Below, in pieces: positions 1 through 64,000 of a stretch of DNA of 64,000 nt. The DNA is from Stenotrophomonas nitritireducens (GTDB lineage Bacteria > Pseudomonadota > Gammaproteobacteria > Xanthomonadales > Xanthomonadaceae). The stretch spans positions 124,001 through 188,000 of the forward strand of contig NZ_LDJG01000001.1 of assembly GCF_001431425.1 (NCBI RefSeq). The letters are read 5' to 3'. Below the pieces are notes generated by a model that saw only the letters and a program-made list of their open reading frames with translations, did no database searches and was not told the DNA's origin. How positions within the stretch are numbered: the first letter of the stretch is position 1; each line of letters opens with the position of its first letter. The position numbers were made by a program, and so were the translations under genes.

Positions 1-1595
1 GTGCCCGATTCGACGAACACGCCATTGGAGTAGTTGCTGGTGATGACCTGGTAGCTCTGCTGCGCCAGCGACGGCGCGCGGAAGCCGTTGGAGACGGTGC
101 CGCGCAGCGCCACCTTGTCGGTGAACGCATAGCGGGCCGAGAGCTTGCCCGAGGTCTTGCTGCCGAAGTCCGAGTAGTCCTCGTAGCGCGCGGTGGCGCC
201 GGCGGAGAACTTGTCGGTGAGGTCGGCTTCAAGGCCGGCGTAGACCGCGTAGTTGTGGCGGTCGGCATGCACCGCGTTGATCGGGGTGAAGCCGCCGAAG
301 CCCTGTGCGCCGCTGCCGAGGTAGGAGTTGGGCTCGCCCGGCGACTGGTTCCACTTCTCCTGGCGGTACTCGCCGCCGAAGGACAGCGTGACCGGGTAGG
401 CCAGGCCCCAGTCCAGCGCCTGCGAGAAGTCGGCGTTGACGATGTTCTGGGTGTACTCCAGCGCGCCGTCGTGGAAGCTGGTCGGGCTGTTGGCGCCCAG
501 CGTGTAGTTCATCGTGTTGCGGGTGGCGAAATCGATGCGGCTGTAGCCGTAGTTGTAGCTCACGTCCCAGTTGAAGCCGCCCTCGGTGCCGCCCTTCAGG
601 CCGGCCACCAGCGAGCGGTCCTTCAGGTACTGGTTGATCTCCGGCACGAAGCCGTCGGGATAGAGCAGCGAGGTCGCCGCGTTGTGGTTCTTCGAGCGGT
701 AGAACGCGAAGGAGGTGATGTCGCGGTTGCTGGCGATGGCGGTGGCGTAGCCGTGCAGGTTGTCGCTGAAATCGAAACCGGCATTGGCCGACACGGCGCG
801 GGTATCCACTTCCGGGTCGCCGACCACGAAGGCCTTCACGCCCACGGCCGGGTAGTTGCCGCTGTTCGGCGCCGGATTGCCCGGCAGGCCGTAGGCATTG
901 AACGGGCCGGCGCGGTTGGTGCGGTCCTGGTGCGTGAGCTGGCCGGCGAAATGCACCGTGCCGCGGCCGTCGGCGAAGCTGACGCCGGTGTCGCCGGAGA
1001 GCTGGTACTGCTTGCCGTCGCCGGCCGAATACTGGCCCAGGTCCAGCGCCAGGCTGCCGCCGCTGCCGGCACCCTTGAGCACGATGTTGACCACGCCGGC
1101 GATGGCGTCCGAGCCGTACTGGGCCGAGGCCCCGTCGCGCAGCACTTCCACGCGCTCGATCGCGGCTACGGGGATGGTGTTCAGGTCCACCGCCGAGGAG
1201 CCGCGGCCCATGCTGCCGTTGACGTTGAGCTGGCCGGACAGGTGGCGGCGCTTGCCGTTGATCAGGATCAGCACCTGGTCCGGCGACAGGCCGCGCAACT
1301 GCGCCGGGCGCACGCCGCTGGTGCCGTCGGTCAGGGCCGGGCGCGGGAAGTTGAGCGAGGGCAGGGCGCGCGACAGCGCGGTGGCCAGCTCGGTGGAGCC
1401 GGTGGCCTGCAGGGCCTCGGGGGTGATGATGTCGATGGGCGACTGCGATTCGGCCACGGTGCGGTCGGCGACGCGGGTGCCGGTCACGATCACGGTATCG
1501 AGCGTCTGCGCGCCGGACTGGGCGAAGGCGGTGGCAACCGGGAGGCCGAGGGCGATGGCGACGGCAACGGCGAGCGTACTGGACTTGCGGTTCAT
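1..1595 (-). CDS. TonB-dependent outer-membrane receptor (3' end cut by window edge)
   Basis: This is the N-terminal 531 or so residues of a TonB-dependent receptor, an outer-membrane beta-barrel that imports a ligand using TonB energy. A signal peptide (MNRKSSTLAVAVAIALG...AFAQ) is followed by a TonB-box-like stretch (LDTVIVTGTR). The plug domain then carries the family's typical NGKRRH, RVEVLRDGASAQYGSDAIAG and VVNIVLK segments at roughly residues 100-165. The barrel follows (FRAPSLAQQSYQ near the cut). Its start is the ATG at 1593-1595. The substrate cannot be told; Xanthomonadaceae carry many such receptors for carbohydrates, iron or peptides. The family call is firm. The C-terminus lies outside the window. 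Confidence 0.93.
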   Translation of the reverse strand, partial: MNRKSSTLAVAVAIALGLPVATAFAQSGAQTLDTVIVTGTRVADRTVAESQSPIDIITPEALQATGSTELATALSRALPSLNFPRPALTDGTSGVRPAQLRGLSPDQVLILINGKRRHLSGQLNVNGSMGRGSSAVDLNTIPVAAIERVEVLRDGASAQYGSDAIAGVVNIVLKGAGSGGSLALDLGQYSAGDGKQYQLSGDTGVSFADGRGTVHFAGQLTHQDRTNRAGPFNAYGLPGNPAPNSGNYPAVGVKAFVVGDPEVDTRAVSANAGFDFSDNLHGYATAIASNRDITSFAFYRSKNHNAATSLLYPDGFVPEINQYLKDRSLVAGLKGGTEGGFNWDVSYNYGYSRIDFATRNTMNYTLGANSPTSFHDGALEYTQNIVNADFSQALDWGLAYPVTLSFGGEYRQEKWNQSPGEPNSYLGSGAQGFGGFTPINAVHADRHNYAVYAGLEADLTDKFSAGATARYEDYSDFGSKTSGKLSARYAFTDKVALRGTVSNGFRAPSLAQQSYQVITSNYSNGVFVESG

Positions 1596-1731
1596 CAGAT
1601 TGCAGCTCCGGTATGAATGGGCGGCACCGGCGGACGGGAATTGCCCGTCACGGAGGGGTGGTGCGGTGCGCCATCATGGATTAATGGAATTTTTACGTGG
1701 TGTCAAATGCCCATCGGCCTGCCTATATCGT

Positions 1732-1745
1732 TGCTTTTGAAAGCA
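1732..1745. promoter_or_regulatory. Candidate operator upstream of the TonB receptor
   Basis: The 309-bp gap 1596-1904 between the divergent receptor and yheS genes is less GC-rich than its surroundings. It contains the inverted repeat TGCTTT-TG-AAAGCA, about 137 bp upstream of the receptor start. Short palindromes in such places often bind LacI/GntR-type regulators of TonB receptors, but no regulator gene is adjacent. Apart from this and the yheS promoter region I see nothing else in the gap. Confidence 0.3.
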
Positions 1746-1819
1746 TTTCGACCGGCAGGCGCGGTGCGGGCGTGGGGTGGAGGAGGGCGTTCCGGCGTGG
1801 AATCCGTGCGCGGGAGGCG

Positions 1820-1881
1820 TGAGTCAAGTATTCGTTAACGCTAGAATCGCGTCGCAGGAATGTTGCTTGTGTGCACATTCC
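1820..1881 (+). promoter_or_regulatory. yheS promoter and leader inverted repeat
   Basis: A -10-like TAGAAT sits at 1842-1847, with a weak -35 (TGAGTC at 1820-1825). Just downstream, 1857-1881 is a 25-bp inverted repeat with perfect 7-base arms, GGAATGT and ACATTCC, separated by 11 bases. It would lie at the very start of the transcript, as an operator or an RNA hairpin. A second -10-like TATAAC (1889-1894) lies only 10 bases before the ATG, so a very short leader is also possible. Confidence 0.4.
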
Positions 1882-1904
1882 TTTTCGCTATAACGGACCC
1901 CCTC

Positions 1905-3785
1905 ATGATTTCCCTTCGTAATTTCGCCCTGCGCCGGGGCGAGCGCCTGCTGTTGTCCAACGTCGACCTCACCCTGCACGCCGGCTACCGCGTGGGCGTG
2001 GTGGGGCGCAACGGCGCCGGCAAGTCCAGCCTGTTCGCCGCCGTGCGCGGCGAGCTGGAGGCGGACAAGGGAGATGTGTCGCTGCCCGGCAAGGTCCGCA
2101 TCGCCGACGTGGCCCAGGAAACCCCGGCCTTGCCGGATCGCGCCATCGACTACGTGCTGGGCGGCGATGACGTGGTGGCCGCGGTGCTGCTCGAAGAAGC
2201 GGCTGCGGCCGAACGCGAAGACTGGGAAGCGGTGGCCAACGCCCACCAGAAGATGGCCGAGCTGGGCGCCTATGACGCCGAAGCGCGTGCCGGCAAGCTG
2301 CTGCATGGCCTTGGCTTCCCGGCCGATACCCACAGCCGCCCGGTGGCGGCGTTCTCCGGTGGCTGGCGCGCGCGCCTGAACCTGGCGCGTGCGCTGATGA
2401 TGCCCAGCGACCTGCTGCTGCTCGACGAACCGACCAACCACCTGGATCTGGACGCGGTGTACTGGCTGGAACAGTGGCTGCTCAAGTACCCGGGCACGCT
2501 GCTGCTGATCAGCCACGACCGCGAGTTCCTGGACAACGTGGCCACCCATACCCTGCACCTGCATGGCGGCACCGCCAGGCTGTACCCCGGCGGCTATACC
2601 GATTTCGAGCGCCAGCGTGCCGAGCACCTGCGCCAGCAGCAGATCGCGCACGAGAAGGAACAGGCCGAGCGCGCCCACCTGCAGAGCTTCATCGACCGCT
2701 TCAAGGCGCAGGCCAGCAAGGCCACCCAGGCGCAGAGCCGGATCAAGCGCCTGGCCAAGATGGCCGGCACCGAGGCGGTGCGCGCCGAGCGCGAGTTCCG
2801 CATCGAGTTCTCCGAACCGGCCAAGCTGCCGTTCTCGCTGATCCGCCTGAACCAGGTCGATGCCGGCTATGGCCAGGACGCGGTGATCCTCAAGGACGTC
2901 GGCTTCGGTCTGGAAGCGGGCCAGCGCGTGGGCCTGCTCGGCCCCAACGGCGCCGGCAAGACGACGCTGGTGAAGACCCTGGTCGGCGACCTGCCGCCGC
3001 TGGCCGGCGAACGCAGCGCGCACCCGGACATGAAGATCGGCTACTTCGCCCAGCACACGGTGGAGTCGCTGCGCGAAGGCGCCACGCCGATGGACCATTT
3101 CCGCGACATGGACCCGGACGGCGTCAACCAGAGCTTCCGCGACTTCCTCGGCAAGTGGAATTTCCCCGGTGACCGCGCGTTCGAGCCGGTCGACGGGTTC
3201 TCCGGTGGCGAGCGTGCGCGACTGGCGCTGGCGCTGATCGCCTGGCAGCAGCCCAACGTGCTGCTGCTCGACGAACCGACCAACCACCTGGACCTGGAAA
3301 TGCGCGAGGCGCTGGCCGAGGCGCTGAGCATCTTCGAAGGTGCGATCGTGATGGTCAGCCATGACCGCCACCTGATCGGCCTGGTCTGCGACACCTTCTG
3401 GCGTGTCGCCGATGGCGTGGTCGAACCGTTCGCCGGCGACCTGGACGAATACGCCGCCTGGCTGCGTACCCGCGCCAGCGCGCAGGGCGCGCGCAACAAG
3501 GCCGACCGCACCGAGAAGGCGCCGGCCGTGCCGGCGCCGGTGTCCGCGCCTGCACCGGGCAAGCCTGCCGCGGCGAAGAAGCCGGTCAATCCGCACAAGC
3601 TGGAAGCGGCGGAGAAGAAGGTCGAGCAGCTCGGCGCGTCCCTGGCCGACATCGACCGCCAACTGGCCGACCCGGCCAACTATGCCGATGCGGCGAAGAT
3701 GGCCCGGCTTGGCGGCGAGCGCGAGGTGCTCGCCCAGCAGCTGGAGCAGGCCGAAGCGGCGTGGATGGAACTGCTGGGGGATTGA
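1905..3785 (+). CDS. yheS: ABC-F ATPase YheS
   Basis: This 626-residue soluble ABC-F protein has two ATP-binding cassettes and no membrane domain. The family acts on ribosomes during translation. The first cassette has Walker A (GRNGAGKSS, about residue 36), signature (FSGGWRARLNLA) and Walker B (LLLLDEPTNHLDLD). The second has GPNGAGKTT, FSGGERARLALAL and LLLLDEPTNHLDLE. Between them lies the ABC-F linker (AHLQSFIDRFKAQASKATQAQSRIKRL). The C-terminus is a charged coiled coil after an Ala/Pro-rich spacer. Similarity to E. coli YheS runs end to end, including the start. The ATG at 1905 fits that start; an upstream in-frame ATG at 1860 would add 15 unrelated residues with AGGA directly abutting it. 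Confidence 0.92.
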   Translation: MISLRNFALRRGERLLLSNVDLTLHAGYRVGVVGRNGAGKSSLFAAVRGELEADKGDVSLPGKVRIADVAQETPALPDRAIDYVLGGDDVVAAVLLEEAAAAEREDWEAVANAHQKMAELGAYDAEARAGKLLHGLGFPADTHSRPVAAFSGGWRARLNLARALMMPSDLLLLDEPTNHLDLDAVYWLEQWLLKYPGTLLLISHDREFLDNVATHTLHLHGGTARLYPGGYTDFERQRAEHLRQQQIAHEKEQAERAHLQSFIDRFKAQASKATQAQSRIKRLAKMAGTEAVRAEREFRIEFSEPAKLPFSLIRLNQVDAGYGQDAVILKDVGFGLEAGQRVGLLGPNGAGKTTLVKTLVGDLPPLAGERSAHPDMKIGYFAQHTVESLREGATPMDHFRDMDPDGVNQSFRDFLGKWNFPGDRAFEPVDGFSGGERARLALALIAWQQPNVLLLDEPTNHLDLEMREALAEALSIFEGAIVMVSHDRHLIGLVCDTFWRVADGVVEPFAGDLDEYAAWLRTRASAQGARNKADRTEKAPAVPAPVSAPAPGKPAAAKKPVNPHKLEAAEKKVEQLGASLADIDRQLADPANYADAAKMARLGGEREVLAQQLEQAEAAWMELLGD

Positions 3786-3805
3786 GCCCGGCGGCGGCCG
3801 GGCTC
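3784..3805. terminator. Shared hairpin between convergent genes
   Basis: Perfect 9-bp stem GAGCCCGGC / GCCGGGCTC with a 4-base loop. It overlaps the yheS stop codon on one side and the stop of the convergent DUF4239 gene on the other. There is no clear T-run, so it could act as a bidirectional 3'-end hairpin rather than a classical terminator. Confidence 0.5.
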
Positions 3806-4595
3806 AGGGGGCCAGGCCGCCGGCGGAAAGGGTGGTGCGGATGGCCTGGAGATTGTCCGGCGTCACGTGGATCAGGCCCTTGCCCGGAACATCGATTTCG
3901 GCGATCAGGAACATCGCCAGCGCGGTGATCGCAGGCACCACCAGCAGCAGGGCGCTGCCGCTGTTCCTGCCGCGGATGTTGTAGCCGATCAGGAAGTTGG
4001 AGCACACGCCGAAGGCGACCAGCATCGCCCAGGCCGCGCCCGGTATCTGGTGGCGCCAGCTGGCCATGGTCTTCTGCTGGGCGGTATACAGGTCGTTGCA
4101 GGCATTGAGCACGGTGGCGATCACCGGGTCGGGGTTGTCGCTGGCGATCCGGGCGACGTAGGTCCACATGCGGGCCTGCATCTGGATGGACTGCATGCGC
4201 GCCTGCTCGCGCTGCGCTTCGTCGGCGGCGGCGAAAAAGCCGACGCGCCGGTCCAGGTAGTCCAGCAGCAGCCGCTCGGCCTGTGCCTGCCGTTCGGCGC
4301 CCAGCAGGGTCGTGCGCTGGAAGGCGTTGCCGATGGCGATGGCCTCGTTTTCCTCGGCCGCCATGCGCGTGTTGTACCCGCCGATGGCGAAGGACAGCAG
4401 GAAGCCGATCAGCAGGCCGAACAGGGACAGGGTCGCGCCCAGCACGATCTTGAGTTCGTCGTCGGCCGCCGGCTCATGGCCGAAGCGCCGGCCCCAGGTG
4501 AGCTTGCCCAGGAACGCGGACAGGCCCAGCAGGGCCAGCATCGACGGCAGCAGCACCCAGGAATGGGCATCGACGAATTCCAGTATCTCGGGCAT
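3804..4595 (-). CDS. DUF4239-like membrane protein
   Basis: This 263-residue protein has four predicted membrane segments in two pairs: about residues 10-30 and 50-71, then 188-206 and 213-237. A hydrophilic stretch of about 115 residues lies between the pairs. The arrangement and the segment 'EENEAIAIGNAFQRTTLL' after the second helix resemble the DUF4239 (bestrophin-like) family of bacterial inner-membrane proteins, for which no firm function is established. It converges on yheS and has no operon partner. The start ATG at 4593-4595 is well placed before the first helix. Confidence 0.7.
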   Translation of the reverse strand: MPEILEFVDAHSWVLLPSMLALLGLSAFLGKLTWGRRFGHEPAADDELKIVLGATLSLFGLLIGFLLSFAIGGYNTRMAAEENEAIAIGNAFQRTTLLGAERQAQAERLLLDYLDRRVGFFAAADEAQREQARMQSIQMQARMWTYVARIASDNPDPVIATVLNACNDLYTAQQKTMASWRHQIPGAAWAMLVAFGVCSNFLIGYNIRGRNSGSALLLVVPAITALAMFLIAEIDVPGKGLIHVTPDNLQAIRTTLSAGGLAP

Positions 4596-4649
4596 GGGCC
4601 GGACTCGTGCGGAGGATGCCGGCCTTCTTAGCAGGTATCCGCTCCCGGT

Positions 4650-5525
4650 TCACGGGCCTGCCGCTCCCTGCGCCTGCAGCCACAGGCGGAAACGCCGCAG
4701 CGGCTCGCGTTCCTGGCGCGAGCGCAACCGCGTGAGCCAGTAGCGGCCCAGCGCCAGTGTCTGCGCGAAGGGTTGCAGCAGTCGGCCGTCGGCCAGGTCC
4801 TGCTCGAACATGCGCAGTGGCAGCAGCGCCACGCCTGCACCCGCCGCGGCGGCGCTGGCCAGTGCCAGCGAGGAATCGAACACCGGGCCGCGCGCCTCCA
4901 CGCCGGTGATACCGGCAGCCTGCAGCCAGCGCGCCCATTCGTCGTTGCGGTAGGAGCGCAGCAGCGGCACGCCGGCCAGGTCGCGCGGTTGCCGCAGGCG
5001 TCGCGCCAGTGCCGGCGCGCAGACCGGAGCGGAAGGGGCGTCGACGATCGGCGTGCAGTCCTGTCCCTGCCAGTCGCCCTCGCCGAAGCGGATCGCCAGG
5101 TCCAGGCCCTCGCCGGCGAGGTCGATGCGGTTGTTGTGGGTCTGAAGGCGCAGCTCGATATCCGGGTGCGCGGCCTCGAAATCGCCCAGCCGCGGCAGCA
5201 GCCAGCCGGTGGCGAAGGTGCCGACCACGCCTACCGTCAGCACCTCGCGGAAGCGGCCGCCGGTGAAACGGTCCAAGGCGATGGCGATGCGGTCGAAGGC
5301 GTCGGTGAGCACCGGCTGCAATGCCGCTCCCTCGTCGGTGAGCGCCACGCCGCGCGGCAGGCGATGGAACAACGTGACCTGCAGGCGGTCCTCCAGCGTG
5401 CGGATCTGGTGGCTCAGCGCGGCCTGGCTGACGCACAGCTCCAGTGCCGCGCGGGTGAAATTCAGATGGCGCGCGGCGGCCTCGAAGGCGCGCAGGGCAT
5501 TGAGCGGGAGCTGGGGGCGGATCAT
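4650..5525 (-). CDS. ampR: LysR-type regulator AmpR
   Basis: This 291-residue LysR-family regulator is the same length as AmpR and matches it along its length. The N-terminal helix-turn-helix begins LPLNALRAFEAAARHLNFTRAALEL. The effector domain retains VGVVGTFATGWL, LQTHNNRIDLAGEGLD, LLRSYRNDEWARWLQAAG and FDSSLALASAAAAGAGVALLP. AmpR senses peptidoglycan fragments: UDP-muramyl-pentapeptide keeps it repressing, and anhydro-muropeptides switch it to activation of the divergent beta-lactamase. The gene faces away from bla across a 170-bp intercistronic region with a LysR-type site. The start MIRPQLPLN fits AmpR homologues; an in-frame ATG 12 codons upstream is less likely. Confidence 0.9.
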   Translation of the reverse strand: MIRPQLPLNALRAFEAAARHLNFTRAALELCVSQAALSHQIRTLEDRLQVTLFHRLPRGVALTDEGAALQPVLTDAFDRIAIALDRFTGGRFREVLTVGVVGTFATGWLLPRLGDFEAAHPDIELRLQTHNNRIDLAGEGLDLAIRFGEGDWQGQDCTPIVDAPSAPVCAPALARRLRQPRDLAGVPLLRSYRNDEWARWLQAAGITGVEARGPVFDSSLALASAAAAGAGVALLPLRMFEQDLADGRLLQPFAQTLALGRYWLTRLRSRQEREPLRRFRLWLQAQGAAGP

Positions 5526-5562
5526 GCCGAAGCCATGATGAAAGATGATGGATGGGCCCATT

Positions 5563-5577
5563 ATTCCTGCATGGAAT
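5563..5577. promoter_or_regulatory. Candidate AmpR operator (T-N11-A box)
   Basis: The sequence ATTCC-TGCAT-GGAAT is a perfect inverted repeat with 5-base arms and matches the LysR consensus T-N11-A. It lies between ampR (start 38 bp away) and bla (start about 119 bp away), where AmpR sites are found in known ampR-ampC and ampR-L2 pairs. This is inferred from position and symmetry only. Confidence 0.5.
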
Positions 5578-5695
5578 GGCGGAAGTACGGTCTTTGCCGC
5601 CAATAAATCTAATGGCTTCCGATGGTTTTTCGCGCTGGTGGAAGGGGGCTGTGGTTTCCAATAATCGCCGCCGTCCCACGCCCAGGGAGAGCCGC

Positions 5696-6586
5696 ATGAT
5701 CGTCCGTCGCCAGTTCCTCGCCTTCGGTGGTGCCGCCCTTGCCGGCATCGTCGCCGCGCCCGCGATGGCCCGTGCCGCCGCCAGGGCCGAGCCCGCTTCC
5801 GCGGCTGCCGGTTTCGCCGCGCTGGAGGCCGAAAGCGGCGGCCGGCTGGGCGTGTGCCTGTGGCATCCGGCCAGCGGCGCACGCTTCGGGCACCGCATGG
5901 ATGAGCGCTTCCCCATGTGCAGCACGTTCAAGTTCCTGCTGGCGGCCGCGGTGCTGCATCGCGCCGGGCGCGGCCGGCTGTCGCTCGACCAGCGCGTGCC
6001 GGTGCGTAAGGTCGACATCCTCGGCAATTCGCCGGTCACCGCGCGCCATGCCGGCAAGGACCTGAGCGTGCGCGACCTGTGCCGGGCGACGCTGACCACC
6101 AGCGACAACGCCGCGGCCAACCTGCTGCTGCCGCTGGTCGATGGACCGGCCGGGCTGACCGCCTTCCTGCGTGCGCAGGACGACGCGGTCACCGTCGCCG
6201 CGCGCTACGAACCGGAAGCCAACCGCTTCGCGCCGGGCGACCCGCGCGACACCACCAGCCCGGCGGCGATGGCCGGCAACCTGCAGCGTTTCGTGCTCGG
6301 CGACGTGCTGGACGAGGCGTCGCGGCGGCAACTGGCCGACTGGCTGATCGACAACGAGACCGGCGCCGCGCGCCTGCGCGCGGGCCTGCCCGGGGGCTGG
6401 CGGGTGGGCGACAAGACCGGCGGCAACGGCCGCGACACCACCAACGACATCGCCTTGCTGTGGCCGGAACGAGGCGGCTCGCCCTGGGTGCTGGCCGGCT
6501 ACCTGCAGGGTTCGGCGCTGGACGACGACGGCCGCAATGCCATCCTGCGCCGGGTCGGTGAGGTGGCCGGCGACCACCTGCGCTGA
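5696..6586 (+). CDS. Class A beta-lactamase, L2-like
   Basis: This 296-residue serine beta-lactamase hydrolyses the beta-lactam ring in the periplasm. All class A landmarks are present: S76-T-F-K79, S136-D-N138, E172-P-E-A-N176 (the omega-loop Glu) and K240-T-G242. The N-terminus (IVRRQFLAFGGAALAG...AMARA) looks like a twin-arginine signal, as in the L2 enzyme of Stenotrophomonas maltophilia. The divergent ampR gene implies induction by cell-wall damage. GGGAGAG lies just before the ATG as a ribosome-binding site. Spectrum (penicillinase versus extended cephalosporinase) cannot be read from sequence with confidence. A gene symbol would depend on comparison with named alleles. Confidence 0.93.
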   Translation: MIVRRQFLAFGGAALAGIVAAPAMARAAARAEPASAAAGFAALEAESGGRLGVCLWHPASGARFGHRMDERFPMCSTFKFLLAAAVLHRAGRGRLSLDQRVPVRKVDILGNSPVTARHAGKDLSVRDLCRATLTTSDNAAANLLLPLVDGPAGLTAFLRAQDDAVTVAARYEPEANRFAPGDPRDTTSPAAMAGNLQRFVLGDVLDEASRRQLADWLIDNETGAARLRAGLPGGWRVGDKTGGNGRDTTNDIALLWPERGGSPWVLAGYLQGSALDDDGRNAILRRVGEVAGDHLR

Positions 6587-6813
6587 CCGGCCCGGCCCGG
6601 GCTGCAACTGCTTGCGCAGCCTGCCATCGGCATCGCGCGCACCCCGCTGGCCGTGCACCCGGATGCGGTTGCGCTGCGCAACGAAACCATCCGTCGCCAT
6701 GGCGATGAGCGGACCCCGGCAGCGCTTGGAGCGGCGCCCCCAGCGCACGCGCCCGGCCTGTTACGCACGGTGACTATCATCGCCCCGGCACACCGTCCGG
6801 CCTGGGGCGGTGC

Positions 6814-9558
6814 ATGGATACGGGGCAGGTGATGGACAGCGACAACTGGCAGCGCGTACGCGAACTCTTCGATGCGGTGTGCGACCTGCATCCCTCGCAT
6901 TGGCGGACCGAACTGGCGCGGCTGAGTGCTGATCCGGAGGTGGTCGCCGAAACGCTGGAACTGCTGGAGGCGCAGACCGTCGACCTGTCGCGCGTGCAGT
7001 CGCCGCTGCGCGGATTGCTGGAGGCCGGCGTGCAGACCGAACGCGCCGAAGGCGAACGGCTGGGGCCGTGGCGGCTGTGCGAACGCCTCGCCAGCGGTGG
7101 CATGGGCGTGGTGTTCCGCGCCGAGCGCGCCGACGGCCTGTACACGCAGGAAGTGGCGATCAAGGTCCTGCATGCCACGCCCGATCCGCGCATCGCCGAA
7201 CGGCTGGCCGCCGAGCGGCGCATCCTCGCCGGCCTGCAGCACCCCAACATCGCGCGCCTCTACGACGGCGGTACCACGCCCGGCGGCCAGCCCTACCTGG
7301 TGATGGAATACATCCACGGCCAGGCGCTGGATGCCCATTGCCGCCGTTGCCGCCTGGATCTGCGCCAGCGGCTGGCGCTGTTCCTGAAGGTATGCGCGGC
7401 GGTCCAGGCAGCGCACACGCGGCTGGTGCTGCATTGCGACCTCAAGCCGGCCAACATCCTGGTCCGCGCCGACGGCGAGCCGGTGCTGCTGGACTTCGGC
7501 ATCGCGCGGCTGGTCGGGAACGACGGCGATCCGGGCCGGCAGCCGTTCTTCACTCCCGGCTACGTGGCGCCCGAGCTGCGCGCGGGCGAGCCGGCGGGCA
7601 TGGCCAGCGACGTCTACAGCCTGGGCATCGTGCTGGCCGGACTGCTTTCCGCTCAGGATGCCGCGCGCGGCCCGGCCGCCGGACAGGCGCCGCTGCCGCC
7701 CAGCCATCTGGCGGATGCGGGCTGTACCTGGCGCGGCGCGTTGCGCGGCGACCTGGATGCGATCGCGATGCGGGCGGTGGCCGCGTCGGCGCAGGAGCGC
7801 TATCCCTCGGTCGAGGCGCTGGCCGCCGATGTCCGCCGCCACCTGGGACACCGGCCGGTGCTGGCGCGCGGCGGTGGCGGGTTCTACCGCGGTGGGCGGT
7901 GGCTGCGGCGCAACTGGAAGGGCATCGCCGTGCTGATCGGCATGCTGCTGCTGGCGGGCGCCTTCGTCTGGCGGCTGGCCGAGGCCCGTGCCGAGGCCGA
8001 GCGGCAGACGCAGGTTGCCGAACAGGTGAGCGCTTTCCTGGTGTCGATGTTCGAGGCGGCCGACCCGCGCGAGAAAGGCGCGCGCGCCGGCGAGGACATC
8101 ACCGCGCGCGAAGTGCTCGACCGCGCCGCGGCGCGGGTGGACGCAGAGCTGGAGGCCTCGCCCGAAGTGCAGGCGAGGCTCAAGGGCGTGATCGGCCTGG
8201 CCTACCGCAACATGGGCGACCTGGTGCGGGCCAACCCGATGATGCGCGCCTCCGCCGAAGCGCTGGCGGCCCGCGGCGGTGCGCGGAACATCGACGAGGC
8301 CGCGCGCCAGTTCAACCTGCTGGCCGGCAGCCACGCCAACAACCGCAACGGCCGCGAAGGCGAAGCGCTGGCCCGGCGCGCGCTGGCCCTGCTCGGGCAG
8401 CAGCCGGCGGACAGCTTCCGCGTCGCCCAGGCCTACAACTCGCTGGGCCTGTCGCTGCTGTCCGAGCAGCGTTACGGCGAGGCGGAACTGGCCTTCAGGC
8501 AGGCGCTGCAGCGGCACGAACTCGCGCACCGCGACCAGTTCATCGGCGTGACCTTCGACAACCTGGGCATGATGTACCGGCGCAAGGGCGAGCTGGCCGC
8601 GGCAGCGGCGGCGTTCGAGCGCTCCACGCCGATCTTCCAGCGGATGTTCGGCCAGATGTCCTTCGATTACTGGGCCAGCGACAGCGAGCGCAGCCTGGTG
8701 CTGCTCGACCAGGGGCGGTTCGACGAGGCGATTGCCGCGTTCGAGGCCAACCTGGTCCGCGCGCCGCGCATCTTCGGCGAGCGCAGCGTGTACTACATCA
8801 GCGGCACCAGCCGCCTGGCCGCTGCGTTGATCCGCAAGGGCGATTACCTGCGGGCCGACGAGCATGTGCGTGCGGCGCTGAAGCTGTCCGCCGAGGTGAT
8901 GGGCGAGGACAGCTTCAATTATTCGATGATGCTGGAAACGGCGGCGCAGCTGGCCGAAGCCCGCGACGACCGGGTGGCCGCCGAAGCGGCCTGGCGCCGG
9001 GCATTGGCGGTGCGCCGCGCCGCTATCGGCGGTGGGCATCCGGATGCGCTGGATCTGGAGCTGCAGTTGGGCCTGTTCCTGGCCCGGCAAGGCCGGGTCG
9101 AAGGCGACGCGCTGGTACGCCATGCTCATGCGGCCTGGTTGCCGCGGATTCCGGCCGGCAGCGCAAATGGGCTGCGGCTGCGCCAGGGATGGGCGGAATG
9201 GCTGCTGTTGAAAGACCGCCGGCAGGACGCCCGGGCCGCGTTGGCGGCGGTGGCCGCCGAAGCTGCGGCGGCCAGCCCGGAGGTCGCGCTCCGCCAGCAG
9301 GTGCTGCAGGCCACCCTGCTGCAGCGCGAAGGCGACGCGGCGGCGGTCGCCGCATGGCGCGATGTGGTGGCTGCCAGCACGTCCCTGTTCGGCGCGCAGT
9401 CCGCCTGGACGGCGCGTTGGCGGCTTGCCCTGGCCGATGCCCTGGTCGCCGCCGGGCAGCGCGGCGCGGGCGAATCCGCGCCGGCGCTGCAGGTGCTGCG
9501 GGCGCAACTGGTCGCGGACAGCCCGCTGCTGCATCGCGTGGAGCAGGCGCGGCAATGA
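6814..9558 (+). CDS. Ser/Thr protein kinase with transmembrane helix and TPR region (orphan paralogue)
   Basis: This 914-residue protein has a short N-terminal domain and then a kinase domain (about residues 79-345): glycine loop LASGGMGVVF, VAIK117, catalytic loop H207-C-D-L-K-P-A-N, D227-F-G and a VAPE motif. One membrane helix follows (about 370-388). The long C-terminus is rich in alpha-helical TPR-like repeats and is predicted to be periplasmic. The usual Arg before the catalytic Asp is Cys, making it a 'non-RD' kinase. Its closest relative in the window is the kinase at 28083-30851, which shares the same architecture and the N-terminal FDAVCDL segment. Unlike that one, it has no sigma factor beside it. 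ATG 6832 is an alternative start. Confidence 0.85.
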   Translation: MDTGQVMDSDNWQRVRELFDAVCDLHPSHWRTELARLSADPEVVAETLELLEAQTVDLSRVQSPLRGLLEAGVQTERAEGERLGPWRLCERLASGGMGVVFRAERADGLYTQEVAIKVLHATPDPRIAERLAAERRILAGLQHPNIARLYDGGTTPGGQPYLVMEYIHGQALDAHCRRCRLDLRQRLALFLKVCAAVQAAHTRLVLHCDLKPANILVRADGEPVLLDFGIARLVGNDGDPGRQPFFTPGYVAPELRAGEPAGMASDVYSLGIVLAGLLSAQDAARGPAAGQAPLPPSHLADAGCTWRGALRGDLDAIAMRAVAASAQERYPSVEALAADVRRHLGHRPVLARGGGGFYRGGRWLRRNWKGIAVLIGMLLLAGAFVWRLAEARAEAERQTQVAEQVSAFLVSMFEAADPREKGARAGEDITAREVLDRAAARVDAELEASPEVQARLKGVIGLAYRNMGDLVRANPMMRASAEALAARGGARNIDEAARQFNLLAGSHANNRNGREGEALARRALALLGQQPADSFRVAQAYNSLGLSLLSEQRYGEAELAFRQALQRHELAHRDQFIGVTFDNLGMMYRRKGELAAAAAAFERSTPIFQRMFGQMSFDYWASDSERSLVLLDQGRFDEAIAAFEANLVRAPRIFGERSVYYISGTSRLAAALIRKGDYLRADEHVRAALKLSAEVMGEDSFNYSMMLETAAQLAEARDDRVAAEAAWRRALAVRRAAIGGGHPDALDLELQLGLFLARQGRVEGDALVRHAHAAWLPRIPAGSANGLRLRQGWAEWLLLKDRRQDARAALAAVAAEAAAASPEVALRQQVLQATLLQREGDAAAVAAWRDVVAASTSLFGAQSAWTARWRLALADALVAAGQRGAGESAPALQVLRAQLVADSPLLHRVEQARQ

Positions 9559-9592
9559 GCGCCTGCGGCTTGTGGCGGCCGGAGGCAGCGGC

Positions 9593-9598
9593 TAGGGT
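9593..9598 (+). promoter_or_regulatory. -10 element predicting a leaderless transcript
   Basis: TAGGGT ends exactly 6 bases before the ATG at 9605. Transcription from it would start at or next to the start codon, leaving no room for a ribosome-binding site. The same geometry recurs at four other genes here (see findings). Confidence 0.4.
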
Positions 9599-9604
9599 CG
9601 GGGC

Positions 9605-10246
9605 ATGAAGCGCTCTTTCCTCGCAGGTCTCCTGCCGCTGTTCTTCGTCCCGGTCGCGTCCTCGGCGGCACCGGTCCGCTCCGCCGCCGATACCGGCGCT
9701 GCCGCGTTCCTGGCGGCCCTGGCGCAGCATTGCGGGCAGGCCTTCGCCGGCCGCGTGGTGACCAACCAACCCGCGGGCGCCACGCCCGACCCCTTCGAGG
9801 GCAAGGCGCTGGTGATGCACGTGCGCGGGTGCGATGCGCCGGACCAGGAACTGCGGGTGCCGTTCCATGTCGGACAGGACCGTTCGCGGACCTGGGTGCT
9901 GACCCGCATCGGCGAACACCTGCGGCTGAAGCACGATCATCGCCATGCCGATGGCAGCCCGGACCAAGTCACTCTCTATGGTGGCGACACCCAGGACGCG
10001 GGCACCGCGCTGCGCCAGCAGTTCCCGGTGGATGCCGCATCCGTGGCGATGTTCGAGCGCGAGGGCATGGCCGGCTCGGTCCGCAACACCTGGGCGATGG
10101 AAGTGGAGCCTGGCCGGCGCTTCCTGTACGAACTGTCGCGTCCGGACGGCCGTCTGTTCCAGGTCGAGTTCGACCTGGCCCATCCCGTCCCGGCGCCGCC
10201 GGCGCCCTGGGGCGCCGATGCCGCCGCAACGGAAAAGGGCGCCTGA
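9605..10246 (+). CDS. Secreted protein of unknown function
   Basis: I do not recognise this 213-residue protein. It starts with a clear signal peptide (MKRSFLAGLLPLFFVPVASSAAP), so it is probably periplasmic. The mature part has no membrane helix, is fairly acidic and His-rich in one place (LKHDHRHADGSPDQVTLYGG), and has a Pro/Ala-rich C-terminus. It contains two cysteines (in QHCGQAF and VRGCDAP). The gene lies 46 bp after the orphan kinase on the same strand and has its own -10-like element directly before the ATG. Its last codons lie inside the hairpin at 10235-10257. Confidence 0.7.
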   Translation: MKRSFLAGLLPLFFVPVASSAAPVRSAADTGAAAFLAALAQHCGQAFAGRVVTNQPAGATPDPFEGKALVMHVRGCDAPDQELRVPFHVGQDRSRTWVLTRIGEHLRLKHDHRHADGSPDQVTLYGGDTQDAGTALRQQFPVDAASVAMFEREGMAGSVRNTWAMEVEPGRRFLYELSRPDGRLFQVEFDLAHPVPAPPAPWGADAAATEKGA

Positions 10247-10257
10247 CCGGCGCCCTT
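10235..10257. terminator. Bidirectional terminator hairpin
   Basis: Perfect 9-bp stem AAGGGCGCC / GGCGCCCTT with a 5-base loop that contains the stop codon of the upstream gene. It lies between two convergent genes. On the minus strand the stem is followed by TTTT, which supports termination for the DUF3011 gene. Confidence 0.6.
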
Positions 10258-10279
10258 CCGTTTCCTGCGGCAGGCGTCT

Positions 10280-11230
10280 TCAGCGTGCGCCGAAGCGCGC
10301 GCGGCAGCCGCCGTTCACCCACAGGCTGTTGCCGCTGTAGCCCCAGTTGCGGCCTTCCACGCACTGGGTCTTGGACAGCTGCTGGATCAGCACCGGCCGG
10401 CCCTGGCGGCGTTCCCAGGCGCAGGAACGCATGCGGTTGTCGTCGCTGCTGCATTCGATGCTGTAGTTGGAGCTGCCGCCCCAGTTGCCGTTGCCGCCGC
10501 CCCAGCCGCCACCGCGGCCCTCGGCGAACTCGGCGCGGCAGCCGTCGCTGACCCACACCGCGCCATTGCTGCTGCCCCAGTTGCGGCCCTCGACGCACTG
10601 CGATTTGGACAGCTGGCGGACCAGGGTGGCGCTGCGCCAGTCGGTGCGGCACACGCGCTGGCGGTTGTCGTTGCTCTCGCAGCGGATGGTCTGACCGTTG
10701 CCGGTGTTGCCTCCGCCCCAACCGCCGCGGCCTTCGGCGAACTCGGCGCGGCAGCCGTTGTCGACCCAGACCGAGCCGTTGCTGCTGCCCCAGTTGCGGC
10801 CTTCGATGCATTGGGTATTGGACAGCTGGCGCACCAGCACGGCACCGCGCCAGCCGGTGTTGCACACGCGCTGGCGGTTGTCGTTGCTCTCGCAGCGGAT
10901 GGTGCCGCTGTTGCCGTTGCCGCCGCCGTTGCTCCAGCCGCCGCGGCCCGGGCCGAAGTCGGCGCGGCAGCCGTTGCCGACCCACACCGTGCCATCGCGG
11001 CTGCCCCAGTTCTGGCCCTCCACGCAGCGGGTGCTGGACAGCTGGCGGACGATGATGGCGTCGCGCCAGCCGGTATTGCAGACCTGCTGGCGGTTGTTGA
11101 CGCTCTCACAGCGCACCGCGGCGACCGTGCCCGGGCCGTTGCCATAGGGCGACTGCGCGGCGGCGTCGGCGGCGAGGAAGGCGCCGGGCAGGAGGGCGGA
11201 AAGTCCGGCGAGCAGAAGCGGGCGGTTCAT
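10280..11230 (-). CDS. Secreted DUF3011 repeat protein
   Basis: This 316-residue protein has a signal peptide (to about residue 26) and four copies of a Cys-rich module of about 55 residues (39-92, 111-164, 182-235 and 258-314). The modules are joined by Gly/Asn-rich linkers. Each has the pattern R/E-C-E/S-S..N-R...C...R-QLS-T/K..C-x-EG-x-NWG...W-V-x-x-GC-R-A, typical of DUF3011. The four Cys per module suggest two disulfides in the periplasm or outside the cell. Function is unknown; the repeats suggest a binding or structural role. A -10-like TATAGT lies at 11263-11268 on the minus strand, upstream of the ATG. Confidence 0.85.
   Translation of the reverse strand: MNRPLLLAGLSALLPGAFLAADAAAQSPYGNGPGTVAAVRCESVNNRQQVCNTGWRDAIIVRQLSSTRCVEGQNWGSRDGTVWVGNGCRADFGPGRGGWSNGGGNGNSGTIRCESNDNRQRVCNTGWRGAVLVRQLSNTQCIEGRNWGSSNGSVWVDNGCRAEFAEGRGGWGGGNTGNGQTIRCESNDNRQRVCRTDWRSATLVRQLSKSQCVEGRNWGSSNGAVWVSDGCRAEFAEGRGGGWGGGNGNWGGSSNYSIECSSDDNRMRSCAWERRQGRPVLIQQLSKTQCVEGRNWGYSGNSLWVNGGCRARFGAR
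10286..11117 (-). repeat. Four tandem coding repeats in the DUF3011 gene
   Basis: Four units of about 160-230 bp each encode one DUF3011 module plus a Gly-rich linker. Units 2 and 3 are the most alike at both protein and DNA level (for example the shared RCESNDNRQRVC), pointing to recent duplication. Unit 4, nearest the C-terminus, is the most diverged. Confidence 0.8.
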
Positions 11231-11388
11231 GGCGGCGTCCCTGTTCAGGTTTGGATGGGCGAACTATAGGAAGAGTCTGGCTTAAGCGGGCGTGACTGCG
11301 GCGCGGATTTGCCCCGTTCGCCGGCCGGCCGCAAAATAGCCGGCTCGCCGGCGCCCTCCCGTGCCGGTATTCCCCTGCGGAGCTTCCC

Positions 11389-13146
11389 ATGCGTACCCAC
11401 TTCTGCGGCCTGGTCGACGAGACCCTGATCGGCCAAACCGTGACCCTCGCCGGCTGGACCGACGTTGCCCGCAACCAGGGCGGCGTCTGTTTCATCGATC
11501 TCCGCGATCACGAAGGCATCGTGCAGGTGACGGTCGAGATCGACAACGCCGAGGTATTCGCGGTGGCCGCATCGCTGGGCTACGAGGACGTGCTGCAGGT
11601 CGAAGGCGTGGTGCGCGCGCGCCATGCGGTCAACGACAAGATGCGCACCGGCAAGGTGGAGGTGATCGCCAGCGCCATCACCGTGCTCAACAAGGCCGCG
11701 CCGCTGCCGTTCCACGCCCACGAGAATCCGGGCGAAGACACCCGCCTGAAGTACCGCTACCTGGACCTGCGCCGCCCGGAAATGCAGCGCATGCAGCGCA
11801 CCCGCATCAAGCTGGTGCAGGCCCTGCGCCGCCACCTGGACGCGCGCGGCTTCCAGGACATCGAGACCCCGATCCTGACCAAGGCCACCCCGGAGGGCGC
11901 GCGCGACTTCCTGGTGCCGGCGCGCATGCACCCGGGCGAGTTCTATGCCCTGCCGCAGAGCCCGCAGCTGTTCAAGCAGATCCTGATGGTGGCCGGCTTC
12001 GACCGCTACTACCAGATCGCGCGCTGCTTCCGCGACGAGGCCCTGCGCGCCGACCGTCAGCTGGAATTCACCCAGCTGGACATGGAGTTCGCCTTCGTCC
12101 GCGAGCGCGACGTGCAGGATTTTGTCGAGGACATGATCCGCTCGATCTTCAAGGAAGTGGTCGACGTCGAACTCGATGCGCCGTTCCCGCGCATGACCTG
12201 GGCCGAGGCGATGCGCCGCTATGGTTCGGACAAGCCGGACCTGCGCATCGCGCTGGAACTGGTCGACGTGGCCGAACTGGTCAAGGACAGCGAGTTCGCG
12301 GTGTTCACCGGCCCGGCCAATGACGCCGACGGCCGCGTCGCCGCGCTGCGCATCCCCGGTGGCGCCACCCTGTCGCGCAAGCAGATCGACGAGTACGCCG
12401 CGCATGCCGCCAAGTATGGCGCCAAGGGCCTGGCCTACATCAAGATCGCCGACAACGGCGAAGTCAGCTCGCCGATCCAGAAGTTCTTCAGCGAGCAATC
12501 CTTCGCCGCGCTGGTCGCCCACGTCGGTGCCGGCAACGGCGACATCGTGTTCTTCGGCGCCGGCGGCTACAACAAGGTCTCCGATTTCATGGGCGCGCTG
12601 CGCCTGAAGGCCGGCAAGGACTTCGGCCTGGTCGCCGCCGGCTGGCGTCCGCTGTGGGTCACCGACTTCCCGATGTTCGAATGGGACGAGGAAGAGCAGC
12701 GTTACGTCGCCCTGCATCACCCCTTCACCGCACCGGCGGTGGACGACGTGGCCGACCTGCGCGCCAACGCGAAGACGGCGGTGTCGCGTGGTTACGACAT
12801 GGTGCTCAACGGCAACGAGATCGGCGGTGGTTCGATCCGTATCCACCGTCCGGAAATGCAGAGCGCGGTGTTCGAGCTGCTCGGCATCGGTGCCGAGGAA
12901 GCCCGTGCCAAGTTCGGCTTCCTGCTGGATGCTCTGAACTACGGGGCGCCGCCGCATGGTGGCATCGCGTTCGGCATCGACCGCATCGCCGCGCTGATGG
13001 CCGGCACCGAGTCGATCCGCGACGTCATCCCGTTCCCGAAGACCACCGGCGCGCAGTGCCTGATGACCGACGCGCCGTCGCCGATCGCCGACGCGCAGCT
13101 GGCCGAAGTGCACGTGCAGGTGCGGCAAAAGGCCAGGAGCGAGTGA
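11389..13146 (+). CDS. aspS: Aspartyl-tRNA synthetase
   Basis: This 585-residue class II synthetase charges tRNA-Asp with aspartate in the cytoplasm. It has the N-terminal OB-fold ([22 protein letters not shown]), motif 2 ([20 protein letters not shown]), the bacterial GAD insertion domain and a C-terminal motif 3 ([17 protein letters not shown]). Length and start (MRTHFCGLV) match bacterial AspRS. It heads the housekeeping block that continues with yebC and ruvCAB. Confidence 0.97.
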
Positions 13147-13240
13147 TCCGGGACGAGAAGCGGGTGAGGGAAAGAGCGCGGCAGCTTCGGCTTCCCGCTC
13201 GTTCCTCGTGCCTCGTTTCTCTCTATCGGTTCCGGGTCGC

Positions 13241-13747
13241 ATGATCCGTCGCGCCACTCCTGCCGACGCCGCCACGCTGTGCACGCTGGCCGAACGCACC
13301 TTCGTGGAAACGTTCGGTCATCTGTATCCACCGCAGGACCTGGCCGATTACCTGGCGGGGGCCTACCCGGTGGAACTGCAGCGTGGTCAGCTGGAGTCGG
13401 GCGACTACGCCGCCTGGCTGCTGGAAATCGACGGCGAGGCGGTCGGTTTCGCTTTCGCCGGTCCCTGTGGCCTGCCGCATGCCGAGGCGCGGCCCGGAGA
13501 CGGCGAGCTGAAACGGCTCTATGTGCTGCGCGACCACCAGAGCGGTGGCTGGGGTGGCAGGCTGTTCGCGCAGGCCGAGCGATGGCTGCTGGAAGGCGGG
13601 CCGCGCACGCTGTGGATCGGCGTCTGGTCGGAAAACCTCGGCGCGCAGCGCTTCTACGGCCGGCACGGCTTCGGCAAGGTCGGCGAGTACGAATTCCCGG
13701 TTGGGCGGACGCGCGACCGCGAGTTCATCCTGCGCCGCCTGCCCTGA
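13241..13747 (+). CDS. GNAT-family N-acetyltransferase
   Basis: This 168-residue protein has the GNAT acetyl-CoA fold: an N-terminal MIRRATPADAATL strand-helix, the central ELKRLYVLRDHQSGGWGGRLFAQAE segment with the Q/R-x-x-G-x-G/A acetyl-CoA loop, and the C-terminal AQRFYGRHGFGKVGEYEF. It transfers an acetyl group from acetyl-CoA to an unknown amine. The ATG at 13241 was chosen because it begins exactly at the conserved IRRAT; an in-frame ATG 33 bases upstream would add residues that do not fit the family. It follows aspS by 94 bp. Confidence 0.85.
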   Translation: MIRRATPADAATLCTLAERTFVETFGHLYPPQDLADYLAGAYPVELQRGQLESGDYAAWLLEIDGEAVGFAFAGPCGLPHAEARPGDGELKRLYVLRDHQSGGWGGRLFAQAERWLLEGGPRTLWIGVWSENLGAQRFYGRHGFGKVGEYEFPVGRTRDREFILRRLP

Positions 13748-13901
13748 CCTTCCCCGCGATGCCGGCGGACAGCATCCGCAAGAGCCTTGCCGGGCGCCGT
13801 CGGCCGGGGATGTCCCGGCCTGTGTCGCTTCACCCGGCGTTGCGGAACGTTCGGCTTCAATCCCGCCGTGACCCGAAGCGCCGCCGCCGGCGCAGGACAG
13901 G

Positions 13902-14543
13902 ATGGGAGGCATGACGCACCGCGTACTGCTGCTGCACGGCATCTGGAACGCACGGGCCTGGGTGGGGCCGCTGGCGTGGCGCCTGCGCGCGCGCGGTTTC
14001 CAGGTCGGCGCCTTCGGCTATCCCAGCGTGTTCGGCGGCCCGGACGTGGCGGTGCCGTCGCTGATCGAGCGGTTGCGCGGGCAGGGCAGGATCTCGCTGG
14101 TCGGCCACAGCCTCGGCGGCCTGGTCGCGCTGGAAGCGTTGCGGCAGGAACCCGGGCTCGATGTGCCGCGCGTGGTCTGCCTGGGGTCGCCGCTGTGCGG
14201 CAGCGAAACCGCGCGCACCCTGGCCGGGCACGGCTGGGCGGCGGCGCTGGGGCGCAGCGGCGGCCTGCTGCTGCATGGCCTGCCGGAATGGCATGGGCGG
14301 GCGCAGGTAGGGCTGGTGGCCGGCAGCGTGCCGCATGGCCTGGGCGCGCTGATGGGGGCGCTGCATGGCGACTCCGACGGCACCGTCGCTTTGGCCGAAA
14401 CCCGCCTGCCGGGCCTGGCCGACCATTGCGTCGTTCCGGTCAGCCACAGCGGGCTGGTGCTGTCGCCCGAAGTGGCGGTCCTGACCGCCGCGTTCCTGCG
14501 CGACGGACGCTTCGGCGCAGGCGCTGCGCAGCGGGCGGCATGA
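13902..14543 (+). CDS. Alpha/beta hydrolase (lipase/esterase type)
   Basis: This 213-residue alpha/beta hydrolase has no signal peptide, so it should be cytoplasmic. It has an N-terminal LLLHGIW oxyanion region, the nucleophile elbow GHS70LGG and a likely catalytic His in VSHSGLVLSPEV. The arrangement resembles PGAP1-like lipases and esterases; the substrate is unknown. Either ATG 13902 or ATG 13911 could be the start. It is upstream of yebC, which has its own probable promoter. Confidence 0.8.
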   Translation: MGGMTHRVLLLHGIWNARAWVGPLAWRLRARGFQVGAFGYPSVFGGPDVAVPSLIERLRGQGRISLVGHSLGGLVALEALRQEPGLDVPRVVCLGSPLCGSETARTLAGHGWAAALGRSGGLLLHGLPEWHGRAQVGLVAGSVPHGLGALMGALHGDSDGTVALAETRLPGLADHCVVPVSHSGLVLSPEVAVLTAAFLRDGRFGAGAAQRAA

Positions 14544-14566
14544 CGGGCCGCCGTGCGGGGATCGGG

Positions 14567-14572
14567 TAGAAT
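14567..14572 (+). promoter_or_regulatory. Probable -10 box of yebC
   Basis: TAGAAT lies 36 bases before the yebC ATG, just after the previous stop. The -35 is not convincing. The same hexamer serves as the likely -10 box before yheS, tRNA-Lys and lysAC in this window. Confidence 0.35.
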
Positions 14573-14608
14573 CCGCCCCCTGTTCCCGACAGATGTACGG
14601 TAATCCCC

Positions 14609-15340
14609 ATGGGTAGAGGTCCTTCCATCGAAGCCCGCAAGAACGCGTCCGACGCGAAGCGCGGCAAGATTTTCACCAAGATCATCCGCGAGATCGGCGT
14701 GGCCGCCCGCGGCGGTGGAGGCGACCCCAACAACAACCCGCGCCTGCGCGTGGCCATGGACAAGGGCCTGGCCGCCAACATGTCCAAGGACGTGATCGAG
14801 CGCGCCATCAAGAAGGCCACCGGCGAGCTGGAAGGCGTCGAGTACGAGGAAATCCGCTATGAAGGCTATGCGCCGGGCGGCGTGGCGGTCATCGTCGACT
14901 GCCTGACCGACAACCGCGTGCGTACCGTGGCCGACGTGCGCCACGCTTTTTCCAAGTGCGGCGGCAACATGGGCACCGAAGGCTCGGTGGCCTTCATGTT
15001 CAAGCGCCTGGGCGTGCTGGCCTACGCGCCGGGCGCGGATGAGGAGAAGATCACCGAAGCCGCCATCGAGGCCGGCGCCGACGACATCGTGGTGTATCCG
15101 GACGACGGCTCGCTCGACGTGGTCACCGCGCCTGAGAATTTCCAGTCGGTGAAGGACGCGATGGAGGGCGCCGGCCTGGCCCCCGGCCACGCCGAGATCA
15201 CCTTCCGCGCCGACAACGACATCGCCGTCGCCGGCGACACCGCCCTGCAGGTGAAGAAGCTGCTGGACATGCTCGAGGACCTGGACGACGTGCAGGACGT
15301 GTACTCCAACGTCGACCAGGCCGGGCTGGAGCAGGCCTGA
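14609..15340 (+). CDS. yebC: YebC/TACO1 family protein
   Basis: This 243-residue protein belongs to the YebC/PmpR family, annotated as DNA-binding regulators; recent work on the family points to a role in translation of difficult (for example proline-rich) sequences. The N-terminus has the conserved [12 protein letters not shown], with [35 protein letters not shown] following. The middle and C-terminal parts ([38 protein letters not shown]) are also standard. In many proteobacteria yebC directly precedes ruvC, as here, with 69 bp between them. Confidence 0.95.
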
Positions 15341-15409
15341 CGGCGCGCCCGCGTCCCGTCATGTGAGACGGCGGCCGCCGATCATGGCCGCCGTTCCCCT
15401 CCGGCCGCC

Positions 15410-15937
15410 ATGGCAATGACCCGCATCCTCGGCATCGACCCCGGCTCGCAGCGCACTGGCATCGGCATCATCGAGATCGATGCCGGCGGGCGTGCCCGCC
15501 ATGTCCACCACCAGCCGCTGGTGCTGCTGGGCGCGGCGGATTTCGCCCAGCGCCTGAAGCGTCTGGTGCACGGCGTGCATGCGTTGATCGACGAGTACCA
15601 GCCGCAGGAAGTGGCCATAGAAAAGGTGTTCATGGCCAAGAACGCCGACTCGGCGCTCAAGCTCGGCCAGGCGCGCGGCGCGGCGCTGTGCGCGGTGGTG
15701 CTGCGCGATCTGCCGGTCAGCGAGTACGCCGCCACCGAGATCAAGCTGGCGGTGGTCGGCCGCGGCAGCGCGGAAAAGCAGCAGGTGCAGCACATGGTCG
15801 GGCTGATGCTCGGCCTGCAGGGCAAGCTGCAGGCCGACGCCGCCGACGCGCTGGCCGTGGCCATCACCCATGCGCACGTGCGCGCCACGGCCAATCGGCT
15901 GGGCGTGGGCGCGCGCGTGGCCTGGAGCCGCAAGTGA
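15410..15937 (+). CDS. ruvC: Holliday-junction resolvase RuvC
   Basis: This 175-residue endonuclease cuts Holliday junctions in the last step of homologous recombination. The acidic catalytic residues are in place: Asp in [12 protein letters not shown], Glu in VAIEKVF and the Asp pair in [14 protein letters not shown] second in-frame ATG at 15416 would also fit. It is the first ruv gene of the block. Its stop codon overlaps the GTG of the next gene by four bases (GTGA). Confidence 0.96.
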
Positions 15938-16350
15938 ACGGGCTGTGCCCGCCCGTGCCGGACGCCGGAACCGGCATGCCCGCCCGCGACCGGCGGATGC
16001 AGGGGATGGCGGGCCTGTGCGCCCTGTGCAGTCTGCTGTCCTGCATCGCGGTGCTGGGCGCCTGCGCCATCGCCGGCTTGCCGCAGGGGCTGGCGCAGGT
16101 CCTGGCGGTTGCGGCGGGCGCGGCCTGGTGCCTGTCGGCGTGCTTCGTGCTGTATGCATGCCTGCGCAGCGGGGTGATCGTTTCCCCGCTGGGGCTGCGC
16201 TTCACGCACCCGCAGGCAGACGCGCGCGACCGCCAGCCCGTGGATTACTGGCTGTTCCTGCTGTTCTTCGCCATGCTGCTGCTCAGCCTGACCGGCGCGC
16301 TGTACCTGGCGGCGGTCTTCGTCATTCCATCTTTCCAGGGAAATCCATGA
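15934..16350 (+). CDS. Small inner-membrane protein between ruvC and ruvA
   Basis: I do not recognise this protein (138 residues from GTG 15934, or 124 from ATG 15976). It has about three hydrophobic segments: [41 protein letters not shown] and [20 protein letters not shown]. The GTG overlaps the ruvC stop and its own stop overlaps the ruvA ATG (ATGA), so it is translationally coupled to both neighbours and must be made with RuvA. No recombination-related motif is seen. Confidence 0.7.
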
Positions 16351-16934
16351 TCGGTCGTCTGCGCGGCATCCTCGCCCACAAGGCTCCCCCGTGGCTGGTG
16401 ATCGACGTGGGCGGCGTCGGCTACGAACTGGAGGCGCCGATGAGCACCTTCTACGACCTGCCCGACATCGGCCGCGAGGTGGTGCTGTTCACCCATTACG
16501 CGCAGAAGGAGGACAGCGTGTCGCTGTACGGCTTCCTGCGCGAAGGCGAGCGGCGGCTGTTCCGCGACGTGCAGAAGGTCACCGGCATCGGCGCGAAGAT
16601 CGCGCTGGCGGTGCTGTCCGGGGTCAGCGTGGACGAGTTCGGCCGGCTGATCCAGACCGGCGACATCACCGCGCTGACCCGCATTCCCGGCATCGGCAAG
16701 AAGACCGCCGAGCGCATGATCGTGGAACTGCGTGACAAGGCGGCCGATTTCTCCGGCGGCGGTTCGCCGATGGCCGGGCCGCTGGCCACCGATCCGGTGT
16801 CCGAAGCGACGGTGGCCCTGCAGCAACTGGGTTACAAACCCGCCGAGGCGGCGAAGATGGCGCGCGATGCGGCGGCCGAGGGCGACGATGTCGCCACGGT
16901 GATCCGCAAGGCGCTGCAATCGGCGCTGCGCTGA
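16347..16934 (+). CDS. ruvA: Holliday-junction DNA helicase subunit RuvA
   Basis: This 195-residue protein binds four-way junctions as a tetramer and loads the RuvB motors. It starts MIGRLRGIL as usual. The two helix-hairpin-helix motifs are visible ([15 protein letters not shown] and [18 protein letters not shown]), and the C-terminal RuvB-contacting domain is present ([20 protein letters not shown]). The ATG overlaps the preceding stop codon. Its partner ruvB is separated from it by kup. Confidence 0.96.
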
Positions 16935-16967
16935 CGCATCCCTTCATCCCGGGCGACCGAAACCACC

Positions 16968-18884
16968 ATGTCCCACGCTGCTTCCCAGCCTGAAACCTCC
17001 GGCCACCATGGCAGTCCGGGCGCCGCCGGCGGCCTGGCGCTGATCGTCGGCGCCATCGGCGTCGTGTTCGGCGACATCGGTACCAGCCCGCTGTACACGC
17101 TCAAGGAGGCGTTCTCGCCGCACTACGGCCTGGACAGCGACCACGACACGGTGCTCGGCGTGCTGTCGCTGGCGTTCTGGGCGCTGAACATGGTGGTCAC
17201 GCTCAAGTACGTGACCATCATCATGCGCGCAGACAACGACGGCGAGGGCGGCATCATGGCGCTGATGGCGCTGGCCCAGCGCACCCTGCGCAACGGCTCG
17301 CGCTCGGCCTACGTGGTCGGCATCCTCGGCATCTTCGGCGCCTCGTTGTTCTTCGGCGACGGCGTGATCACCCCGGCCATCACCGTGATGGGCGCGGTCG
17401 AGGGCCTGGAGGTGGCCGCGCCCGGCCTGGGCCGGTTCGTGGTGCCGATCACCCTGGTGGTGCTGGCCATCCTGTTCGCCGCGCAGCGCTTCGGCACCGA
17501 GAAGGTGGGCAAGGTGTTCGGGCCGGTGATGCTGGTCTGGTTCCTGTCGCTGGCGGCGATCGGCATCTGGAACATGATCGCCGCGCCGGAGGTGCTCAAG
17601 GCCTTCAACCCGTGGTGGGCGGTGCGCTTCTTCATGGAGCACGGCTGGCACGGCATCTTCATCTTCGGTGCGGTGGTGCTGGCGGTGACCGGCGGCGAGG
17701 CGCTGTACGCGGACATGGGCCATTTCGGCGCGCCGCCGATCCGCCACGCCTGGTACTTCTTCGTGCTGCCGTGCCTGGTGCTGAACTACCTGGGGCAGGG
17801 CGCGCTGGTGCTGCAGCGGCCGGACGCGGTGGCCAACCCGTTCTTCGAGGCGGTGCCGGGCTGGGCGCTGTACCCGATGATCATCCTGGCGACCATGGCG
17901 GCGGTGATCGCCAGCCAGTCGGTGATCACCGGCGCGTTCTCGGTCTCGCGCCAGGCCATGCAGCTGGGTTACATCCCGCGCATGCGCATCCTGCATACCT
18001 CGCACGACACCATCGGCCAGATCTACATCCCCGGCATCAACTGGGGGCTGGCGCTGATGGTGTTCGGGCTGGTGCTGGCGTTCCGCAGTTCCAGCAACCT
18101 GGCCGTGGCCTACGGTATCTCGGTGTCGGCGACGATGCTGATCGACACCCTGCTGCTGGCGCTGGTGGCGCGCACGCTGTGGCCGCGCGCGCGGCACGGC
18201 ATCGTCGCGCTGTGCGCGGTGTTCTTCATGATCGACCTGGGCTTCGTCATCGCCAACGGCGCCAAGCTGCTGCAGGGCGCCTGGGTGCCGGTGGCGCTGG
18301 GCATCGTGCTGTTCACGATGATGCGCACCTGGCGCCGCGGCCGCGAACTGCTGCGCGATGAGGTGCGCAAGGACGGCATCCGCATCGACACCTTCCTGCC
18401 GGGGCTGATGCTGGCGCCACCGGTACGGGTGCCGGGCACCGCGGTGTTCCTGACCGCCGACCCCACGGTGGTGCCGCATGCGCTGATGCACAACCTCAAG
18501 CACAACAAGGTGCTGCACGAGCGCAACGTGTTCCTGCACGTGGAAACCCTGCCGGTGCCGTACGCGGCGGCGGGGCAGCGGCTGAAGATCGAGCCGGTCG
18601 GCGACGAGTTCTACCGCATCTACGTCCGCTTCGGCTTCATGGAGACGCCCGACGTGCCGCTGGCGCTGATGCGCTCCTGCGACCATGGCGGCGTCTACTT
18701 CGACCCGATGGACACCACGTTCTTCGCCAGCCGCGAGACCATCGTCGCCAGCGCCAACCGCGGCATGCCGGTCTGGCGCGACAAGCTGTTCGCCTTCATG
18801 CACCGCAACGCCGCCCCGGCCACCAACTTCTTCCGCATCCCCGGGAACCGGCTGGTGGAACTGGGCGCACAGGTGGAGATCTGA
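16968..18884 (+). CDS. kup: KUP-family potassium uptake protein
   Basis: This 638-residue inner-membrane K+/H+ symporter has 12 predicted helices and a C-terminal cytoplasmic domain of about 180 residues. It has the hallmark N-terminal [37 protein letters not shown] and [10 protein letters not shown] segments. It lies between ruvA (33 bp upstream) and ruvB (94 bp downstream), breaking the usual ruvAB pair. All on one strand, it may share the ruv transcript, but ruvB seems to have its own promoter. Confidence 0.95.
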
Positions 18885-18966
18885 TGGGGCAGGGCATCGG
18901 GCGCCGCGTGCGGCGCGAAGGCGTCGATGGGCGCCTCCGTTCCACGCGCCGTTGCCGCTTCTCCGC

Positions 18967-18972
18967 CATAAT
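18967..18972 (+). promoter_or_regulatory. -10 element of ruvB, predicting a leaderless transcript
   Basis: CATAAT ends 6 bases before the ruvB ATG at 18979; the intervening bases CCGCGC contain no ribosome-binding site. It suggests separate, leaderless transcription of ruvB. Confidence 0.45.
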
Positions 18973-18978
18973 CCGCGC

Positions 18979-20019
18979 ATGACCGAAAACCGCATCATCG
19001 CCGCCGGCGCCACCCGCGAAGACGACGCTGCCGATGCCAGCATCCGCCCGCGCCGCCTGGCCGACTATCTCGGCCAGGCGCCGGTGCGCGAGCAGCTGGA
19101 CATCTACATCCAGGCGGCGAAGTCGCGCAGCGAGGCGCTGGACCACGTGCTGATCTTCGGCCCGCCCGGGCTGGGCAAGACCACGCTGAGCCACGTGATC
19201 GCCAACGAACTGGGCGTGGGCCTGCGGGTGACCTCCGGGCCGGTGATCGAGAAGGCCGGCGACCTGGCCGCGCTGCTGACCAACCTGCAGCCGTACGACG
19301 TGCTGTTCGTGGACGAGATCCATCGCCTGTCGCCGGTGGTCGAGGAAGTGCTGTACCCGGCAATGGAAGACTTCCAGATCGACATCATGATCGGCGAGGG
19401 CCCGGCCGCGCGCTCGATCAAGCTCGACCTGCCGCCGTTCACCCTGATCGGCGCCACCACCCGCGCCGGTCTGCTGACCGCGCCGCTGCGCGACCGCTTC
19501 GGCATCGTGCAGCGGCTGGAGTTCTATTCGACCGAGGAGCTGACCCGCATCGTGCGCCGCTCGGCGGTCATCCTCGGCATCGATTGCAGCGCCGAGGGCG
19601 CCGGCGAGATCGCGCGCCGCTCGCGCGGTACCCCGCGCATCGCCAACCGCCTGCTGCGGCGCGTGCGCGACTATGCCCAGGTCAAGGCCGGCGGCCACAT
19701 CGACCAGGCCGTGGCGCAGGCCGCGATGCAGATGCTCAAGGTCGATCCGGAAGGCTTCGACGAGCTGGACCGGCGCCTGCTGCGCACCCTGGTGGAGTAT
19801 TTCGACGGCGGTCCGGTCGGCATCGAATCGCTGGCCGCGGCACTGTCGGAGGAGCGCGGCACGCTGGAAGACGTGGTCGAACCCTACCTGATCCAGCAGG
19901 GCTTCCTGGTGCGCACCGCACGCGGTCGCATGGCCACCCACAAGGCCTACCGGCACATGGGCCTGAAGCCCAAGGCCGCGCCGGCCGACCTGTTCGTGGA
20001 GCAGCCCGATGTCGATTGA
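18979..20019 (+). CDS. ruvB: Holliday-junction branch-migration ATPase RuvB
   Basis: This 346-residue AAA+ motor forms hexameric rings that pump DNA through the RuvA-bound junction. It has Walker A (GPPGLGKTT), Walker B (LFVDEIHRL), sensor 1 ([21 protein letters not shown]) and the C-terminal winged helix ([22 protein letters not shown]). It starts MTENRIIA. The last 11 bases overlap ybgC, so ruvB is coupled to the tol operon. Confidence 0.96.
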
Positions 20020-20440
20020 GGCCCGGTTCAGTTGGCCGACACGCATCTATTGGGAAGATACCGACGCTGGCGGCGTGGTCTACCACGCACGCTACGTGGC
20101 CTTCATGGAACGCGCGCGCACCGAATGGATGCGGGCGATGGGCTATGGGCAGGAAGCCATGCGCAGTGGCGAAGGACAGGTGTTCGTGGTCCGCGCGATG
20201 ACGCTGGATTTCCTCAAGCCGGCCAGGCTGGACGATGCGTTGCAGACCACGGTGGAACTGCTGCATTGCCGCCGCGCCAGCCTGGTGATCGGCCAGGCGG
20301 TGCTGCGCGACGGCCTGCCGCTGGTGACCGCGCAGGTGCGCCTGGCCGCGGTCGGGGCCCGCGATTTCCGGCCGCAGGCCATGGACGACACGCTGTACGC
20401 CACGCTCAAACAGTTCGAAACCCAACACGCGCAAGATTGA
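20009..20440 (+). CDS. ybgC: Tol-Pal-associated acyl-CoA thioesterase YbgC
   Basis: This 143-residue hot-dog-fold thioesterase has the 4-hydroxybenzoyl-CoA thioesterase pattern: [31 protein letters not shown], with the catalytic Asp in EDTDAGG. It hydrolyses acyl-CoA thioesters in the cytoplasm and is a standard first gene of tol-pal operons. It overlaps ruvB by 11 bases and is followed 10 bp later by tolQ. Confidence 0.93.
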
Positions 20441-20450
20441 GGAACATCGG

Positions 20451-21224
20451 ATGATCGCTTTGCTTCTGGCCCTGCAGGCCACCGTGACCGAGGCGCTGCC
20501 GGCGGATGTCAGCGCCGCCGCGGCGCAGACCGTGGCCCGCGCCAGCCATGGCGGCATCAACTACCTGGACCTGATGCTCAAGGCCAGCATCCCGGTCAAG
20601 CTGATCGTGCTGCTGCTGCTGGCCGGCTCGTTCATCAGCTGGGTGATCATTTTCCGCAAGGCGCGCGTGTTCAAGGCCGCCGACCGCGCCGCCGACGACT
20701 TCGAGAACCGCTTCTGGTCCGGCGCCGACCTCGGCAAGCTGTATGCCTCGGCCGCCGACCGCAACCGCTCGGTCGATGGCCTGGAGGCGATCTTCGAGTC
20801 CGGCTTCCGCGAGTACAGCCGCCTGAACGGCCGCCGCGGGCTGGACAGCCGCACCCAGCTGGAAGGCACCCAGCGCGCCATGCGCACCACCTTCGCCCGC
20901 GAGGTCGACGGGCTGGAGCGCAACCTGGAACTGCTGGCCAACATCGGCTCCAACGCCCCGTACGTGGGCCTGGTCGGCACCGTGTTCGGCATCATGGTGA
21001 CCATGCACGACATGATTAGCAGCGGCGAGCAGGCCGGCATCGCCTCGGTCGCGCCCGGCATCTCCGAGGCGCTGTTCGCCACCGCCATCGGCCTGTTCGT
21101 GGCGATCCCGGCGACGTGGGCCTACAACCGCTTCACCACCCGCGTGGAACGGCTGTCGGTGCGCTACGAGACCTTCGCCGAGGAGTTCAGCTCGATCCTG
21201 CAGCGCCAGTCCGGCGAAGAGTAA
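20451..21224 (+). CDS. tolQ: Tol-Pal proton-channel subunit TolQ
   Basis: This 257-residue inner-membrane protein, with TolR, forms the proton-driven motor of the Tol-Pal system, which keeps the outer membrane attached during division. Three helices are visible: about residues 45-67 (IPVKLIVLLLLAGSFISWVIIF), then a cytoplasmic loop, then the pair starting NIGSNAPYVGLVGTVFGIM and LFATAIGLFVAIPATWAYN. GAGGAACATCGG before the ATG provides the ribosome-binding site. Confidence 0.95.
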   Translation: MIALLLALQATVTEALPADVSAAAAQTVARASHGGINYLDLMLKASIPVKLIVLLLLAGSFISWVIIFRKARVFKAADRAADDFENRFWSGADLGKLYASAADRNRSVDGLEAIFESGFREYSRLNGRRGLDSRTQLEGTQRAMRTTFAREVDGLERNLELLANIGSNAPYVGLVGTVFGIMVTMHDMISSGEQAGIASVAPGISEALFATAIGLFVAIPATWAYNRFTTRVERLSVRYETFAEEFSSILQRQSGEE

Positions 21225-21230
21225 GCGGCC

Positions 21231-21659
21231 ATGATCTCCGGCATTTCCCGGCGCAAGCGCCGCAAGCTCAAGTCCGAGATCAACGTCGTGCCGTACATCG
21301 ACGTGATGCTGGTGCTGTTGATCATCTTCATGGTGACCGCGCCGCTGCTCACGCTCAGCTTCGAGGTCGACCTGCCGACCTCCAACGCCAAGGCGCTGGA
21401 GAGCAAACAGGACCCGGTCATCGTCTCGGTGCTGGCCGACGGGCAGCTGAGCCTGAAGCTGCCCGACGCCAAGACCCCCGAGCGCATGGAGCCGGCCGCG
21501 CTGCAGGCGCAGCTGGGCGCGATGGCCTCGCAGGACAAGAACCTGCGGGTGATCGTCGCCGCCGACCGCAGCGTGACCTATGAAAAGGTCGTGTCCGCGA
21601 TGGACGTGATCAAGGCGGCGAAGATCGAAAAGGTGGGTCTGGCGACCGATGCACGCTGA
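21231..21659 (+). CDS. tolR: Tol-Pal motor subunit TolR
   Basis: This 142-residue ExbD/TolR protein has one N-terminal membrane helix containing the proton-path Asp (VVPYIDVMLVLLIIFMVTAPLL) and a periplasmic domain (VIVAADRSVTYEKVVSAMDVIKAA). It starts 6 bp after tolQ and overlaps tolA by 11 bases. Confidence 0.95.
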   Translation: MISGISRRKRRKLKSEINVVPYIDVMLVLLIIFMVTAPLLTLSFEVDLPTSNAKALESKQDPVIVSVLADGQLSLKLPDAKTPERMEPAALQAQLGAMASQDKNLRVIVAADRSVTYEKVVSAMDVIKAAKIEKVGLATDAR

Positions 21660-22725
21660 CGCTCTGCCTCCGCCGCGCGACCCCGGCAACGAATGGGGCC
21701 TGCCCGTCGTACTGGCGTTGCTGGTGCACGTGCTGGTCGCGCTGGTGTTCATCGTGGCCTGGCTGTGGTCGCCTTCGCGCAGCACCGAAGCCGCCGCCGG
21801 CGACCCGGCGGTGGAGGCCAGCCTGGAGCTGTCTGCGGCTGAAGCCGCGGCCGCGCGCAGCGCGCTGCGCGCCTCGGAGAAACTGCCGCCGCTGCCCGAG
21901 CCGGTACAGGACGTGCAGCCCGAGCCGGTACCGGAAGACACGGTCCCGCCGCCGCAGCCGATCCCCGAGCCGCGGCCGCAGGACGCGCCCACGCCGCAGC
22001 AGCACAACGCGCAGGAACGCATCGCCCAGCCGGACACGGTCGATCAGGAGCGGGTCAGCGCGCTGGCCATCGCCGAAGAGAAGGCCAGGCAGGAGCAGGA
22101 GGCCAAGCGCCGCCAGGAACAGATCGACCTGACCGAGCGCAAGCGCGTGGAAGAGGCCGAGCAGAAACTGCGCCTGGCCAAGCAACAGGAAGAAGCCGAC
22201 CGGCAGAAGAAGCTGGCCGACGAACAGCGCAAGGCCAACGAGGCCAAGGCCGAACAGGAGCGCCAGCAGAAGATCGCCGAGATCCGCCGCAAGCGCGAGC
22301 AGGCCGAGCGCGAGGTCAAGCTTGCCGAGCAGCGCCAGCGCCAGGTGGCCGATGCCCAGGCGCGTGCGCAGGCCGCCTCGTCCAGCGCCTCGCCGGGCAG
22401 CGCCGCGCCGCAGGCATCGCCGGGGCAGGGCGGCACCAGCAACGACCTGACCGCCAAATACGCCGCGGCGATCCAGCAGGCGGTGCTCAACCAGTGGGTG
22501 CGGCCGGACAGCATTCCGCGCGGCCAGCGCTGCCGCCTGACCATCCGCCAGCTGCCCGGTGGCGAGGTGGTCGAGGTGCAGTTCGCCGCCGGCTGCCCGT
22601 ACGACGATGCCGGCCGGCGTTCGGTCGAGGCGGCGGTGCTCCGCGCCCAGCCCCTGCCGTACCGCGGTTTCGAATCGGTGTTCCAGCGCACGCTGAACTT
22701 CACCTTCGAAGCGCAGGACCGCTGA
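21649..22725 (+). CDS. tolA: Tol-Pal bridging protein TolA
   Basis: This 358-residue protein has a membrane helix ([20 protein letters not shown], about 17-36), a Pro-rich stretch and a long charged coiled coil (about 130-245, [18 protein letters not shown]... type). A C-terminal globular domain ([22 protein letters not shown] to the end) contacts TolB, Pal and porins. It spans the periplasm and transmits motor force to the outer membrane. The two C-terminal domain cysteines are kept. Confidence 0.93.
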
Positions 22726-22730
22726 ATCGC

Positions 22731-22747
22731 GGCGGCTTCACGCCGCC
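22731..22747 (+). other. Hairpin between tolA and tolB
   Basis: A perfect 6-bp stem GGCGGC / GCCGCC with a 5-base loop lies 5 bases after the tolA stop. There is no T-run. The 176-bp gap may also hold a tolB promoter (an AT-richer stretch around 22810-22850). The hairpin could partly terminate or stabilise the ybgC-tolQRA mRNA. Confidence 0.45.
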
Positions 22748-22901
22748 ATCGGCACCTTTGATGGCGCCTCGCGCCCGGGCTGCCGGCGCCGTATACGGTG
22801 CCGGGGCTGGATTTCACGGAATTTTCGTTCACGATTGCGAAAATGTTCATCCGCCTGCTGCTATCCCTTGTCCCCCTGTTCATCCGATCGTTGAGCACTC
22901 C

Positions 22902-24221
22902 ATGAAGAAACCGCTTCGCTGGCTGGCCGCCCTGACCGCACTGCTGTTGCCCATCGTGGCGATGGCGCAGCAGAAGGGGCTGGAAATCGACATCATTGGC
23001 GGCAACGCCTCGGCCCTGCCGATCACCGTGGTGCCCATGCCCTACCAGGGCAGCGCCGGTGCGCCGGCCACGGACGTCGCGGCGGTGGTGCGTTCGGACC
23101 TGGACCGTTCGGGCCAGTTCCGCGCGTTGCCGGAGGCGCAGATCGTCGAACGCCCGACCCGCGGCAGCGAAGTGCAGTACCCGACCTGGCGCGCGCTCAA
23201 GCAGGATTACCTGGTCGTCGGCCGCGTGCTCGACGCCGGCGCCGGCGCCTACCGCGTCGAATACGAGCTGTTCGACGTGGCCAAGGGCGAGCGCATGCTC
23301 GGCCTGGCGATGACCGCACGCTCCAATGCGATGCGCGACGTCGCCCACCAGATGGCCGACGCCATCTACGAGAAGATCACCGGCGTGCGCGGCGCGTTCT
23401 GGACCCGCATCGCCTACATCACCGCCAGCGGCCGCGGCGACGCCATGCGCTACGCGCTGATGGTGGCCGATTCGGACGGCTACAACCCGCAGACCATCGT
23501 GCGCTCGGCCGAGCCGCTGCTGTCGCCGTCATGGAGTCCGGACGGCAACCGCCTGGCCTATGTCAGTTTCGAGCGCGGCAATTCGGCCATCTACATCCAG
23601 AACATCTCCACCGGCGCGCGCGAACTGATCGCCAGCTTCCGCGGCATCAACAGCGCCCCGGCGTTCTCCCCGGACGGCCGCCGGCTGGCATTGACCCTCT
23701 CGCGCAGCGGCAACCCCGAGATCTACGTGATGGACCTGGGCAGCAAGCAGCTGACCCAGCTGACCAACCACTTCGCCATCGATACCGAGCCGACCTGGAG
23801 CGCGGACGGCAACACCATCTACTTCACCTCCGACCGTGGCGGCCGCCCGCAGATCTACCAGGTGCCTTCGTCCGGCGGCAGCGCCAGCCGCGTGACCTTC
23901 CAGGGCAACTACAACGCCAAGGTGTCCGTGTCCTATGACGGCAAGAAACTGGCAATGGCGCAGGGCAGCGGCAACAGCTACAAGATCGCGTTGATGGACA
24001 GCAGCCTGGGTTCGCCGCGCTGGAGCACGCTGTCGCCGGGTTCGCTGGACGAGTCGCCCAGCTTCGCCCCCAATGCGGGCATGATCCTGTATGCCGCCCG
24101 CGAGGGCGGACGTGGTGTGCTGTATGCGGTATCGGCCGACGCGCGGGTCCGCCAGCGCCTGGTCCTGGCGGACGGCGATGTGCGCGAGCCCGCATGGGGT
24201 CCCTACCGTACCGCGCGTTGA
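22902..24221 (+). CDS. tolB: Tol-Pal beta-propeller protein TolB
   Basis: This 439-residue periplasmic protein has a signal peptide (to about residue 21), an N-terminal domain (about 22-165) and a six-blade beta-propeller. The propeller is visible as repeated [39 protein letters not shown] and [13 protein letters not shown] segments. TolB shuttles between Pal and TolA. The start was placed at the ATG before the signal peptide [16 protein letters not shown]; longer readings begin inside the gap. Confidence 0.95.
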
Positions 24222-24283
24222 TTAAATGTTAATATCCCACCCGCATTAATCCCAATCATTGGCTCAGGAGCCTCAGGTACCCC
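24222..24283 (+). promoter_or_regulatory. AT-rich stretch, possible pal promoter
   Basis: The 62 bp between tolB and pal are markedly AT-rich for this genome and contain TTGATT (24218-24223), TTAATAT and ATTAAT. A separate pal promoter, as found in other tol-pal clusters, is plausible. No single -35/-10 pair is clearly best. CTCAGGAGCC supplies the ribosome-binding site. Confidence 0.3.
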
Positions 24284-24802
24284 ATGAACAAGTCCACTCG
24301 CGTTCTGCTTGTTTCGCTGCTGTCGGTTGCCGCGCTGGCGGGCTGCTCGAAGAAGGTCAAGGAGCAGCCGGTTGCACCGGTCGACAACGGCCCCGCCACC
24401 ACCCAGCCGAGTGGCCCGTCGACCTCCGGCCTGTACGGCCCGGGCGACCTGGACACCGACGCCTGCCTGCGCCAGCGCGTTGTCTACTTCGACTTCGACA
24501 AGGAAGAAGTGAAGTCCGAGTTCCAGGCCATCATGGCCTGCCACGCCAAGTACCTGCGTGACCGTCCGTCCTCGCGCATCACCCTGCAGGGCCACACCGA
24601 CGAGCGCGGCAGCCGCGCCTACAACCAGGCCCTGGGCGAGCGTCGTGGCAATGCCGTGAACTCGGCCCTGCAGGCCAACGGTGGCTCGGCTTCGCAGCTG
24701 ACCGTCGTGTCCTACGGCGAAGAGCGTCCGGTCTGCACCGAGTCGAGCGAGTCCTGCTGGTCGCAGAACCGTCGCGTCGAAATCGTCTACACCGCGCAGT
24801 AA
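24284..24802 (+). CDS. pal: Peptidoglycan-associated lipoprotein Pal
   Basis: This 172-residue outer-membrane lipoprotein has a signal with lipobox LAGC (Cys21 to be lipidated), a Pro/Thr-rich linker and an OmpA-like peptidoglycan-binding domain (VYFDFDKEEVKSEF; LQGHTDERGSRAYNQALGERR; NRRVEIVY). It anchors the outer membrane to the wall and is the target of TolB. Two extra Cys near the C-terminus (VCTESSESC) could form a disulfide. Confidence 0.96.
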   Translation: MNKSTRVLLVSLLSVAALAGCSKKVKEQPVAPVDNGPATTQPSGPSTSGLYGPGDLDTDACLRQRVVYFDFDKEEVKSEFQAIMACHAKYLRDRPSSRITLQGHTDERGSRAYNQALGERRGNAVNSALQANGGSASQLTVVSYGEERPVCTESSESCWSQNRRVEIVYTAQ

Positions 24803-24805
24803 TCG

Positions 24806-25606
24806 ATGCGTACCGGCATCAAGACGATGATGCTCGTGGTTGCGGCAGCCCTGGTGGCTGCCGCACCCGCCCATGCCCAGCGGCAGAGCCTGGCCGACCG
24901 CGTCGGCGCACTGGAACAGCAGGTCCAGAACAGCCAGGCCAACACCGACATGCTCAACCAGCTGCAGCAGCTGCGCAGCCAGATGCAGGCGCTGCAGGGC
25001 ACGATCGAGCAGCTCCAGCATGAGAACGAACAGCTCAAGCAGCGCAACCGGGACCAGTACCTGGACCTGGACGGGCGGCTGAACCGCATCGAAGGCGGCG
25101 TGGAGCAGACGGGTACGCCCGCCCTGCCGGCGCCACCCGCCACCGCCAAGCCGGCGGCAGCGGCCGAGAAGACCCCGACCGTGCGCGGCGATGCCGGCGC
25201 GGTCGCCGCGGCGGGCGACGAGCGGAGCGCCTACAACGTGGCCTTCGACGCGCTCAAGGCCGGCAGATACGACGAGTCGGCGCGTCTTTTCCAGGGTTTC
25301 CTGGAGCAGTATCCCAACGGCGTCTATACCCCCAACGCGCTGTACTGGCTGGGCGAGAGCTATTACGCCACCCGCAATTTCCAGCTGGCCGAGGCGCAGT
25401 TCCGCGACCTGGTCGCGCGCTATCCGACCCACGACAAGGCCGCCGGCGGCCTGTTGAAGCTGGGCCTGTCCCAGTTCGGCCAGGGCGATGCGGCCAAGGC
25501 CGAGCAGACGCTCGAGCAGGTCGCCACGCGGTTCCCGGGCAGCGATGCCGCGCGTACCGCGCAGGACCGCCTGCAGTCGATCCGGCTCGGCCAGCAGATC
25601 CGCTGA
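24806..25606 (+). CDS. cpoB: Cell-division coordinator CpoB (YbgF)
   Basis: This 266-residue periplasmic protein has a signal peptide, an N-terminal trimerising coiled coil (about 25-95, Gln/Leu-rich QLQQLRSQMQALQGTIEQL) and a C-terminal TPR domain (NVAFDALKAGRYDESARLFQGFL; GVYTPNALYWLGESYYATRNF; TAQDRLQSIR). CpoB links Tol-Pal to PBP1B activity during division. A PBP1B gene (mrcB) lies elsewhere in this window at 47343. The gene follows pal by 3 bp. Confidence 0.93.
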   Translation: MRTGIKTMMLVVAAALVAAAPAHAQRQSLADRVGALEQQVQNSQANTDMLNQLQQLRSQMQALQGTIEQLQHENEQLKQRNRDQYLDLDGRLNRIEGGVEQTGTPALPAPPATAKPAAAAEKTPTVRGDAGAVAAAGDERSAYNVAFDALKAGRYDESARLFQGFLEQYPNGVYTPNALYWLGESYYATRNFQLAEAQFRDLVARYPTHDKAAGGLLKLGLSQFGQGDAAKAEQTLEQVATRFPGSDAARTAQDRLQSIRLGQQIR

Positions 25607-25627
25607 GTCCGGCGGATGCGCATCCGC

Positions 25628-25650
25628 GCAGCCGGGCCTTGCCCGGCTGC
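25628..25650 (+). terminator. Terminator hairpin after cpoB
   Basis: Perfect 10-bp stem GCAGCCGGGC / GCCCGGCTGC with a 3-base loop, followed by GTTCGTTTAC. The T-run is weak, but strength and position just after the last tol-pal gene support transcription termination. Confidence 0.6.
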
Positions 25651-25695
25651 GTTCGTTTACGGCGTGAGTGAAGCCGCCGCCCGTTCCATCCAGAA

Positions 25696-26409
25696 GTGCC
25701 CGACATGACCGCCGTCGTTTCCCCTTCCAGCGCCGCCGCCACGCCCAGCGAGATCGTGCAGTCGCCGTTGCCGCGGCTGAAGATCACCGAGATCTTCCTT
25801 TCCCTGCAGGGCGAGGCGGACACCGCCGGTTGGCCGACGGTGTTCGTGCGCCTGACCGGCTGCCCGCTGCGCTGCGTTTACTGCGACACCGAGTACGCCT
25901 TCCATGGCGGGCAGTGGCGCGATATCGACGACATCGTCGCCGAGGTGCTGGGCCATGGCGTGCGCCATGTCTGCGTGACCGGTGGCGAGCCATTGGCGCA
26001 GAAGCGCTGCCTGGTGCTGCTGCGCGCGCTGTGCGACGCGGGGCTGGATGTCTCGCTGGAGACCTCCGGCGCGCTGGACGTCGGCGGCGTCGATCCGCGC
26101 GTGTCGCGCGTGGTCGACCTGAAGACCCCCGGCTCGGGCGAGATGGCGCGCAACCGGCTGGAGAACCTGCCGCTGCTGAACGCGCGCGACCAGCTCAAGT
26201 TCGTGCTCTGCGACCGTGCCGATTACGAATGGGCGCGGGACATGGTCGCCGCGCAGCGCCTGCATGAGCGCTGCATGATGCTGTTCTCGCCGTGCAAGGA
26301 CCGGCTGGATGCGCGCGAACTGGCCGACTGGATCGTCGCCGACCGCCTGCCGGTGCGCTTCCAGATGCAGCTGCACAAGATCCTCTGGAACGACGAGCCG
26401 GGCAGGTAG
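25696..26409 (+). CDS. queE: 7-carboxy-7-deazaguanine synthase QueE
   Basis: This 237-residue radical-SAM enzyme converts 6-carboxy-tetrahydropterin to 7-carboxy-7-deazaguanine in the preQ0/queuosine pathway. It has the Cys motif CPLRCVYCD (C-x3-C-x2-C), preceded by EIFLSLQGEADTAGWPTVFVRLTG. VTGGEPLAQKRC for SAM binding and the C-terminal LHKILWNDEPG are typical of proteobacterial QueE. Start is ATG 25696 or 25705; the N-terminal 25 residues are not conserved. It pairs with queC 75 bp downstream. Confidence 0.93.
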   Translation: MPDMTAVVSPSSAAATPSEIVQSPLPRLKITEIFLSLQGEADTAGWPTVFVRLTGCPLRCVYCDTEYAFHGGQWRDIDDIVAEVLGHGVRHVCVTGGEPLAQKRCLVLLRALCDAGLDVSLETSGALDVGGVDPRVSRVVDLKTPGSGEMARNRLENLPLLNARDQLKFVLCDRADYEWARDMVAAQRLHERCMMLFSPCKDRLDARELADWIVADRLPVRFQMQLHKILWNDEPGR

Positions 26410-26484
26410 CCGGGCCGTCGTTTCGACTTTGTACCGGCGCGGGACAGCGTGCTGGCGTTCCCTCCCCAACCGGAATATCACTCC

Positions 26485-27150
26485 ATGAAGAAGGCAGTCG
26501 TGCTTCTTTCCGGCGGCATGGATTCGGCCGCCGTCGTCGCCATGGCCCAGGAACAGGGCTACACCGTGCATGCGTTGAGCGTGCGCTACGGCCAGCGCCA
26601 TACCTCCGAACTCGACGCGGCCGCACGCGTGGCGCTGGCGCTGGGCGTGGCCGAGCACAAGGTCGTGGACGTGGACCTGCGCAGCATCGGCGGTTCGGCA
26701 TTGACCGCCGACATCGACGTGCCCGACGCCGGCGGCGAGGGCATCCCCGCCACCTACGTGCCGGCGCGCAACACCATCATGCTCTCGCTCGCGCTGGGCT
26801 GGGCCGAAGTGCTGGGCGCCAACGACATCTTCTGTGGCGTCAACGCGGTCGATTACTCCGGCTACCCGGATTGCCGCCCCGAGTTCGTCGCCGCCTTCCA
26901 GGCGCTGGCCAACCTGGCGACCAAGGCCGGCGTGGAAGGCGCGGGCATCCGCGTCCATGCGCCGCTGCAGTACCTGAGCAAGGCGCAGATCGCCAGCGAA
27001 GGCGTGCGGCTTGGGGTGGATTTCGGATTGACCGTGTCCTGCTACCGCGCCGACGAGCAGGGACGCGCCTGCGGCCACTGCGATGCCTGCCGCCTGCGCG
27101 CGGACGGCTTCGCCGCCGCCGGCCTGCCCGATCCGACCTGCTACGCCTGA
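26485..27150 (+). CDS. queC: 7-cyano-7-deazaguanine synthase QueC
   Basis: This 221-residue ATP-dependent enzyme turns the QueE product into preQ0, the precursor of queuosine in tRNA wobble positions. It has the PP-loop SGGMDS, the substrate-binding [21 protein letters not shown] and [17 protein letters not shown], and four zinc-binding Cys near the end ([18 protein letters not shown]). [14 protein letters not shown] is the standard start. A 6-bp hairpin (CGCCGC / GCGGCG) follows the stop. Confidence 0.96.
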
Positions 27151-27253
27151 GCTTCGCCGCTCATGCGGCGGACGCTCCGGAAACCGGTTGCCGCGCGCCC
27201 GGGCGCATGCCGTTCCTTCCCAAACCCGGACTGCACGGCGGGTCGGTTCCGAA

Positions 27254-27282
27254 TTCCGGTTTCGGACATCTTGCGCTAGAAT
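27254..27282 (+). promoter_or_regulatory. Probable promoter of tRNA-Lys
   Basis: A -10 box TAGAAT (27277-27282) is preceded at 17-bp spacing by a weak -35 TTCCGG (27254-27259). The GC-rich bases after the -10 box are typical of stringently controlled stable-RNA promoters. The tRNA starts 33 bases downstream. Confidence 0.45.
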
Positions 27283-27314
27283 GCGCACCCCGGCGCCATG
27301 CCGGGTCTTTGTTT

Positions 27315-27390
27315 GGGCCGTTAGCTCAGTCGGTAGAGCAGAAGACTTTTAATCTTTTGGTCGAAGGTTCGAATCCTTCACGGCCCACCA
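27315..27390 (+). tRNA. tRNA-Lys (anticodon UUU)
   Basis: 76 bases including an encoded CCA. The acceptor stem pairs GGGCCGT with ACGGCCC, the D-arm is AGCTCAGTCGGTAGAGC, the anticodon loop reads CTTTTAA, and the T-arm has GGTTCGAATCC. All cloverleaf elements are intact. Confidence 0.97.
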
Positions 27391-27402
27391 TGATCGAGAA
27401 GA

Positions 27403-27432
27403 GGTCCCGCATGTCCGGGGCCTTTCTTTTTT
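27403..27432 (+). terminator. Rho-independent terminator of tRNA-Lys
   Basis: Stem GGTCCC / GGGGCC (one G-U pair), 8-base loop, followed by TTTCTTTTTT. This is the clearest intrinsic terminator in the window and separates the tRNA from the sigma-factor gene. Confidence 0.8.
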
Positions 27433-27531
27433 GTGCACTGCACGCGGTTTCTGTGAACTGTTGCAGGTTGGCAGTGGACGGAGCCGGTCCTACCATGGGG
27501 ACGGTTCGGTTTCCGGCAGGATGGGGGACAC

Positions 27532-28083
27532 TTGGGTACCCAGATCACGCAACTCCTGCATCGCTGGCAGGGAGGCGACGCGCAGGCGCGGGAACAGTTG
27601 TTCGAAGCCTTGTATTCGGACCTGATGCTGGTCGCCCGCAACCGGCTGTTCAACGATACCGGCGGCACCCTGCAGCCGGCGGCGCTGGTCAACGAATCGC
27701 TGCTGCGCCTGCTGGGCTCGGAAGTGGATTACAAGGATCGCGCCCATTTCATCGCGGTGGCGGCGCTGAAGATGCGTTCGGTACTGGTCGACCACCTGCG
27801 CGCCCGCGCAGCGGACAAGCGCGGTGGAAACCTGGTGCAGTTGACCCTGTCCCACGCCAGCGACGTTCCCGACGACGATGGCAGCGCCTATGACGTGATG
27901 GCGCTGCACCAGGCCCTGAACCAGCTGGCCGAACTGGAGCCGCGGGCGGCGAGCATGGTCGAGCTGACCTATTTCGGCGGCATGAGCCGCGACGAGATCG
28001 CCATGGTGATGGGGGTGTCGGCTCCCACCGTGGACCGCGACCTGCGTTTCGCCAGGGCCTGGCTCAACCGACAGCTGGCCTGA
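27532..28083 (+). CDS. ECF-type RNA polymerase sigma factor (ECF43/TIGR02999-like)
   Basis: This 183-residue sigma factor has region 2 (about 10-80) and region 4 (about 120-180, helix-turn-helix MSRDEIAMVMGVSAPTVDRDLRFARAW). The segment RAHFIAVAALKMRSVLVDHLRA...DKRGG is the hallmark of the group usually encoded beside Ser/Thr kinases and called ECF43. Region 2.2 lacks the acidic DAED-type residues and reads LQPAALVNES (residues 47-56). The equivalent in relatives is, as I recall, LQPTALVHEA, whose Thr is phosphorylated by the partner kinase. The start is a TTG with a GGGGG ribosome-binding site 4-5 bases upstream; no in-frame ATG gives the full conserved N-terminus. Its stop overlaps the kinase start (TGATG). 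Confidence 0.88.
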   Translation: MGTQITQLLHRWQGGDAQAREQLFEALYSDLMLVARNRLFNDTGGTLQPAALVNESLLRLLGSEVDYKDRAHFIAVAALKMRSVLVDHLRARAADKRGGNLVQLTLSHASDVPDDDGSAYDVMALHQALNQLAELEPRAASMVELTYFGGMSRDEIAMVMGVSAPTVDRDLRFARAWLNRQLA

Positions 28084-30851
28084 TGGCGAACGCGGAAGAC
28101 GGGGAAGGCGCGGCGCGCTGGCGCCGGGTCCGGGGCATGTTCGATGCCGTCTGCGACCTGCCGCGCGCGCAGTGGCGGCAGGAGGTGCGAGAACGTTGCG
28201 CCGATCCCGCGCTGGCCGAGGAAGTACTGCAGTTGCTGCATGCGCAGACCCAGGGCCTGAGCCGGATCAGCAGCCGGCTGGATACGGTGCTGGCGCGCGC
28301 GCTCACGCCGGAGCTGGCGGTGGGCCAGCGGCTGGGGCCGTGGCGCCTGACCGCGCGCATCGCCCACGGCGGCATGGGCACCGTATTCAAGGCCGAACGC
28401 GACGATGGCGTCTACCGGCGCACAGTGGCGATCAAGCTGCTGCATGGCCTGCCCGGCGCGGGCGAGGTGGAGCGGCTGCAGGCCGAGCGGCAGGTGCTGG
28501 CAGGCCTGAACCTGCCCGACGTGGCCCAGCTCTACGACGGCGGCACGACGCCGGACGGGTATCCGTACCTGGTGATGGAATACGTCGACGGCCTGCCGCT
28601 GGACCACCATTGCACCAGCCACGCGCTGGGCCTGGCGCAGCGGCTGCGCCTGTTCCTGGACATCTGCGCGATCGTGCGTTCGGCGCACGAGCGCCTGGTG
28701 CTGCACTGCGACCTCAAGCCGGGCAACGTGCTGGTACGGGCCGATGGCAGGCCGGTGCTGCTGGACTTCGGCCTGGCGCGCCTGCTCAACGACGCGCGCG
28801 ACCGCGAGGAAGCGGGCTACTGCACGCCGGCCTATGCCAGCCCGGAACTGGTGAACGGCGAGCCGGTGGGCGTGGCCAGCGATGTCTACAGCCTGGGCGT
28901 GCTGCTGGTGGAGCTGCTGTCCACGCGCGCCTGCGCGCGCACGCTGCAGGACAGCGATGCGCCGGTGATCCTGCCCTCGGCCAACGCGCCGGAAGGCCTG
29001 CGCTGGCGCAAGGCGCTGCGCGGCGATCTCGACGCCATCGCCGCCAGGGCCTGCGCCCGCGACGTCGCCGGACGCTACCGGTCGGTGGAGACGCTGATGG
29101 CCGACGTGACGCGCTACCTCGACCGCCAGCCGGTGGCGGCGCGCCAGGCCGGCCGCCTGTACCGGCTGGCGCGCGGCACGCAGCGCAACTGGCGCGCGCT
29201 GGCGGCCGGAGCGGCTGCGCTCTCGCTGGCCGTGCTGTTCGTGACCGGGCTGGTGCAGGCGCGGCGCCAGGCCGAGGAAGAGGCCGCCATCGCCCACCAG
29301 GTCGGCGATTTCATGGTGGGCGTGTTCGAGACCGCCGATCCCTTCCTGCGCACCGAGCGGGGACAGGAGGAGCTCTCCTCGCGGCAACTGCTGGACAAGG
29401 CGGCGCTGCGCGTTTCCCAGGACCTGGCCGACGCCCCGGCACAGCTGGCCAGGATGCGCGCGGTGCTGGGAACCGCCTACCGCAACTCCGGGGTTTCGCG
29501 GCAGGCCGAAATGCTGCTGCAGCAGGCCTATGACGGTTTCATGGATGCGCGGGTGAACCGCCCGGCGGACGCGGCGGCAGTGCTGGCCGAGCTGTCGGTG
29601 CAGAAGACGCAGGGCGGCAACGGCGTACTGGGCCAAGAGCTGGCCGAGCGCGGATTGGCGCTGCTGCCGTCTGGCGGCGCCACGGCGACCCGGGCCAGGC
29701 TGCACGGCGCGCGCGGGCTGGCGCTGGTGAACCAGCAGCATTTCGACCAAGGCGAAGCCGCCTTCGATACCGCGATGGGCCTGTACGGGAAACTGCCGGG
29801 CAGCGGCGTCGCCCCCCAGAAACTGGCGTTGTCCTACAACAAGGGTTTGATGTACCTGCGCTGGGGGCGCCTGGCTTCGGCCGAGCGCGAGTTCCGCCAC
29901 GTGCTTGCCGGGGTGCAGGGGCGCGGCAGCAGCATGGCGCTGGCCACGGAGATGCGCCTGGCGCAGATCCTGCGCGAGCAGGGGCGGTTCGCGCAGGCGT
30001 TGCCGCTGCTGCAGGCGGGCCTGCGCCACGCCGAGGAACTGTACGGACCGGAGAGCAGCTTCGTGCTGATGCAGCACGACGGACTGGCCGACCTGTACCG
30101 CGATTCGGGCGACTACGCCGCCGCCGAACGCCAGTACCAGCAGCGCCAGCGCCTGAGCGGGATCATCGACGGCATCGGGTCGGTGGAGTACTCGATGGGG
30201 CTGTACAACTACGGCGAGCTGCAGGAACTGCGCGGCGACGTCGTCCAGGCCGAGCGGCTCTACCGGCAGGCCTGGACGATCCGCCGCGAGCGGCTGGGCG
30301 GACAGTCGCCCACCAGCCTGCGCGCCGAGTCCGGGCTGGGCGCGCTGCTGATGCGCCAGGGACACATGGACGAAGCGGGCTGGCTGCTGCTGCATGCCGA
30401 CGAGGGCCTGGACGCGGCGCTGCCGCCGGACGCGCCGGGACGCATCGAAGCGCGGCTCAACCGCATCGACTGGCACATCCTGCAGGGCGACACGGCACAG
30501 GCCCGGGCATTGCTGGAGCAGCTCGGCGCGCGGGTTCCGACGACCTTGCACCTGCACCTGCTGCGCACGCGGGCGGACCTGGCCGAACGGCGTGGCGAAG
30601 GGGCGGCGACGCTGGCGTTGCGCCGCACCGCGCTGGAGTACGCGCAGTCGCTGCATGGCGACGGCAAGGTCGAAACGGCGATCTGCCGCATCGACCTGGC
30701 CGAAACCCTGCTCCGCCTGGGCCACCGGCAACCGGCGCTGGAAGCGCTGCGGCAGGCCGCACCGACGCTCGATCGCCGGCAGGTCGAGGGCGCGCCCGCG
30801 CGGCGCAGGCTCGATGGCCTGCTGGTGCTGGCCCGCGGAAGGCCGGGCTGA
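28083..30851 (+). CDS. Ser/Thr protein kinase with transmembrane helix and TPR region (sigma-factor partner)
   Basis: This 922-residue kinase begins within the stop codon of the ECF sigma gene, so the two are translationally coupled. After a regulatory N-terminus (about 1-80) come glycine loop IAHGGMGTVF, VAIK118, catalytic loop H208-C-D210-L-K-P-G-N, D228-F-G and ASPE. One membrane helix (about 374-393) and a long helical TPR-like C-terminus, probably periplasmic, follow. As in the paralogue at 6814-9558, Cys replaces the Arg of HRD. By analogy with EcfP/PknT of Vibrio parahaemolyticus and EcfK/PknS of Xanthomonas citri, it may sense an envelope or predator signal and phosphorylate the sigma factor. 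Confidence 0.88.
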   Translation: MANAEDGEGAARWRRVRGMFDAVCDLPRAQWRQEVRERCADPALAEEVLQLLHAQTQGLSRISSRLDTVLARALTPELAVGQRLGPWRLTARIAHGGMGTVFKAERDDGVYRRTVAIKLLHGLPGAGEVERLQAERQVLAGLNLPDVAQLYDGGTTPDGYPYLVMEYVDGLPLDHHCTSHALGLAQRLRLFLDICAIVRSAHERLVLHCDLKPGNVLVRADGRPVLLDFGLARLLNDARDREEAGYCTPAYASPELVNGEPVGVASDVYSLGVLLVELLSTRACARTLQDSDAPVILPSANAPEGLRWRKALRGDLDAIAARACARDVAGRYRSVETLMADVTRYLDRQPVAARQAGRLYRLARGTQRNWRALAAGAAALSLAVLFVTGLVQARRQAEEEAAIAHQVGDFMVGVFETADPFLRTERGQEELSSRQLLDKAALRVSQDLADAPAQLARMRAVLGTAYRNSGVSRQAEMLLQQAYDGFMDARVNRPADAAAVLAELSVQKTQGGNGVLGQELAERGLALLPSGGATATRARLHGARGLALVNQQHFDQGEAAFDTAMGLYGKLPGSGVAPQKLALSYNKGLMYLRWGRLASAEREFRHVLAGVQGRGSSMALATEMRLAQILREQGRFAQALPLLQAGLRHAEELYGPESSFVLMQHDGLADLYRDSGDYAAAERQYQQRQRLSGIIDGIGSVEYSMGLYNYGELQELRGDVVQAERLYRQAWTIRRERLGGQSPTSLRAESGLGALLMRQGHMDEAGWLLLHADEGLDAALPPDAPGRIEARLNRIDWHILQGDTAQARALLEQLGARVPTTLHLHLLRTRADLAERRGEGAATLALRRTALEYAQSLHGDGKVETAICRIDLAETLLRLGHRQPALEALRQAAPTLDRRQVEGAPARRRLDGLLVLARGRPG

Positions 30852-30858
30852 GCGCGGC

Positions 30859-32664
<1,806 letters not shown>

Positions 32665-32671
32665 GCCGCCT

Positions 32672-32677
32672 AGGATA
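32672..32677 (-). promoter_or_regulatory. -10 element of recQ, predicting a leaderless transcript
   Basis: On the minus strand TATCCT ends 7 bases before the recQ ATG (intervening AGGCGGC). A transcript from it would begin at or beside the start codon. Confidence 0.4.
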
Positions 32678-32777
32678 ACTGCCCGGTCAAGCCTGGCTGT
32701 CCGCCTGCGGCCTGCGGACGGGTCGGGAAACCCGGAGTCGGGTCCGCCTTTCCAGATGGGCCAGGGGACAGCGGGCC

Positions 32778-34790
32778 TTATCCGGCGTTCCGGGAAGGAC
32801 CGGGAACCACGGTCATTCCGATCTGCCCGGCCTGCTGCGCGGCGGCCAGGTCGCGCGCCAATGCCGCCGGATCCAGCGCTTCCTGCCGCGCGGCGATGCA
32901 CAGCGCGCGGTTGCGGCCCGATGCCTTGGCCCGGTACAGCGCCAGGTCGGCCAGCTGGATCAGCGCATCGATGTCGGTGCTGCCGGCGAATGGCGCGCTG
33001 ATCGCGCCGATGGAGGCGGTCAGGGTGATGTCCTTGTCCGGCAGGGCGATGGCGGGCGCGCCGATGGTGCGCAGCAGGCGGTCGGCCAGCGCGGGCAGGG
33101 CGGTGGCCTGGAGGCCGGGCAGCAGGAGCAGGAATTCCTCGCCGCCCCAGCGCACCACCGAATCCTGTTCGCGCAGCAGGGCGCGCAGGCGCTGGGCGAC
33201 CTCCACCAATACCTTGTCGCCGGCCGGATGCCCGTGGTTGTCGTTGACCTGTTTGAAGAAGTCGATGTCCAGCAGCATCAGCCCCAGCGACGGCGGGGCG
33301 CCGGGCGCGCAGGCGTCGACGGCGCGGGCGTATCCGGCCAGCAGGGCATGGCCATGGCGGCGGTTGAATACCCGGGTCAGCGGATCGTGGGTCGACTGTT
33401 CGGCCAGGTCGGCCACGTCCCGGGACAGGCGCAGGTTGGCGCGCCGGCTGCGGCGCAGCCATTGCACCAGCACCACCGCCAGCAGGACCAGCGCCAGCGA
33501 GAACGCCGCCCACAGCTGCCGGCGAAGCGCCTGCGCGGCAAGTTCGGCTTCCTTCAGGCGGTTGGCGGCGGCGAGCCGTTCGATTTCCCGCTGGCGGCTT
33601 TCCGAAGCGTATTTCTCCTGCAGGTCCAGCACGGCTTTTTCGCGCGCCTGACGGGTGATTTCCTGTTGCAGGGTCTCGACGCGGCGCAGGGCGAGGAAGG
33701 CATTGCGGTAGTCCCCGGCATGCTCGTGGATGTTGACCAGTTCCTGCAGCATGCCGATATGGTCGGTCCTGGCGCCGATCCGTTCGGTCAGGGCGATGGC
33801 CTCGGTGGCGTCGGCGACGCCCGCCTCGATCTGCCCCAGCCCGGCCTTGGATGCGCCGCGATTGACCAGCGCATAGGCCAGGGTCAGCGGATCGTCGATG
33901 CGCCCGGCCAGTTCCACGGCCTGTTCGGAATAGTCCAGCGCCCTGCGGTAGTCGCGCTGGTTGAGCCAGTAATCGGCCAGGTTGGAAACGGCGGTGCTCT
34001 GGATGATGGCCAGCCCGTCGTCGCCGCGGGTGAGGGCCAGGACGTCGCCGAGCAGCTGCAGCTGGAGGTCGCGGCGGCCGCTGCGCAGGTGGGCGAAGCC
34101 CATGTTGAGCTTGGCCTCGGCCACCGCCTGGGTGAAGCCCAACCGCGCGGCGCGGGCATGGGTGGCCTTGCTGATCTCGATGGTGCGCCGGTAATCGCCC
34201 AGGTAGACGTTGAGCACCGCCAGCAGGTTCTGCGCCATGAGCCGGTCCGCTTCGTGGCGGCCGGACAGCTCATCGGCAAGCAGGGCTTCCCGGATGCCCA
34301 TGTCCAGCCGGCTCTGCAACTGGTACTGGCGCGCGCGCAGGTAATGCAGCTGCTGCCGCTGCAGGGAGCTGAGCTCTTCCCGCCGGGAATCGATGCGGTC
34401 CAGCATGGCCTGCGCGCGGTCGGCATCGCGCTGGGTCAGCGCCCAGCGGGCCTGGATCAGATGCTGGTCGACCGCGCAGGCACGGCACTGCTCGTCGCGG
34501 GCCATCTTCTCCAGTGCGGCGCTGGCCTGCTGCGCCAGGGCGGCCATCGCAGGACGGCGCTCCTGCGCTGCGTAGCGGCCGATGGCCGCCTGGTAGAGGT
34601 GGCGCTGCGCCAGCGGCGCGTCGTCGGCAGGGCTGTCCTCGACGGCCTGCAGGCGGGCGACGGCAGCCAACGGCGAGGAGTAGCCCCGTGCCAGCAGGCT
34701 GTCGATGACCGTGTCCAAGCGTTCCCCATGCGCCAGCGACGGGGAACAGAACAGTGCGGCCAGCAGGAGGAAGGACGAGCGCCGGTTCAT
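32778..34790 (-). CDS. Diguanylate cyclase with periplasmic TPR-like sensor
   Basis: This 670-residue protein has a signal peptide ([20 protein letters not shown]) and about 400 residues of helical TPR-like repeats, predicted periplasmic. A single membrane helix (426-445) leads to a cytoplasmic GGDEF domain. The active-site motif is G549-G-E-E-F, competent for making cyclic di-GMP from two GTP. An inhibitory RxxD site (R540-E-Q-D543) sits five residues upstream, so product feedback is expected. Two Cys (EQCRACA) in the sensor part could be redox-active or form a disulfide. It is a single gene between recQ and dps; the ligand is unknown. Confidence 0.88.
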
Positions 34791-35055
34791 CCGGGCAGTA
34801 TCGGCCGGAATCGGCAAAGAGTTGAATCGGGGGAGTGTCCAGTCCCGAGGGCAGGGAATGCCGCTGTCGCCCCGTGCCTTGCGCCACGCACCGCCTCGAA
34901 GTGGACATACGGACGGCGGAATCCGGCAGCCGGACGAGCAGACCCGGGGTTTCGCTCGCGGAGCCATGGAAATCCCGGAGCGGACACCCCGCGGTTCACC
35001 TGACGATGAGGCGCGCCAGCGTCCCATGCCGTACGCAGGATGCGTCCGGAGCAGG

Positions 35056-35145
35056 GCCCCCTTGCGTCAAGGGGGCGCGCCGAAGGCGGGGGCATCCGGC
35101 AGGCAGATGAAGCAGGGTCCAGGGTTCCATTTCATGGAACCCTGG
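35056..35145. repeat. Two strong inverted repeats in the dps / cyclase gap
   Basis: The 369-bp gap 34791-35159 has no gene. It holds two perfect hairpins: GCCCCCTTG / CAAGGGGGC with a 3-base loop (35056-35076), and a 12-bp stem CCAGGGTTCCAT / ATGGAACCCTGG with a 3-base loop (35119-35145). The second lies 15 bases beyond the dps stop and may end its transcript, though no T-run follows. Apart from these I see nothing in the gap. Confidence 0.65.
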
Positions 35146-35159
35146 AAAACCCGCACGGT

Positions 35160-35708
35160 TTACTGCAGCAGCGAGCGCAGCATCCAGGCGTATTTCTCAT
35201 GGGTCTGCAGGCGCTGGGTCAGCAGGTCCTCGCTGGGGGCGTCGCCGGCCTTTTCCGCCTGTTCCAGCACCCTGCGCGCGGTCCGGCACACCGCCTCGTT
35301 GCCCTGCACCAGCTGGCGCACCATTTCGCGCCAGTCGGCGCTGTCGGTCAGGCCCGGTTCCTCGGCGATCGAGGTCAACGCCACGAACTCGCGGTACGAG
35401 CCGGGAGCGTTGAAGCCCAGGGCGCGGATGCGTTCGGCGATCTCGTCCAGCGCCGTCCACTGCTCGGTGTACTGCGTTTCGAACATGGTGTGCAGCGAAT
35501 TGAACATCGACCCGGTGACATTCCAGTGGAAGTTGTGGGTCTTCAGGTACAACGTGTAGGCGTCGGCGAGGAAGCGGGACAGGCCGTCGGCGACCTTCTT
35601 GCGATCGGCATCCTTGATCCCGATATCGATGCCCGGCGCCGACGGTGCGGAGGCTGCCAGCTTCTTCTTGCCGGCTTCGGGTTTGCTGCTGCTCTTGGCC
35701 TTGGCCAT
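35160..35708 (-). CDS. dps: Dps-family DNA-binding ferritin
   Basis: This 182-residue Dps/ferritin-like protein would form 12-subunit shells that oxidise and store iron and protect DNA. The ferroxidase residues are present: His in KTHNFHWNVTG, His in SLHTMFE and Asp/Glu in ALDEIAERI. The Lys/Ala/Ser-rich N-terminal tail (AKAKSSSKPEAGKKKL) is a likely DNA-binding extension. Upstream, the short palindrome GTCCC-ATC-GGGAC (35747-35759) between dps and the divergent hrpA may be an operator. The ATG is preceded by AAGGAGAAA, a strong ribosome-binding site. Confidence 0.93.
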   Translation of the reverse strand: MAKAKSSSKPEAGKKKLAASAPSAPGIDIGIKDADRKKVADGLSRFLADAYTLYLKTHNFHWNVTGSMFNSLHTMFETQYTEQWTALDEIAERIRALGFNAPGSYREFVALTSIAEEPGLTDSADWREMVRQLVQGNEAVCRTARRVLEQAEKAGDAPSEDLLTQRLQTHEKYAWMLRSLLQ

Positions 35709-35795
35709 GACGCTTTCTCCTTGGCGGGTTGAATGGCTTCACAATAGTCCCATCGGGACCCTACCGGTATTTCAAGTTTTCTCGTTGAACGATTG

Positions 35796-38700
35796 ATGAG
35801 CGCTATCGAAAAGGATACTGCCGCGCGCCTGCGCGACGCCCGCAAGAACATCGACGGGGCGATGAGCCGCGACCGTGGGCGCCTGCTCGGGCTGTGGTCG
35901 CGCTGGCAGGGCAGGCCGGCCGACGCCGCCGCCGAGGCGGCGTTCCGGCAACTGCTGGAACCATCGTGCGACCGGCGCCGGCAGCGCGCGGCGCGACAGG
36001 TCGCCATCAGCATGGACGAGGCGTTGCCGATCACGCGTGAAGCCGGGCGCATCACCGCCCTGATCCGCGACCACCAGGTGGTGGTGATCGCCGGCGAGAC
36101 CGGTTCGGGCAAGACCACGCAGCTGCCCAAGCTGTGCCTGGCCGCCGGGCGCGGCGAGGCCGGCATGATCGGCTGCACCCAGCCGCGGCGCATCGCCGCG
36201 CGCGCGGTGGCCACGCGCGTGGCCGAGGAACTGGGGACCGAACTGGGTTCGGTGGTCGGCTACCAGGTGCGCTTCACCGACAAGGTGGGCGAGGACAGCC
36301 GCATCAAGTTCATGACCGACGGCATCCTGCTGGCCGAGATCGCCTCGGACCGCTGGCTGTCGCGCTACGACACGCTGATCATCGACGAGGCGCACGAACG
36401 CAGCCTCAACATCGATTTCCTGCTCGGCTACCTCAAGCAGCTGCTGCGCAAGCGCCCGGACCTGAAACTGGTGGTGACCTCGGCCACCATCGACACCGAG
36501 CGCTTCTCCCGCCATTTCGACGATGCGCCGGTGGTCAGCGTCGAGGGCCGCACGTATCCGGTGGACGTGCGCTACCGCCCGCTCGACGACCTGCGGCCGG
36601 CGCCGGCCGCCGAAGCGAAGGGGCGCGGACGTGGCGACGACACCGGGTCGGATCCGATGTCGGTCAACGACGCCATCGTCGCCGCGGTCGATGAGATCAC
36701 CCGTGCCGATCCACGCGGCGACGTGCTGGTGTTCCTGCCCGGCGAGCGCGAGATCCGCGATGCGCATCAATCGCTGGAGCGGCGCAAGTACCGCGAGACC
36801 GAGGTGCTGCCGCTGTATGCGCGGCTCTCGGCCAAGGACCAGGACCGGGTGTTCAACCCCGGCCCGAAGCGGCGCATCGTGCTGACCACCAACGTCGCCG
36901 AGACCTCGCTGACGGTGCCGCGCATCCGCTACGTGGTCGATCCCGGCCTTGCGCGCGTCAAGCGCTACAGCCCGCGGCAGAAGCTCGACCGGCTGCATAT
37001 CGAGCCGGTGTCGCAGGCCAGCGCCAACCAGCGCAAGGGTCGTTGCGGACGCATCGCCGAGGGCGTGTGCTACCGCCTGTACGCCGAGGCCGATTTCCAG
37101 TCGCGCCCGGAATTCACCGATCCGGAGATCCGCCGATCCTCGCTGGCCGGGGTGATCCTGCGGATGCTGCAGCTCGGCCTGGGCAGGATCGAGGATTTTC
37201 CGTTCCTGGAACCGCCGGACGAACGCGTGGTGGCCGACGGCTGGCAGCAGCTGGCCGAGCTGGGCGCGATCGACGGCGAGCGCAAGCTCACCGCCATCGG
37301 CCGGCAGATGGCGCGCTTGCCGGTGGACGTGAAGCTGGCGCGCATGCTGGTGGCCGCGCAGAAGGCCGGCTGCCTGCACGAGATGCTGGTGATCGCCTCC
37401 TTCCTCGGCATCCAGGACCCGCGCGAGCGGCCGCCGGAAGCGCGCGAAGCGGCGGACAACGCCCACGCCGCCTTCGCCGACCCGCGCTCGGAGTTCCTCG
37501 GCATCCTGCGCCTGTGGGAGGGCTACCGGGTCGCGCACGAAGACCTGACGCAGTCGAAGCTGCGCGACTGGTGCGGCCGCCATTTCCTCGGCTTCCTGCG
37601 CATGCGCGAATGGCGCGAGCTGCACCGGCAGCTGCGCCTGCTGTGCGAGGAGTTGGACTGGGACAGCGGCAGCGACGGCGCCTTCGGCAAGGCACTGCTG
37701 GCCGCGCCGGCCGCGCTGCCGGCCGGCGGCGACGGCGAAGCGAAGCGCAAGGCCACGCGCGGCGAGCTGCACAAGGCGGCGCGACTGGCGCGCGAAGGCG
37801 CCAAGCCGGAGGCGGCGCCGGCTTCCTCCAGCGCAGGCGCAGCCGCCCAGGCGGGCCGGGGGAAACCCGGCTCCGACGCCGCTTCCATTCCCGAGAAGGT
37901 CCGCGTCGCCGCCTACCAGGCGCTGCACCGCGCGATCCTCGCCGGCCTGCCGACGCAGATCGGCCACCGCACCGACAAGGGCGATTTCCAGGCGCCGCGC
38001 CAGCGCCGTTTCCATCTCTTCCCCGGTTCGGCGCTGTCGAAAAAGCCGCCGCCGTGGGTGCTCAGCGCGACCCTGCTCGACACCCAGCGCGTGTGGGGCC
38101 TGACCAACGCCGCCATCGAGCCGGACTGGGCGATCGCCGAACTGCCGCACCTGCTGGCCCGCAAGCATTTCGACCCGCACTGGTCGCGCGCGCAGGGGCA
38201 GGTGCTGGCGGCCGAGCAGATCAGCCTGTTCGGGCTGGTGCTGGCGCCGCGCAAGCCGGTGCACTACGGCCGCATCGCGCCGGGCGAAGCGCACGACATT
38301 TTCGTGCGGCAGGCGCTGGTCACCGGCGAGATAAATACCCGCGCCGGCTTCGTCGCCGACAACCTCAAGGTGCTGGAGCAGGCGCGCGAGGAAGAAGCCA
38401 AGCTGCGCCGCGCCGGCATCGTCGCCGACGAGGACTGGCAGGCGCGCTGGTACCTGGACCGCGTGCCGGCGCAGATCCATTCGGCCAGCGGACTGGACGC
38501 GTGGTGGAAGGCGCTGCCGGCCGAGCAGCACCGCGCACTGCGCTGGTCGCTGGCCGACCTGCTGCCGGGCGAGGGCAGCGAACAGGAGCGCTATCCAAAG
38601 TACTTCGCGCTGGGCGACGCGCGGCTGGCGATGCATTACCGCTTCGAGCCCGGCGCGCAGGACGACGGCGTCACCCTGGACGTGCCGCTGCACCTGCTCA

Positions 38701-39938
38701 ACGCGCTGGACCCGGCGCGGCTGTCGTGGCTGGCGCCGGGCTTCGTCGCCGACAAGGCGGCGGCGCTGATCCGCAGCCTGCCCAAGGCGATGCGCCGCAA
38801 CTACGTGCCGGCGCCGGATTTCGGCCGCGCCTTCCTCGAGGCCTGGCCGCAGCCCTCGGCCGACGACATCCGCGGCGAGCTGGCGCGGTTCCTGTCCAAG
38901 GCCACGGGCGCGGTGGTGGCGGCCACCGATTTCGACGAGACGGCGCTGGAGCCGCACCTGCGCATGAACCTGCGCGTGGCCGACGGCGGCGGCAGGCTGC
39001 TGGCGATGTCGCGCGACCTTGATGCGCTGCGTGCGCGCTTCGGCGAGCGCGCCGGCCAGGCGTTCGCGGCGCGCGCGGGCAAGGCGCTGGCGGCCGAGGG
39101 GCTGCGCGAATTCCCGGCGACGGCCATCCCCGAACAGGTGCCGGGCGAAGCAGGCGTGCCGGCGTATCCGGCGCTGGTCGATACCGGTGACGCTGCAGCG
39201 CTGCGCATCTTCGCCGACCGCAACGAAGCACGGCTGGCGCATCCGCGCGGCGTGCGGCGCCTGCTGGAGATCGCCCTGGCCGACAAGGTCAAGCAGGCCC
39301 GCAAGCAGTTGCCGGTATCGCCCAAGACCGGGCTGCTGTATGCGGCCATCGAGTCGCAGGAGCGGCTGCGTGGCGACCTGGTGGATGCGGCCATGAACGC
39401 GGTGCTGGCCGATGGACTGGGCGAGATCCGTTCGCCCGACGCGTTCGAACTGCGCCGTGCCGACGCCGGCAAGCGCCTGTTCGGCGAGGCGATGGAGCGG
39501 CTGCGGTTGGCCGAGAGCATCCTTGGCCTGGCCGGCGAGCTCAAGCCGCTGCTGGAAGCGCCGTTGATGGGCTGGGCACGCGGCAATCTCGACGACATGG
39601 AACGGCAGCTGGCCTCGCTGATCCATGCCGGCTTCCTGCGCGAAACGCCGGCCGATGCGCTGGCGCAGTTCCCGCGCTACCTCAAGGCGATGATCCTGCG
39701 CACCGAACGCGCCAAGCGCGATCCGCCGCGCGACCAGGCGCGCATGCTGGAACTCAAGCCCTTCGTCGATGCGCTGGAGGAAGCGAAGATCCAGGGGCAC
39801 GCCAGCCGGCCGGAGTGGTCGGCGCTGCGCTGGGACATCGAGGAACTGCGCGTATCGCTGTTCGCGCAGGAACTGGGTTTCCGTTCCGGCATCTCGCCCA
39901 AGAAACTGGCGCAGCGGGTCGCCGCCCTGCGCGGCTGA
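35796..39938 (+). CDS. hrpA: DEAH-box RNA helicase HrpA
   Basis: This 1380-residue DEAH-box helicase is of HrpA type, involved in rescuing stalled ribosomes and processing mRNA in E. coli. It has Walker A (GETGSGKTTQ), DEAH (IIDEAHERS), SAT (VVTSATIDT), TTNVAETSLTVP and motif VI (QRKGRCGR), then the helicase-associated domain and the long HrpA-specific C-terminus (DUF3418). A low-complexity Ala/Gly-rich linker of about 50 residues sits near residues 645-700. Start is ATG 35796; a TTG one codon earlier is less likely. It is divergent from dps. Confidence 0.95.
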   Translation: MSAIEKDTAARLRDARKNIDGAMSRDRGRLLGLWSRWQGRPADAAAEAAFRQLLEPSCDRRRQRAARQVAISMDEALPITREAGRITALIRDHQVVVIAGETGSGKTTQLPKLCLAAGRGEAGMIGCTQPRRIAARAVATRVAEELGTELGSVVGYQVRFTDKVGEDSRIKFMTDGILLAEIASDRWLSRYDTLIIDEAHERSLNIDFLLGYLKQLLRKRPDLKLVVTSATIDTERFSRHFDDAPVVSVEGRTYPVDVRYRPLDDLRPAPAAEAKGRGRGDDTGSDPMSVNDAIVAAVDEITRADPRGDVLVFLPGEREIRDAHQSLERRKYRETEVLPLYARLSAKDQDRVFNPGPKRRIVLTTNVAETSLTVPRIRYVVDPGLARVKRYSPRQKLDRLHIEPVSQASANQRKGRCGRIAEGVCYRLYAEADFQSRPEFTDPEIRRSSLAGVILRMLQLGLGRIEDFPFLEPPDERVVADGWQQLAELGAIDGERKLTAIGRQMARLPVDVKLARMLVAAQKAGCLHEMLVIASFLGIQDPRERPPEAREAADNAHAAFADPRSEFLGILRLWEGYRVAHEDLTQSKLRDWCGRHFLGFLRMREWRELHRQLRLLCEELDWDSGSDGAFGKALLAAPAALPAGGDGEAKRKATRGELHKAARLAREGAKPEAAPASSSAGAAAQAGRGKPGSDAASIPEKVRVAAYQALHRAILAGLPTQIGHRTDKGDFQAPRQRRFHLFPGSALSKKPPPWVLSATLLDTQRVWGLTNAAIEPDWAIAELPHLLARKHFDPHWSRAQGQVLAAEQISLFGLVLAPRKPVHYGRIAPGEAHDIFVRQALVTGEINTRAGFVADNLKVLEQAREEEAKLRRAGIVADEDWQARWYLDRVPAQIHSASGLDAWWKALPAEQHRALRWSLADLLPGEGSEQERYPKYFALGDARLAMHYRFEPGAQDDGVTLDVPLHLLNALDPARLSWLAPGFVADKAAALIRSLPKAMRRNYVPAPDFGRAFLEAWPQPSADDIRGELARFLSKATGAVVAATDFDETALEPHLRMNLRVADGGGRLLAMSRDLDALRARFGERAGQAFAARAGKALAAEGLREFPATAIPEQVPGEAGVPAYPALVDTGDAAALRIFADRNEARLAHPRGVRRLLEIALADKVKQARKQLPVSPKTGLLYAAIESQERLRGDLVDAAMNAVLADGLGEIRSPDAFELRRADAGKRLFGEAMERLRLAESILGLAGELKPLLEAPLMGWARGNLDDMERQLASLIHAGFLRETPADALAQFPRYLKAMILRTERAKRDPPRDQARMLELKPFVDALEEAKIQGHASRPEWSALRWDIEELRVSLFAQELGFRSGISPKKLAQRVAALRG

Positions 39939-39953
39939 TCGGTTCGTGGGGAA

Positions 39954-40478
39954 TCAGGGCGTCGCCGCGCGGTATTGCTCGACGCAGCGCCGGCGCGCGG
40001 CGTTGACCTGCTCGTGGGCGTACGCATGCTCGCGGCTGATCGCCCGACGCAGGTTGGCCATGCGTGCCTGCAGGGCGTCGCTGCGCTGCGCGTCGGTCGC
40101 GTTGCCGAACTGCTCGTTGAGCATCGTCATCTGCTGCTGGTAGGTCGCCACGCGGTCATTGGACGGGCCATAGATCGACGCGGTCGCGTTGGCGATGCAC
40201 TCGCGCTCGGCGCTGCGGTCCAGCGCCGCGGCGGGCGCCGGCGCTGCATCGCTCTCGCGCAGCGGAGACGACTCCTGCGGGGCCGATTCCACCATCGGCG
40301 GCGGCGACGCGGCAGGGCGCTCGTCGCGCAGTTTCATCGGCTGCGCGCTGGCGTCGCAGGGGTGCTCGGAATAAGCGGTCTCCCCGGACTTTCCCTTGCA
40401 CTTGTAGACCTGGGCCGAAGCGCTGTCCGGCAGCAGGAACAGCAGCGTGAGCAACACGATGACGGGCATGGCGGGCAT
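39954..40478 (-). CDS. DUF4124-type secreted protein
   Basis: This 174-residue protein has a signal peptide and then the DUF4124 pattern VYKCKGKSGETAYSEHPCD (two Cys). A Pro/Ala/Ser-rich spacer follows, then a helical, Arg/Gln-rich C-terminus with two more Cys. Such proteins are common in the periplasm of gamma- and betaproteobacteria, with no established function. It converges on hrpA with 15 bp between stops. ATG 40469 is an alternative start. Confidence 0.75.
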   Translation of the reverse strand: MPAMPVIVLLTLLFLLPDSASAQVYKCKGKSGETAYSEHPCDASAQPMKLRDERPAASPPPMVESAPQESSPLRESDAAPAPAAALDRSAERECIANATASIYGPSNDRVATYQQQMTMLNEQFGNATDAQRSDALQARMANLRRAISREHAYAHEQVNAARRRCVEQYRAATP

Positions 40479-40568
40479 GGCGGACCGGGGCGGAATGCGG
40501 ACGGAGTGCGGGCGCCGCGGCGGGCGGCGGTCGTGGGGCCCGCCGTGGCGGGCACGGGGCGTCGGGGG

Positions 40569-41081
40569 CTACTTGGTGCGGCGGACCTTGGCGCGGGTGT
40601 TGAGCCCTTCGATCTGCAGGTACCACACGCCCATCAGGCCGGGAGTGATCTTCACCCTGGGCGTCTGCTTGCGCACGCCGGCGACGCTGGCGCCATCGGT
40701 CTGCTCCCATACCTGGCCGTTGTCCAGGGTGTACTGGCGGCCCTTGGCGAAGCCGCTGAATTCACCGGCCAGGGTGGCCTCGATCGGCTCGCTGGAGCCG
40801 AAGTCGAAGAAGCCGCGATTCTTCACGATCACTTCCTGGCGGCCTTCCTCGCGCGCCTGCTCGACCGCGCTGGTGGTGGCTTCCCGCACCTTGCCCTGCA
40901 ACCAGGCGTTGAGCGCGGCCAGTTCGTCGGTGGAGAGCTTGTCCAGGCCGGCGGCCTTGAATTCGGCGGCGGACATCTGCTGCTGCAGGTCGCCTTCGAC
41001 CACGCGCTGCGCCTGGGCGGCGAAGGCCGGGGTGAGGAGCAGGGCGGCGCTGAGCAGGAGGGAAAGGCGGGACGGCTGCAT
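40569..41081 (-). CDS. Secreted protein of unknown function
   Basis: This 170-residue protein has a clear signal peptide (MQPSRLSLLLSAALLLTPAFAAQA). The first half is helical and charged (MSAAEFKAAGLDKLSTDEL; KVREATTSAVEQAREEG). The second half looks beta-rich: EATLAGEFSGFAKGRQYTLDNGQVWEQTD and KTPRVKITPGLMGVWYLQIEG. I recognise no named family; similar proteins occur in Xanthomonadaceae. It is divergent from relA with 63 bp between starts, where TAGTGT / ACACTA could serve as opposed -10 boxes. Confidence 0.75.
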   Translation of the reverse strand: MQPSRLSLLLSAALLLTPAFAAQAQRVVEGDLQQQMSAAEFKAAGLDKLSTDELAALNAWLQGKVREATTSAVEQAREEGRQEVIVKNRGFFDFGSSEPIEATLAGEFSGFAKGRQYTLDNGQVWEQTDGASVAGVRKQTPRVKITPGLMGVWYLQIEGLNTRAKVRRTK

Positions 41082-41144
41082 GGGCGATTGTTCCCGTGGA
41101 CGGTTGGGCGCTAGTGTAGGGGCATCCGCCTGCGATCGACCGCT

Positions 41145-43307
41145 GTGAACCGTTCTTCCCTCTCCGGCCTGGATGCCCTGCTGCAACGCCCGTCCTGCGG
41201 TGCGCTCTCCGATACCCTGCGGCAGGCCCTGCTCGCCGCCTGGCAGCAGCCCGATACCGACCTGCAGCCGCGGCTGCCGTGGCCGGTGCTGGCCGACACC
41301 CTGGATTCGCTGGCGCTGCTGTCCGCTGACGAGGCGGTGATCGTCGCCGCGCTGCTGTTCGACCTGCCGGGCCTGCGCGCGCGGCAGCCGGAACTGCCGC
41401 TGGGCAACGCGGCGACCGCGGTGCGCGGCCTGCTGGACGGCCAGGACGCCGCCGACCAGGTATGGGCGCTGCACGCCGGCCGCGACGCCGGCCGCAACAG
41501 CGAGGGCCTGCGCCGCCTGCTGCTGTCCATCGTCCACGACCTGCGCGTGGTGCCGGTGCTGCTGGCGCGGCAGCTGGCCTGCATGCGCGCGGCCGACCGC
41601 CTGTCCGAGGACGAGCGCCGCGCACTGGCGCAGTTGACCCGCGACATCCATGCGCCGCTGGCCAACCGCCTGGGCATCTGGCAGCTGAAGTGGGAGCTGG
41701 AGGACCTGGCGTTCCGCTTCCTCGAACCGGACACCTACCGCCACATCGCGCGCGAGGTCGACGAGACCCGGCTGGCGCGCGAGCGCTACGTCGAGGCGGT
41801 CAAGCGCCGCCTGTCCGCGGCGCTGGACGAGAACGGCATCCGCGCCGAGGTCAGCGGCCGGCCCAAGCACATCTACAGCATCTGGCGGAAGATGCAGAAG
41901 AAGAAGCTGGCCTTCGACCAGCTCTACGACCTGCGCGCGGTGCGGGTGATGGTGGACGACATCGGCGCCTGTTACGCCACCCTGGGCGTGGTGCATGCGC
42001 TGTGGACGCCGATCCCCAGCGAGTTCGACGACTACATCGCCCGGCCCAAGGCCAACGACTACCGCTCGCTGCACACGGCGGTGATCGGCCCGGAGGGGCG
42101 CACGATCGAAGTGCAGATCCGCACCCATGAAATGCATGCGCAGGCCGAACTGGGCGTGGCCGCGCACTGGAAGTACAAGGAAGGCGGCAAGGGCGCGGAG
42201 AAGGCCTTCGACCGCAAGATCACCTGGATGCGGCAGCTGCTGGAGCAGGCGCAGGACGCGGCCCATCCCGAGGACCTGGCCGGCGCGCTGGACGCCGAGC
42301 TGATCGAGGACCGGGTCTACGCGCTCAGCCCCAAGGGCGAGGTGATGGACCTGCCGGCCGGCGCCACGCCGCTGGATTTCGCCTACCACGTGCACACCAT
42401 GGTCGGGCACCGCTGCCGCGGCGCCAAGGTCAACGGCCGCATCGTGCCGCTGACCTACCGCCTGCGCAGCGGCGACCGCGTCGAGATCATGACCGCAAGG
42501 GAGGCCGACCCGCGCCGCGACTGGCTGCTGCCGGCCAACGGCTTCCTCGCCAGCAGCCGCTCGCGCGAGAAGGTGCGTACCTGGTTCCACAAGCTGGACC
42601 GCGCGCGCAACGTACAGGCTGGGCGCGAGCTGCTGGAGCGCGAGCTCAAGCGGCTGGGGCTGCAGCAGGCCGACCTGATGGTGGCGGCGAAGCGTTTCCA
42701 TGCCGACGGCATCGACGACCTGTACATCCAGGTCGCGCTCGGCGACACCGGGCCCAGCCAGGTCAGCCGCGCGCTGCTGGAGGCCGAGAAGGAGAAGAGC
42801 CAGCCGGCGCCGGCGACACCGCCGCTGCCGCGGCCGACCGCGCGCCGCGAGGGCATCGGCCGCTCCGATTTCACCGTGCAGGGCGTGGGCAACCTGCTGG
42901 TGCAGCTGGCGCGCTGCTGCCAGCCGGTGGCCGGCGAACCCATCGCCGGCTATCTCACCCGTACCCGCGGCGTCACCGTGCACCGCGCCGACTGTCCGGC
43001 GCTGGCGCGGCTGTCGGCCGCGCATCCCGAGCGCGTGTTGCCGGTGGAGTGGGGGCGCGCGGGTTCGGGTTACGAGGTGGACGTGATGGTCCGCGCGATG
43101 GACCGGCGCTGGCTGTTGAAGGACATCACCAACCTGATTGCGCAGGAAGACGCCTACGTGCTCGACATCAACAGCGACCCGCTGCGCGACAGCGGCCGCA
43201 TGCAGCTGCGCCTGCGGCTGAAGGTGAGCGACTACGGCCAGCTGTCCACGCTGCTGGGAAAACTCGACGCCTTGCCGGGCGTGGACGAAGCGCGGCGCAT
43301 GGGCTGA
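41145..43307 (+). CDS. relA: (p)ppGpp synthetase RelA
   Basis: This 720-residue RSH protein makes (p)ppGpp when uncharged tRNA enters the ribosome. The N-terminal hydrolase-like domain lacks the HD catalytic pair, as in RelA but not SpoT. The synthetase domain (about 220-370) has RPKHIYSIWRKM and the E293-F-D-D motif characteristic of RelA, followed by KANDYRSLHTAV. TGS (VYALSPKGEVMDLPAGATPLDFAYHVH), zinc-finger (LARCCQPVAGEPIAGY) and ACT (YEVDVMVRAMDRRWLLKDIT) domains complete it. Translation starts at GTG 41145. Confidence 0.95.
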   Translation: MNRSSLSGLDALLQRPSCGALSDTLRQALLAAWQQPDTDLQPRLPWPVLADTLDSLALLSADEAVIVAALLFDLPGLRARQPELPLGNAATAVRGLLDGQDAADQVWALHAGRDAGRNSEGLRRLLLSIVHDLRVVPVLLARQLACMRAADRLSEDERRALAQLTRDIHAPLANRLGIWQLKWELEDLAFRFLEPDTYRHIAREVDETRLARERYVEAVKRRLSAALDENGIRAEVSGRPKHIYSIWRKMQKKKLAFDQLYDLRAVRVMVDDIGACYATLGVVHALWTPIPSEFDDYIARPKANDYRSLHTAVIGPEGRTIEVQIRTHEMHAQAELGVAAHWKYKEGGKGAEKAFDRKITWMRQLLEQAQDAAHPEDLAGALDAELIEDRVYALSPKGEVMDLPAGATPLDFAYHVHTMVGHRCRGAKVNGRIVPLTYRLRSGDRVEIMTAREADPRRDWLLPANGFLASSRSREKVRTWFHKLDRARNVQAGRELLERELKRLGLQQADLMVAAKRFHADGIDDLYIQVALGDTGPSQVSRALLEAEKEKSQPAPATPPLPRPTARREGIGRSDFTVQGVGNLLVQLARCCQPVAGEPIAGYLTRTRGVTVHRADCPALARLSAAHPERVLPVEWGRAGSGYEVDVMVRAMDRRWLLKDITNLIAQEDAYVLDINSDPLRDSGRMQLRLRLKVSDYGQLSTLLGKLDALPGVDEARRMG

Positions 43308-43343
43308 AGCCCGGCAGCAACGCATCGCGGCATGACGGGCTGC

Positions 43344-43349
43344 TAGGCT
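43344..43349 (+). promoter_or_regulatory. -10 element predicting a leaderless transcript
   Basis: TAGGCT ends exactly 6 bases before the ATG at 43356 (intervening GGCCGC). No ribosome-binding site fits between them. Confidence 0.4.
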
Positions 43350-43355
43350 GGCCGC

Positions 43356-44903
43356 ATGCACAACCGGCGTCTCCCCCTTCCACGATGGCTGTCGCTGTTC
43401 GCCGGCCGCCTGCGCCTGTATGGGCGCTGGTGGGTGGCGCGCGGCTGGGACAGTCCGCGCGCCTGGCGTTCGATCGCCATCGTGGTCGCGGTGCTGGCGC
43501 TGCTGTTGGCCCTGTTCCGGCAGCCGCTGGCGAACCTGCTGTGGCCGGAGACGAAGATCCAGCAGTTGCTGGACGATGGGCAGCGGGCATTGCGCCAGGG
43601 GCGCCTGACCGCGGCCGATGGCAGCGGCGCGCGCGAACTGTTCGACGCGGCGGCGGCGCTGGACCCGGATCGTGGCGACGTGCGCGATGCCCTGGCCGAT
43701 ACCGGGCGCAAGGCGCTGGAGCAGGCGCGGCAGCAGTTGGAGGCTGGCAACGTGCCCGCCGCGCGTACGGCGCTGGAACTGGCGCGGCAGCTGCAGGTAC
43801 CGCAGGCGCAGCTGGACGCCATCGCCTCGCGCCTGCATCGCCAGGCGCAGGAGCCGGACAGCGTCGACGACCTGCTGCGGCGCGCCGAGGCGGCGCAGGC
43901 TCGGGGCCGGCTGGACGATGGCGCGGACAGCGCGTTGCCGCTGTACCAACGGGTACTGGCGGTGCGGCCCGAACATCTGCAGGCGCTGCAGGGGCGCGAC
44001 GACGCCCTGTCCGACCTGCTGGCCGCCTCCATGGCCGCGGCGCAGCGGAACGAGACGGAGGCGGCTGCGCGCCTGCTGCACCGGGTGGAAAGCTATGACG
44101 CCGGCCACGCCGAACTGCCTGCCGCCCGCGCCGCGCTGAACATGGCCCTGGACCGCCGCCGCGGCCAGGCCGCGCGCGATCTGGCGCGCGGGCGCCTGCG
44201 CCAGGCCGCGGAGGGATACGCGCAGGTGCTGGCGGTGGGGGACGATCCGGCGGCACGCCAGGGGCTGCAGCGGGTCGCGCGGGCGTGGGCCGGCGAAGCC
44301 GCGCGGCTGGCCGGTGATTTCCACTTCGAACAGGCCGGGCAGGCGCTGGAACAGGCGCGCGCGCTGGCGCCGGACATTCCCGAGGTCGCGGCCGCCGCGC
44401 AGGCGCTGCAGCGCGCGCAGGGCGCGCGGCAGGCGCTGGAAACCCGGATGCCGGCAGCCGAGCGCGAGCGCAGGCTGCATGCGCTGCTTGCGCAGGTGGA
44501 AAGCGCCGCGGCGCAGGGGCAATGGCTGCTGCCGCCGGGCGCCAGCGCCTACGACCGCTTCAAGGCCGCGCAGGCGCTTGCGCCCCGCGACGCACGGGTG
44601 AAGCAGGCCGGCGCCCGCATCCTGCCAGCCGCGCGCCACTGCCTGGACGGCAACCTGCAGGGCAACCGCCTGCAGGCCGCGCGGACCTGCCTGGACGCCT
44701 GGCAGGCGCTGGCGCCGGGCGATCCGCTGCTGCCGGCCGCGCGGCGCCGGCTGGCGCAGCGCTGGCTGGCGGTCGGCAGCGAACGGCTGGGCGCTGGCGA
44801 CGTCGCCTTCGCCAGCCGCGCGCTGGAACAGGCGCGCGAACTCGATGCGGCGACTCCGGAGCTGCCGGCATTCGCCGAGCGGCTGGGCAATGCGAAGCGC
44901 TAG
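43356..44903 (+). CDS. Membrane-anchored TPR-like protein
   Basis: This 515-residue protein has a positively charged N-terminus, one membrane helix (about 39-58, AIVVAVLALLLALF) and a long helical, Ala/Leu/Arg-rich region of TPR-like repeats predicted to be periplasmic. Repeats include ARTALELARQLQVPQAQLDAI, RGRLRQAAEGYAQVLAVG and FASRALEQARELDAATPEL. No enzymatic motif is visible, so a scaffold or assembly role is a guess only. It follows relA by 48 bp but seems to have its own promoter. Confidence 0.75.
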   Translation: MHNRRLPLPRWLSLFAGRLRLYGRWWVARGWDSPRAWRSIAIVVAVLALLLALFRQPLANLLWPETKIQQLLDDGQRALRQGRLTAADGSGARELFDAAAALDPDRGDVRDALADTGRKALEQARQQLEAGNVPAARTALELARQLQVPQAQLDAIASRLHRQAQEPDSVDDLLRRAEAAQARGRLDDGADSALPLYQRVLAVRPEHLQALQGRDDALSDLLAASMAAAQRNETEAAARLLHRVESYDAGHAELPAARAALNMALDRRRGQAARDLARGRLRQAAEGYAQVLAVGDDPAARQGLQRVARAWAGEAARLAGDFHFEQAGQALEQARALAPDIPEVAAAAQALQRAQGARQALETRMPAAERERRLHALLAQVESAAAQGQWLLPPGASAYDRFKAAQALAPRDARVKQAGARILPAARHCLDGNLQGNRLQAARTCLDAWQALAPGDPLLPAARRRLAQRWLAVGSERLGAGDVAFASRALEQARELDAATPELPAFAERLGNAKR

Positions 44904-44926
44904 GAGCGCGGTGGACGGGAAACCGT

Positions 44927-44972
44927 AACCAGCACGGGCGGCAGTCGTGCGCTGCGACCTTCGCTGGTTTTA
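44927..44972 (+). terminator. Possible terminator after the TPR-like gene
   Basis: Outer arms AACCAGC / GCTGGTT enclose a smaller GCAG / CTGC stem, followed by TTTTA. The loop is long, so confidence is moderate. In the same 228-bp gap a second inverted repeat, GGAAGCCA / TGGCTTCC (45087-45126), lies just beyond the stop of the convergent glycosyltransferase and may serve its transcript. Confidence 0.4.
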
Positions 44973-45131
44973 CGCCTCGGCGCGGCTGCCCCTGCAAACG
45001 CTTGGCCGCGCACCCGCACGGCACCCATTCCTCGGCCGGGCAATGCGAAACGTCAGCGATGCGGCTGCCAGGAACCAGGGAGGGCAGGAAGCCATACGGC
45101 AGCGGCTGTCGCCTCTGCTGGCTTCCAGCCC

Positions 45132-47246
45132 CTATTCACTGCGTTCCGGCTCCAGAAACACCCGCGCCACGGTCGCGCGCGCGGCGTCCATCGAGAAGTG
45201 ATGGGCGATGTTGCGCAGGCCGTTGGCCGACAGCCGCCGCCACAGGCCCTCATCGTCGTGCAGCCGCACCACCGCATCGGCGAAGGCTTCGGCGCTGTCG
45301 GCGACCAGTACGTCCTGGCCGTCGCGCAGGTGCATGCCTTCTGCCGCGCAGTGCGTGCCCACCACCGGCTGGCCGTGGGCCATGCTCAGGTTGATCTTGC
45401 CCTTGACCCCGGCGCCGAAGCGCAGCGGCGCCACCGCGATGCGGCCGCCGGCCATCCACGGCACCACGTCGGGCACGTAGCCGTGCACCTGCACGCCGGG
45501 CTGCGTGGCCGCCAGCGCCTGCAGGCTGTCGGGCACGTCGGCGCCGATGCAGTGGAAGCGGACCTGCGGCAGGCGTTGCCGGATCAGCGGGAACACCTCG
45601 CCGATGAACCACTGCATCGCATCCAGGTTCGGCGGATGGCGGAAGCCGCCGACGAACACCAGGTCGTGCCGCTGCGCCCAGTCCAGCCCCTGTCCGGCGA
45701 CCTCGTGCAGGTTGGACAGCAGCTCCACCCGCACCTGCGGCGCGTCGATGGCCAACTGCTCCTTCTCCGCCGCGCTGACCAGCAGGGTGACATCGGTCGC
45801 GGCCATCACCGCCAGTTCGCTGGCGCGGGTGCGCTCGGCGCTGCGCGCCAGGCGCGGATCGCCGGCCAGCTCGGCGCCGCGGCGTTCGCGCAGATAGTGC
45901 AGGTCCACCGTGTCGAACACGGTGCGCGCCTGCGGTGCATCGCGCCGCAGCAGCGGCAGGCACTCGTGGGCGACGTGGTGGCGCACCAGCATCGCCACCT
46001 GGAAGCGGCGGCCGTGCGCGCGCAGCCATGCGCCCACGCTCTTCATCCACGGCGCGTGCCACACCTCCACGCCCAGCGCCTGCAGCGCTTCGGTGGCCGC
46101 GCCGCCGTGTTCGCCGCGGGTCGGCAGGAACACCACGTGCGCGCCACCGGCCAGCAGCATGCGGATCAGGTTGAACTGGCGCAGCGAGGCCGAGTCGCGG
46201 TCCGGGCGCGGCACCGCTTCGTCGATGATCAGCACCTGCCGCTGGCCACGGTGCAGCAGCGCGGGACCGGGCACGCTGCCGGCCGGCAGCTGCCGCGCCA
46301 GCGCGGTACGCCACTTGTCGGCGAACACCGACTGATTGCGGACCTGCCAGGCCTTGATGCCGCTGCCGGTATCGGTGCCGTTGCTGGTGCCCTCGTCGTG
46401 CACGACGCGGCTGGCCGGCTGCACCAGCACGCGGCGGCCGGCGGCGCGTACCTTGAACGCCAGGTCGGTGTCCTCGTAGTAGGCCGGCGCATAGCGCGTG
46501 TCCAGCCCGCCGAGTTCCTCGAACAGGGCGCGGGGAAGAGCCAGCGCCGCGCCGGAGCAGTAATCGGTGTCGCGCAGGCTGGCGTAGCACGGGTCCTCGG
46601 CCGATTCGAAGCGGCCATAGCTCCAGCAGCTGCCGTCGTCGAACACGATGCCGCCCGACTCCTGCAGGCGGCCGTCCGGGTACAGCAGCTGGGCGCCGAC
46701 CAGGCCGGCCTCCGGGACCTGCGCGAAGGTGTCCAGCAGGGCGTCCAGCCAGCCCGGCTGCGGCACGGTGTCGTTGTTCAGCAGCACCGCGTACTGGCCG
46801 CGCGCCAGCCGCAGGCCGTCGTTGCAGGCGGCGATGAAGCCGCCGTTCTCCGCGCGGCGGTGGTAGCGCAGGCCTTCGACCTGTGCCATCCAGTCGCCGG
46901 TCTCGTCGCCGCTGCCGTCGTCGATCACCAGGATCTCGCAGGCCGCCGCCGGCGGATGCGCACTCAGCGCGCGCAGGCAGGCCAGCGTATGCCGGGCATG
47001 GTTGTAGACCGGGATGATGATGCTCGCCACCGGTTCATCGCTGGCGGGAACGGCGAAGGGTGCGAACGGGGTGTCCGCTGGTACGAACAGCGGTTCGCGC
47101 CGGGGTGGCGGTTGCCGCCGCAGGTGCACGCCGACGCGCTGCAGGGTCGCGCGCCAGCCGCGGGTGTGCAGGCTGGCCAAGCCGCGGCGGATCAGGCCGA
47201 CGATGCGGGCGAGGTGGTAACGCGCATCGGCGGGGGACATCGACAT
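45132..47246 (-). CDS. Two-domain glycosyltransferase (GT2 plus GT4)
   Basis: This 704-residue cytoplasmic protein joins two transferase domains. The N-terminal part (about 75-300) is a GT2 fold: SIIIPVYNHARHTLACLRAL, EILVIDDGSGDETGDW, the donor-site LLNNDTVPQPGW and YYEDTDLAFKVRAAGRRV. The C-terminal part (about 330-700) is a GT4/GT-B fold: FVGGFRHPPNLDAMQWFIGEV, VHGYVPDVVPWM and IAVAPLRFGAGVKGKINLSMAHG. Such fusions build polysaccharides or glycosylated surface structures; the sugar and acceptor are unknown. It stands alone, not within a polysaccharide cluster. ATG 47246 was chosen because GGAG lies 10 bases upstream. Confidence 0.88.
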   Translation of the reverse strand: MSMSPADARYHLARIVGLIRRGLASLHTRGWRATLQRVGVHLRRQPPPRREPLFVPADTPFAPFAVPASDEPVASIIIPVYNHARHTLACLRALSAHPPAAACEILVIDDGSGDETGDWMAQVEGLRYHRRAENGGFIAACNDGLRLARGQYAVLLNNDTVPQPGWLDALLDTFAQVPEAGLVGAQLLYPDGRLQESGGIVFDDGSCWSYGRFESAEDPCYASLRDTDYCSGAALALPRALFEELGGLDTRYAPAYYEDTDLAFKVRAAGRRVLVQPASRVVHDEGTSNGTDTGSGIKAWQVRNQSVFADKWRTALARQLPAGSVPGPALLHRGQRQVLIIDEAVPRPDRDSASLRQFNLIRMLLAGGAHVVFLPTRGEHGGAATEALQALGVEVWHAPWMKSVGAWLRAHGRRFQVAMLVRHHVAHECLPLLRRDAPQARTVFDTVDLHYLRERRGAELAGDPRLARSAERTRASELAVMAATDVTLLVSAAEKEQLAIDAPQVRVELLSNLHEVAGQGLDWAQRHDLVFVGGFRHPPNLDAMQWFIGEVFPLIRQRLPQVRFHCIGADVPDSLQALAATQPGVQVHGYVPDVVPWMAGGRIAVAPLRFGAGVKGKINLSMAHGQPVVGTHCAAEGMHLRDGQDVLVADSAEAFADAVVRLHDDEGLWRRLSANGLRNIAHHFSMDAARATVARVFLEPERSE

Positions 47247-47342
47247 TCGGTTGCAACTCCAGCTTAAGCAGGTGGGGGCCGGCAACCGTGCCGCGGCACG
47301 AGGCTGCGTTAGACTCGCCTGAACCTACATTCTCGCATCCCC

Positions 47343-49748
47343 GTGCCGCGACGCTACGATTCCGACGAACTGGACGACGATTCCGACGATCCCGGCATGC
47401 CCTGGCGCAGCCGGCTGATCACCTGGGGCCTGGCGGCTGCGGCCCTCGGCCTGGGCTTCCTGGTTCCCTACACGCTGTACCTGAACTCCCAGGTGACCCA
47501 GCGCTTCGGCGAACTGCGCTGGCAGATCCCGACCCGCGTCTACGCGCGGCCTCTGGTGCTGGCGCCGGGGCTGGCGATGGACGCCAATACGCTCAAGACC
47601 GAACTGGCGGCCTCGGCCTACCGCGACGACGGCGTCGGCCGGAGCCCGGGCACCTACCGCCTGCAGGACGGCCGTTTCACCATTTCCAGCCGCGGCTATG
47701 TCGACGTGGACGGGCGGGTGGCGCCGCGCCAGGTCGAGGCGGTCGTCTCCGGCGGGCAGGTGGCGTCGCTGCGCGACGGTGCCGAACGCAAGGCGCTGAA
47801 GGCCGCGCGGCTGGATCCGGCGCGCATCGCCACGCTGTACGGGCAGAAGCAGGAGGAGCGGCGGCTGGTGCGCATCGCCGAAACCCCGGAACTGCTGGTC
47901 ACCGGCCTGCAGGCGGTGGAGGACAAGGATTTCAACAGCCACCACGGCATCGACCTGAGCGGCATCGCGCGCGCGGTCTGGGTGACGGTACGCTCCGGCG
48001 GCAAGGTCCGGCAGGGCGCCAGCACGCTGACCCAGCAGCTGGCGCGCAGCGGCCTGCTCGGCATCGGCAAGGAACAGACCGTCACCCGCAAGTTCAATGA
48101 AGTGCTGTACGCGCTGATCATGGAAGCGCGCTACGACAAGCCGGTGATCCTGGAGGCCTACCTCAACCAGGTCTACCTCGGGCAGCGCGGCAGCCAGGCC
48201 ATCCATGGCGTGGCCTCGGGCGCCGAGTTCTGGTTCGGGCGCGACCTCAATACGCTGACCACCGAACAGGTGGCGCTGCTGATCGGGCTGGTGAAGGGGC
48301 CGTCCTATTACGACCCGCGGCGCAATCCCGAGCGCGCGCTGGACCGGCGCGATTTCGTGCTCGGCAAGCTGCACGAGAACGGGCTGATCGACGAGGCCGA
48401 ATACCAGCGTGCGCTGAAGGCGCCGCTGGGCGTGCCGAAGGTGCCGGGGCTGGTCGCGGCCAACCGTTTTCCCGCCTACATCGACCTGGTGCGCCGCCAG
48501 CTCGGCCACGACTATCCGGAAAGCACCCTGCAGGGCGCCGGCCTGAACGTCTTCACCGGCATGTCGCCTTCGGCCCAGGCCTATGCCGAGGGCGCGGTGG
48601 CGCATACCGTCAAGTCGCTGGAGAGCAAGCGCCGGCCGGAGCTGCAGGCCGGCATGGTGCTGACCGACGTGCACAACGGCGACGTGCTGGCGGTGGTCGG
48701 CAGCCGCGACGTGGCCGAACCGGGCTTCAACCGCGCCATCGATGCGCAGCGTCCGGTCGGCTCGCTGCTCAAGCCGTTCGTCTACCTGCTGGCGCTGGCG
48801 CAGCCGGACCGCTGGTCGCTGGCCTCGTGGGTCGAGGACACCCCGGTCACGGTGCAGCTCAGCCGCGGGCGCAACTGGACCCCGGGCAACGCCGACAACC
48901 GCAGCCATGGCACGGTGCGCCTGATCGACGCGCTGGCCCGTTCCTACAACCAGGCCACGGTGCGGGTCGGCATGCAGGTCGGGCCGGAGCGGGTGACCCA
49001 GCTGATCCATGTGCTGGCCGGGCTCAAGGCCGAGGCCAATCCGGCGGTGATCCTGGGCTCGACCGACCAGAGCCCCTACGGCATGGCGCAGCTGTACCAG
49101 TTCCTGGCCTCCGGCGGCGAAATCCAGCCGCTGCACGCGGTGCGCGGCGTGGTCGATGCCCAGGGCAAGCTGCTCAAGCGCTACGACAAGACCCCGGCGC
49201 CGGCGCAGGAGGGCGATTCCATCGCCGCCAACCTGATCAGCGTGGCGCTTCAGCAGGTGGTGGCCAGCGGCACCGCGGCCGGGCTCAATGCCGATGGCCT
49301 GGGGCGGCTGCAGCCGGCCGGCAAGACCGGCACCACCAACGACGGCCGCGACAGCTGGTACGCCGGCTATACCGGCGACCACCTGGCGGTGATCTGGATG
49401 GGCAACGACCAGAACGAGCAGGCCGGCCTGTACGGCGCGACGGCTTCGATGCGGGTGTGGGCGGGCATCTTCCGCAACCTGCCGAGCCGGCCGCTGCGCG
49501 TGAGCAGCAAGGGCCTGGACTGGCAGTACGTGGCCGCCGAGGGCAACAGCAGCACCGACGAAGGCTGTCCCGGTGCGCGCCGCTTCCCGTTCGTCGCCGG
49601 TTTCGCCCCGGGTTACGTGCCCTGCGCGCCGCAAGCGGCGCCGGAAGAAGAAGCGCAGGAAGGCGGCGGCTGGCGCAGCTGGTTCGGGCTGGACCGCAAG
49701 GAACCGGCGCCGGCGTCCAGCACGCCTTCAGACGCGCCTGCGCGATAA
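47343..49748 (+). CDS. mrcB: Penicillin-binding protein 1B
   Basis: This 801-residue bifunctional class A PBP has a cytoplasmic tail, a membrane helix (about 24-44), a UB2H-like domain (about 60-145), a glycosyltransferase domain and a transpeptidase domain. The glycosyltransferase has E193-D-K-D-F-x-x-H-x-G-I-D and GASTLTQQLAR. The transpeptidase has S474-L-L-K477, SYNQ and KTGTTND. It polymerises and cross-links peptidoglycan and is the usual target of CpoB/Tol coordination. Translation starts at GTG 47343; TAGACT about 30 bases upstream is a likely -10 box. The C-terminus is Glu/Gly-rich. Confidence 0.95.
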   Translation: MPRRYDSDELDDDSDDPGMPWRSRLITWGLAAAALGLGFLVPYTLYLNSQVTQRFGELRWQIPTRVYARPLVLAPGLAMDANTLKTELAASAYRDDGVGRSPGTYRLQDGRFTISSRGYVDVDGRVAPRQVEAVVSGGQVASLRDGAERKALKAARLDPARIATLYGQKQEERRLVRIAETPELLVTGLQAVEDKDFNSHHGIDLSGIARAVWVTVRSGGKVRQGASTLTQQLARSGLLGIGKEQTVTRKFNEVLYALIMEARYDKPVILEAYLNQVYLGQRGSQAIHGVASGAEFWFGRDLNTLTTEQVALLIGLVKGPSYYDPRRNPERALDRRDFVLGKLHENGLIDEAEYQRALKAPLGVPKVPGLVAANRFPAYIDLVRRQLGHDYPESTLQGAGLNVFTGMSPSAQAYAEGAVAHTVKSLESKRRPELQAGMVLTDVHNGDVLAVVGSRDVAEPGFNRAIDAQRPVGSLLKPFVYLLALAQPDRWSLASWVEDTPVTVQLSRGRNWTPGNADNRSHGTVRLIDALARSYNQATVRVGMQVGPERVTQLIHVLAGLKAEANPAVILGSTDQSPYGMAQLYQFLASGGEIQPLHAVRGVVDAQGKLLKRYDKTPAPAQEGDSIAANLISVALQQVVASGTAAGLNADGLGRLQPAGKTGTTNDGRDSWYAGYTGDHLAVIWMGNDQNEQAGLYGATASMRVWAGIFRNLPSRPLRVSSKGLDWQYVAAEGNSSTDEGCPGARRFPFVAGFAPGYVPCAPQAAPEEEAQEGGGWRSWFGLDRKEPAPASSTPSDAPAR

Positions 49749-49749
49749 T
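49744..49749 (+). promoter_or_regulatory. -10 element predicting a leaderless transcript
   Basis: GATAAT, overlapping the mrcB stop codon, ends 6 bases before the ATG at 49756 (intervening GCCGGC). Confidence 0.45.
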
Positions 49750-49755
49750 GCCGGC

Positions 49756-50286
49756 ATGAACAGCATGCTTCCGATCCACCGCGCACTGGCCGTCCTGGCC
49801 GTTTCCCTCGCCCTTGCCGCCTGCACCAGCACGCCGCCCCCGCCGCCGCCGGTGGTCGATACGACCACGCCCGCGCAGCGCATGGCCGCGGTGCTTACCG
49901 CCGCCGGTGCCGACGACAAGGAAGTGTCGGTGCAGCCGGTGCGCGATCCGCAGGTGGACGACCTGCGCGAGATCGCCGGCGAGCGCCGCGATGCCGGCGA
50001 CCTGGCCGGTGCCGCCGATGCGCTGAACCAGGCGCTGCTGCTGGTCGAGGACGACCCGGGCATCCTGCAGGAGCGCGCCGAGATCGCGCTGCTGCAGGGC
50101 GACTGGAGCCGCGCCGAGACGCTGGCGCGCAAGGCGGTCTCGCTGGGTTCGCGTACCGGCCCGCTGTGCCGCCGCCATTGGGCCACCATCGAGCAGGCGC
50201 ACCTGGCCCGCGCCGAGAAGGAAAACGCCGCCTCGGCGCATGCGCAGATCGAAGGCTGCACGGTGCCCGGGATCAAGCGGTATTGA
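49756..50286 (+). CDS. TPR-like lipoprotein downstream of mrcB
   Basis: This 176-residue lipoprotein has a signal with lipobox LAAC (Cys23), then a Pro-rich spacer. A helical domain with TPR-like repeats follows (IAGERRDAGDLAGAADALNQALLLVEDD; ERAEIALLQGDWSRAETLARKAVSLG), and two more Cys (PLCRRHW; IEGCTV). Its position 7 bp after the PBP1B gene suggests it helps the synthase, as outer-membrane lipoproteins such as LpoB do in other bacteria, but no similarity to LpoB is seen. That link is inference only. Confidence 0.8.
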   Translation: MNSMLPIHRALAVLAVSLALAACTSTPPPPPPVVDTTTPAQRMAAVLTAAGADDKEVSVQPVRDPQVDDLREIAGERRDAGDLAGAADALNQALLLVEDDPGILQERAEIALLQGDWSRAETLARKAVSLGSRTGPLCRRHWATIEQAHLARAEKENAASAHAQIEGCTVPGIKRY

Positions 50287-50322
50287 GGGCAGGCCCGTCC
50301 CCGCCTTTTTCCACGGATTCCG

Positions 50323-52356
50323 ATGTCGCTAGCAACCGCCAGCCGTGAAGCCCTCAGCGAGGGCGGGGCGCTCGCGCGGCAACTGGACGCCTTCACCCCG
50401 CGTGCGGCGCAGCTGCGGCTGGCCGAGGCCATCGCCGACGCGTTCCAGCAGCGCGACGTATTGCTTGCCGAGGCCGGTACCGGCACCGGCAAGACCTTCG
50501 CCTACCTTGTGCCGGCGCTGCTGTCCGGGCTGAAGACCATCGTCAGCACCGGTACCCGCGCGCTGCAGGACCAGCTCTATCACCGCGACCTGCCGCGCGT
50601 GCGCGCCGCGCTCGGCGTCGGCCACCGCAGCGCGCTGCTCAAGGGCCGCGCCAACTACCTGTGCCGCTACCGGCTGGACCAGGCGCGCGGCGAGCCGCGT
50701 TTCGCCTCGCCCGAACAGGCGGCGCAGTTCCAGCGCATCGTCGCCTGGGCCGGCCGCACGAAACATGGCGACGTGGCCGAACTGGACGGGCTGGCCGACG
50801 ACTCGCCGCTGCTGCCGATGGTCACCTCCACCGTCGACAATTGCCTGGGCAGCGATTGCCCGTTCTGGGGCGACTGCTGCGTGGTGCAGGCGCGGCAACG
50901 CGCGCAGGAGGCCGACCTGGTCGTGGTCAACCACCACCTGCTGCTGGCCGACCTGGCGCTCAAGCAGGAAGGCTTCGGCGAAATCCTGCCGGGCGCGCAG
51001 GCGTTCGTGATCGACGAGGCGCACCAGCTGCCGGAACTGGCGGCCAATTTCTTCGGCGAGGGCTTCGGCATGCGCCCGTGGCAGGAGCTGGCGCGCGACT
51101 GCCTGGCCGAATGCCGCGGCGTGGCCGGCGCGCAACCGGCACTGCAGCAGCCGGTAGCTACGCTGGAAATGGCGCTGCGGCAACTGCGCGCGGCGATGGA
51201 ACAGCTGCCGCCGCGCGGCACGCAATGGCGCGCGCTGGCGGTGCCGGACGTGGCCGAAGGATTCGACGTGCTGGCCGCGGCGCTGGCGCAGCTGCGCGAT
51301 GCGCTGGCCGGCGTGCGCGAGACCTCGCCGGGCCTGGATGCCTGCCACGCGCGCGCCTGCGAAGGCGTGGCGCGGCTGGCGCGCTGGCTGGGCGAGGACG
51401 CGCCGCTGCCTGATTTCGAGAGCGATGACGCCAGCGCGGCCGGCGACGGCAACGACGTGCTCTGGTACGAGCTGACCCCGCGCGGTTTCCGCTGCCAGCG
51501 CACGCCGCTGGACGTTTCCGGGCCGCTGCGCGAACACCGCCAGCGCTCGCTGGCCGCCTGGGTGTTCACCTCGGCCACGCTCACGGTCGATGGCGCCTTC
51601 GACCATCTGGCCGCGCGCCTGGGCCTGGACGATCCGGACACGCTGGTCCAGCCCAGCCCGTTCGACTGGCCGGTGCAGGCGCTGTGCTACCTGCCGAAGC
51701 AGCTGCCCGATCCGGCCGCGCGCGGTTTCGGCGCCGCGCTGATCGCCACCCTGCGGCCGGTGCTGGAAGCCTCGCAGGGCCGCGCCTTCCTGCTGTTCGC
51801 CTCGCACCGCGCGCTGCGCGAGGCCGCCGACGCGCTGCGCGGCGGGCCGTGGCCGCTGTTCGTGCAGGGCGAGGCGCCGCGCGCCAGCCTGCTGCAGCGG
51901 TTCCGCGATTCGGGCAATGGCGTGCTGCTCGGCTCGGCCAGTTTCCGCGAAGGCGTGGACGTGGCCGGCGACGCGCTGAGCGTGGTGGTGATCGACAAGC
52001 TGCCCTTCGCCGCGCCGGACGATCCGGTGTACGAGGCACGGCTGGACGCGATCCGCCGCGAGGGCGGCAACCCGTTCCGCGACGAACAGCTGCCGCAGGC
52101 GGTGATCGCGCTCAAGCAGGGCGTGGGCCGGCTGATCCGCAGCGAGACCGACCGCGGCGTGCTGGTGCTGTGCGACCCGCGCCTGCTCAGCCGCGGCTAC
52201 GGGCGCGTGTTCCTGGATTCGCTGCCGCCGTTCCGCCGCACCCGCGAGCTGGCCGATGTGCAGGCGTTCTTTGCGCGACAATGGCAGCCCGATGCCGACG
52301 CGCCGGCCGTGGAAACCGCCATGCCGTCCTCTCCCGACCCCGATGTGACCCCATGA
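50323..52356 (+). CDS. DinG/YoaA-family iron-sulfur DNA helicase
   Basis: This 677-residue XPD-like 5'-3' helicase has Walker A (EAGTGTGKT, about 50-58), four Fe-S cluster Cys (about 114, 173, 178 and 184/185, in LCRYR and CLGSDCPFWGDCC), a DEAH box (VIDEAHQL, about 230) and C-terminal motifs (FTSATL; GSASFREGVDVAGDAL; QGVGRLIRSETDRG). Length and domain order fit YoaA, which repairs replication-blocking damage, better than the longer DinG. It overlaps tsaB by four bases (ATGA), as yoaA and tsaB are also neighbours in other gammaproteobacteria. Confidence 0.92.
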   Translation: MSLATASREALSEGGALARQLDAFTPRAAQLRLAEAIADAFQQRDVLLAEAGTGTGKTFAYLVPALLSGLKTIVSTGTRALQDQLYHRDLPRVRAALGVGHRSALLKGRANYLCRYRLDQARGEPRFASPEQAAQFQRIVAWAGRTKHGDVAELDGLADDSPLLPMVTSTVDNCLGSDCPFWGDCCVVQARQRAQEADLVVVNHHLLLADLALKQEGFGEILPGAQAFVIDEAHQLPELAANFFGEGFGMRPWQELARDCLAECRGVAGAQPALQQPVATLEMALRQLRAAMEQLPPRGTQWRALAVPDVAEGFDVLAAALAQLRDALAGVRETSPGLDACHARACEGVARLARWLGEDAPLPDFESDDASAAGDGNDVLWYELTPRGFRCQRTPLDVSGPLREHRQRSLAAWVFTSATLTVDGAFDHLAARLGLDDPDTLVQPSPFDWPVQALCYLPKQLPDPAARGFGAALIATLRPVLEASQGRAFLLFASHRALREAADALRGGPWPLFVQGEAPRASLLQRFRDSGNGVLLGSASFREGVDVAGDALSVVVIDKLPFAAPDDPVYEARLDAIRREGGNPFRDEQLPQAVIALKQGVGRLIRSETDRGVLVLCDPRLLSRGYGRVFLDSLPPFRRTRELADVQAFFARQWQPDADAPAVETAMPSSPDPDVTP

Positions 52357-53057
52357 AGCTGCTCGCCCTGGAAACCGCCACCGAAGCCTGTTCCGTCGCC
52401 CTGCATGTCGATGGGCAGGTGCTGGAACGCTTCGAGATCGCGCCGCGCCGGCATGCGGAACTGACGCTGCCGTGGGCGGAGCAACTGCTGGCCGAAGCCG
52501 GCATCGCCCGCGCGCAGCTGGACGCCATCGCCCTGGGGCGCGGCCCCGGCGCCTTCACCGGCGTGCGCCTGGCCATCGCCATCGCCCAGGGCATCGCGCT
52601 GGCGCTGGATCGGCCGCTGCTGCCGGTGTCGACCCTGCAGGTGCTGGCGATGCGGGCGCCGGACGACGCCACGCACGTGCTGGCCTGCATCGACGCGCGC
52701 ATGGGCGAGGTCTACGCCGCGCGCTGCGTGCGCGGTGCCGATGGCGTTATGCAGGGGCAGGGCGCCGAAGCGGTGATCGCACCGGACGCGCTGCAGCTGC
52801 CCGAGGACGGCAGCTGCTGGGCGGGCGTGGGCACCGGTTTCGGCGCAGCCGACGGCCTGCTCGCCACGCGCCTGCAGGCCCGCTTGTCGTCGCTCGACGC
52901 GCAGGCGCTGCCGCGCGCATCGGACGTGCTGAAGATCGCCGTACCGGCCTTCGCCCGCGGCGAGGGCATCGCCCCGGAGCTTGTGCAGCCGGCCTACCTG
53001 CGCGACAACGTCGCGCTCACCCTGATCGAACAGCAGGCGCTGCGCGCCTCGCGTTGA
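52353..53057 (+). CDS. tsaB: tRNA threonylcarbamoyladenosine protein TsaB
   Basis: This 234-residue actin-fold protein helps TsaD and TsaE place threonylcarbamoyl on A37 of ANN-decoding tRNAs. It has LLALETATEACSVAL, the conserved HAELTLPWAEQLLAEAG, GRGPGAFTGVRLAIAIAQGIA and ACIDARMGEVYAA. Its ATG overlaps the helicase stop. Downstream is a REP-type element. Confidence 0.95.
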   Translation: MKLLALETATEACSVALHVDGQVLERFEIAPRRHAELTLPWAEQLLAEAGIARAQLDAIALGRGPGAFTGVRLAIAIAQGIALALDRPLLPVSTLQVLAMRAPDDATHVLACIDARMGEVYAARCVRGADGVMQGQGAEAVIAPDALQLPEDGSCWAGVGTGFGAADGLLATRLQARLSSLDAQALPRASDVLKIAVPAFARGEGIAPELVQPAYLRDNVALTLIEQQALRASR

Positions 53058-53089
53058 GGCAATGCGTTGGCGGAAACGCCCGTGCATTC

Positions 53090-53196
53090 GCAGGGGCGTC
53101 CTTCAGTGCGCGATGGAGCTTCCTGTACATGGATGCGCGGGCTGTTGCGGAGGGAGCCGTATGACGGTTTCTCCGCGCACTGAAGGGCGCTCCTGC
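53090..53196. repeat. REP/BIME-type inverted repeat, GGAGCGC family, copy 1
   Basis: Two inverted 23-bp arms (53090-53112 and 53174-53196) match except for two positions. Each carries CTTCAGTGCGCG and ends outward in GCAGG(A/G)GCG. About 60 bp lie between. The element sits between the convergent tsaB and SGNH genes. The same family recurs at 54933-55051. Confidence 0.75.
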
Positions 53197-53206
53197 GAGA
53201 GCTGCC

Positions 53207-53989
53207 TCAATCCAGCATCGAATTGAGTCGCCCGATCATCGCGCTGTCATGACGGATGCCCTGCGGCGTTTCCGCTGGCCGTGGCGCGGCCGCGTCGGCA
53301 TCGCGCAGTTCGGCGTGCAACCCGCTGCCGGGCGTATAGATCGGCGCGGCCACCTCAAAGCCCTGCGCGGGGAATGCGCCGAACAACGCGCGATGCAGCT
53401 GGATCGCATCCAGCAGGGTCAGCGCCGGCCCGGGGTGCACGCCGTCGGCGTCGTGCCAGGCAAGCGAGCCGGCTTCGCCGGACAGCCGGCGCAGGCTTTC
53501 TGAAATCTCGACATAGCCGATGCCGGCCTGCGTGGCGGCGGCGCGTTCGTTCCCGACAATCGCCGCCGAGGCGCGGGGATGGGACTGGTAGCTGCCCAGC
53601 AGCAGCACCCGCGCGCCGGCTTCGCGACCGGCCCGGGCCAGCGTCCGCACCGCCTGCCGGGATTGTCGGCAGGCCTCTTCGTCGGGCAGGCACATCAGGT
53701 CGCCACCGCGCTCCTGCAGGACGAGCACCGCCGGCCTGTAACTGGCCAGCGCCCGTTGCACGGAACCATCGGCCACGCGCTGGGCAAGCGTGGCGCCGCC
53801 CCGCACGATCATCGCACTGCGGACATCGTGCCCGTTGGCCTTGGCCATCGCGGCGAAGGTGGCCGGCAGGTTGCCGACATAGGTCAGGCTGTTGCCGACG
53901 AACAGGATGCGTTGCGGAGAGGCCGGCTCCAGCGCGAACGTGGGCATGCATGCAAGGAGCAGGGACAACAGCAGCATCCATCGACGCAT
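53207..53989 (-). CDS. Secreted SGNH/GDSL hydrolase
   Basis: This 260-residue protein has a signal peptide (MRRWMLLLSLLLACMPTFA). The SGNH fold is visible: block I FVGNS34LTYVGN, block III-like VLVLQERGGD, and the DxxH pair in DADGVHPGP. It is probably a periplasmic esterase acting on acyl or acetyl groups of carbohydrate or lipid; the substrate is unknown. Lying 37 bp after phzF copy 1 on the same strand, it may be transcribed with it. Confidence 0.82.
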   Translation of the reverse strand: MRRWMLLLSLLLACMPTFALEPASPQRILFVGNSLTYVGNLPATFAAMAKANGHDVRSAMIVRGGATLAQRVADGSVQRALASYRPAVLVLQERGGDLMCLPDEEACRQSRQAVRTLARAGREAGARVLLLGSYQSHPRASAAIVGNERAAATQAGIGYVEISESLRRLSGEAGSLAWHDADGVHPGPALTLLDAIQLHRALFGAFPAQGFEVAAPIYTPGSGLHAELRDADAAAPRPAETPQGIRHDSAMIGRLNSMLD

Positions 53990-54026
53990 GGGTTCGATCC
54001 GCCCGGAGTGTGCTGCTGTGACCGGC

Positions 54027-54902
54027 CTACCAGTCGATGGTTCCGCGGATCACCGTCTGTACCTGTCCGCCGGACCATACGTCGCCGCGTTCGTCGATGC
54101 GCAGCTCCAGCAGCGCGTCGTGGCCGACCTCGCGGCCCTGGCTGGCGGTGTAGCGCCTGTCGCCGCCGGGCAGGGCGTCGCGTTCGTCCAGCCACGCGGC
54201 GAGCACCGCATTGGCCGCGCCGGAGGCGGCGTCCTCGAAGCGGCGGCCGTTGCCGACGAAGGCGCGCACCGCCAGGTCGTGGGACTGGCCGCCGCTGCGG
54301 GCGTAGGAGAACACGCCCATCGCGCCGGTGGTCTCGGCCAGCGTGGCGATGGCGTCCCAGTCGGGAACGAGGGCGCGCAGCGTGGCTTCGTCGGCCAGTT
54401 CCACCAGCCACCAGCGGCGGCCGCCGTCCATCAGCACCGGCGGCAGCGCGCCGAGCGTCCAGCCAGCGATGGCCGGGCGCAGGCGCGGGTCGTTCGCGTC
54501 CACAACCTCCGCCACCGATGCGCGCGGGGTGCGGATGGCGATGCGGCGCACGCCGTCGGTTTCGTCAACGCGCAGCGGCAGCTGGCCGGCGATGCCGTCC
54601 TGCACCAGCAGGCCGTCGACCGGTACGGCCAGGCCGCATTCCAGTACCGCATGCGCGCTGCCGACGCTGGGATGGCCGGCGAACGGCACTTCCTTCTGCG
54701 GCGCGAACATGCGGATGCGGTAGCTGCTGCCCGGTGCGGTGGGCGCGAACACGAAGGTGGTTTCCGGCAGGCGGGTCCAGCGGGCGATGGCCTGCATGGC
54801 GGCATCGTCCAGGCCGTCGGCGTCGAGCACCACGGCCAGCGGGTTGCCGGTGCCGGGGCGCGGGGCGAAGACGTCCAGTTGCAGGAAGCGGCGGGTGGTC
54901 AT
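54027..54902 (-). CDS. PhzF-family isomerase, copy 1
   Basis: This 291-residue PhzF-like protein has two diaminopimelate-epimerase-like halves. It begins with LQLDVFAPRPGTGNPLAVVLDADGL, has the catalytic-type Glu47 in PETTF, and the first-half HP-S motif FAGHPSVGSAH. The second-half loop reads EDAASGAAN rather than the common EDPVTGSAN, so the active site has diverged. PhzF proteins catalyse isomerisations, but most bacterial members are not in phenazine pathways and no phz genes are nearby. ATG 54914 is an alternative start. Confidence 0.85.
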   Translation of the reverse strand: MTTRRFLQLDVFAPRPGTGNPLAVVLDADGLDDAAMQAIARWTRLPETTFVFAPTAPGSSYRIRMFAPQKEVPFAGHPSVGSAHAVLECGLAVPVDGLLVQDGIAGQLPLRVDETDGVRRIAIRTPRASVAEVVDANDPRLRPAIAGWTLGALPPVLMDGGRRWWLVELADEATLRALVPDWDAIATLAETTGAMGVFSYARSGGQSHDLAVRAFVGNGRRFEDAASGAANAVLAAWLDERDALPGGDRRYTASQGREVGHDALLELRIDERGDVWSGGQVQTVIRGTIDW

Positions 54903-54932
54903 GGGGAATTCCATCGGATGTGGGAGATAGGT

Positions 54933-55051
54933 GCAGGAGCGAACTTCAGTGCGCGATGAGGCTGTCATGCGGATCCCTCCGCGACAGCCCGCACATCCCT
55001 GTGCGGGGATTCAACAGGAAGGCTCCATCGCGCACCGAAGTGCGCTCCTAC
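54933..55051. repeat. REP/BIME-type inverted repeat, GGAGCGC family, copy 2
   Basis: Arms of 26 bp (54933-54958 and 55026-55051). The right arm, read on the minus strand, begins GTAGGAGCGCACTTCGGTGC and carries an intact GTAG head. The left arm begins GCAG and has three mismatches to it. The middle holds a further GCTGTC / GACAGC stem. It fills the gap between the two phzF genes. Confidence 0.75.
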
Positions 55052-55069
55052 GGGTCAATGCAAGGGCTG

Positions 55070-55930
55070 TTACCAGTCGAGATGGCCGTCGATGACCGGC
55101 TGCACTTCGCCGCCGATCCAGACATGGCCGCCGGCGTCGATCTGCACGTGGACCTCGCCGTTGCGGCCGCGCTCGCGGCCCTGGCTGGCACGGTACTGCT
55201 GCCCCGGCGCGAGCCGGCCCTGCGCCAGCAGGTGCGCGGCGACCAGCGCGTTGGCGCTGCCGGTCACCGGGTCTTCGTCGATGCCCACGCCCGGAGCGAA
55301 GGCGCGCACCACGTACTGGTAGCCGACATCGGGTCGTGCCGCGGCGGCGAACACGGCGAGCTTGCCGTTGCCGGGCAGGGCGGCGATGGCGGCCAGCTCG
55401 GGCCGGTAGCGGCGCAGCGCGGTTTCGTCGGCCGCTTCCAGCAGCCACCAGTCCGGGCCGTTGTTCCACAGCGCCGGTTCCGCGTCCGGGTGCGCCAGCG
55501 CGGCCAGGCCGGGCGGCAGGTCCGGCGCGGCGATGTCGCGGCGTACGGCCTGCGGGCTGCGCACGTGCAGCAGGCGGAAGCGGCCGCTGCCCTGCACGCG
55601 CACCGGCAGCAGGCCGGCGGCGCATTGCTGGACCAGCTGGCGCCCGTCGTCGGGCGTGGCCAGGCCCAGTTCCACCGCGGCCCAGGCCGCGCCGACGCTG
55701 GGATGGCCGGCGAAGGGCAGTTCCATCTTCGGGGTGAAGATGCGGATGCGGTAGTCCGCGCCCGCCTCCGGTGGCAGGAAGAACACCGTCTCGGACAGGT
55801 TCAGCCAGGCGGCGATGGCCTGCATGGCCGCATCGTCCAGGCCATCGGCATCGATCACGGCGGCCAGCGGATTGCCGGCCCCGGGGCGGGCGGCGAAGAC
55901 GTCCAGTTGCAGGTAACGGCGTGCGGTCAT
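55070..55930 (-). CDS. PhzF-family isomerase, copy 2
   Basis: This 286-residue paralogue of the gene at 54027-54902 begins LQLDVFAARPGAGNPLAAVIDADGL. It keeps Glu47 (SETVF), FAGHPSVGAAW and the standard second-half loop DEDPVTGSANALVAAHL. It therefore looks like the catalytically more canonical of the pair. Reaction and substrate are unknown. No clear ribosome-binding site precedes the ATG (CGCTCCTGCCGCC). The two copies probably arose by tandem duplication. Confidence 0.87.
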   Translation of the reverse strand: MTARRYLQLDVFAARPGAGNPLAAVIDADGLDDAAMQAIAAWLNLSETVFFLPPEAGADYRIRIFTPKMELPFAGHPSVGAAWAAVELGLATPDDGRQLVQQCAAGLLPVRVQGSGRFRLLHVRSPQAVRRDIAAPDLPPGLAALAHPDAEPALWNNGPDWWLLEAADETALRRYRPELAAIAALPGNGKLAVFAAAARPDVGYQYVVRAFAPGVGIDEDPVTGSANALVAAHLLAQGRLAPGQQYRASQGRERGRNGEVHVQIDAGGHVWIGGEVQPVIDGHLDW

Positions 55931-56084
55931 GGCGGCAGGAGCGGCGGGGCGGGCCAGCATAGGCCGGGCGCGCCTGCATCGCGAGCGTTGCGCGGGCGCG
56001 GGCATGCGCCAAAGCGGGGCGGGAGCGCCGGCAATGCAATGCTGTCGCCCGGAACCGGCGGCTCCGCGGGGCGGGGCATGGCTA

Positions 56085-56090
56085 TAGAAT
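56085..56090 (+). promoter_or_regulatory. Probable -10 box of lysAC
   Basis: TAGAAT within GGCTATAGAATCG, 54 bases before the lysAC ATG. The -35 region is GC-rich and not convincing. Confidence 0.4.
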
Positions 56091-56144
56091 CGACGGTTCC
56101 GCCCGCCCGTCGGGTCTTTCTCCCCAATGTGAACCCCCACGCCA

Positions 56145-58754
56145 ATGTCCTCTTCCCCCCTCGTCGATCGCTGGATCGTCCTCAAGTTCGGTGGCACCTC
56201 GGTGTCGCGTCGTCATCGTTGGAACACGATCGGGGAACTGGCGAAAAAACGTGCGGACGAGACCGGCGGCCGGGTACTGGTGGTGGTTTCCGCGCTGTCA
56301 GGCGTGACCAATGAACTGACCGCCATCGCCGATGGCGCTGCCGACAGCCGCGCGCGGGTCGCCGCGCTGGTCGCGCGCCACAACGACTTCCTCGTCGAAC
56401 TGGAACTGGGCGCTGAAGTGCTGGTCGAGCGCCTGGCAGCCTTGCAGGCGCTGCTCGACGACCCGCGCGCGGCCAGCCGCCCGCTGGACTGGCAGGCCGA
56501 GGTGCTGGGCCAGGGCGAACTGCTGTCCTCGACCATCGGCGCGGCCTACCTGCGCGGCAACGGCCTGGATTTCGGCTGGATGGACGCGCGCCAGTGGCTG
56601 TGCGCGCAGCCGCCGGCGCCGAACCAGAGCGCCTGGTCGCAGCGGCTGTCGGTGAACTGCCAGTGGCAGGGCGACGCCGGCTTCAAGGAGCGCTTCAACG
56701 CCCAGCCCGCGCGCATGCTGCTCACCCAGGGCTTCATCGCCCGCCACGGCGACGGCGGCACCGCGATCCTCGGTCGTGGCGGTTCGGACACCTCGGCCGC
56801 GTATTTCGGCGCACTGCTGCGCGCCAGCCGCGTGGAGATCTGGACCGACGTGCCGGGCATGTTCAGCGCCAACCCGAAGGACGTGCCCGACGCGCGCCTG
56901 CTCACCCGGCTGGACTATTACGAGGCGCAGGAAATCGCCACCACCGGCGCCAAGGTGCTGCATCCGCGCTCGATCAAGCCGTGCCGCGACGCCGGCGTGC
57001 CGATGGCCATCCTCGACACCGAGCGCCCGCACATGCCGGGTACCAGCATCGACGGCAGCGCCGAGCCGGTGCCGGGCGTGAAGGCGATCAGCCGCCGCAA
57101 CGGCATCGTGCTGGTGTCGATGGAAGGCATCGGCATGTGGCAGCAGGTCGGCTTCCTCGCCGACGTGTTCGACCTGTTCCGCAGGCACGGTCTGTCGGTG
57201 GACCTGATCGGCTCGGCCGAAACCAACGTCACCGTCTCGCTCGACCCGTCCGAGAACCTGGTCAGCACCGACGTGCTGGCGGCGCTGTCGGCCGACCTGT
57301 CGGAAATCTGCAAGGTCAAGGTGATCGTGCCGTGCGCGGCCATCACCCTGGTCGGCCGCGGCATGCGCTCGCTGCTGTACAAGCTCTCCGACGTGTGGGC
57401 CACGTTCGGCAAGGAGCGCGTGCACATGATCAGCCAGTCGTCCAACGACCTGAACCTGACCTTCGTGATCGACGAGGCCGATGCCGATGGCCTGCTGCCG
57501 ATCCTGCACGACGAACTGATCGACAGCGGCGCCATGCCGGTATACGAGGAGCAGGTGTTCGGCCCGCGCTGGCGCGAGATCATCGGCCATGTGCGCCCGC
57601 GCGCGACGCCGTGGTGGCGCGCGCAGCAGCAGCGCCGGCAACTGCTGGAACTGGCCGCGCAGGGCACGCCGCGCTATGTCTACCACCTGCCTACGGTGCG
57701 CGAGCGCGCCCGCCAGCTCAAGGCGGTGGCGGCGCTGGACCGGCGTTACTACGCGATCAAGGCCAATCCGCACCTGGCCATCCTGCGCACGCTGGTCGAG
57801 GAAGGCCTCGGCCTGGAATGCGTGTCGCTGGGCGAGGTCGAGCATGTGTTCGCCGCGCTGCCGGAGTTGGCGCCTTCGCGCGTGCTGTTCACCCCGAGCT
57901 TCGCGCCCATCGCCGAGTACGCGGCGGCGCTGGCGCGTGGGGTCAACGTCACCGTCGACAACGTCGAACTGCTGCGGCGCTGGCCGGATGTTTTCCGCGA
58001 CCGCGCGCTGTGGCTGCGCATCGACCTGGGCCATGGCGACGGCCACCACAGGAAGGTCAACACCGGCGGCAAGGAGGCCAAGTTCGGCCTGTCGGCGCAG
58101 CGCGTGGACGAGTTCCTCGACGTGGCGCGCGGCATCGGCGTACGCATCACCGGCATCCACGCGCACCTGGGCAGCGGCGTGGAGAACAGCGGCCACTGGA
58201 AGCAGATGGTCGACGAGCTGGCCGGTTTCGCGCGCCGCATCGGCAGCGTGGAGATCCTCGATATCGGCGGCGGCCTGCCGGTGCCCTACAGCGACGACGA
58301 CGAACCGTTCGACCTCGACGCCTGGGCCGCCGGCCTGGCCGAGATCAAGGCGGTGCACCCGGCGTTCCAGCTGGCGGTCGAGCCGGGCCGTTTCCTGGTC
58401 GCGGAAGCCGGCGTGCTGCTGGCCCGGACCACCCAGGTGGTGGAGAAGGACGGCGTGCGCCGCATCGGCCTGGATGCCGGCATGAACGCGCTGCTGCGCC
58501 CGGCGCTGTACGACGCCTGGCACGACATCGCCAACCTGTCGCGGCTGGACGACGCGCGCGACGTCGACTTCAGCGTGGTCGGCCCGATCTGCGAATCCAG
58601 CGACGTGTTCGCGCAGCGGGTGAAGCTGCCGTCCACCACCGTGCCGGACGACGTCATGCTGATCGCCGACGCCGGCGCCTACGGCTTCAGCATGGCCAGC
58701 CACTACAACCACCGCGCGCTGCCGCGCGAGGACGTCATCGACGATGCGCAATGA
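56145..58754 (+). CDS. lysAC: Bifunctional aspartokinase / diaminopimelate decarboxylase
   Basis: This 869-residue fusion carries out the first and last steps of lysine synthesis. The N-terminal aspartokinase (about 1-470) has VLKFGGTSVS, GRGGSDTSAAYFGALL and a C-terminal ACT regulatory part (SMEGIGMWQQVGFLADVFDL). The C-terminal PLP-dependent decarboxylase (about 500-869) has YYAIK539ANPH, HLGSGVENSGHWK, DIGGGLPVPYS, GPIC816ESSDVF and a C-terminal ADAGAYGFSMASHYN. The fusion is known from Xanthomonadaceae. Its kinase supplies aspartyl phosphate, from which meso-diaminopimelate for the wall is also made; this fits the murL-murD2 genes that follow. Confidence 0.95.
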   Translation: MSSSPLVDRWIVLKFGGTSVSRRHRWNTIGELAKKRADETGGRVLVVVSALSGVTNELTAIADGAADSRARVAALVARHNDFLVELELGAEVLVERLAALQALLDDPRAASRPLDWQAEVLGQGELLSSTIGAAYLRGNGLDFGWMDARQWLCAQPPAPNQSAWSQRLSVNCQWQGDAGFKERFNAQPARMLLTQGFIARHGDGGTAILGRGGSDTSAAYFGALLRASRVEIWTDVPGMFSANPKDVPDARLLTRLDYYEAQEIATTGAKVLHPRSIKPCRDAGVPMAILDTERPHMPGTSIDGSAEPVPGVKAISRRNGIVLVSMEGIGMWQQVGFLADVFDLFRRHGLSVDLIGSAETNVTVSLDPSENLVSTDVLAALSADLSEICKVKVIVPCAAITLVGRGMRSLLYKLSDVWATFGKERVHMISQSSNDLNLTFVIDEADADGLLPILHDELIDSGAMPVYEEQVFGPRWREIIGHVRPRATPWWRAQQQRRQLLELAAQGTPRYVYHLPTVRERARQLKAVAALDRRYYAIKANPHLAILRTLVEEGLGLECVSLGEVEHVFAALPELAPSRVLFTPSFAPIAEYAAALARGVNVTVDNVELLRRWPDVFRDRALWLRIDLGHGDGHHRKVNTGGKEAKFGLSAQRVDEFLDVARGIGVRITGIHAHLGSGVENSGHWKQMVDELAGFARRIGSVEILDIGGGLPVPYSDDDEPFDLDAWAAGLAEIKAVHPAFQLAVEPGRFLVAEAGVLLARTTQVVEKDGVRRIGLDAGMNALLRPALYDAWHDIANLSRLDDARDVDFSVVGPICESSDVFAQRVKLPSTTVPDDVMLIADAGAYGFSMASHYNHRALPREDVIDDAQ

Positions 58755-58835
58755 TGTCGATGTCCCGCATTCCCCTTCGTTCTGCCGCGCCAGCCCGCCA
58801 TCGCGCGCGGCGCCCCGCTTGATTCCGGATACGCC

Positions 58836-60188
58836 ATGACAGCTTTCGACAAAGACCAGGTTTCCCGCTTCCGTTTCGTCCGCTGCGATTTCGCCGCGGA
58901 TACCGGCGTGGCGCGGCTGGTGTACGCCTTCGACGACGGTCCGGAGATGACCGAAACCGTCACCGTGCCGGGCGCGCCGTTCCGGCTGGACGGCGAGCGC
59001 GCGGCGGCGGTGCAGCGCGCCCTGCGCCTGCTGCACCTGATCGCCGGCGTGAGCTACTACAAGGCGGCGGTGCCGGCGCAGGTGTCCATCGACAGCTACG
59101 CCATCGATGCCGATACCGCAGCGCTGGTGGAAACGGTCTACCTCAACGGCCTGGGCGAATTCGCCTACCGCAACGGACTGAACCTGCGCGGTCGCTTCAG
59201 GCTGCCGGTGGAGGCGCAGGCCGAGCCGGCGCAGTCGCTGGGCCTGCGCGCGCACGCGCTGGTCGCCATCGGCGGGGGCAAGGATTCGCTGGTCAGCATC
59301 GAGGCGCTGCGCCGTGCCGACGTGGCCGCCACCGTCACCTGGATCGGCGGTTCGCAGCTGATCCGCGCCTGCGCCGAGCGCACCGGCCTGCCGTTGCTCA
59401 ACATCGGCCGCGCGCTGGCGCCGGAGCTGTTCGAGCTCAACCGCCAGGGCGCGTGGAACGGCCACATCCCGGTGACCGCGGTGAACTCGGCGATCATGGT
59501 GCTGGCGGCGCTGGTGCAGGGCGTGGACCAGGTGGTGTTCTCCAACGAGCGCTCGGCCAGCTACGGCAGCCAGATCGCCGGTACCGGCGAGGTCAACCAC
59601 CAGTGGTCCAAGGGCTGGGCGTTCGAAAAGGCGTTCGGCGAACACGTGCAGCGGCATGTCGCCGCCGACCTGCATTACTACTCGCTGCTGCGCCCGCTGT
59701 CCGAGCTGGCGGTGGCGCGGCAGTTCGCCAAGACCGACTACTACGACGCGCACTTCTCCAGCTGCAACCGCAATTTCCACATCCTCGGCGAGCGCCCGGT
59801 GAACCGCTGGTGCGGCGTCTGCCCGAAGTGCCACTTCGTGTTCCTGGCGCTGGCGCCGTTCATGCCCAAGACCCGGCTGGTGCGCATCTTCGGCCGCAAC
59901 CTGCTCGACGATGGCGAGCAGGCCGGCGGTTTCGACGCGCTGCTGGAATTCCAGGACCACAAGCCGTTCGAATGCGTGGGCGAGGGCAAGGAGTCGCGCG
60001 CGGCGATGGCGGCGCTGGCCGCGCGTCCGGAGTGGAAGGAGGACGCGCTGGTCAAGCGCTTCGCCAGCCTGATCCAGCCGACGCTGGCGGCCGACGAACT
60101 GAAGATCGAACCGTTGCTGGTCATCGATGGCGAGCACCGCATCCCGGCCGCCCTGTGGGAGCGCCTGCGTGCGGATTTCGCAGCTTGA
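58836..60188 (+). CDS. murL: UDP-MurNAc-L-Ala-L-Glu epimerase MurL
   Basis: This 450-residue enzyme matches MurL of Xanthomonas, which epimerises the terminal L-Glu of UDP-MurNAc-L-Ala-L-Glu to D-Glu in an ATP-dependent reaction. It thereby replaces glutamate racemase in wall synthesis. The segment [15 protein letters not shown] (about residue 146) is a pyrophosphatase-type ATP loop, and [25 protein letters not shown] has Cys spaced like a metal or structural site. It overlaps murD2 by 20 bases, the partner with which it forms the pathway. Confidence 0.9.
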
Positions 60189-61575
60189 GGGCAGGCGCGT
60201 CGCGCTGTGGGGCTGGGGCCGCGAAGGCCGTGCGGCCTTCCACGCGCTGCGCGAGCGCCTGCCCGGCCTGCCGCTGACCCTGTTCTGCCCCGAGGCCGAG
60301 GCCGAAGGCGCGCGCGCCGAGACCGGCGGTGCGCTGCAGGTGGAAACCGACGCGACCGGCGCGGCCTTGTCGCGTTTCGACGTGGTGGTGAAATCGCCGG
60401 GCATCAGCCCGTACAAGCCCGAGGCGCAGCAGGCGCTGGAGCAGGGGACGCAGTTCATCGGCGGCACCTCGCTGTGGTTCAGCGAGCACGCGCGCGTCGA
60501 CGGCGTGCTGCCCGGTACGGTGTGCGTGACCGGCACCAAGGGCAAGAGCACCACCACCTCGCTGCTGGCGCACCTGCTGCGTGCAGCCGGGCACCGCACG
60601 GGGCTGGCCGGCAACATCGGCCTGCCGCTGCTGGAGGTCCTGGACCCGCAACCGGCGCCGGAATACTGGGCGGTGGAACTGTCCAGCTACCAGACCGGCG
60701 AAGTCGCGCGCAGCGGCGCGCGGCCGGATGTGGCCATCGTGCTGAACATCTTCCCGGAACACCTGGACTGGCACGGCAGCGAACAGCGCTACATCGACGA
60801 CAAGCTGTCGCTGGTGACCGGCGGCCATCCGCGCGTGGCGGTGCTCAATGCCGCCGACGAACACCTGCGCGCATTGCAGCTGCCGCACAGCGAAGTCGTG
60901 TGGTTCAACCAGCCCGAGGGCTGGCACATGGTCGGCGAGGTGGTGCATCGCGGCGCGCAGCCGGTGTTCGATACCTCGGACACGCCGCTGCCGGGCCGCC
61001 ACAACCGCGGCAATCTGTGCGCGGTGCTGGCGGCGCTGGAAGCGCTGGGCCTGGACGCGGTGGCGCTGGCGCCGGCGGTGCGCAGCTTCCGCCCGCTGCC
61101 CAACCGCCTGCAGCTGCTGGGCGAGCGCGACGGCCTGCGCTGGGTCAACGATTCGATCAGCACCACGCCGCACGCCTCGCTGGCGGCGCTGGACTGCTTC
61201 GCCGGGCAGCGCATCGCGTTGCTGGTCGGCGGCCACGACCGCGGCCTGGACTGGCACGACTTCGCCGCGCACATGCGCGACACCGCGCCGATGGAGATCG
61301 TCACCATGGGCGGCAATGGCCCGCGCATCCATGCCCTGCTGCAGCCACTGGCCGATGAAGGCCGGTTCGGCCTGCATGCCGCCGGCGACCTGCCGCATGC
61401 GGTCGAACTGGCGCGCGCCGCGCTGGGCGCGCAGGGCGGGGTGGTGCTGCTGTCGCCGGGCGCGCCCAGCTTCGGCGCCTACCGCGATTACGTGGCGCGC
61501 GGCCGCCACTTCGCCGCGCTGGCCGGTTTCGACCCGGACAGCATCAGCGCGATCCCGGGGCTGGGCATCGCCTGA
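60169..61575 (+). CDS. murD2: UDP-MurNAc-L-alanine--L-glutamate ligase MurD2
   Basis: This 468-residue Mur ligase adds L-Glu (not D-Glu as in classical MurD) to UDP-MurNAc-L-Ala. Its ATP loop is GTK124[13 protein letters not shown], followed by [23 protein letters not shown] and the C-terminal [28 protein letters not shown]. The GTG at 60169 was chosen because it gives the conserved [24 protein letters not shown]-terminus and follows GGGAG by 7 bases; upstream ATGs lie within murL. The paired murL gene supports L-Glu specificity. Confidence 0.9.
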
Positions 61576-61681
61576 TGGCGCAGGCCGGGACCGCATTTTC
61601 CAGGGTCCCTGCAATGTTCCGCGGCGCAAGGCGCAGGTGCGGCGAGTCCCGGTCATGGGAATACCGGGCGCCATGGGCCCT

Positions 61682-62003
61682 GTAGCGCCGGGCAGCGCCC
61701 GGCGGGGGGCTTTTCCGGTAAGGCTCCAGCGGGGCGTTGCCCCGCTCTACAAGGGGCCTCGGGTTCTGTAGCGCCGGGCAGCGCCCGGCGAGGGCTTTGC
61801 CGGGAATGCTCCAGCGGGGCGTTGCCCCGCTCTACAAGGGCCTCGGGTTCTGTAGCGCCGGGCAGCGCCCGGCGGGGGCTTTCCCGGCAAGGCTCCAGCG
61901 GGGCGTTGCCCCGCTCTACAAGGGGCCTCGGGTTCTGTAGCGCCGGGCAGCGCCCGGCGGGCGTTCCCGGTGAAGCCTCCGCGGGACGGCGTCCCCTTCA
62001 TGC
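61682..62003. repeat. Tandem array of GTAG-headed REP pairs (BIME)
   Basis: GTAGCGCCGGGCAGCGCCCG occurs four times, at 61682, 61768, 61852 and 61937, a period of 84-86 bp. In each of the first three units it is followed by an inverted partner ending GGGGCGTTGCCCCGCTCTAC, whose complement also begins GTAG. Each unit is therefore two facing hairpins; the fourth unit's second half is degenerate. The array fills the 474-bp gap between murD2 and the dienelactone-hydrolase-like gene. Nothing else is seen there, apart from TAGACT at about 62014 as a possible -10 box for the next gene. Confidence 0.9.
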
Positions 62004-62049
62004 CGCATGAGGCATAGACTCGCGCCATTCCCCGACCGGAGTGGCCTCC

Positions 62050-62847
62050 ATGCGAACCGTTCGACAATGGCAGTTGGCGTTACTGGTGGTGTGCGCGTCG
62101 GCGGCGATGCCGGCGCTGGCGAAGATGCAGCAGCGGCCGGTGGAATGGCAGCTGGACGGCGCCCGCTACAGCGGCGTGCTGGTCTATGACGACAAGGGCG
62201 ATGCGCGGCGCCCGGGCGTGGTGATGGTGCCGAACTGGCGTGGCGTGAATGCCTCGGCGATCGAGAAGGCCGGACGCATCGCCGGCGACGATTACGTGGT
62301 GCTGGTGGCCGATGTCTACGGCAGCGCCGTGCGGCCGAAGGACAACACCGAAGCGGCCGCGGCCGCGCAGCCGCTGCTCAGGGATCGCGCCCGCCTGCGC
62401 GCCCGCGCCCATGCGGCGCTGGAGGCGTTGAAGGCGCAGGCCGGCAAGGCGCCGCTGGACGTCTCGCGCATCGCCGCGGTCGGCTTCTGCTTCGGTGGCA
62501 GCACCGTGCTGGAAATGGCGCGCGCGGGCATGCCGCTGGCCGGCGTGGTAAGCCTGCACGGCGGGTTGGCGTCGCCGGTGCCTGCCGCGGCGCACAGCGG
62601 CAGGGTGCCGATGCTGGTGCTCAACGGCGCTGCCGACCAGGGCGTGACGGCCGAGGACATAACCGGTTTCGGCAGGGAAATGGACGCGGCCGGCGCCGAC
62701 TGGCAGTTCGTCAACTTCAGCGGCGCGGTGCATTGCTTCGCCGAATCCGATGCCAACAGTCCGCCCGGCTGCGTGTACGACCCGCGCGCGGCCAGGCGCG
62801 CCTGGAAGATGATGGGCAACTTCCTGGAAGAACGCTTCGGCGATTGA
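62050..62847 (+). CDS. Secreted dienelactone-hydrolase-like protein
   Basis: This 265-residue protein has a signal peptide (MRTVRQWQLALLVVCASAAMPALA) and then a dienelactone-hydrolase fold. The nucleophile is Cys147 in GFC147FGGS, with Asp in NGAADQGVTAEDI and His in GAVHCFAE completing the triad. Most characterised DLH enzymes are cytoplasmic; secreted relatives such as this have no agreed substrate. An alternative GTG start at 62041 is possible. Confidence 0.87.
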   Translation: MRTVRQWQLALLVVCASAAMPALAKMQQRPVEWQLDGARYSGVLVYDDKGDARRPGVVMVPNWRGVNASAIEKAGRIAGDDYVVLVADVYGSAVRPKDNTEAAAAAQPLLRDRARLRARAHAALEALKAQAGKAPLDVSRIAAVGFCFGGSTVLEMARAGMPLAGVVSLHGGLASPVPAAAHSGRVPMLVLNGAADQGVTAEDITGFGREMDAAGADWQFVNFSGAVHCFAESDANSPPGCVYDPRAARRAWKMMGNFLEERFGD

Positions 62848-62850
62848 GCC

Positions 62851-62961
62851 GTAGCCGCGGGGCCTGCCCCGCAGGGCGCTTTTCCGGTGAGGCCCCATGC
62901 GCGGTGAGCCCGCATCTACGAGCAGGGGACAGCCGTAGCTGCGGGGCCTGCCCCGCAGGGG
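62851..62961. repeat. GTAG-headed REP cluster between convergent genes
   Basis: GTAGCCGCGGGGCCTGCCCC at 62851 faces an inverted partner ending CGCATCTAC at 62919 and is followed by a third, direct copy, GTAGCTGCGGGGCCTGCCCC, at 62935. All have the GTAG head and a GC-rich hairpin, but stem sequences differ from the array at 61682, so this is a related subfamily. Confidence 0.8.
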
Positions 62962-62977
62962 GCCTGGCGAAGGCCGG

Positions 62978-63232
62978 TCAGCGAGCCTGGCTGGCGCGGG
63001 CGGCGTCGATCGCGCCGGTGATCGCGGCGCGGGCCTGCGGACTGTTGCGCCAGCAGCTGCTGCCGAGCATCGCCGAAGCCTGGGCGACGATGTCGCCGGG
63101 TTCGGCCTGCGCCAATTGCGGCAGTGTATGAAAGCCCAGTTGTTCCAGCCGCGCCACCACGGTGGCGCCGACGCCTTTCACCGCCAGCAGCACGGCGCGC
63201 TCTTCGTCGCTGAAGTGTTGCAGGTCCGTCAT
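62978..63232 (-). CDS. Small helix-hairpin-helix protein
   Basis: This 84-residue protein contains a helix-hairpin-helix motif (VKGVGATVVARLEQLGFHTLPQLAQ), similar to small proteins annotated as 'pathogenicity locus' or HhH domain proteins and probably able to bind DNA or RNA non-specifically. A second helical half carries one Cys (SSCWRNSPQA). It begins 4 bp after the stop of the polyprenyl synthase gene and is probably transcribed with it. No further function can be read. Confidence 0.75.
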   Translation of the reverse strand: MTDLQHFSDEERAVLLAVKGVGATVVARLEQLGFHTLPQLAQAEPGDIVAQASAMLGSSCWRNSPQARAAITGAIDAARASQAR

Positions 63233-63236
63233 CGGG

Positions 63237-64000
63237 TCAGTGGCTGCGTTCGACCGCGTAGCGGGCCAGCCCGCGCAGGGCGGCGACCGCATCGCTTCCG
63301 GGCAGCCCATCGAGCGCGCGCTCGGCGGCGTCGGCGTATTCCACCGCACGCTGGCGGCTGTACTCCAGGCCGCCGGTGGCGCGGATCGCGGCCAGCACTT
63401 CCGGCATCGCCCCGGCGTCGCCGTCCTGCACGATTTGGCGCAGGCGCTCGCGCACGGCGGCGTCCGAATGCGCCATCGCATGGATCAGCGGCAGCGTGGC
63501 CTTGCCCTCGGCCAGGTCGTCGCCCAGGTTCTTGCCCAGCTCCTCGGCGTTGGCCGAGTAGTCCAGCACGTCGTCGGCGATCTGGAACGCATAGCCCAGG
63601 GCCATGCCGTAGTCGTACAGCTGCCGCTGCACGGCTTCGCCGGCGCCGCTGGCCAGCGCGCCCAGGCGGGTGCCGGCGGCGAACAGCACCGCGGTCTTGC
63701 GCTCGATCACGCGCAGGTAGGCGGCTTCGTCGGTGTCCGGGTTGTGGACGTGCAGCAGCTGCAGCACCTCGCCCTCGGCGATGCGGTTGGTGGTGTCGGC
63801 CAGGATCCGCATCACCGGCATGCGGTCCAGCTCGACCATCAGCTGGAAGCTGCGCGAATACAGGAAGTCGCCGACCAGCACGCTGGGCGCGTTGCCCCAC
63901 AGCGCGTTGGCGGTGCTGCGCCCGCGGCGCAGGTCCGACTCGTCCACCACGTCGTCGTGCAGCAGGGTGGAGGTGTGGATGAACTCGATGATCGCCGCCA
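63237..64000 (-). CDS. ispB: Polyprenyl (octaprenyl) diphosphate synthase, 5' end cut by window edge
   Basis: This is the C-terminal 254 or so residues of a trans-isoprenyl diphosphate synthase. The first Asp-rich motif (LLHDDVVDESDLRRG) lies near the window edge and the second (FQIADDVLDY) further in; both are intact, so the active site is complete. The short-loop sequence around the first motif and the general similarity fit IspB, which makes the C40 side chain of ubiquinone. The N-terminus lies beyond position 64000. Confidence 0.9.
   Translation of the reverse strand, partial: AAIIEFIHTSTLLHDDVVDESDLRRGRSTANALWGNAPSVLVGDFLYSRSFQLMVELDRMPVMRILADTTNRIAEGEVLQLLHVHNPDTDEAAYLRVIERKTAVLFAAGTRLGALASGAGEAVQRQLYDYGMALGYAFQIADDVLDYSANAEELGKNLGDDLAEGKATLPLIHAMAHSDAAVRERLRQIVQDGDAGAMPEVLAAIRATGGLEYSRQRAVEYADAAERALDGLPGSDAVAALRGLARYAVERSH

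Follow-up and report, generated by a model that had tools for sequence, protein, structure and literature searches.

A lineage of ECF43-derived sigma factors without the region 2.2 acceptor threonine that may be switched through a linker threonine

The analyzed window comprises 64,000 nucleotides of contig NZ_LDJG01000001.1 of Stenotrophomonas nitritireducens. It contains an ECF43-like sigma factor gene that is directly followed by the gene for a membrane Ser/Thr kinase (Table 1). In profile searches, the sigma factor scored 187.1 bits against TIGR02999 (cut-off 126.15), which served as a stand-in for an ECF43 model, and it matched Sigma70_ECF with an E-value of 5.2e-46. It is 98% identical to the sigma factor of S. 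acidaminiphila JCM 13310. The TGA stop codon of the sigma factor gene (28081-28083) and the ATG start codon of the kinase gene (28083-28085) have base 28083 in common. A first-pass annotation had described an ECF43-like sigma/kinase pair with a one-base overlap at this locus, and the TIGR02999 score, the Pkinase and TPR matches of the kinase, the coordinates and the reading frame all bear this out.

Table 1. Positions of the genes, codons and regulatory elements in the window that are discussed in the text
Feature	Position	Strand	Basis
ECF43-like sigma factor gene without phospho-acceptor Thr, TTG start	27532..28083	+	TIGR02999, Sigma70_ECF
Ala50 codon GCG, position of EcfK T51	27679..27681	+	alignment to EcfK-type L138; Thr in 0/22 of the clade
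Thr46 codon ACC, possible alternative acceptor	27667..27669	+	clade conservation
Ser56 codon TCG, clade-specific serine in the region 2.2 helix	27697..27699	+	conservation, predicted helix 49-61
Thr105 codon, EcfK T106 position in the linker of sigma2 and sigma4, proposed as the switch residue	27844..27846	+	alignment, conservation
Ser107 codon, position of EcfK S108	27850..27852	+	Ser in 21/22 of the clade; alignment
Gene of the cognate membrane Ser/Thr kinase, with a kinase domain, a single hydrophobic segment and a TPR region at the C terminus	28083..30851	+	Pkinase, TPR_12
Second TPR kinase gene, possible trans partner, no sigma gene beside it	6814..9558	+	41% identical to the operon kinase
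Candidate promoter of the housekeeping (sigma-70) type, TTGGCA-17-TACCAT, ahead of the sigma factor gene	27468..27496	+	motif scan

A domain search of the operon kinase placed Pkinase at residues 91-284 (E-value 2.9e-30) and also returned TPR_12. The protein has the architecture of PknS-type kinases, i.e. the catalytic Lys, HxD, Asn and DFG in the N-terminal part (VAIK, HCDLKPGN and DFG), one transmembrane segment, and a TPR-rich C-terminal region; the transmembrane segment was assigned by a hydrophobicity window alone, in which residues 372-391 were the most hydrophobic stretch of 20 residues. The Arg of the HRD motif is replaced by Cys, and the same is true for every related kinase that was found. 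The best solved relative is 9eed (E-value 5.6e-47), which, judging from the fit of its 364-residue chain, is presumably PknS 1-364 of X. citri.

Residues 47-56 of the sigma factor read LQPAALVNES. Three related proteins (L138, L140 and L141), all of one other genus group, contain a QATE motif and a linker of the form T-x-T-x-S-x-S, and they are probably the Xanthomonas orthologs of EcfK. Because of these two features, L138 was taken as EcfK and was numbered with the Thr of QATE as residue 51; its letters are then correct at all nine other positions checked against the EcfK study, PMC13147305 (Y29, R33, Q49, E52, H55, T104, T106, S108 and S110). In the alignment with L138, Ala50 is found at the position of T51 and Ala51 at that of E52, so that the segment contains neither the phospho-acceptor nor the DxxD acids. 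This confirmed the proposals of the first-pass annotation that the acceptor Thr is replaced by Ala50 and that the acidic motif is absent. In the linker, Thr105 and Ser107 correspond to T106 and S108, and T104 and S110 correspond to Gln103 and Ala109. The window protein keeps Y28 and Q48, and has Met, Ala and Asn at the positions of EcfK R33, E52 and H55, respectively.

ECF43 proteins are characterized by uncharged residues in place of the DAED/DxxD acids of region 2.2, by a conserved acceptor Thr in this region, by Ser, Thr, Asp or Glu at the linker position of EcfK T106, and by a gene for a Hanks-type Ser/Thr kinase that adjoins the sigma factor gene. According to PMC13147305, the acceptor Thr occurs in 88% of the ECF43 members, and a residue of the named kinds at the linker position in 76.9%. 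The window protein has the uncharged QPAA (Glu55 of the xxQE part is still present), Thr105 in the linker and an overlapping kinase gene, and it has Ala50 at the place of the acceptor. Because the acceptor Thr is missing, the most fitting description of the protein is a Thr-less variant that derives from ECF43, not a standard member.

The acceptor position was compared in 156 distinct sigma factors, which remained from 209 loci with a sigma match after 53 had been dropped as duplicates or as shorter than 150 residues. Thr was present in 129 of them, Ala in 20, Val in 3, Ser in 2 and Gly in 2; as most sequences had been picked for their similarity to the window protein or for their top TIGR02999 scores, 129/156 should not be read as the unbiased frequency of Thr. 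The expectation of the first-pass annotation that relatives carry Thr, as in LQPTALVHEA, was correct: most do, often in the motif LQPTALV(H/N)EA. In a quick tree, which was built without columns 50, 56 and 105 and with SH-aLRT as the sole support measure, the window protein fell into a clade of 22 sequences (SH-aLRT 98) that takes in three other genus groups (G169, G047 and G034). Thr was found at the acceptor site in none of the 22, and as sampled its loss is fixed throughout the clade (18 Ala, 2 Val, 1 Gly and 1 Ser), compared with an absence in 5 of the 134 sequences outside. The 51 closest outsiders, with at least 54% identity, all have Thr50, Thr105 and Ala56. Since Thr is present in 51/51 near outsiders versus 0/22 in the clade, the loss is a trait of a lineage, not of one odd protein, and it goes beyond chance. 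Ala is the rule in this clade, which had not been foreseen in the first-pass annotation. An acid within the motif was found in three clade members (QPGD, APAD and EPSA), and the other 19 have none. Among all 156 sequences, a single one, with Asp at position 51, has Ser or Thr at neither the acceptor nor the linker position.

A search of 91 Stenotrophomonas genomes at an E-value of 1e-40 yielded 34 places in 29 genomes. All 34 were inspected, and open reading frames were present at all of them; 19 places in 18 genomes lacked the Thr (16 Ala, 2 Val and 1 Ser) and 15 had it. Values of dN/dS could be computed for 11 of 12 clade pairs and ranged from 0.03 to 0.26, with 0.03-0.20 in ten pairs of kinase-linked members and 0.26 between two Val-type copies; in the pair with the Ser-type copy, the silent sites were saturated and no value was obtained. 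A separate scan of the genome contigs for sigma relatives returned 6 loci. The genome of the window also encodes a paralog on contig 67 (L003, LDTVALLHET), which is one of the five Thr-less sequences outside the clade and has a kinase match just downstream.

The kinase gene adjoins the sigma factor gene in 19 of the 22 clade members. The one-base overlap was found for the window pair and the five relatives closest to it, and a gap of 13-28 bases in 11 other measured cases. The kinase tree was likewise a quick tree with SH-aLRT support alone, and L092-L095 were omitted from it because they repeat other loci; the 19 kinases formed one clade with a support of 100. The catalytic Lys, Glu, HCD, Asn and DFG are kept in all kinases beside Thr-less sigma factors (19/19), and therefore inactivation of the kinase was rejected as an explanation for the loss. 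Leu144 is present in 19/19 of these kinases versus the His of an HPNI motif in 29/29 others that were compared, and Glu203 is another residue that sets the two groups apart.

The two Val-type sigma factors, in genomes G338 and G406, and the Ser-type second copy in genome G448 have no kinase gene beside them. In G406, the sigma factor gene lies between queC/tRNA-Lys and recQ, as it does in the window. In G338, it is followed by recQ and dps, and a 48-base partial match to tRNA-Lys was found; no tRNA was called and no queC match was detected within 10.5 kb upstream, so that a common locus is demonstrated for the recQ side alone. The window contains a second TPR kinase gene, which has no TIGR02999 match beside it. 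In the genus, 18 genomes have a Thr-less sigma factor, and orthologs of this second kinase were detected in 12 of them versus 0 of the 73 others, counts that depend on the cut-offs used and on the scoring of no more than nine candidates per genome. Each of the 18 genomes encodes at least one of the two kinases, operon or second, and G338 and G406 encode the second only. The 12 second kinases have intact catalytic motifs and form one clade, closest to the kinase of a Thr-type pair (L136); no relatives were found in the viral contigs searched. The co-occurrence with the Thr-less sigma factors may reflect plain shared descent, and a functional partnership of the two is a guess.

A scan of positions 27300-27700 for promoters found one candidate, compared with 0.1 expected in shuffled sequences. 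Upstream sites that match at least 8 of the 12 consensus bases were present for 12 of 17 Ala-type genes and for neither of two Val-type genes, a count made without a shuffled control; the five other Ala-type regions, which include those of the window's closest relatives L098 and L099, scored 7/12 or lower. As the upstream block resembles a sigma-70 promoter, autoregulation via an ECF-type promoter was rejected. The candidate fits a sigma factor that would be made in advance and would await activation.

For EcfK of X. citri, PMC13147305 reports phosphorylation at T51, T104, T106, S108 and S110. A plasmid-borne T51A variant complements, whereas a T51A/T106A variant fails to complement efficiently. 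T106 is the only one of the four linker sites that is described there as important in combination with T51A. Among the candidates conserved in the clade of the window protein, i.e. Thr46 (Thr in 22/22), Ser56 (Ser in 21/22), Thr105 (Thr in 22/22) and Ser107, only Thr105 and Ser107 match positions that are phosphorylated in EcfK. PMC13147305 also names the RpoC residues R275, N294, E295, R297, E301, R322 and K325 for the docking of the two EcfK phosphates, and all seven are present in RpoC of the window genome.

Taken together, we see about an even chance that the window protein represents an ECF43-derived lineage that is switched through the linker residue Thr105, the second of the two known switches of EcfK. 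The phospho-switch of region 2.2 would have been lost in the ancestor of a lineage whose members occur in Stenotrophomonas and in three further genus groups of this family. The promoter would ensure a supply of the two operon proteins, the membrane-bound TPR kinase would sense an envelope or outside signal and would phosphorylate Thr105, and the phosphate would dock in the positive pocket of the beta' subunit of RNA polymerase (Arg322/Lys325). This reading is favored by the absence of Thr at position 50 and its presence at position 105 in 22/22 clade members, by the alignment of Thr105 with the residue whose exchange together with T51 impairs complementation, by the 19 intact adjoining kinases that form one clade, by the low dN/dS values, and by the RpoC docking residues. 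Several observations speak against it. Thr105 shows no variation either among the 51 near relatives with Thr50, and thus its retention is no proof of a new role; a test of independent pairs on the tree revealed no association of Thr loss with Thr105. According to PMC13147305, EcfK T106E is not constitutively active, and the harmlessness of T51A is explained partly by neighboring residues; R33, E52 and H55 are replaced in the window protein. Also, the two Val-type members and the Ser-type copy lack an adjoining kinase.

A different acceptor might have taken over, either Ser56 or Thr46 in region 2.2, as was suggested in the first-pass annotation, or the clade-specific Ser141 or Thr146 in region 4. 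Indeed, Ser or Thr is enriched in the clade over the 134 other sequences at position 56 (21/22 versus 15/134), position 141 (20/22 versus 4/134), position 146 (22/22 versus 21/134) and position 46 (22/22 versus 102/134), but membership in one clade suffices to explain these gains, and none of the four residues matches an EcfK site reported in PMC13147305. The co-variation of Ala50 and Ser56 that the first-pass annotation had proposed as a check was found as co-occurrence (Ser56 in 21/22 clade members versus 0/51 near relatives), but it has one ancestry, and the independent-pairs test, with 4 usable pairs, gave no signal. Ser56 as a compensating acceptor was rejected on these grounds. In a structure model that was calculated from 7 sequences (mean pLDDT 79.5 for the best model and 46-52 for four others), Ser56 and Ala50 are within helix 49-61, whereas Thr105 is in a linker predicted with low confidence (98-119, pLDDT < 50). 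Thr46 is conserved in the clade, but it is also frequent outside, and Thr105 has the better precedent. The interpretation in the first-pass annotation was thus sound for the pair and the loss of Thr, and the substitutes that it named are weaker than Thr105, which it did not name. Overall, we regard a takeover by another acceptor as improbable. Replacement of the phosphate by extra acids in the linker was rejected, because the mean number of Asp plus Glu differs too little between the clade (5.2) and its near relatives (4.7).

Alternatively, as the first-pass annotation had also considered, the sigma factor may need no phosphorylation. It may bind RNA polymerase unmodified, weakly or constitutively, and the kinase may act on a different target or be on the way to being lost. 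Residue 50 varies between Ala, Val, Gly and Ser as if it were free, the Val-type genes of G338 and G406 have no kinase beside them, and an acid has appeared at position 51 (Asp, two clade members) or 48 (Glu, one member); for an acid at either position, the independent-pairs test gave a weak, non-significant lean, with averages of 1.8 of 4 pairs in the same direction and none in the opposite direction. However, 19 of 22 members keep an adjoining kinase with intact catalytic motifs, both kinase-less genomes keep the second kinase, and a sigma factor expressed from a housekeeping-type promoter without post-translational control would always be on. We therefore consider this alternative rather unlikely. 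It is very improbable that the lineage is drifting towards a loss of function and that the Thr disappeared as the pair matters little: the presence of such sigma factors is patchy in the genus (29/91 genomes at an E-value of 1e-40, 18 with the Thr-less kind), but the dN/dS values of 0.03-0.20 in ten kinase-linked pairs and 0.26 between Val-type copies, together with the open frames at all 34 places, argue against such a drift. A wider version of the linker switch at Thr105, in which this branch of ECF43 has been rewired such that a single linker phosphothreonine integrates two receptor kinases, the second standing in when the operon kinase is lost, seems doubtful to us.

In PMC13147305, the two sites of Xanthomonas EcfK are described as backing each other up, and it is left open whether the linker Thr can be the sole switch. 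The clade represents a natural series without T51: all 22 distinct proteins lack the first site and have the second, and 19 have the kinase, which makes a lone linker-Thr switch testable without engineering. Predictions of kinase control that consider only the region 2.2 Thr would miss a lineage of sigma factors. No earlier description of a Thr-less ECF43 lineage was found in the literature searched, and the main text of PMC13147305 mentions neither Lysobacter nor Stenotrophomonas.

Three known kinds of systems resemble the pair in the window. According to PMC13147305, the ECF43 pair EcfK/PknS of X. citri also consists of a sigma factor gene that adjoins the gene of a membrane Ser/Thr kinase whose TPR-rich domain is periplasmic; the linker residues T106 and S108 are matched by Thr105 and Ser107, the RpoC docking residues are identical, and the kinase domain is related to 9eed, the presumed PknS. 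In contrast, EcfK has T51, E52, T104 and S110, whereas the window protein has Ala50 and Ala51 and lacks T104 and S110, and 9eed has HRD where the operon kinase has HCD. EcfP/PknT of Vibrio parahaemolyticus, another ECF43 pair, is likewise a sigma/kinase pair without the DAED motif, but, according to PMC8999054 and PMC13147305, EcfP reads STTA in region 2.2 and has a single phospho-Thr there, at a position where the window protein has no Thr. The Thr-type TIGR02999 pairs of the same family (for example L120, L122, L134 and L136) share the gene order, a kinase that is homologous over most of its length and has HCDLKPxN, and a (V/L)TLS linker, but their sigma factors have Thr50 and Ala56, and their kinases are outside the clade of the window kinase.

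Loss of the acceptor threonine is not confined to the clade of 22 Thr-less sigma proteins that includes the window sigma factor. The genome of the window carries a further sigma/kinase pair, L003, in which the sigma factor lacks the acceptor threonine and has an aspartate at the first motif position. Its threonine loss apparently occurred independently of the loss in the window clade, although the L003 branch is long. In L112, a member of the clade and the second sigma copy of genome G448, serine occupies the acceptor position and the first motif position is acidic; no kinase was found beside this copy on contig 111. Two distant clade members from other genus groups, L065/L215 (G047) and L186/L214 (G034), contain an aspartate at the last motif position (APAD, QPGD), as if permanent charge had returned, and both retain the kinase.

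Beside the second kinase of the window, a TPR kinase without a sigma factor and a candidate trans partner, lie a gene for a class A beta-lactamase and, on the opposite strand, one of LysR type. A beta-lactamase match was present nearby in nine of the 11 orthologous loci read, and none was found near the orthologs of G338 and G406, two genomes with a Val-type sigma factor and no kinase gene beside it.

Locations of the loci and genes discussed
Feature	Location	Detail
Sigma-less TPR kinase with neighbours	window, 4650-9558	
Class A beta-lactamase gene	window, 5552-6586	579.5 bits against the CESS family model (cut-off 525)
Sigma-less TPR kinase	window, 6814-9558	+ strand
Kinase beside the window sigma factor	window, 28083-30851	
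L003	G000 (window's genome), contig 67, 135386-135877	acceptor segment LDTVALLHET
L112	G448, contig 111	acceptor segment LEPSALVNES

The kinases themselves also differ. At the histidine position of the HPNI motif (residue 144 of the kinase beside the window sigma factor), the Thr-less clade's 19 kinases all have leucine, whereas histidine was present in all 29 other kinases compared. In the HRD motif, cysteine replaces arginine in all related kinases found.
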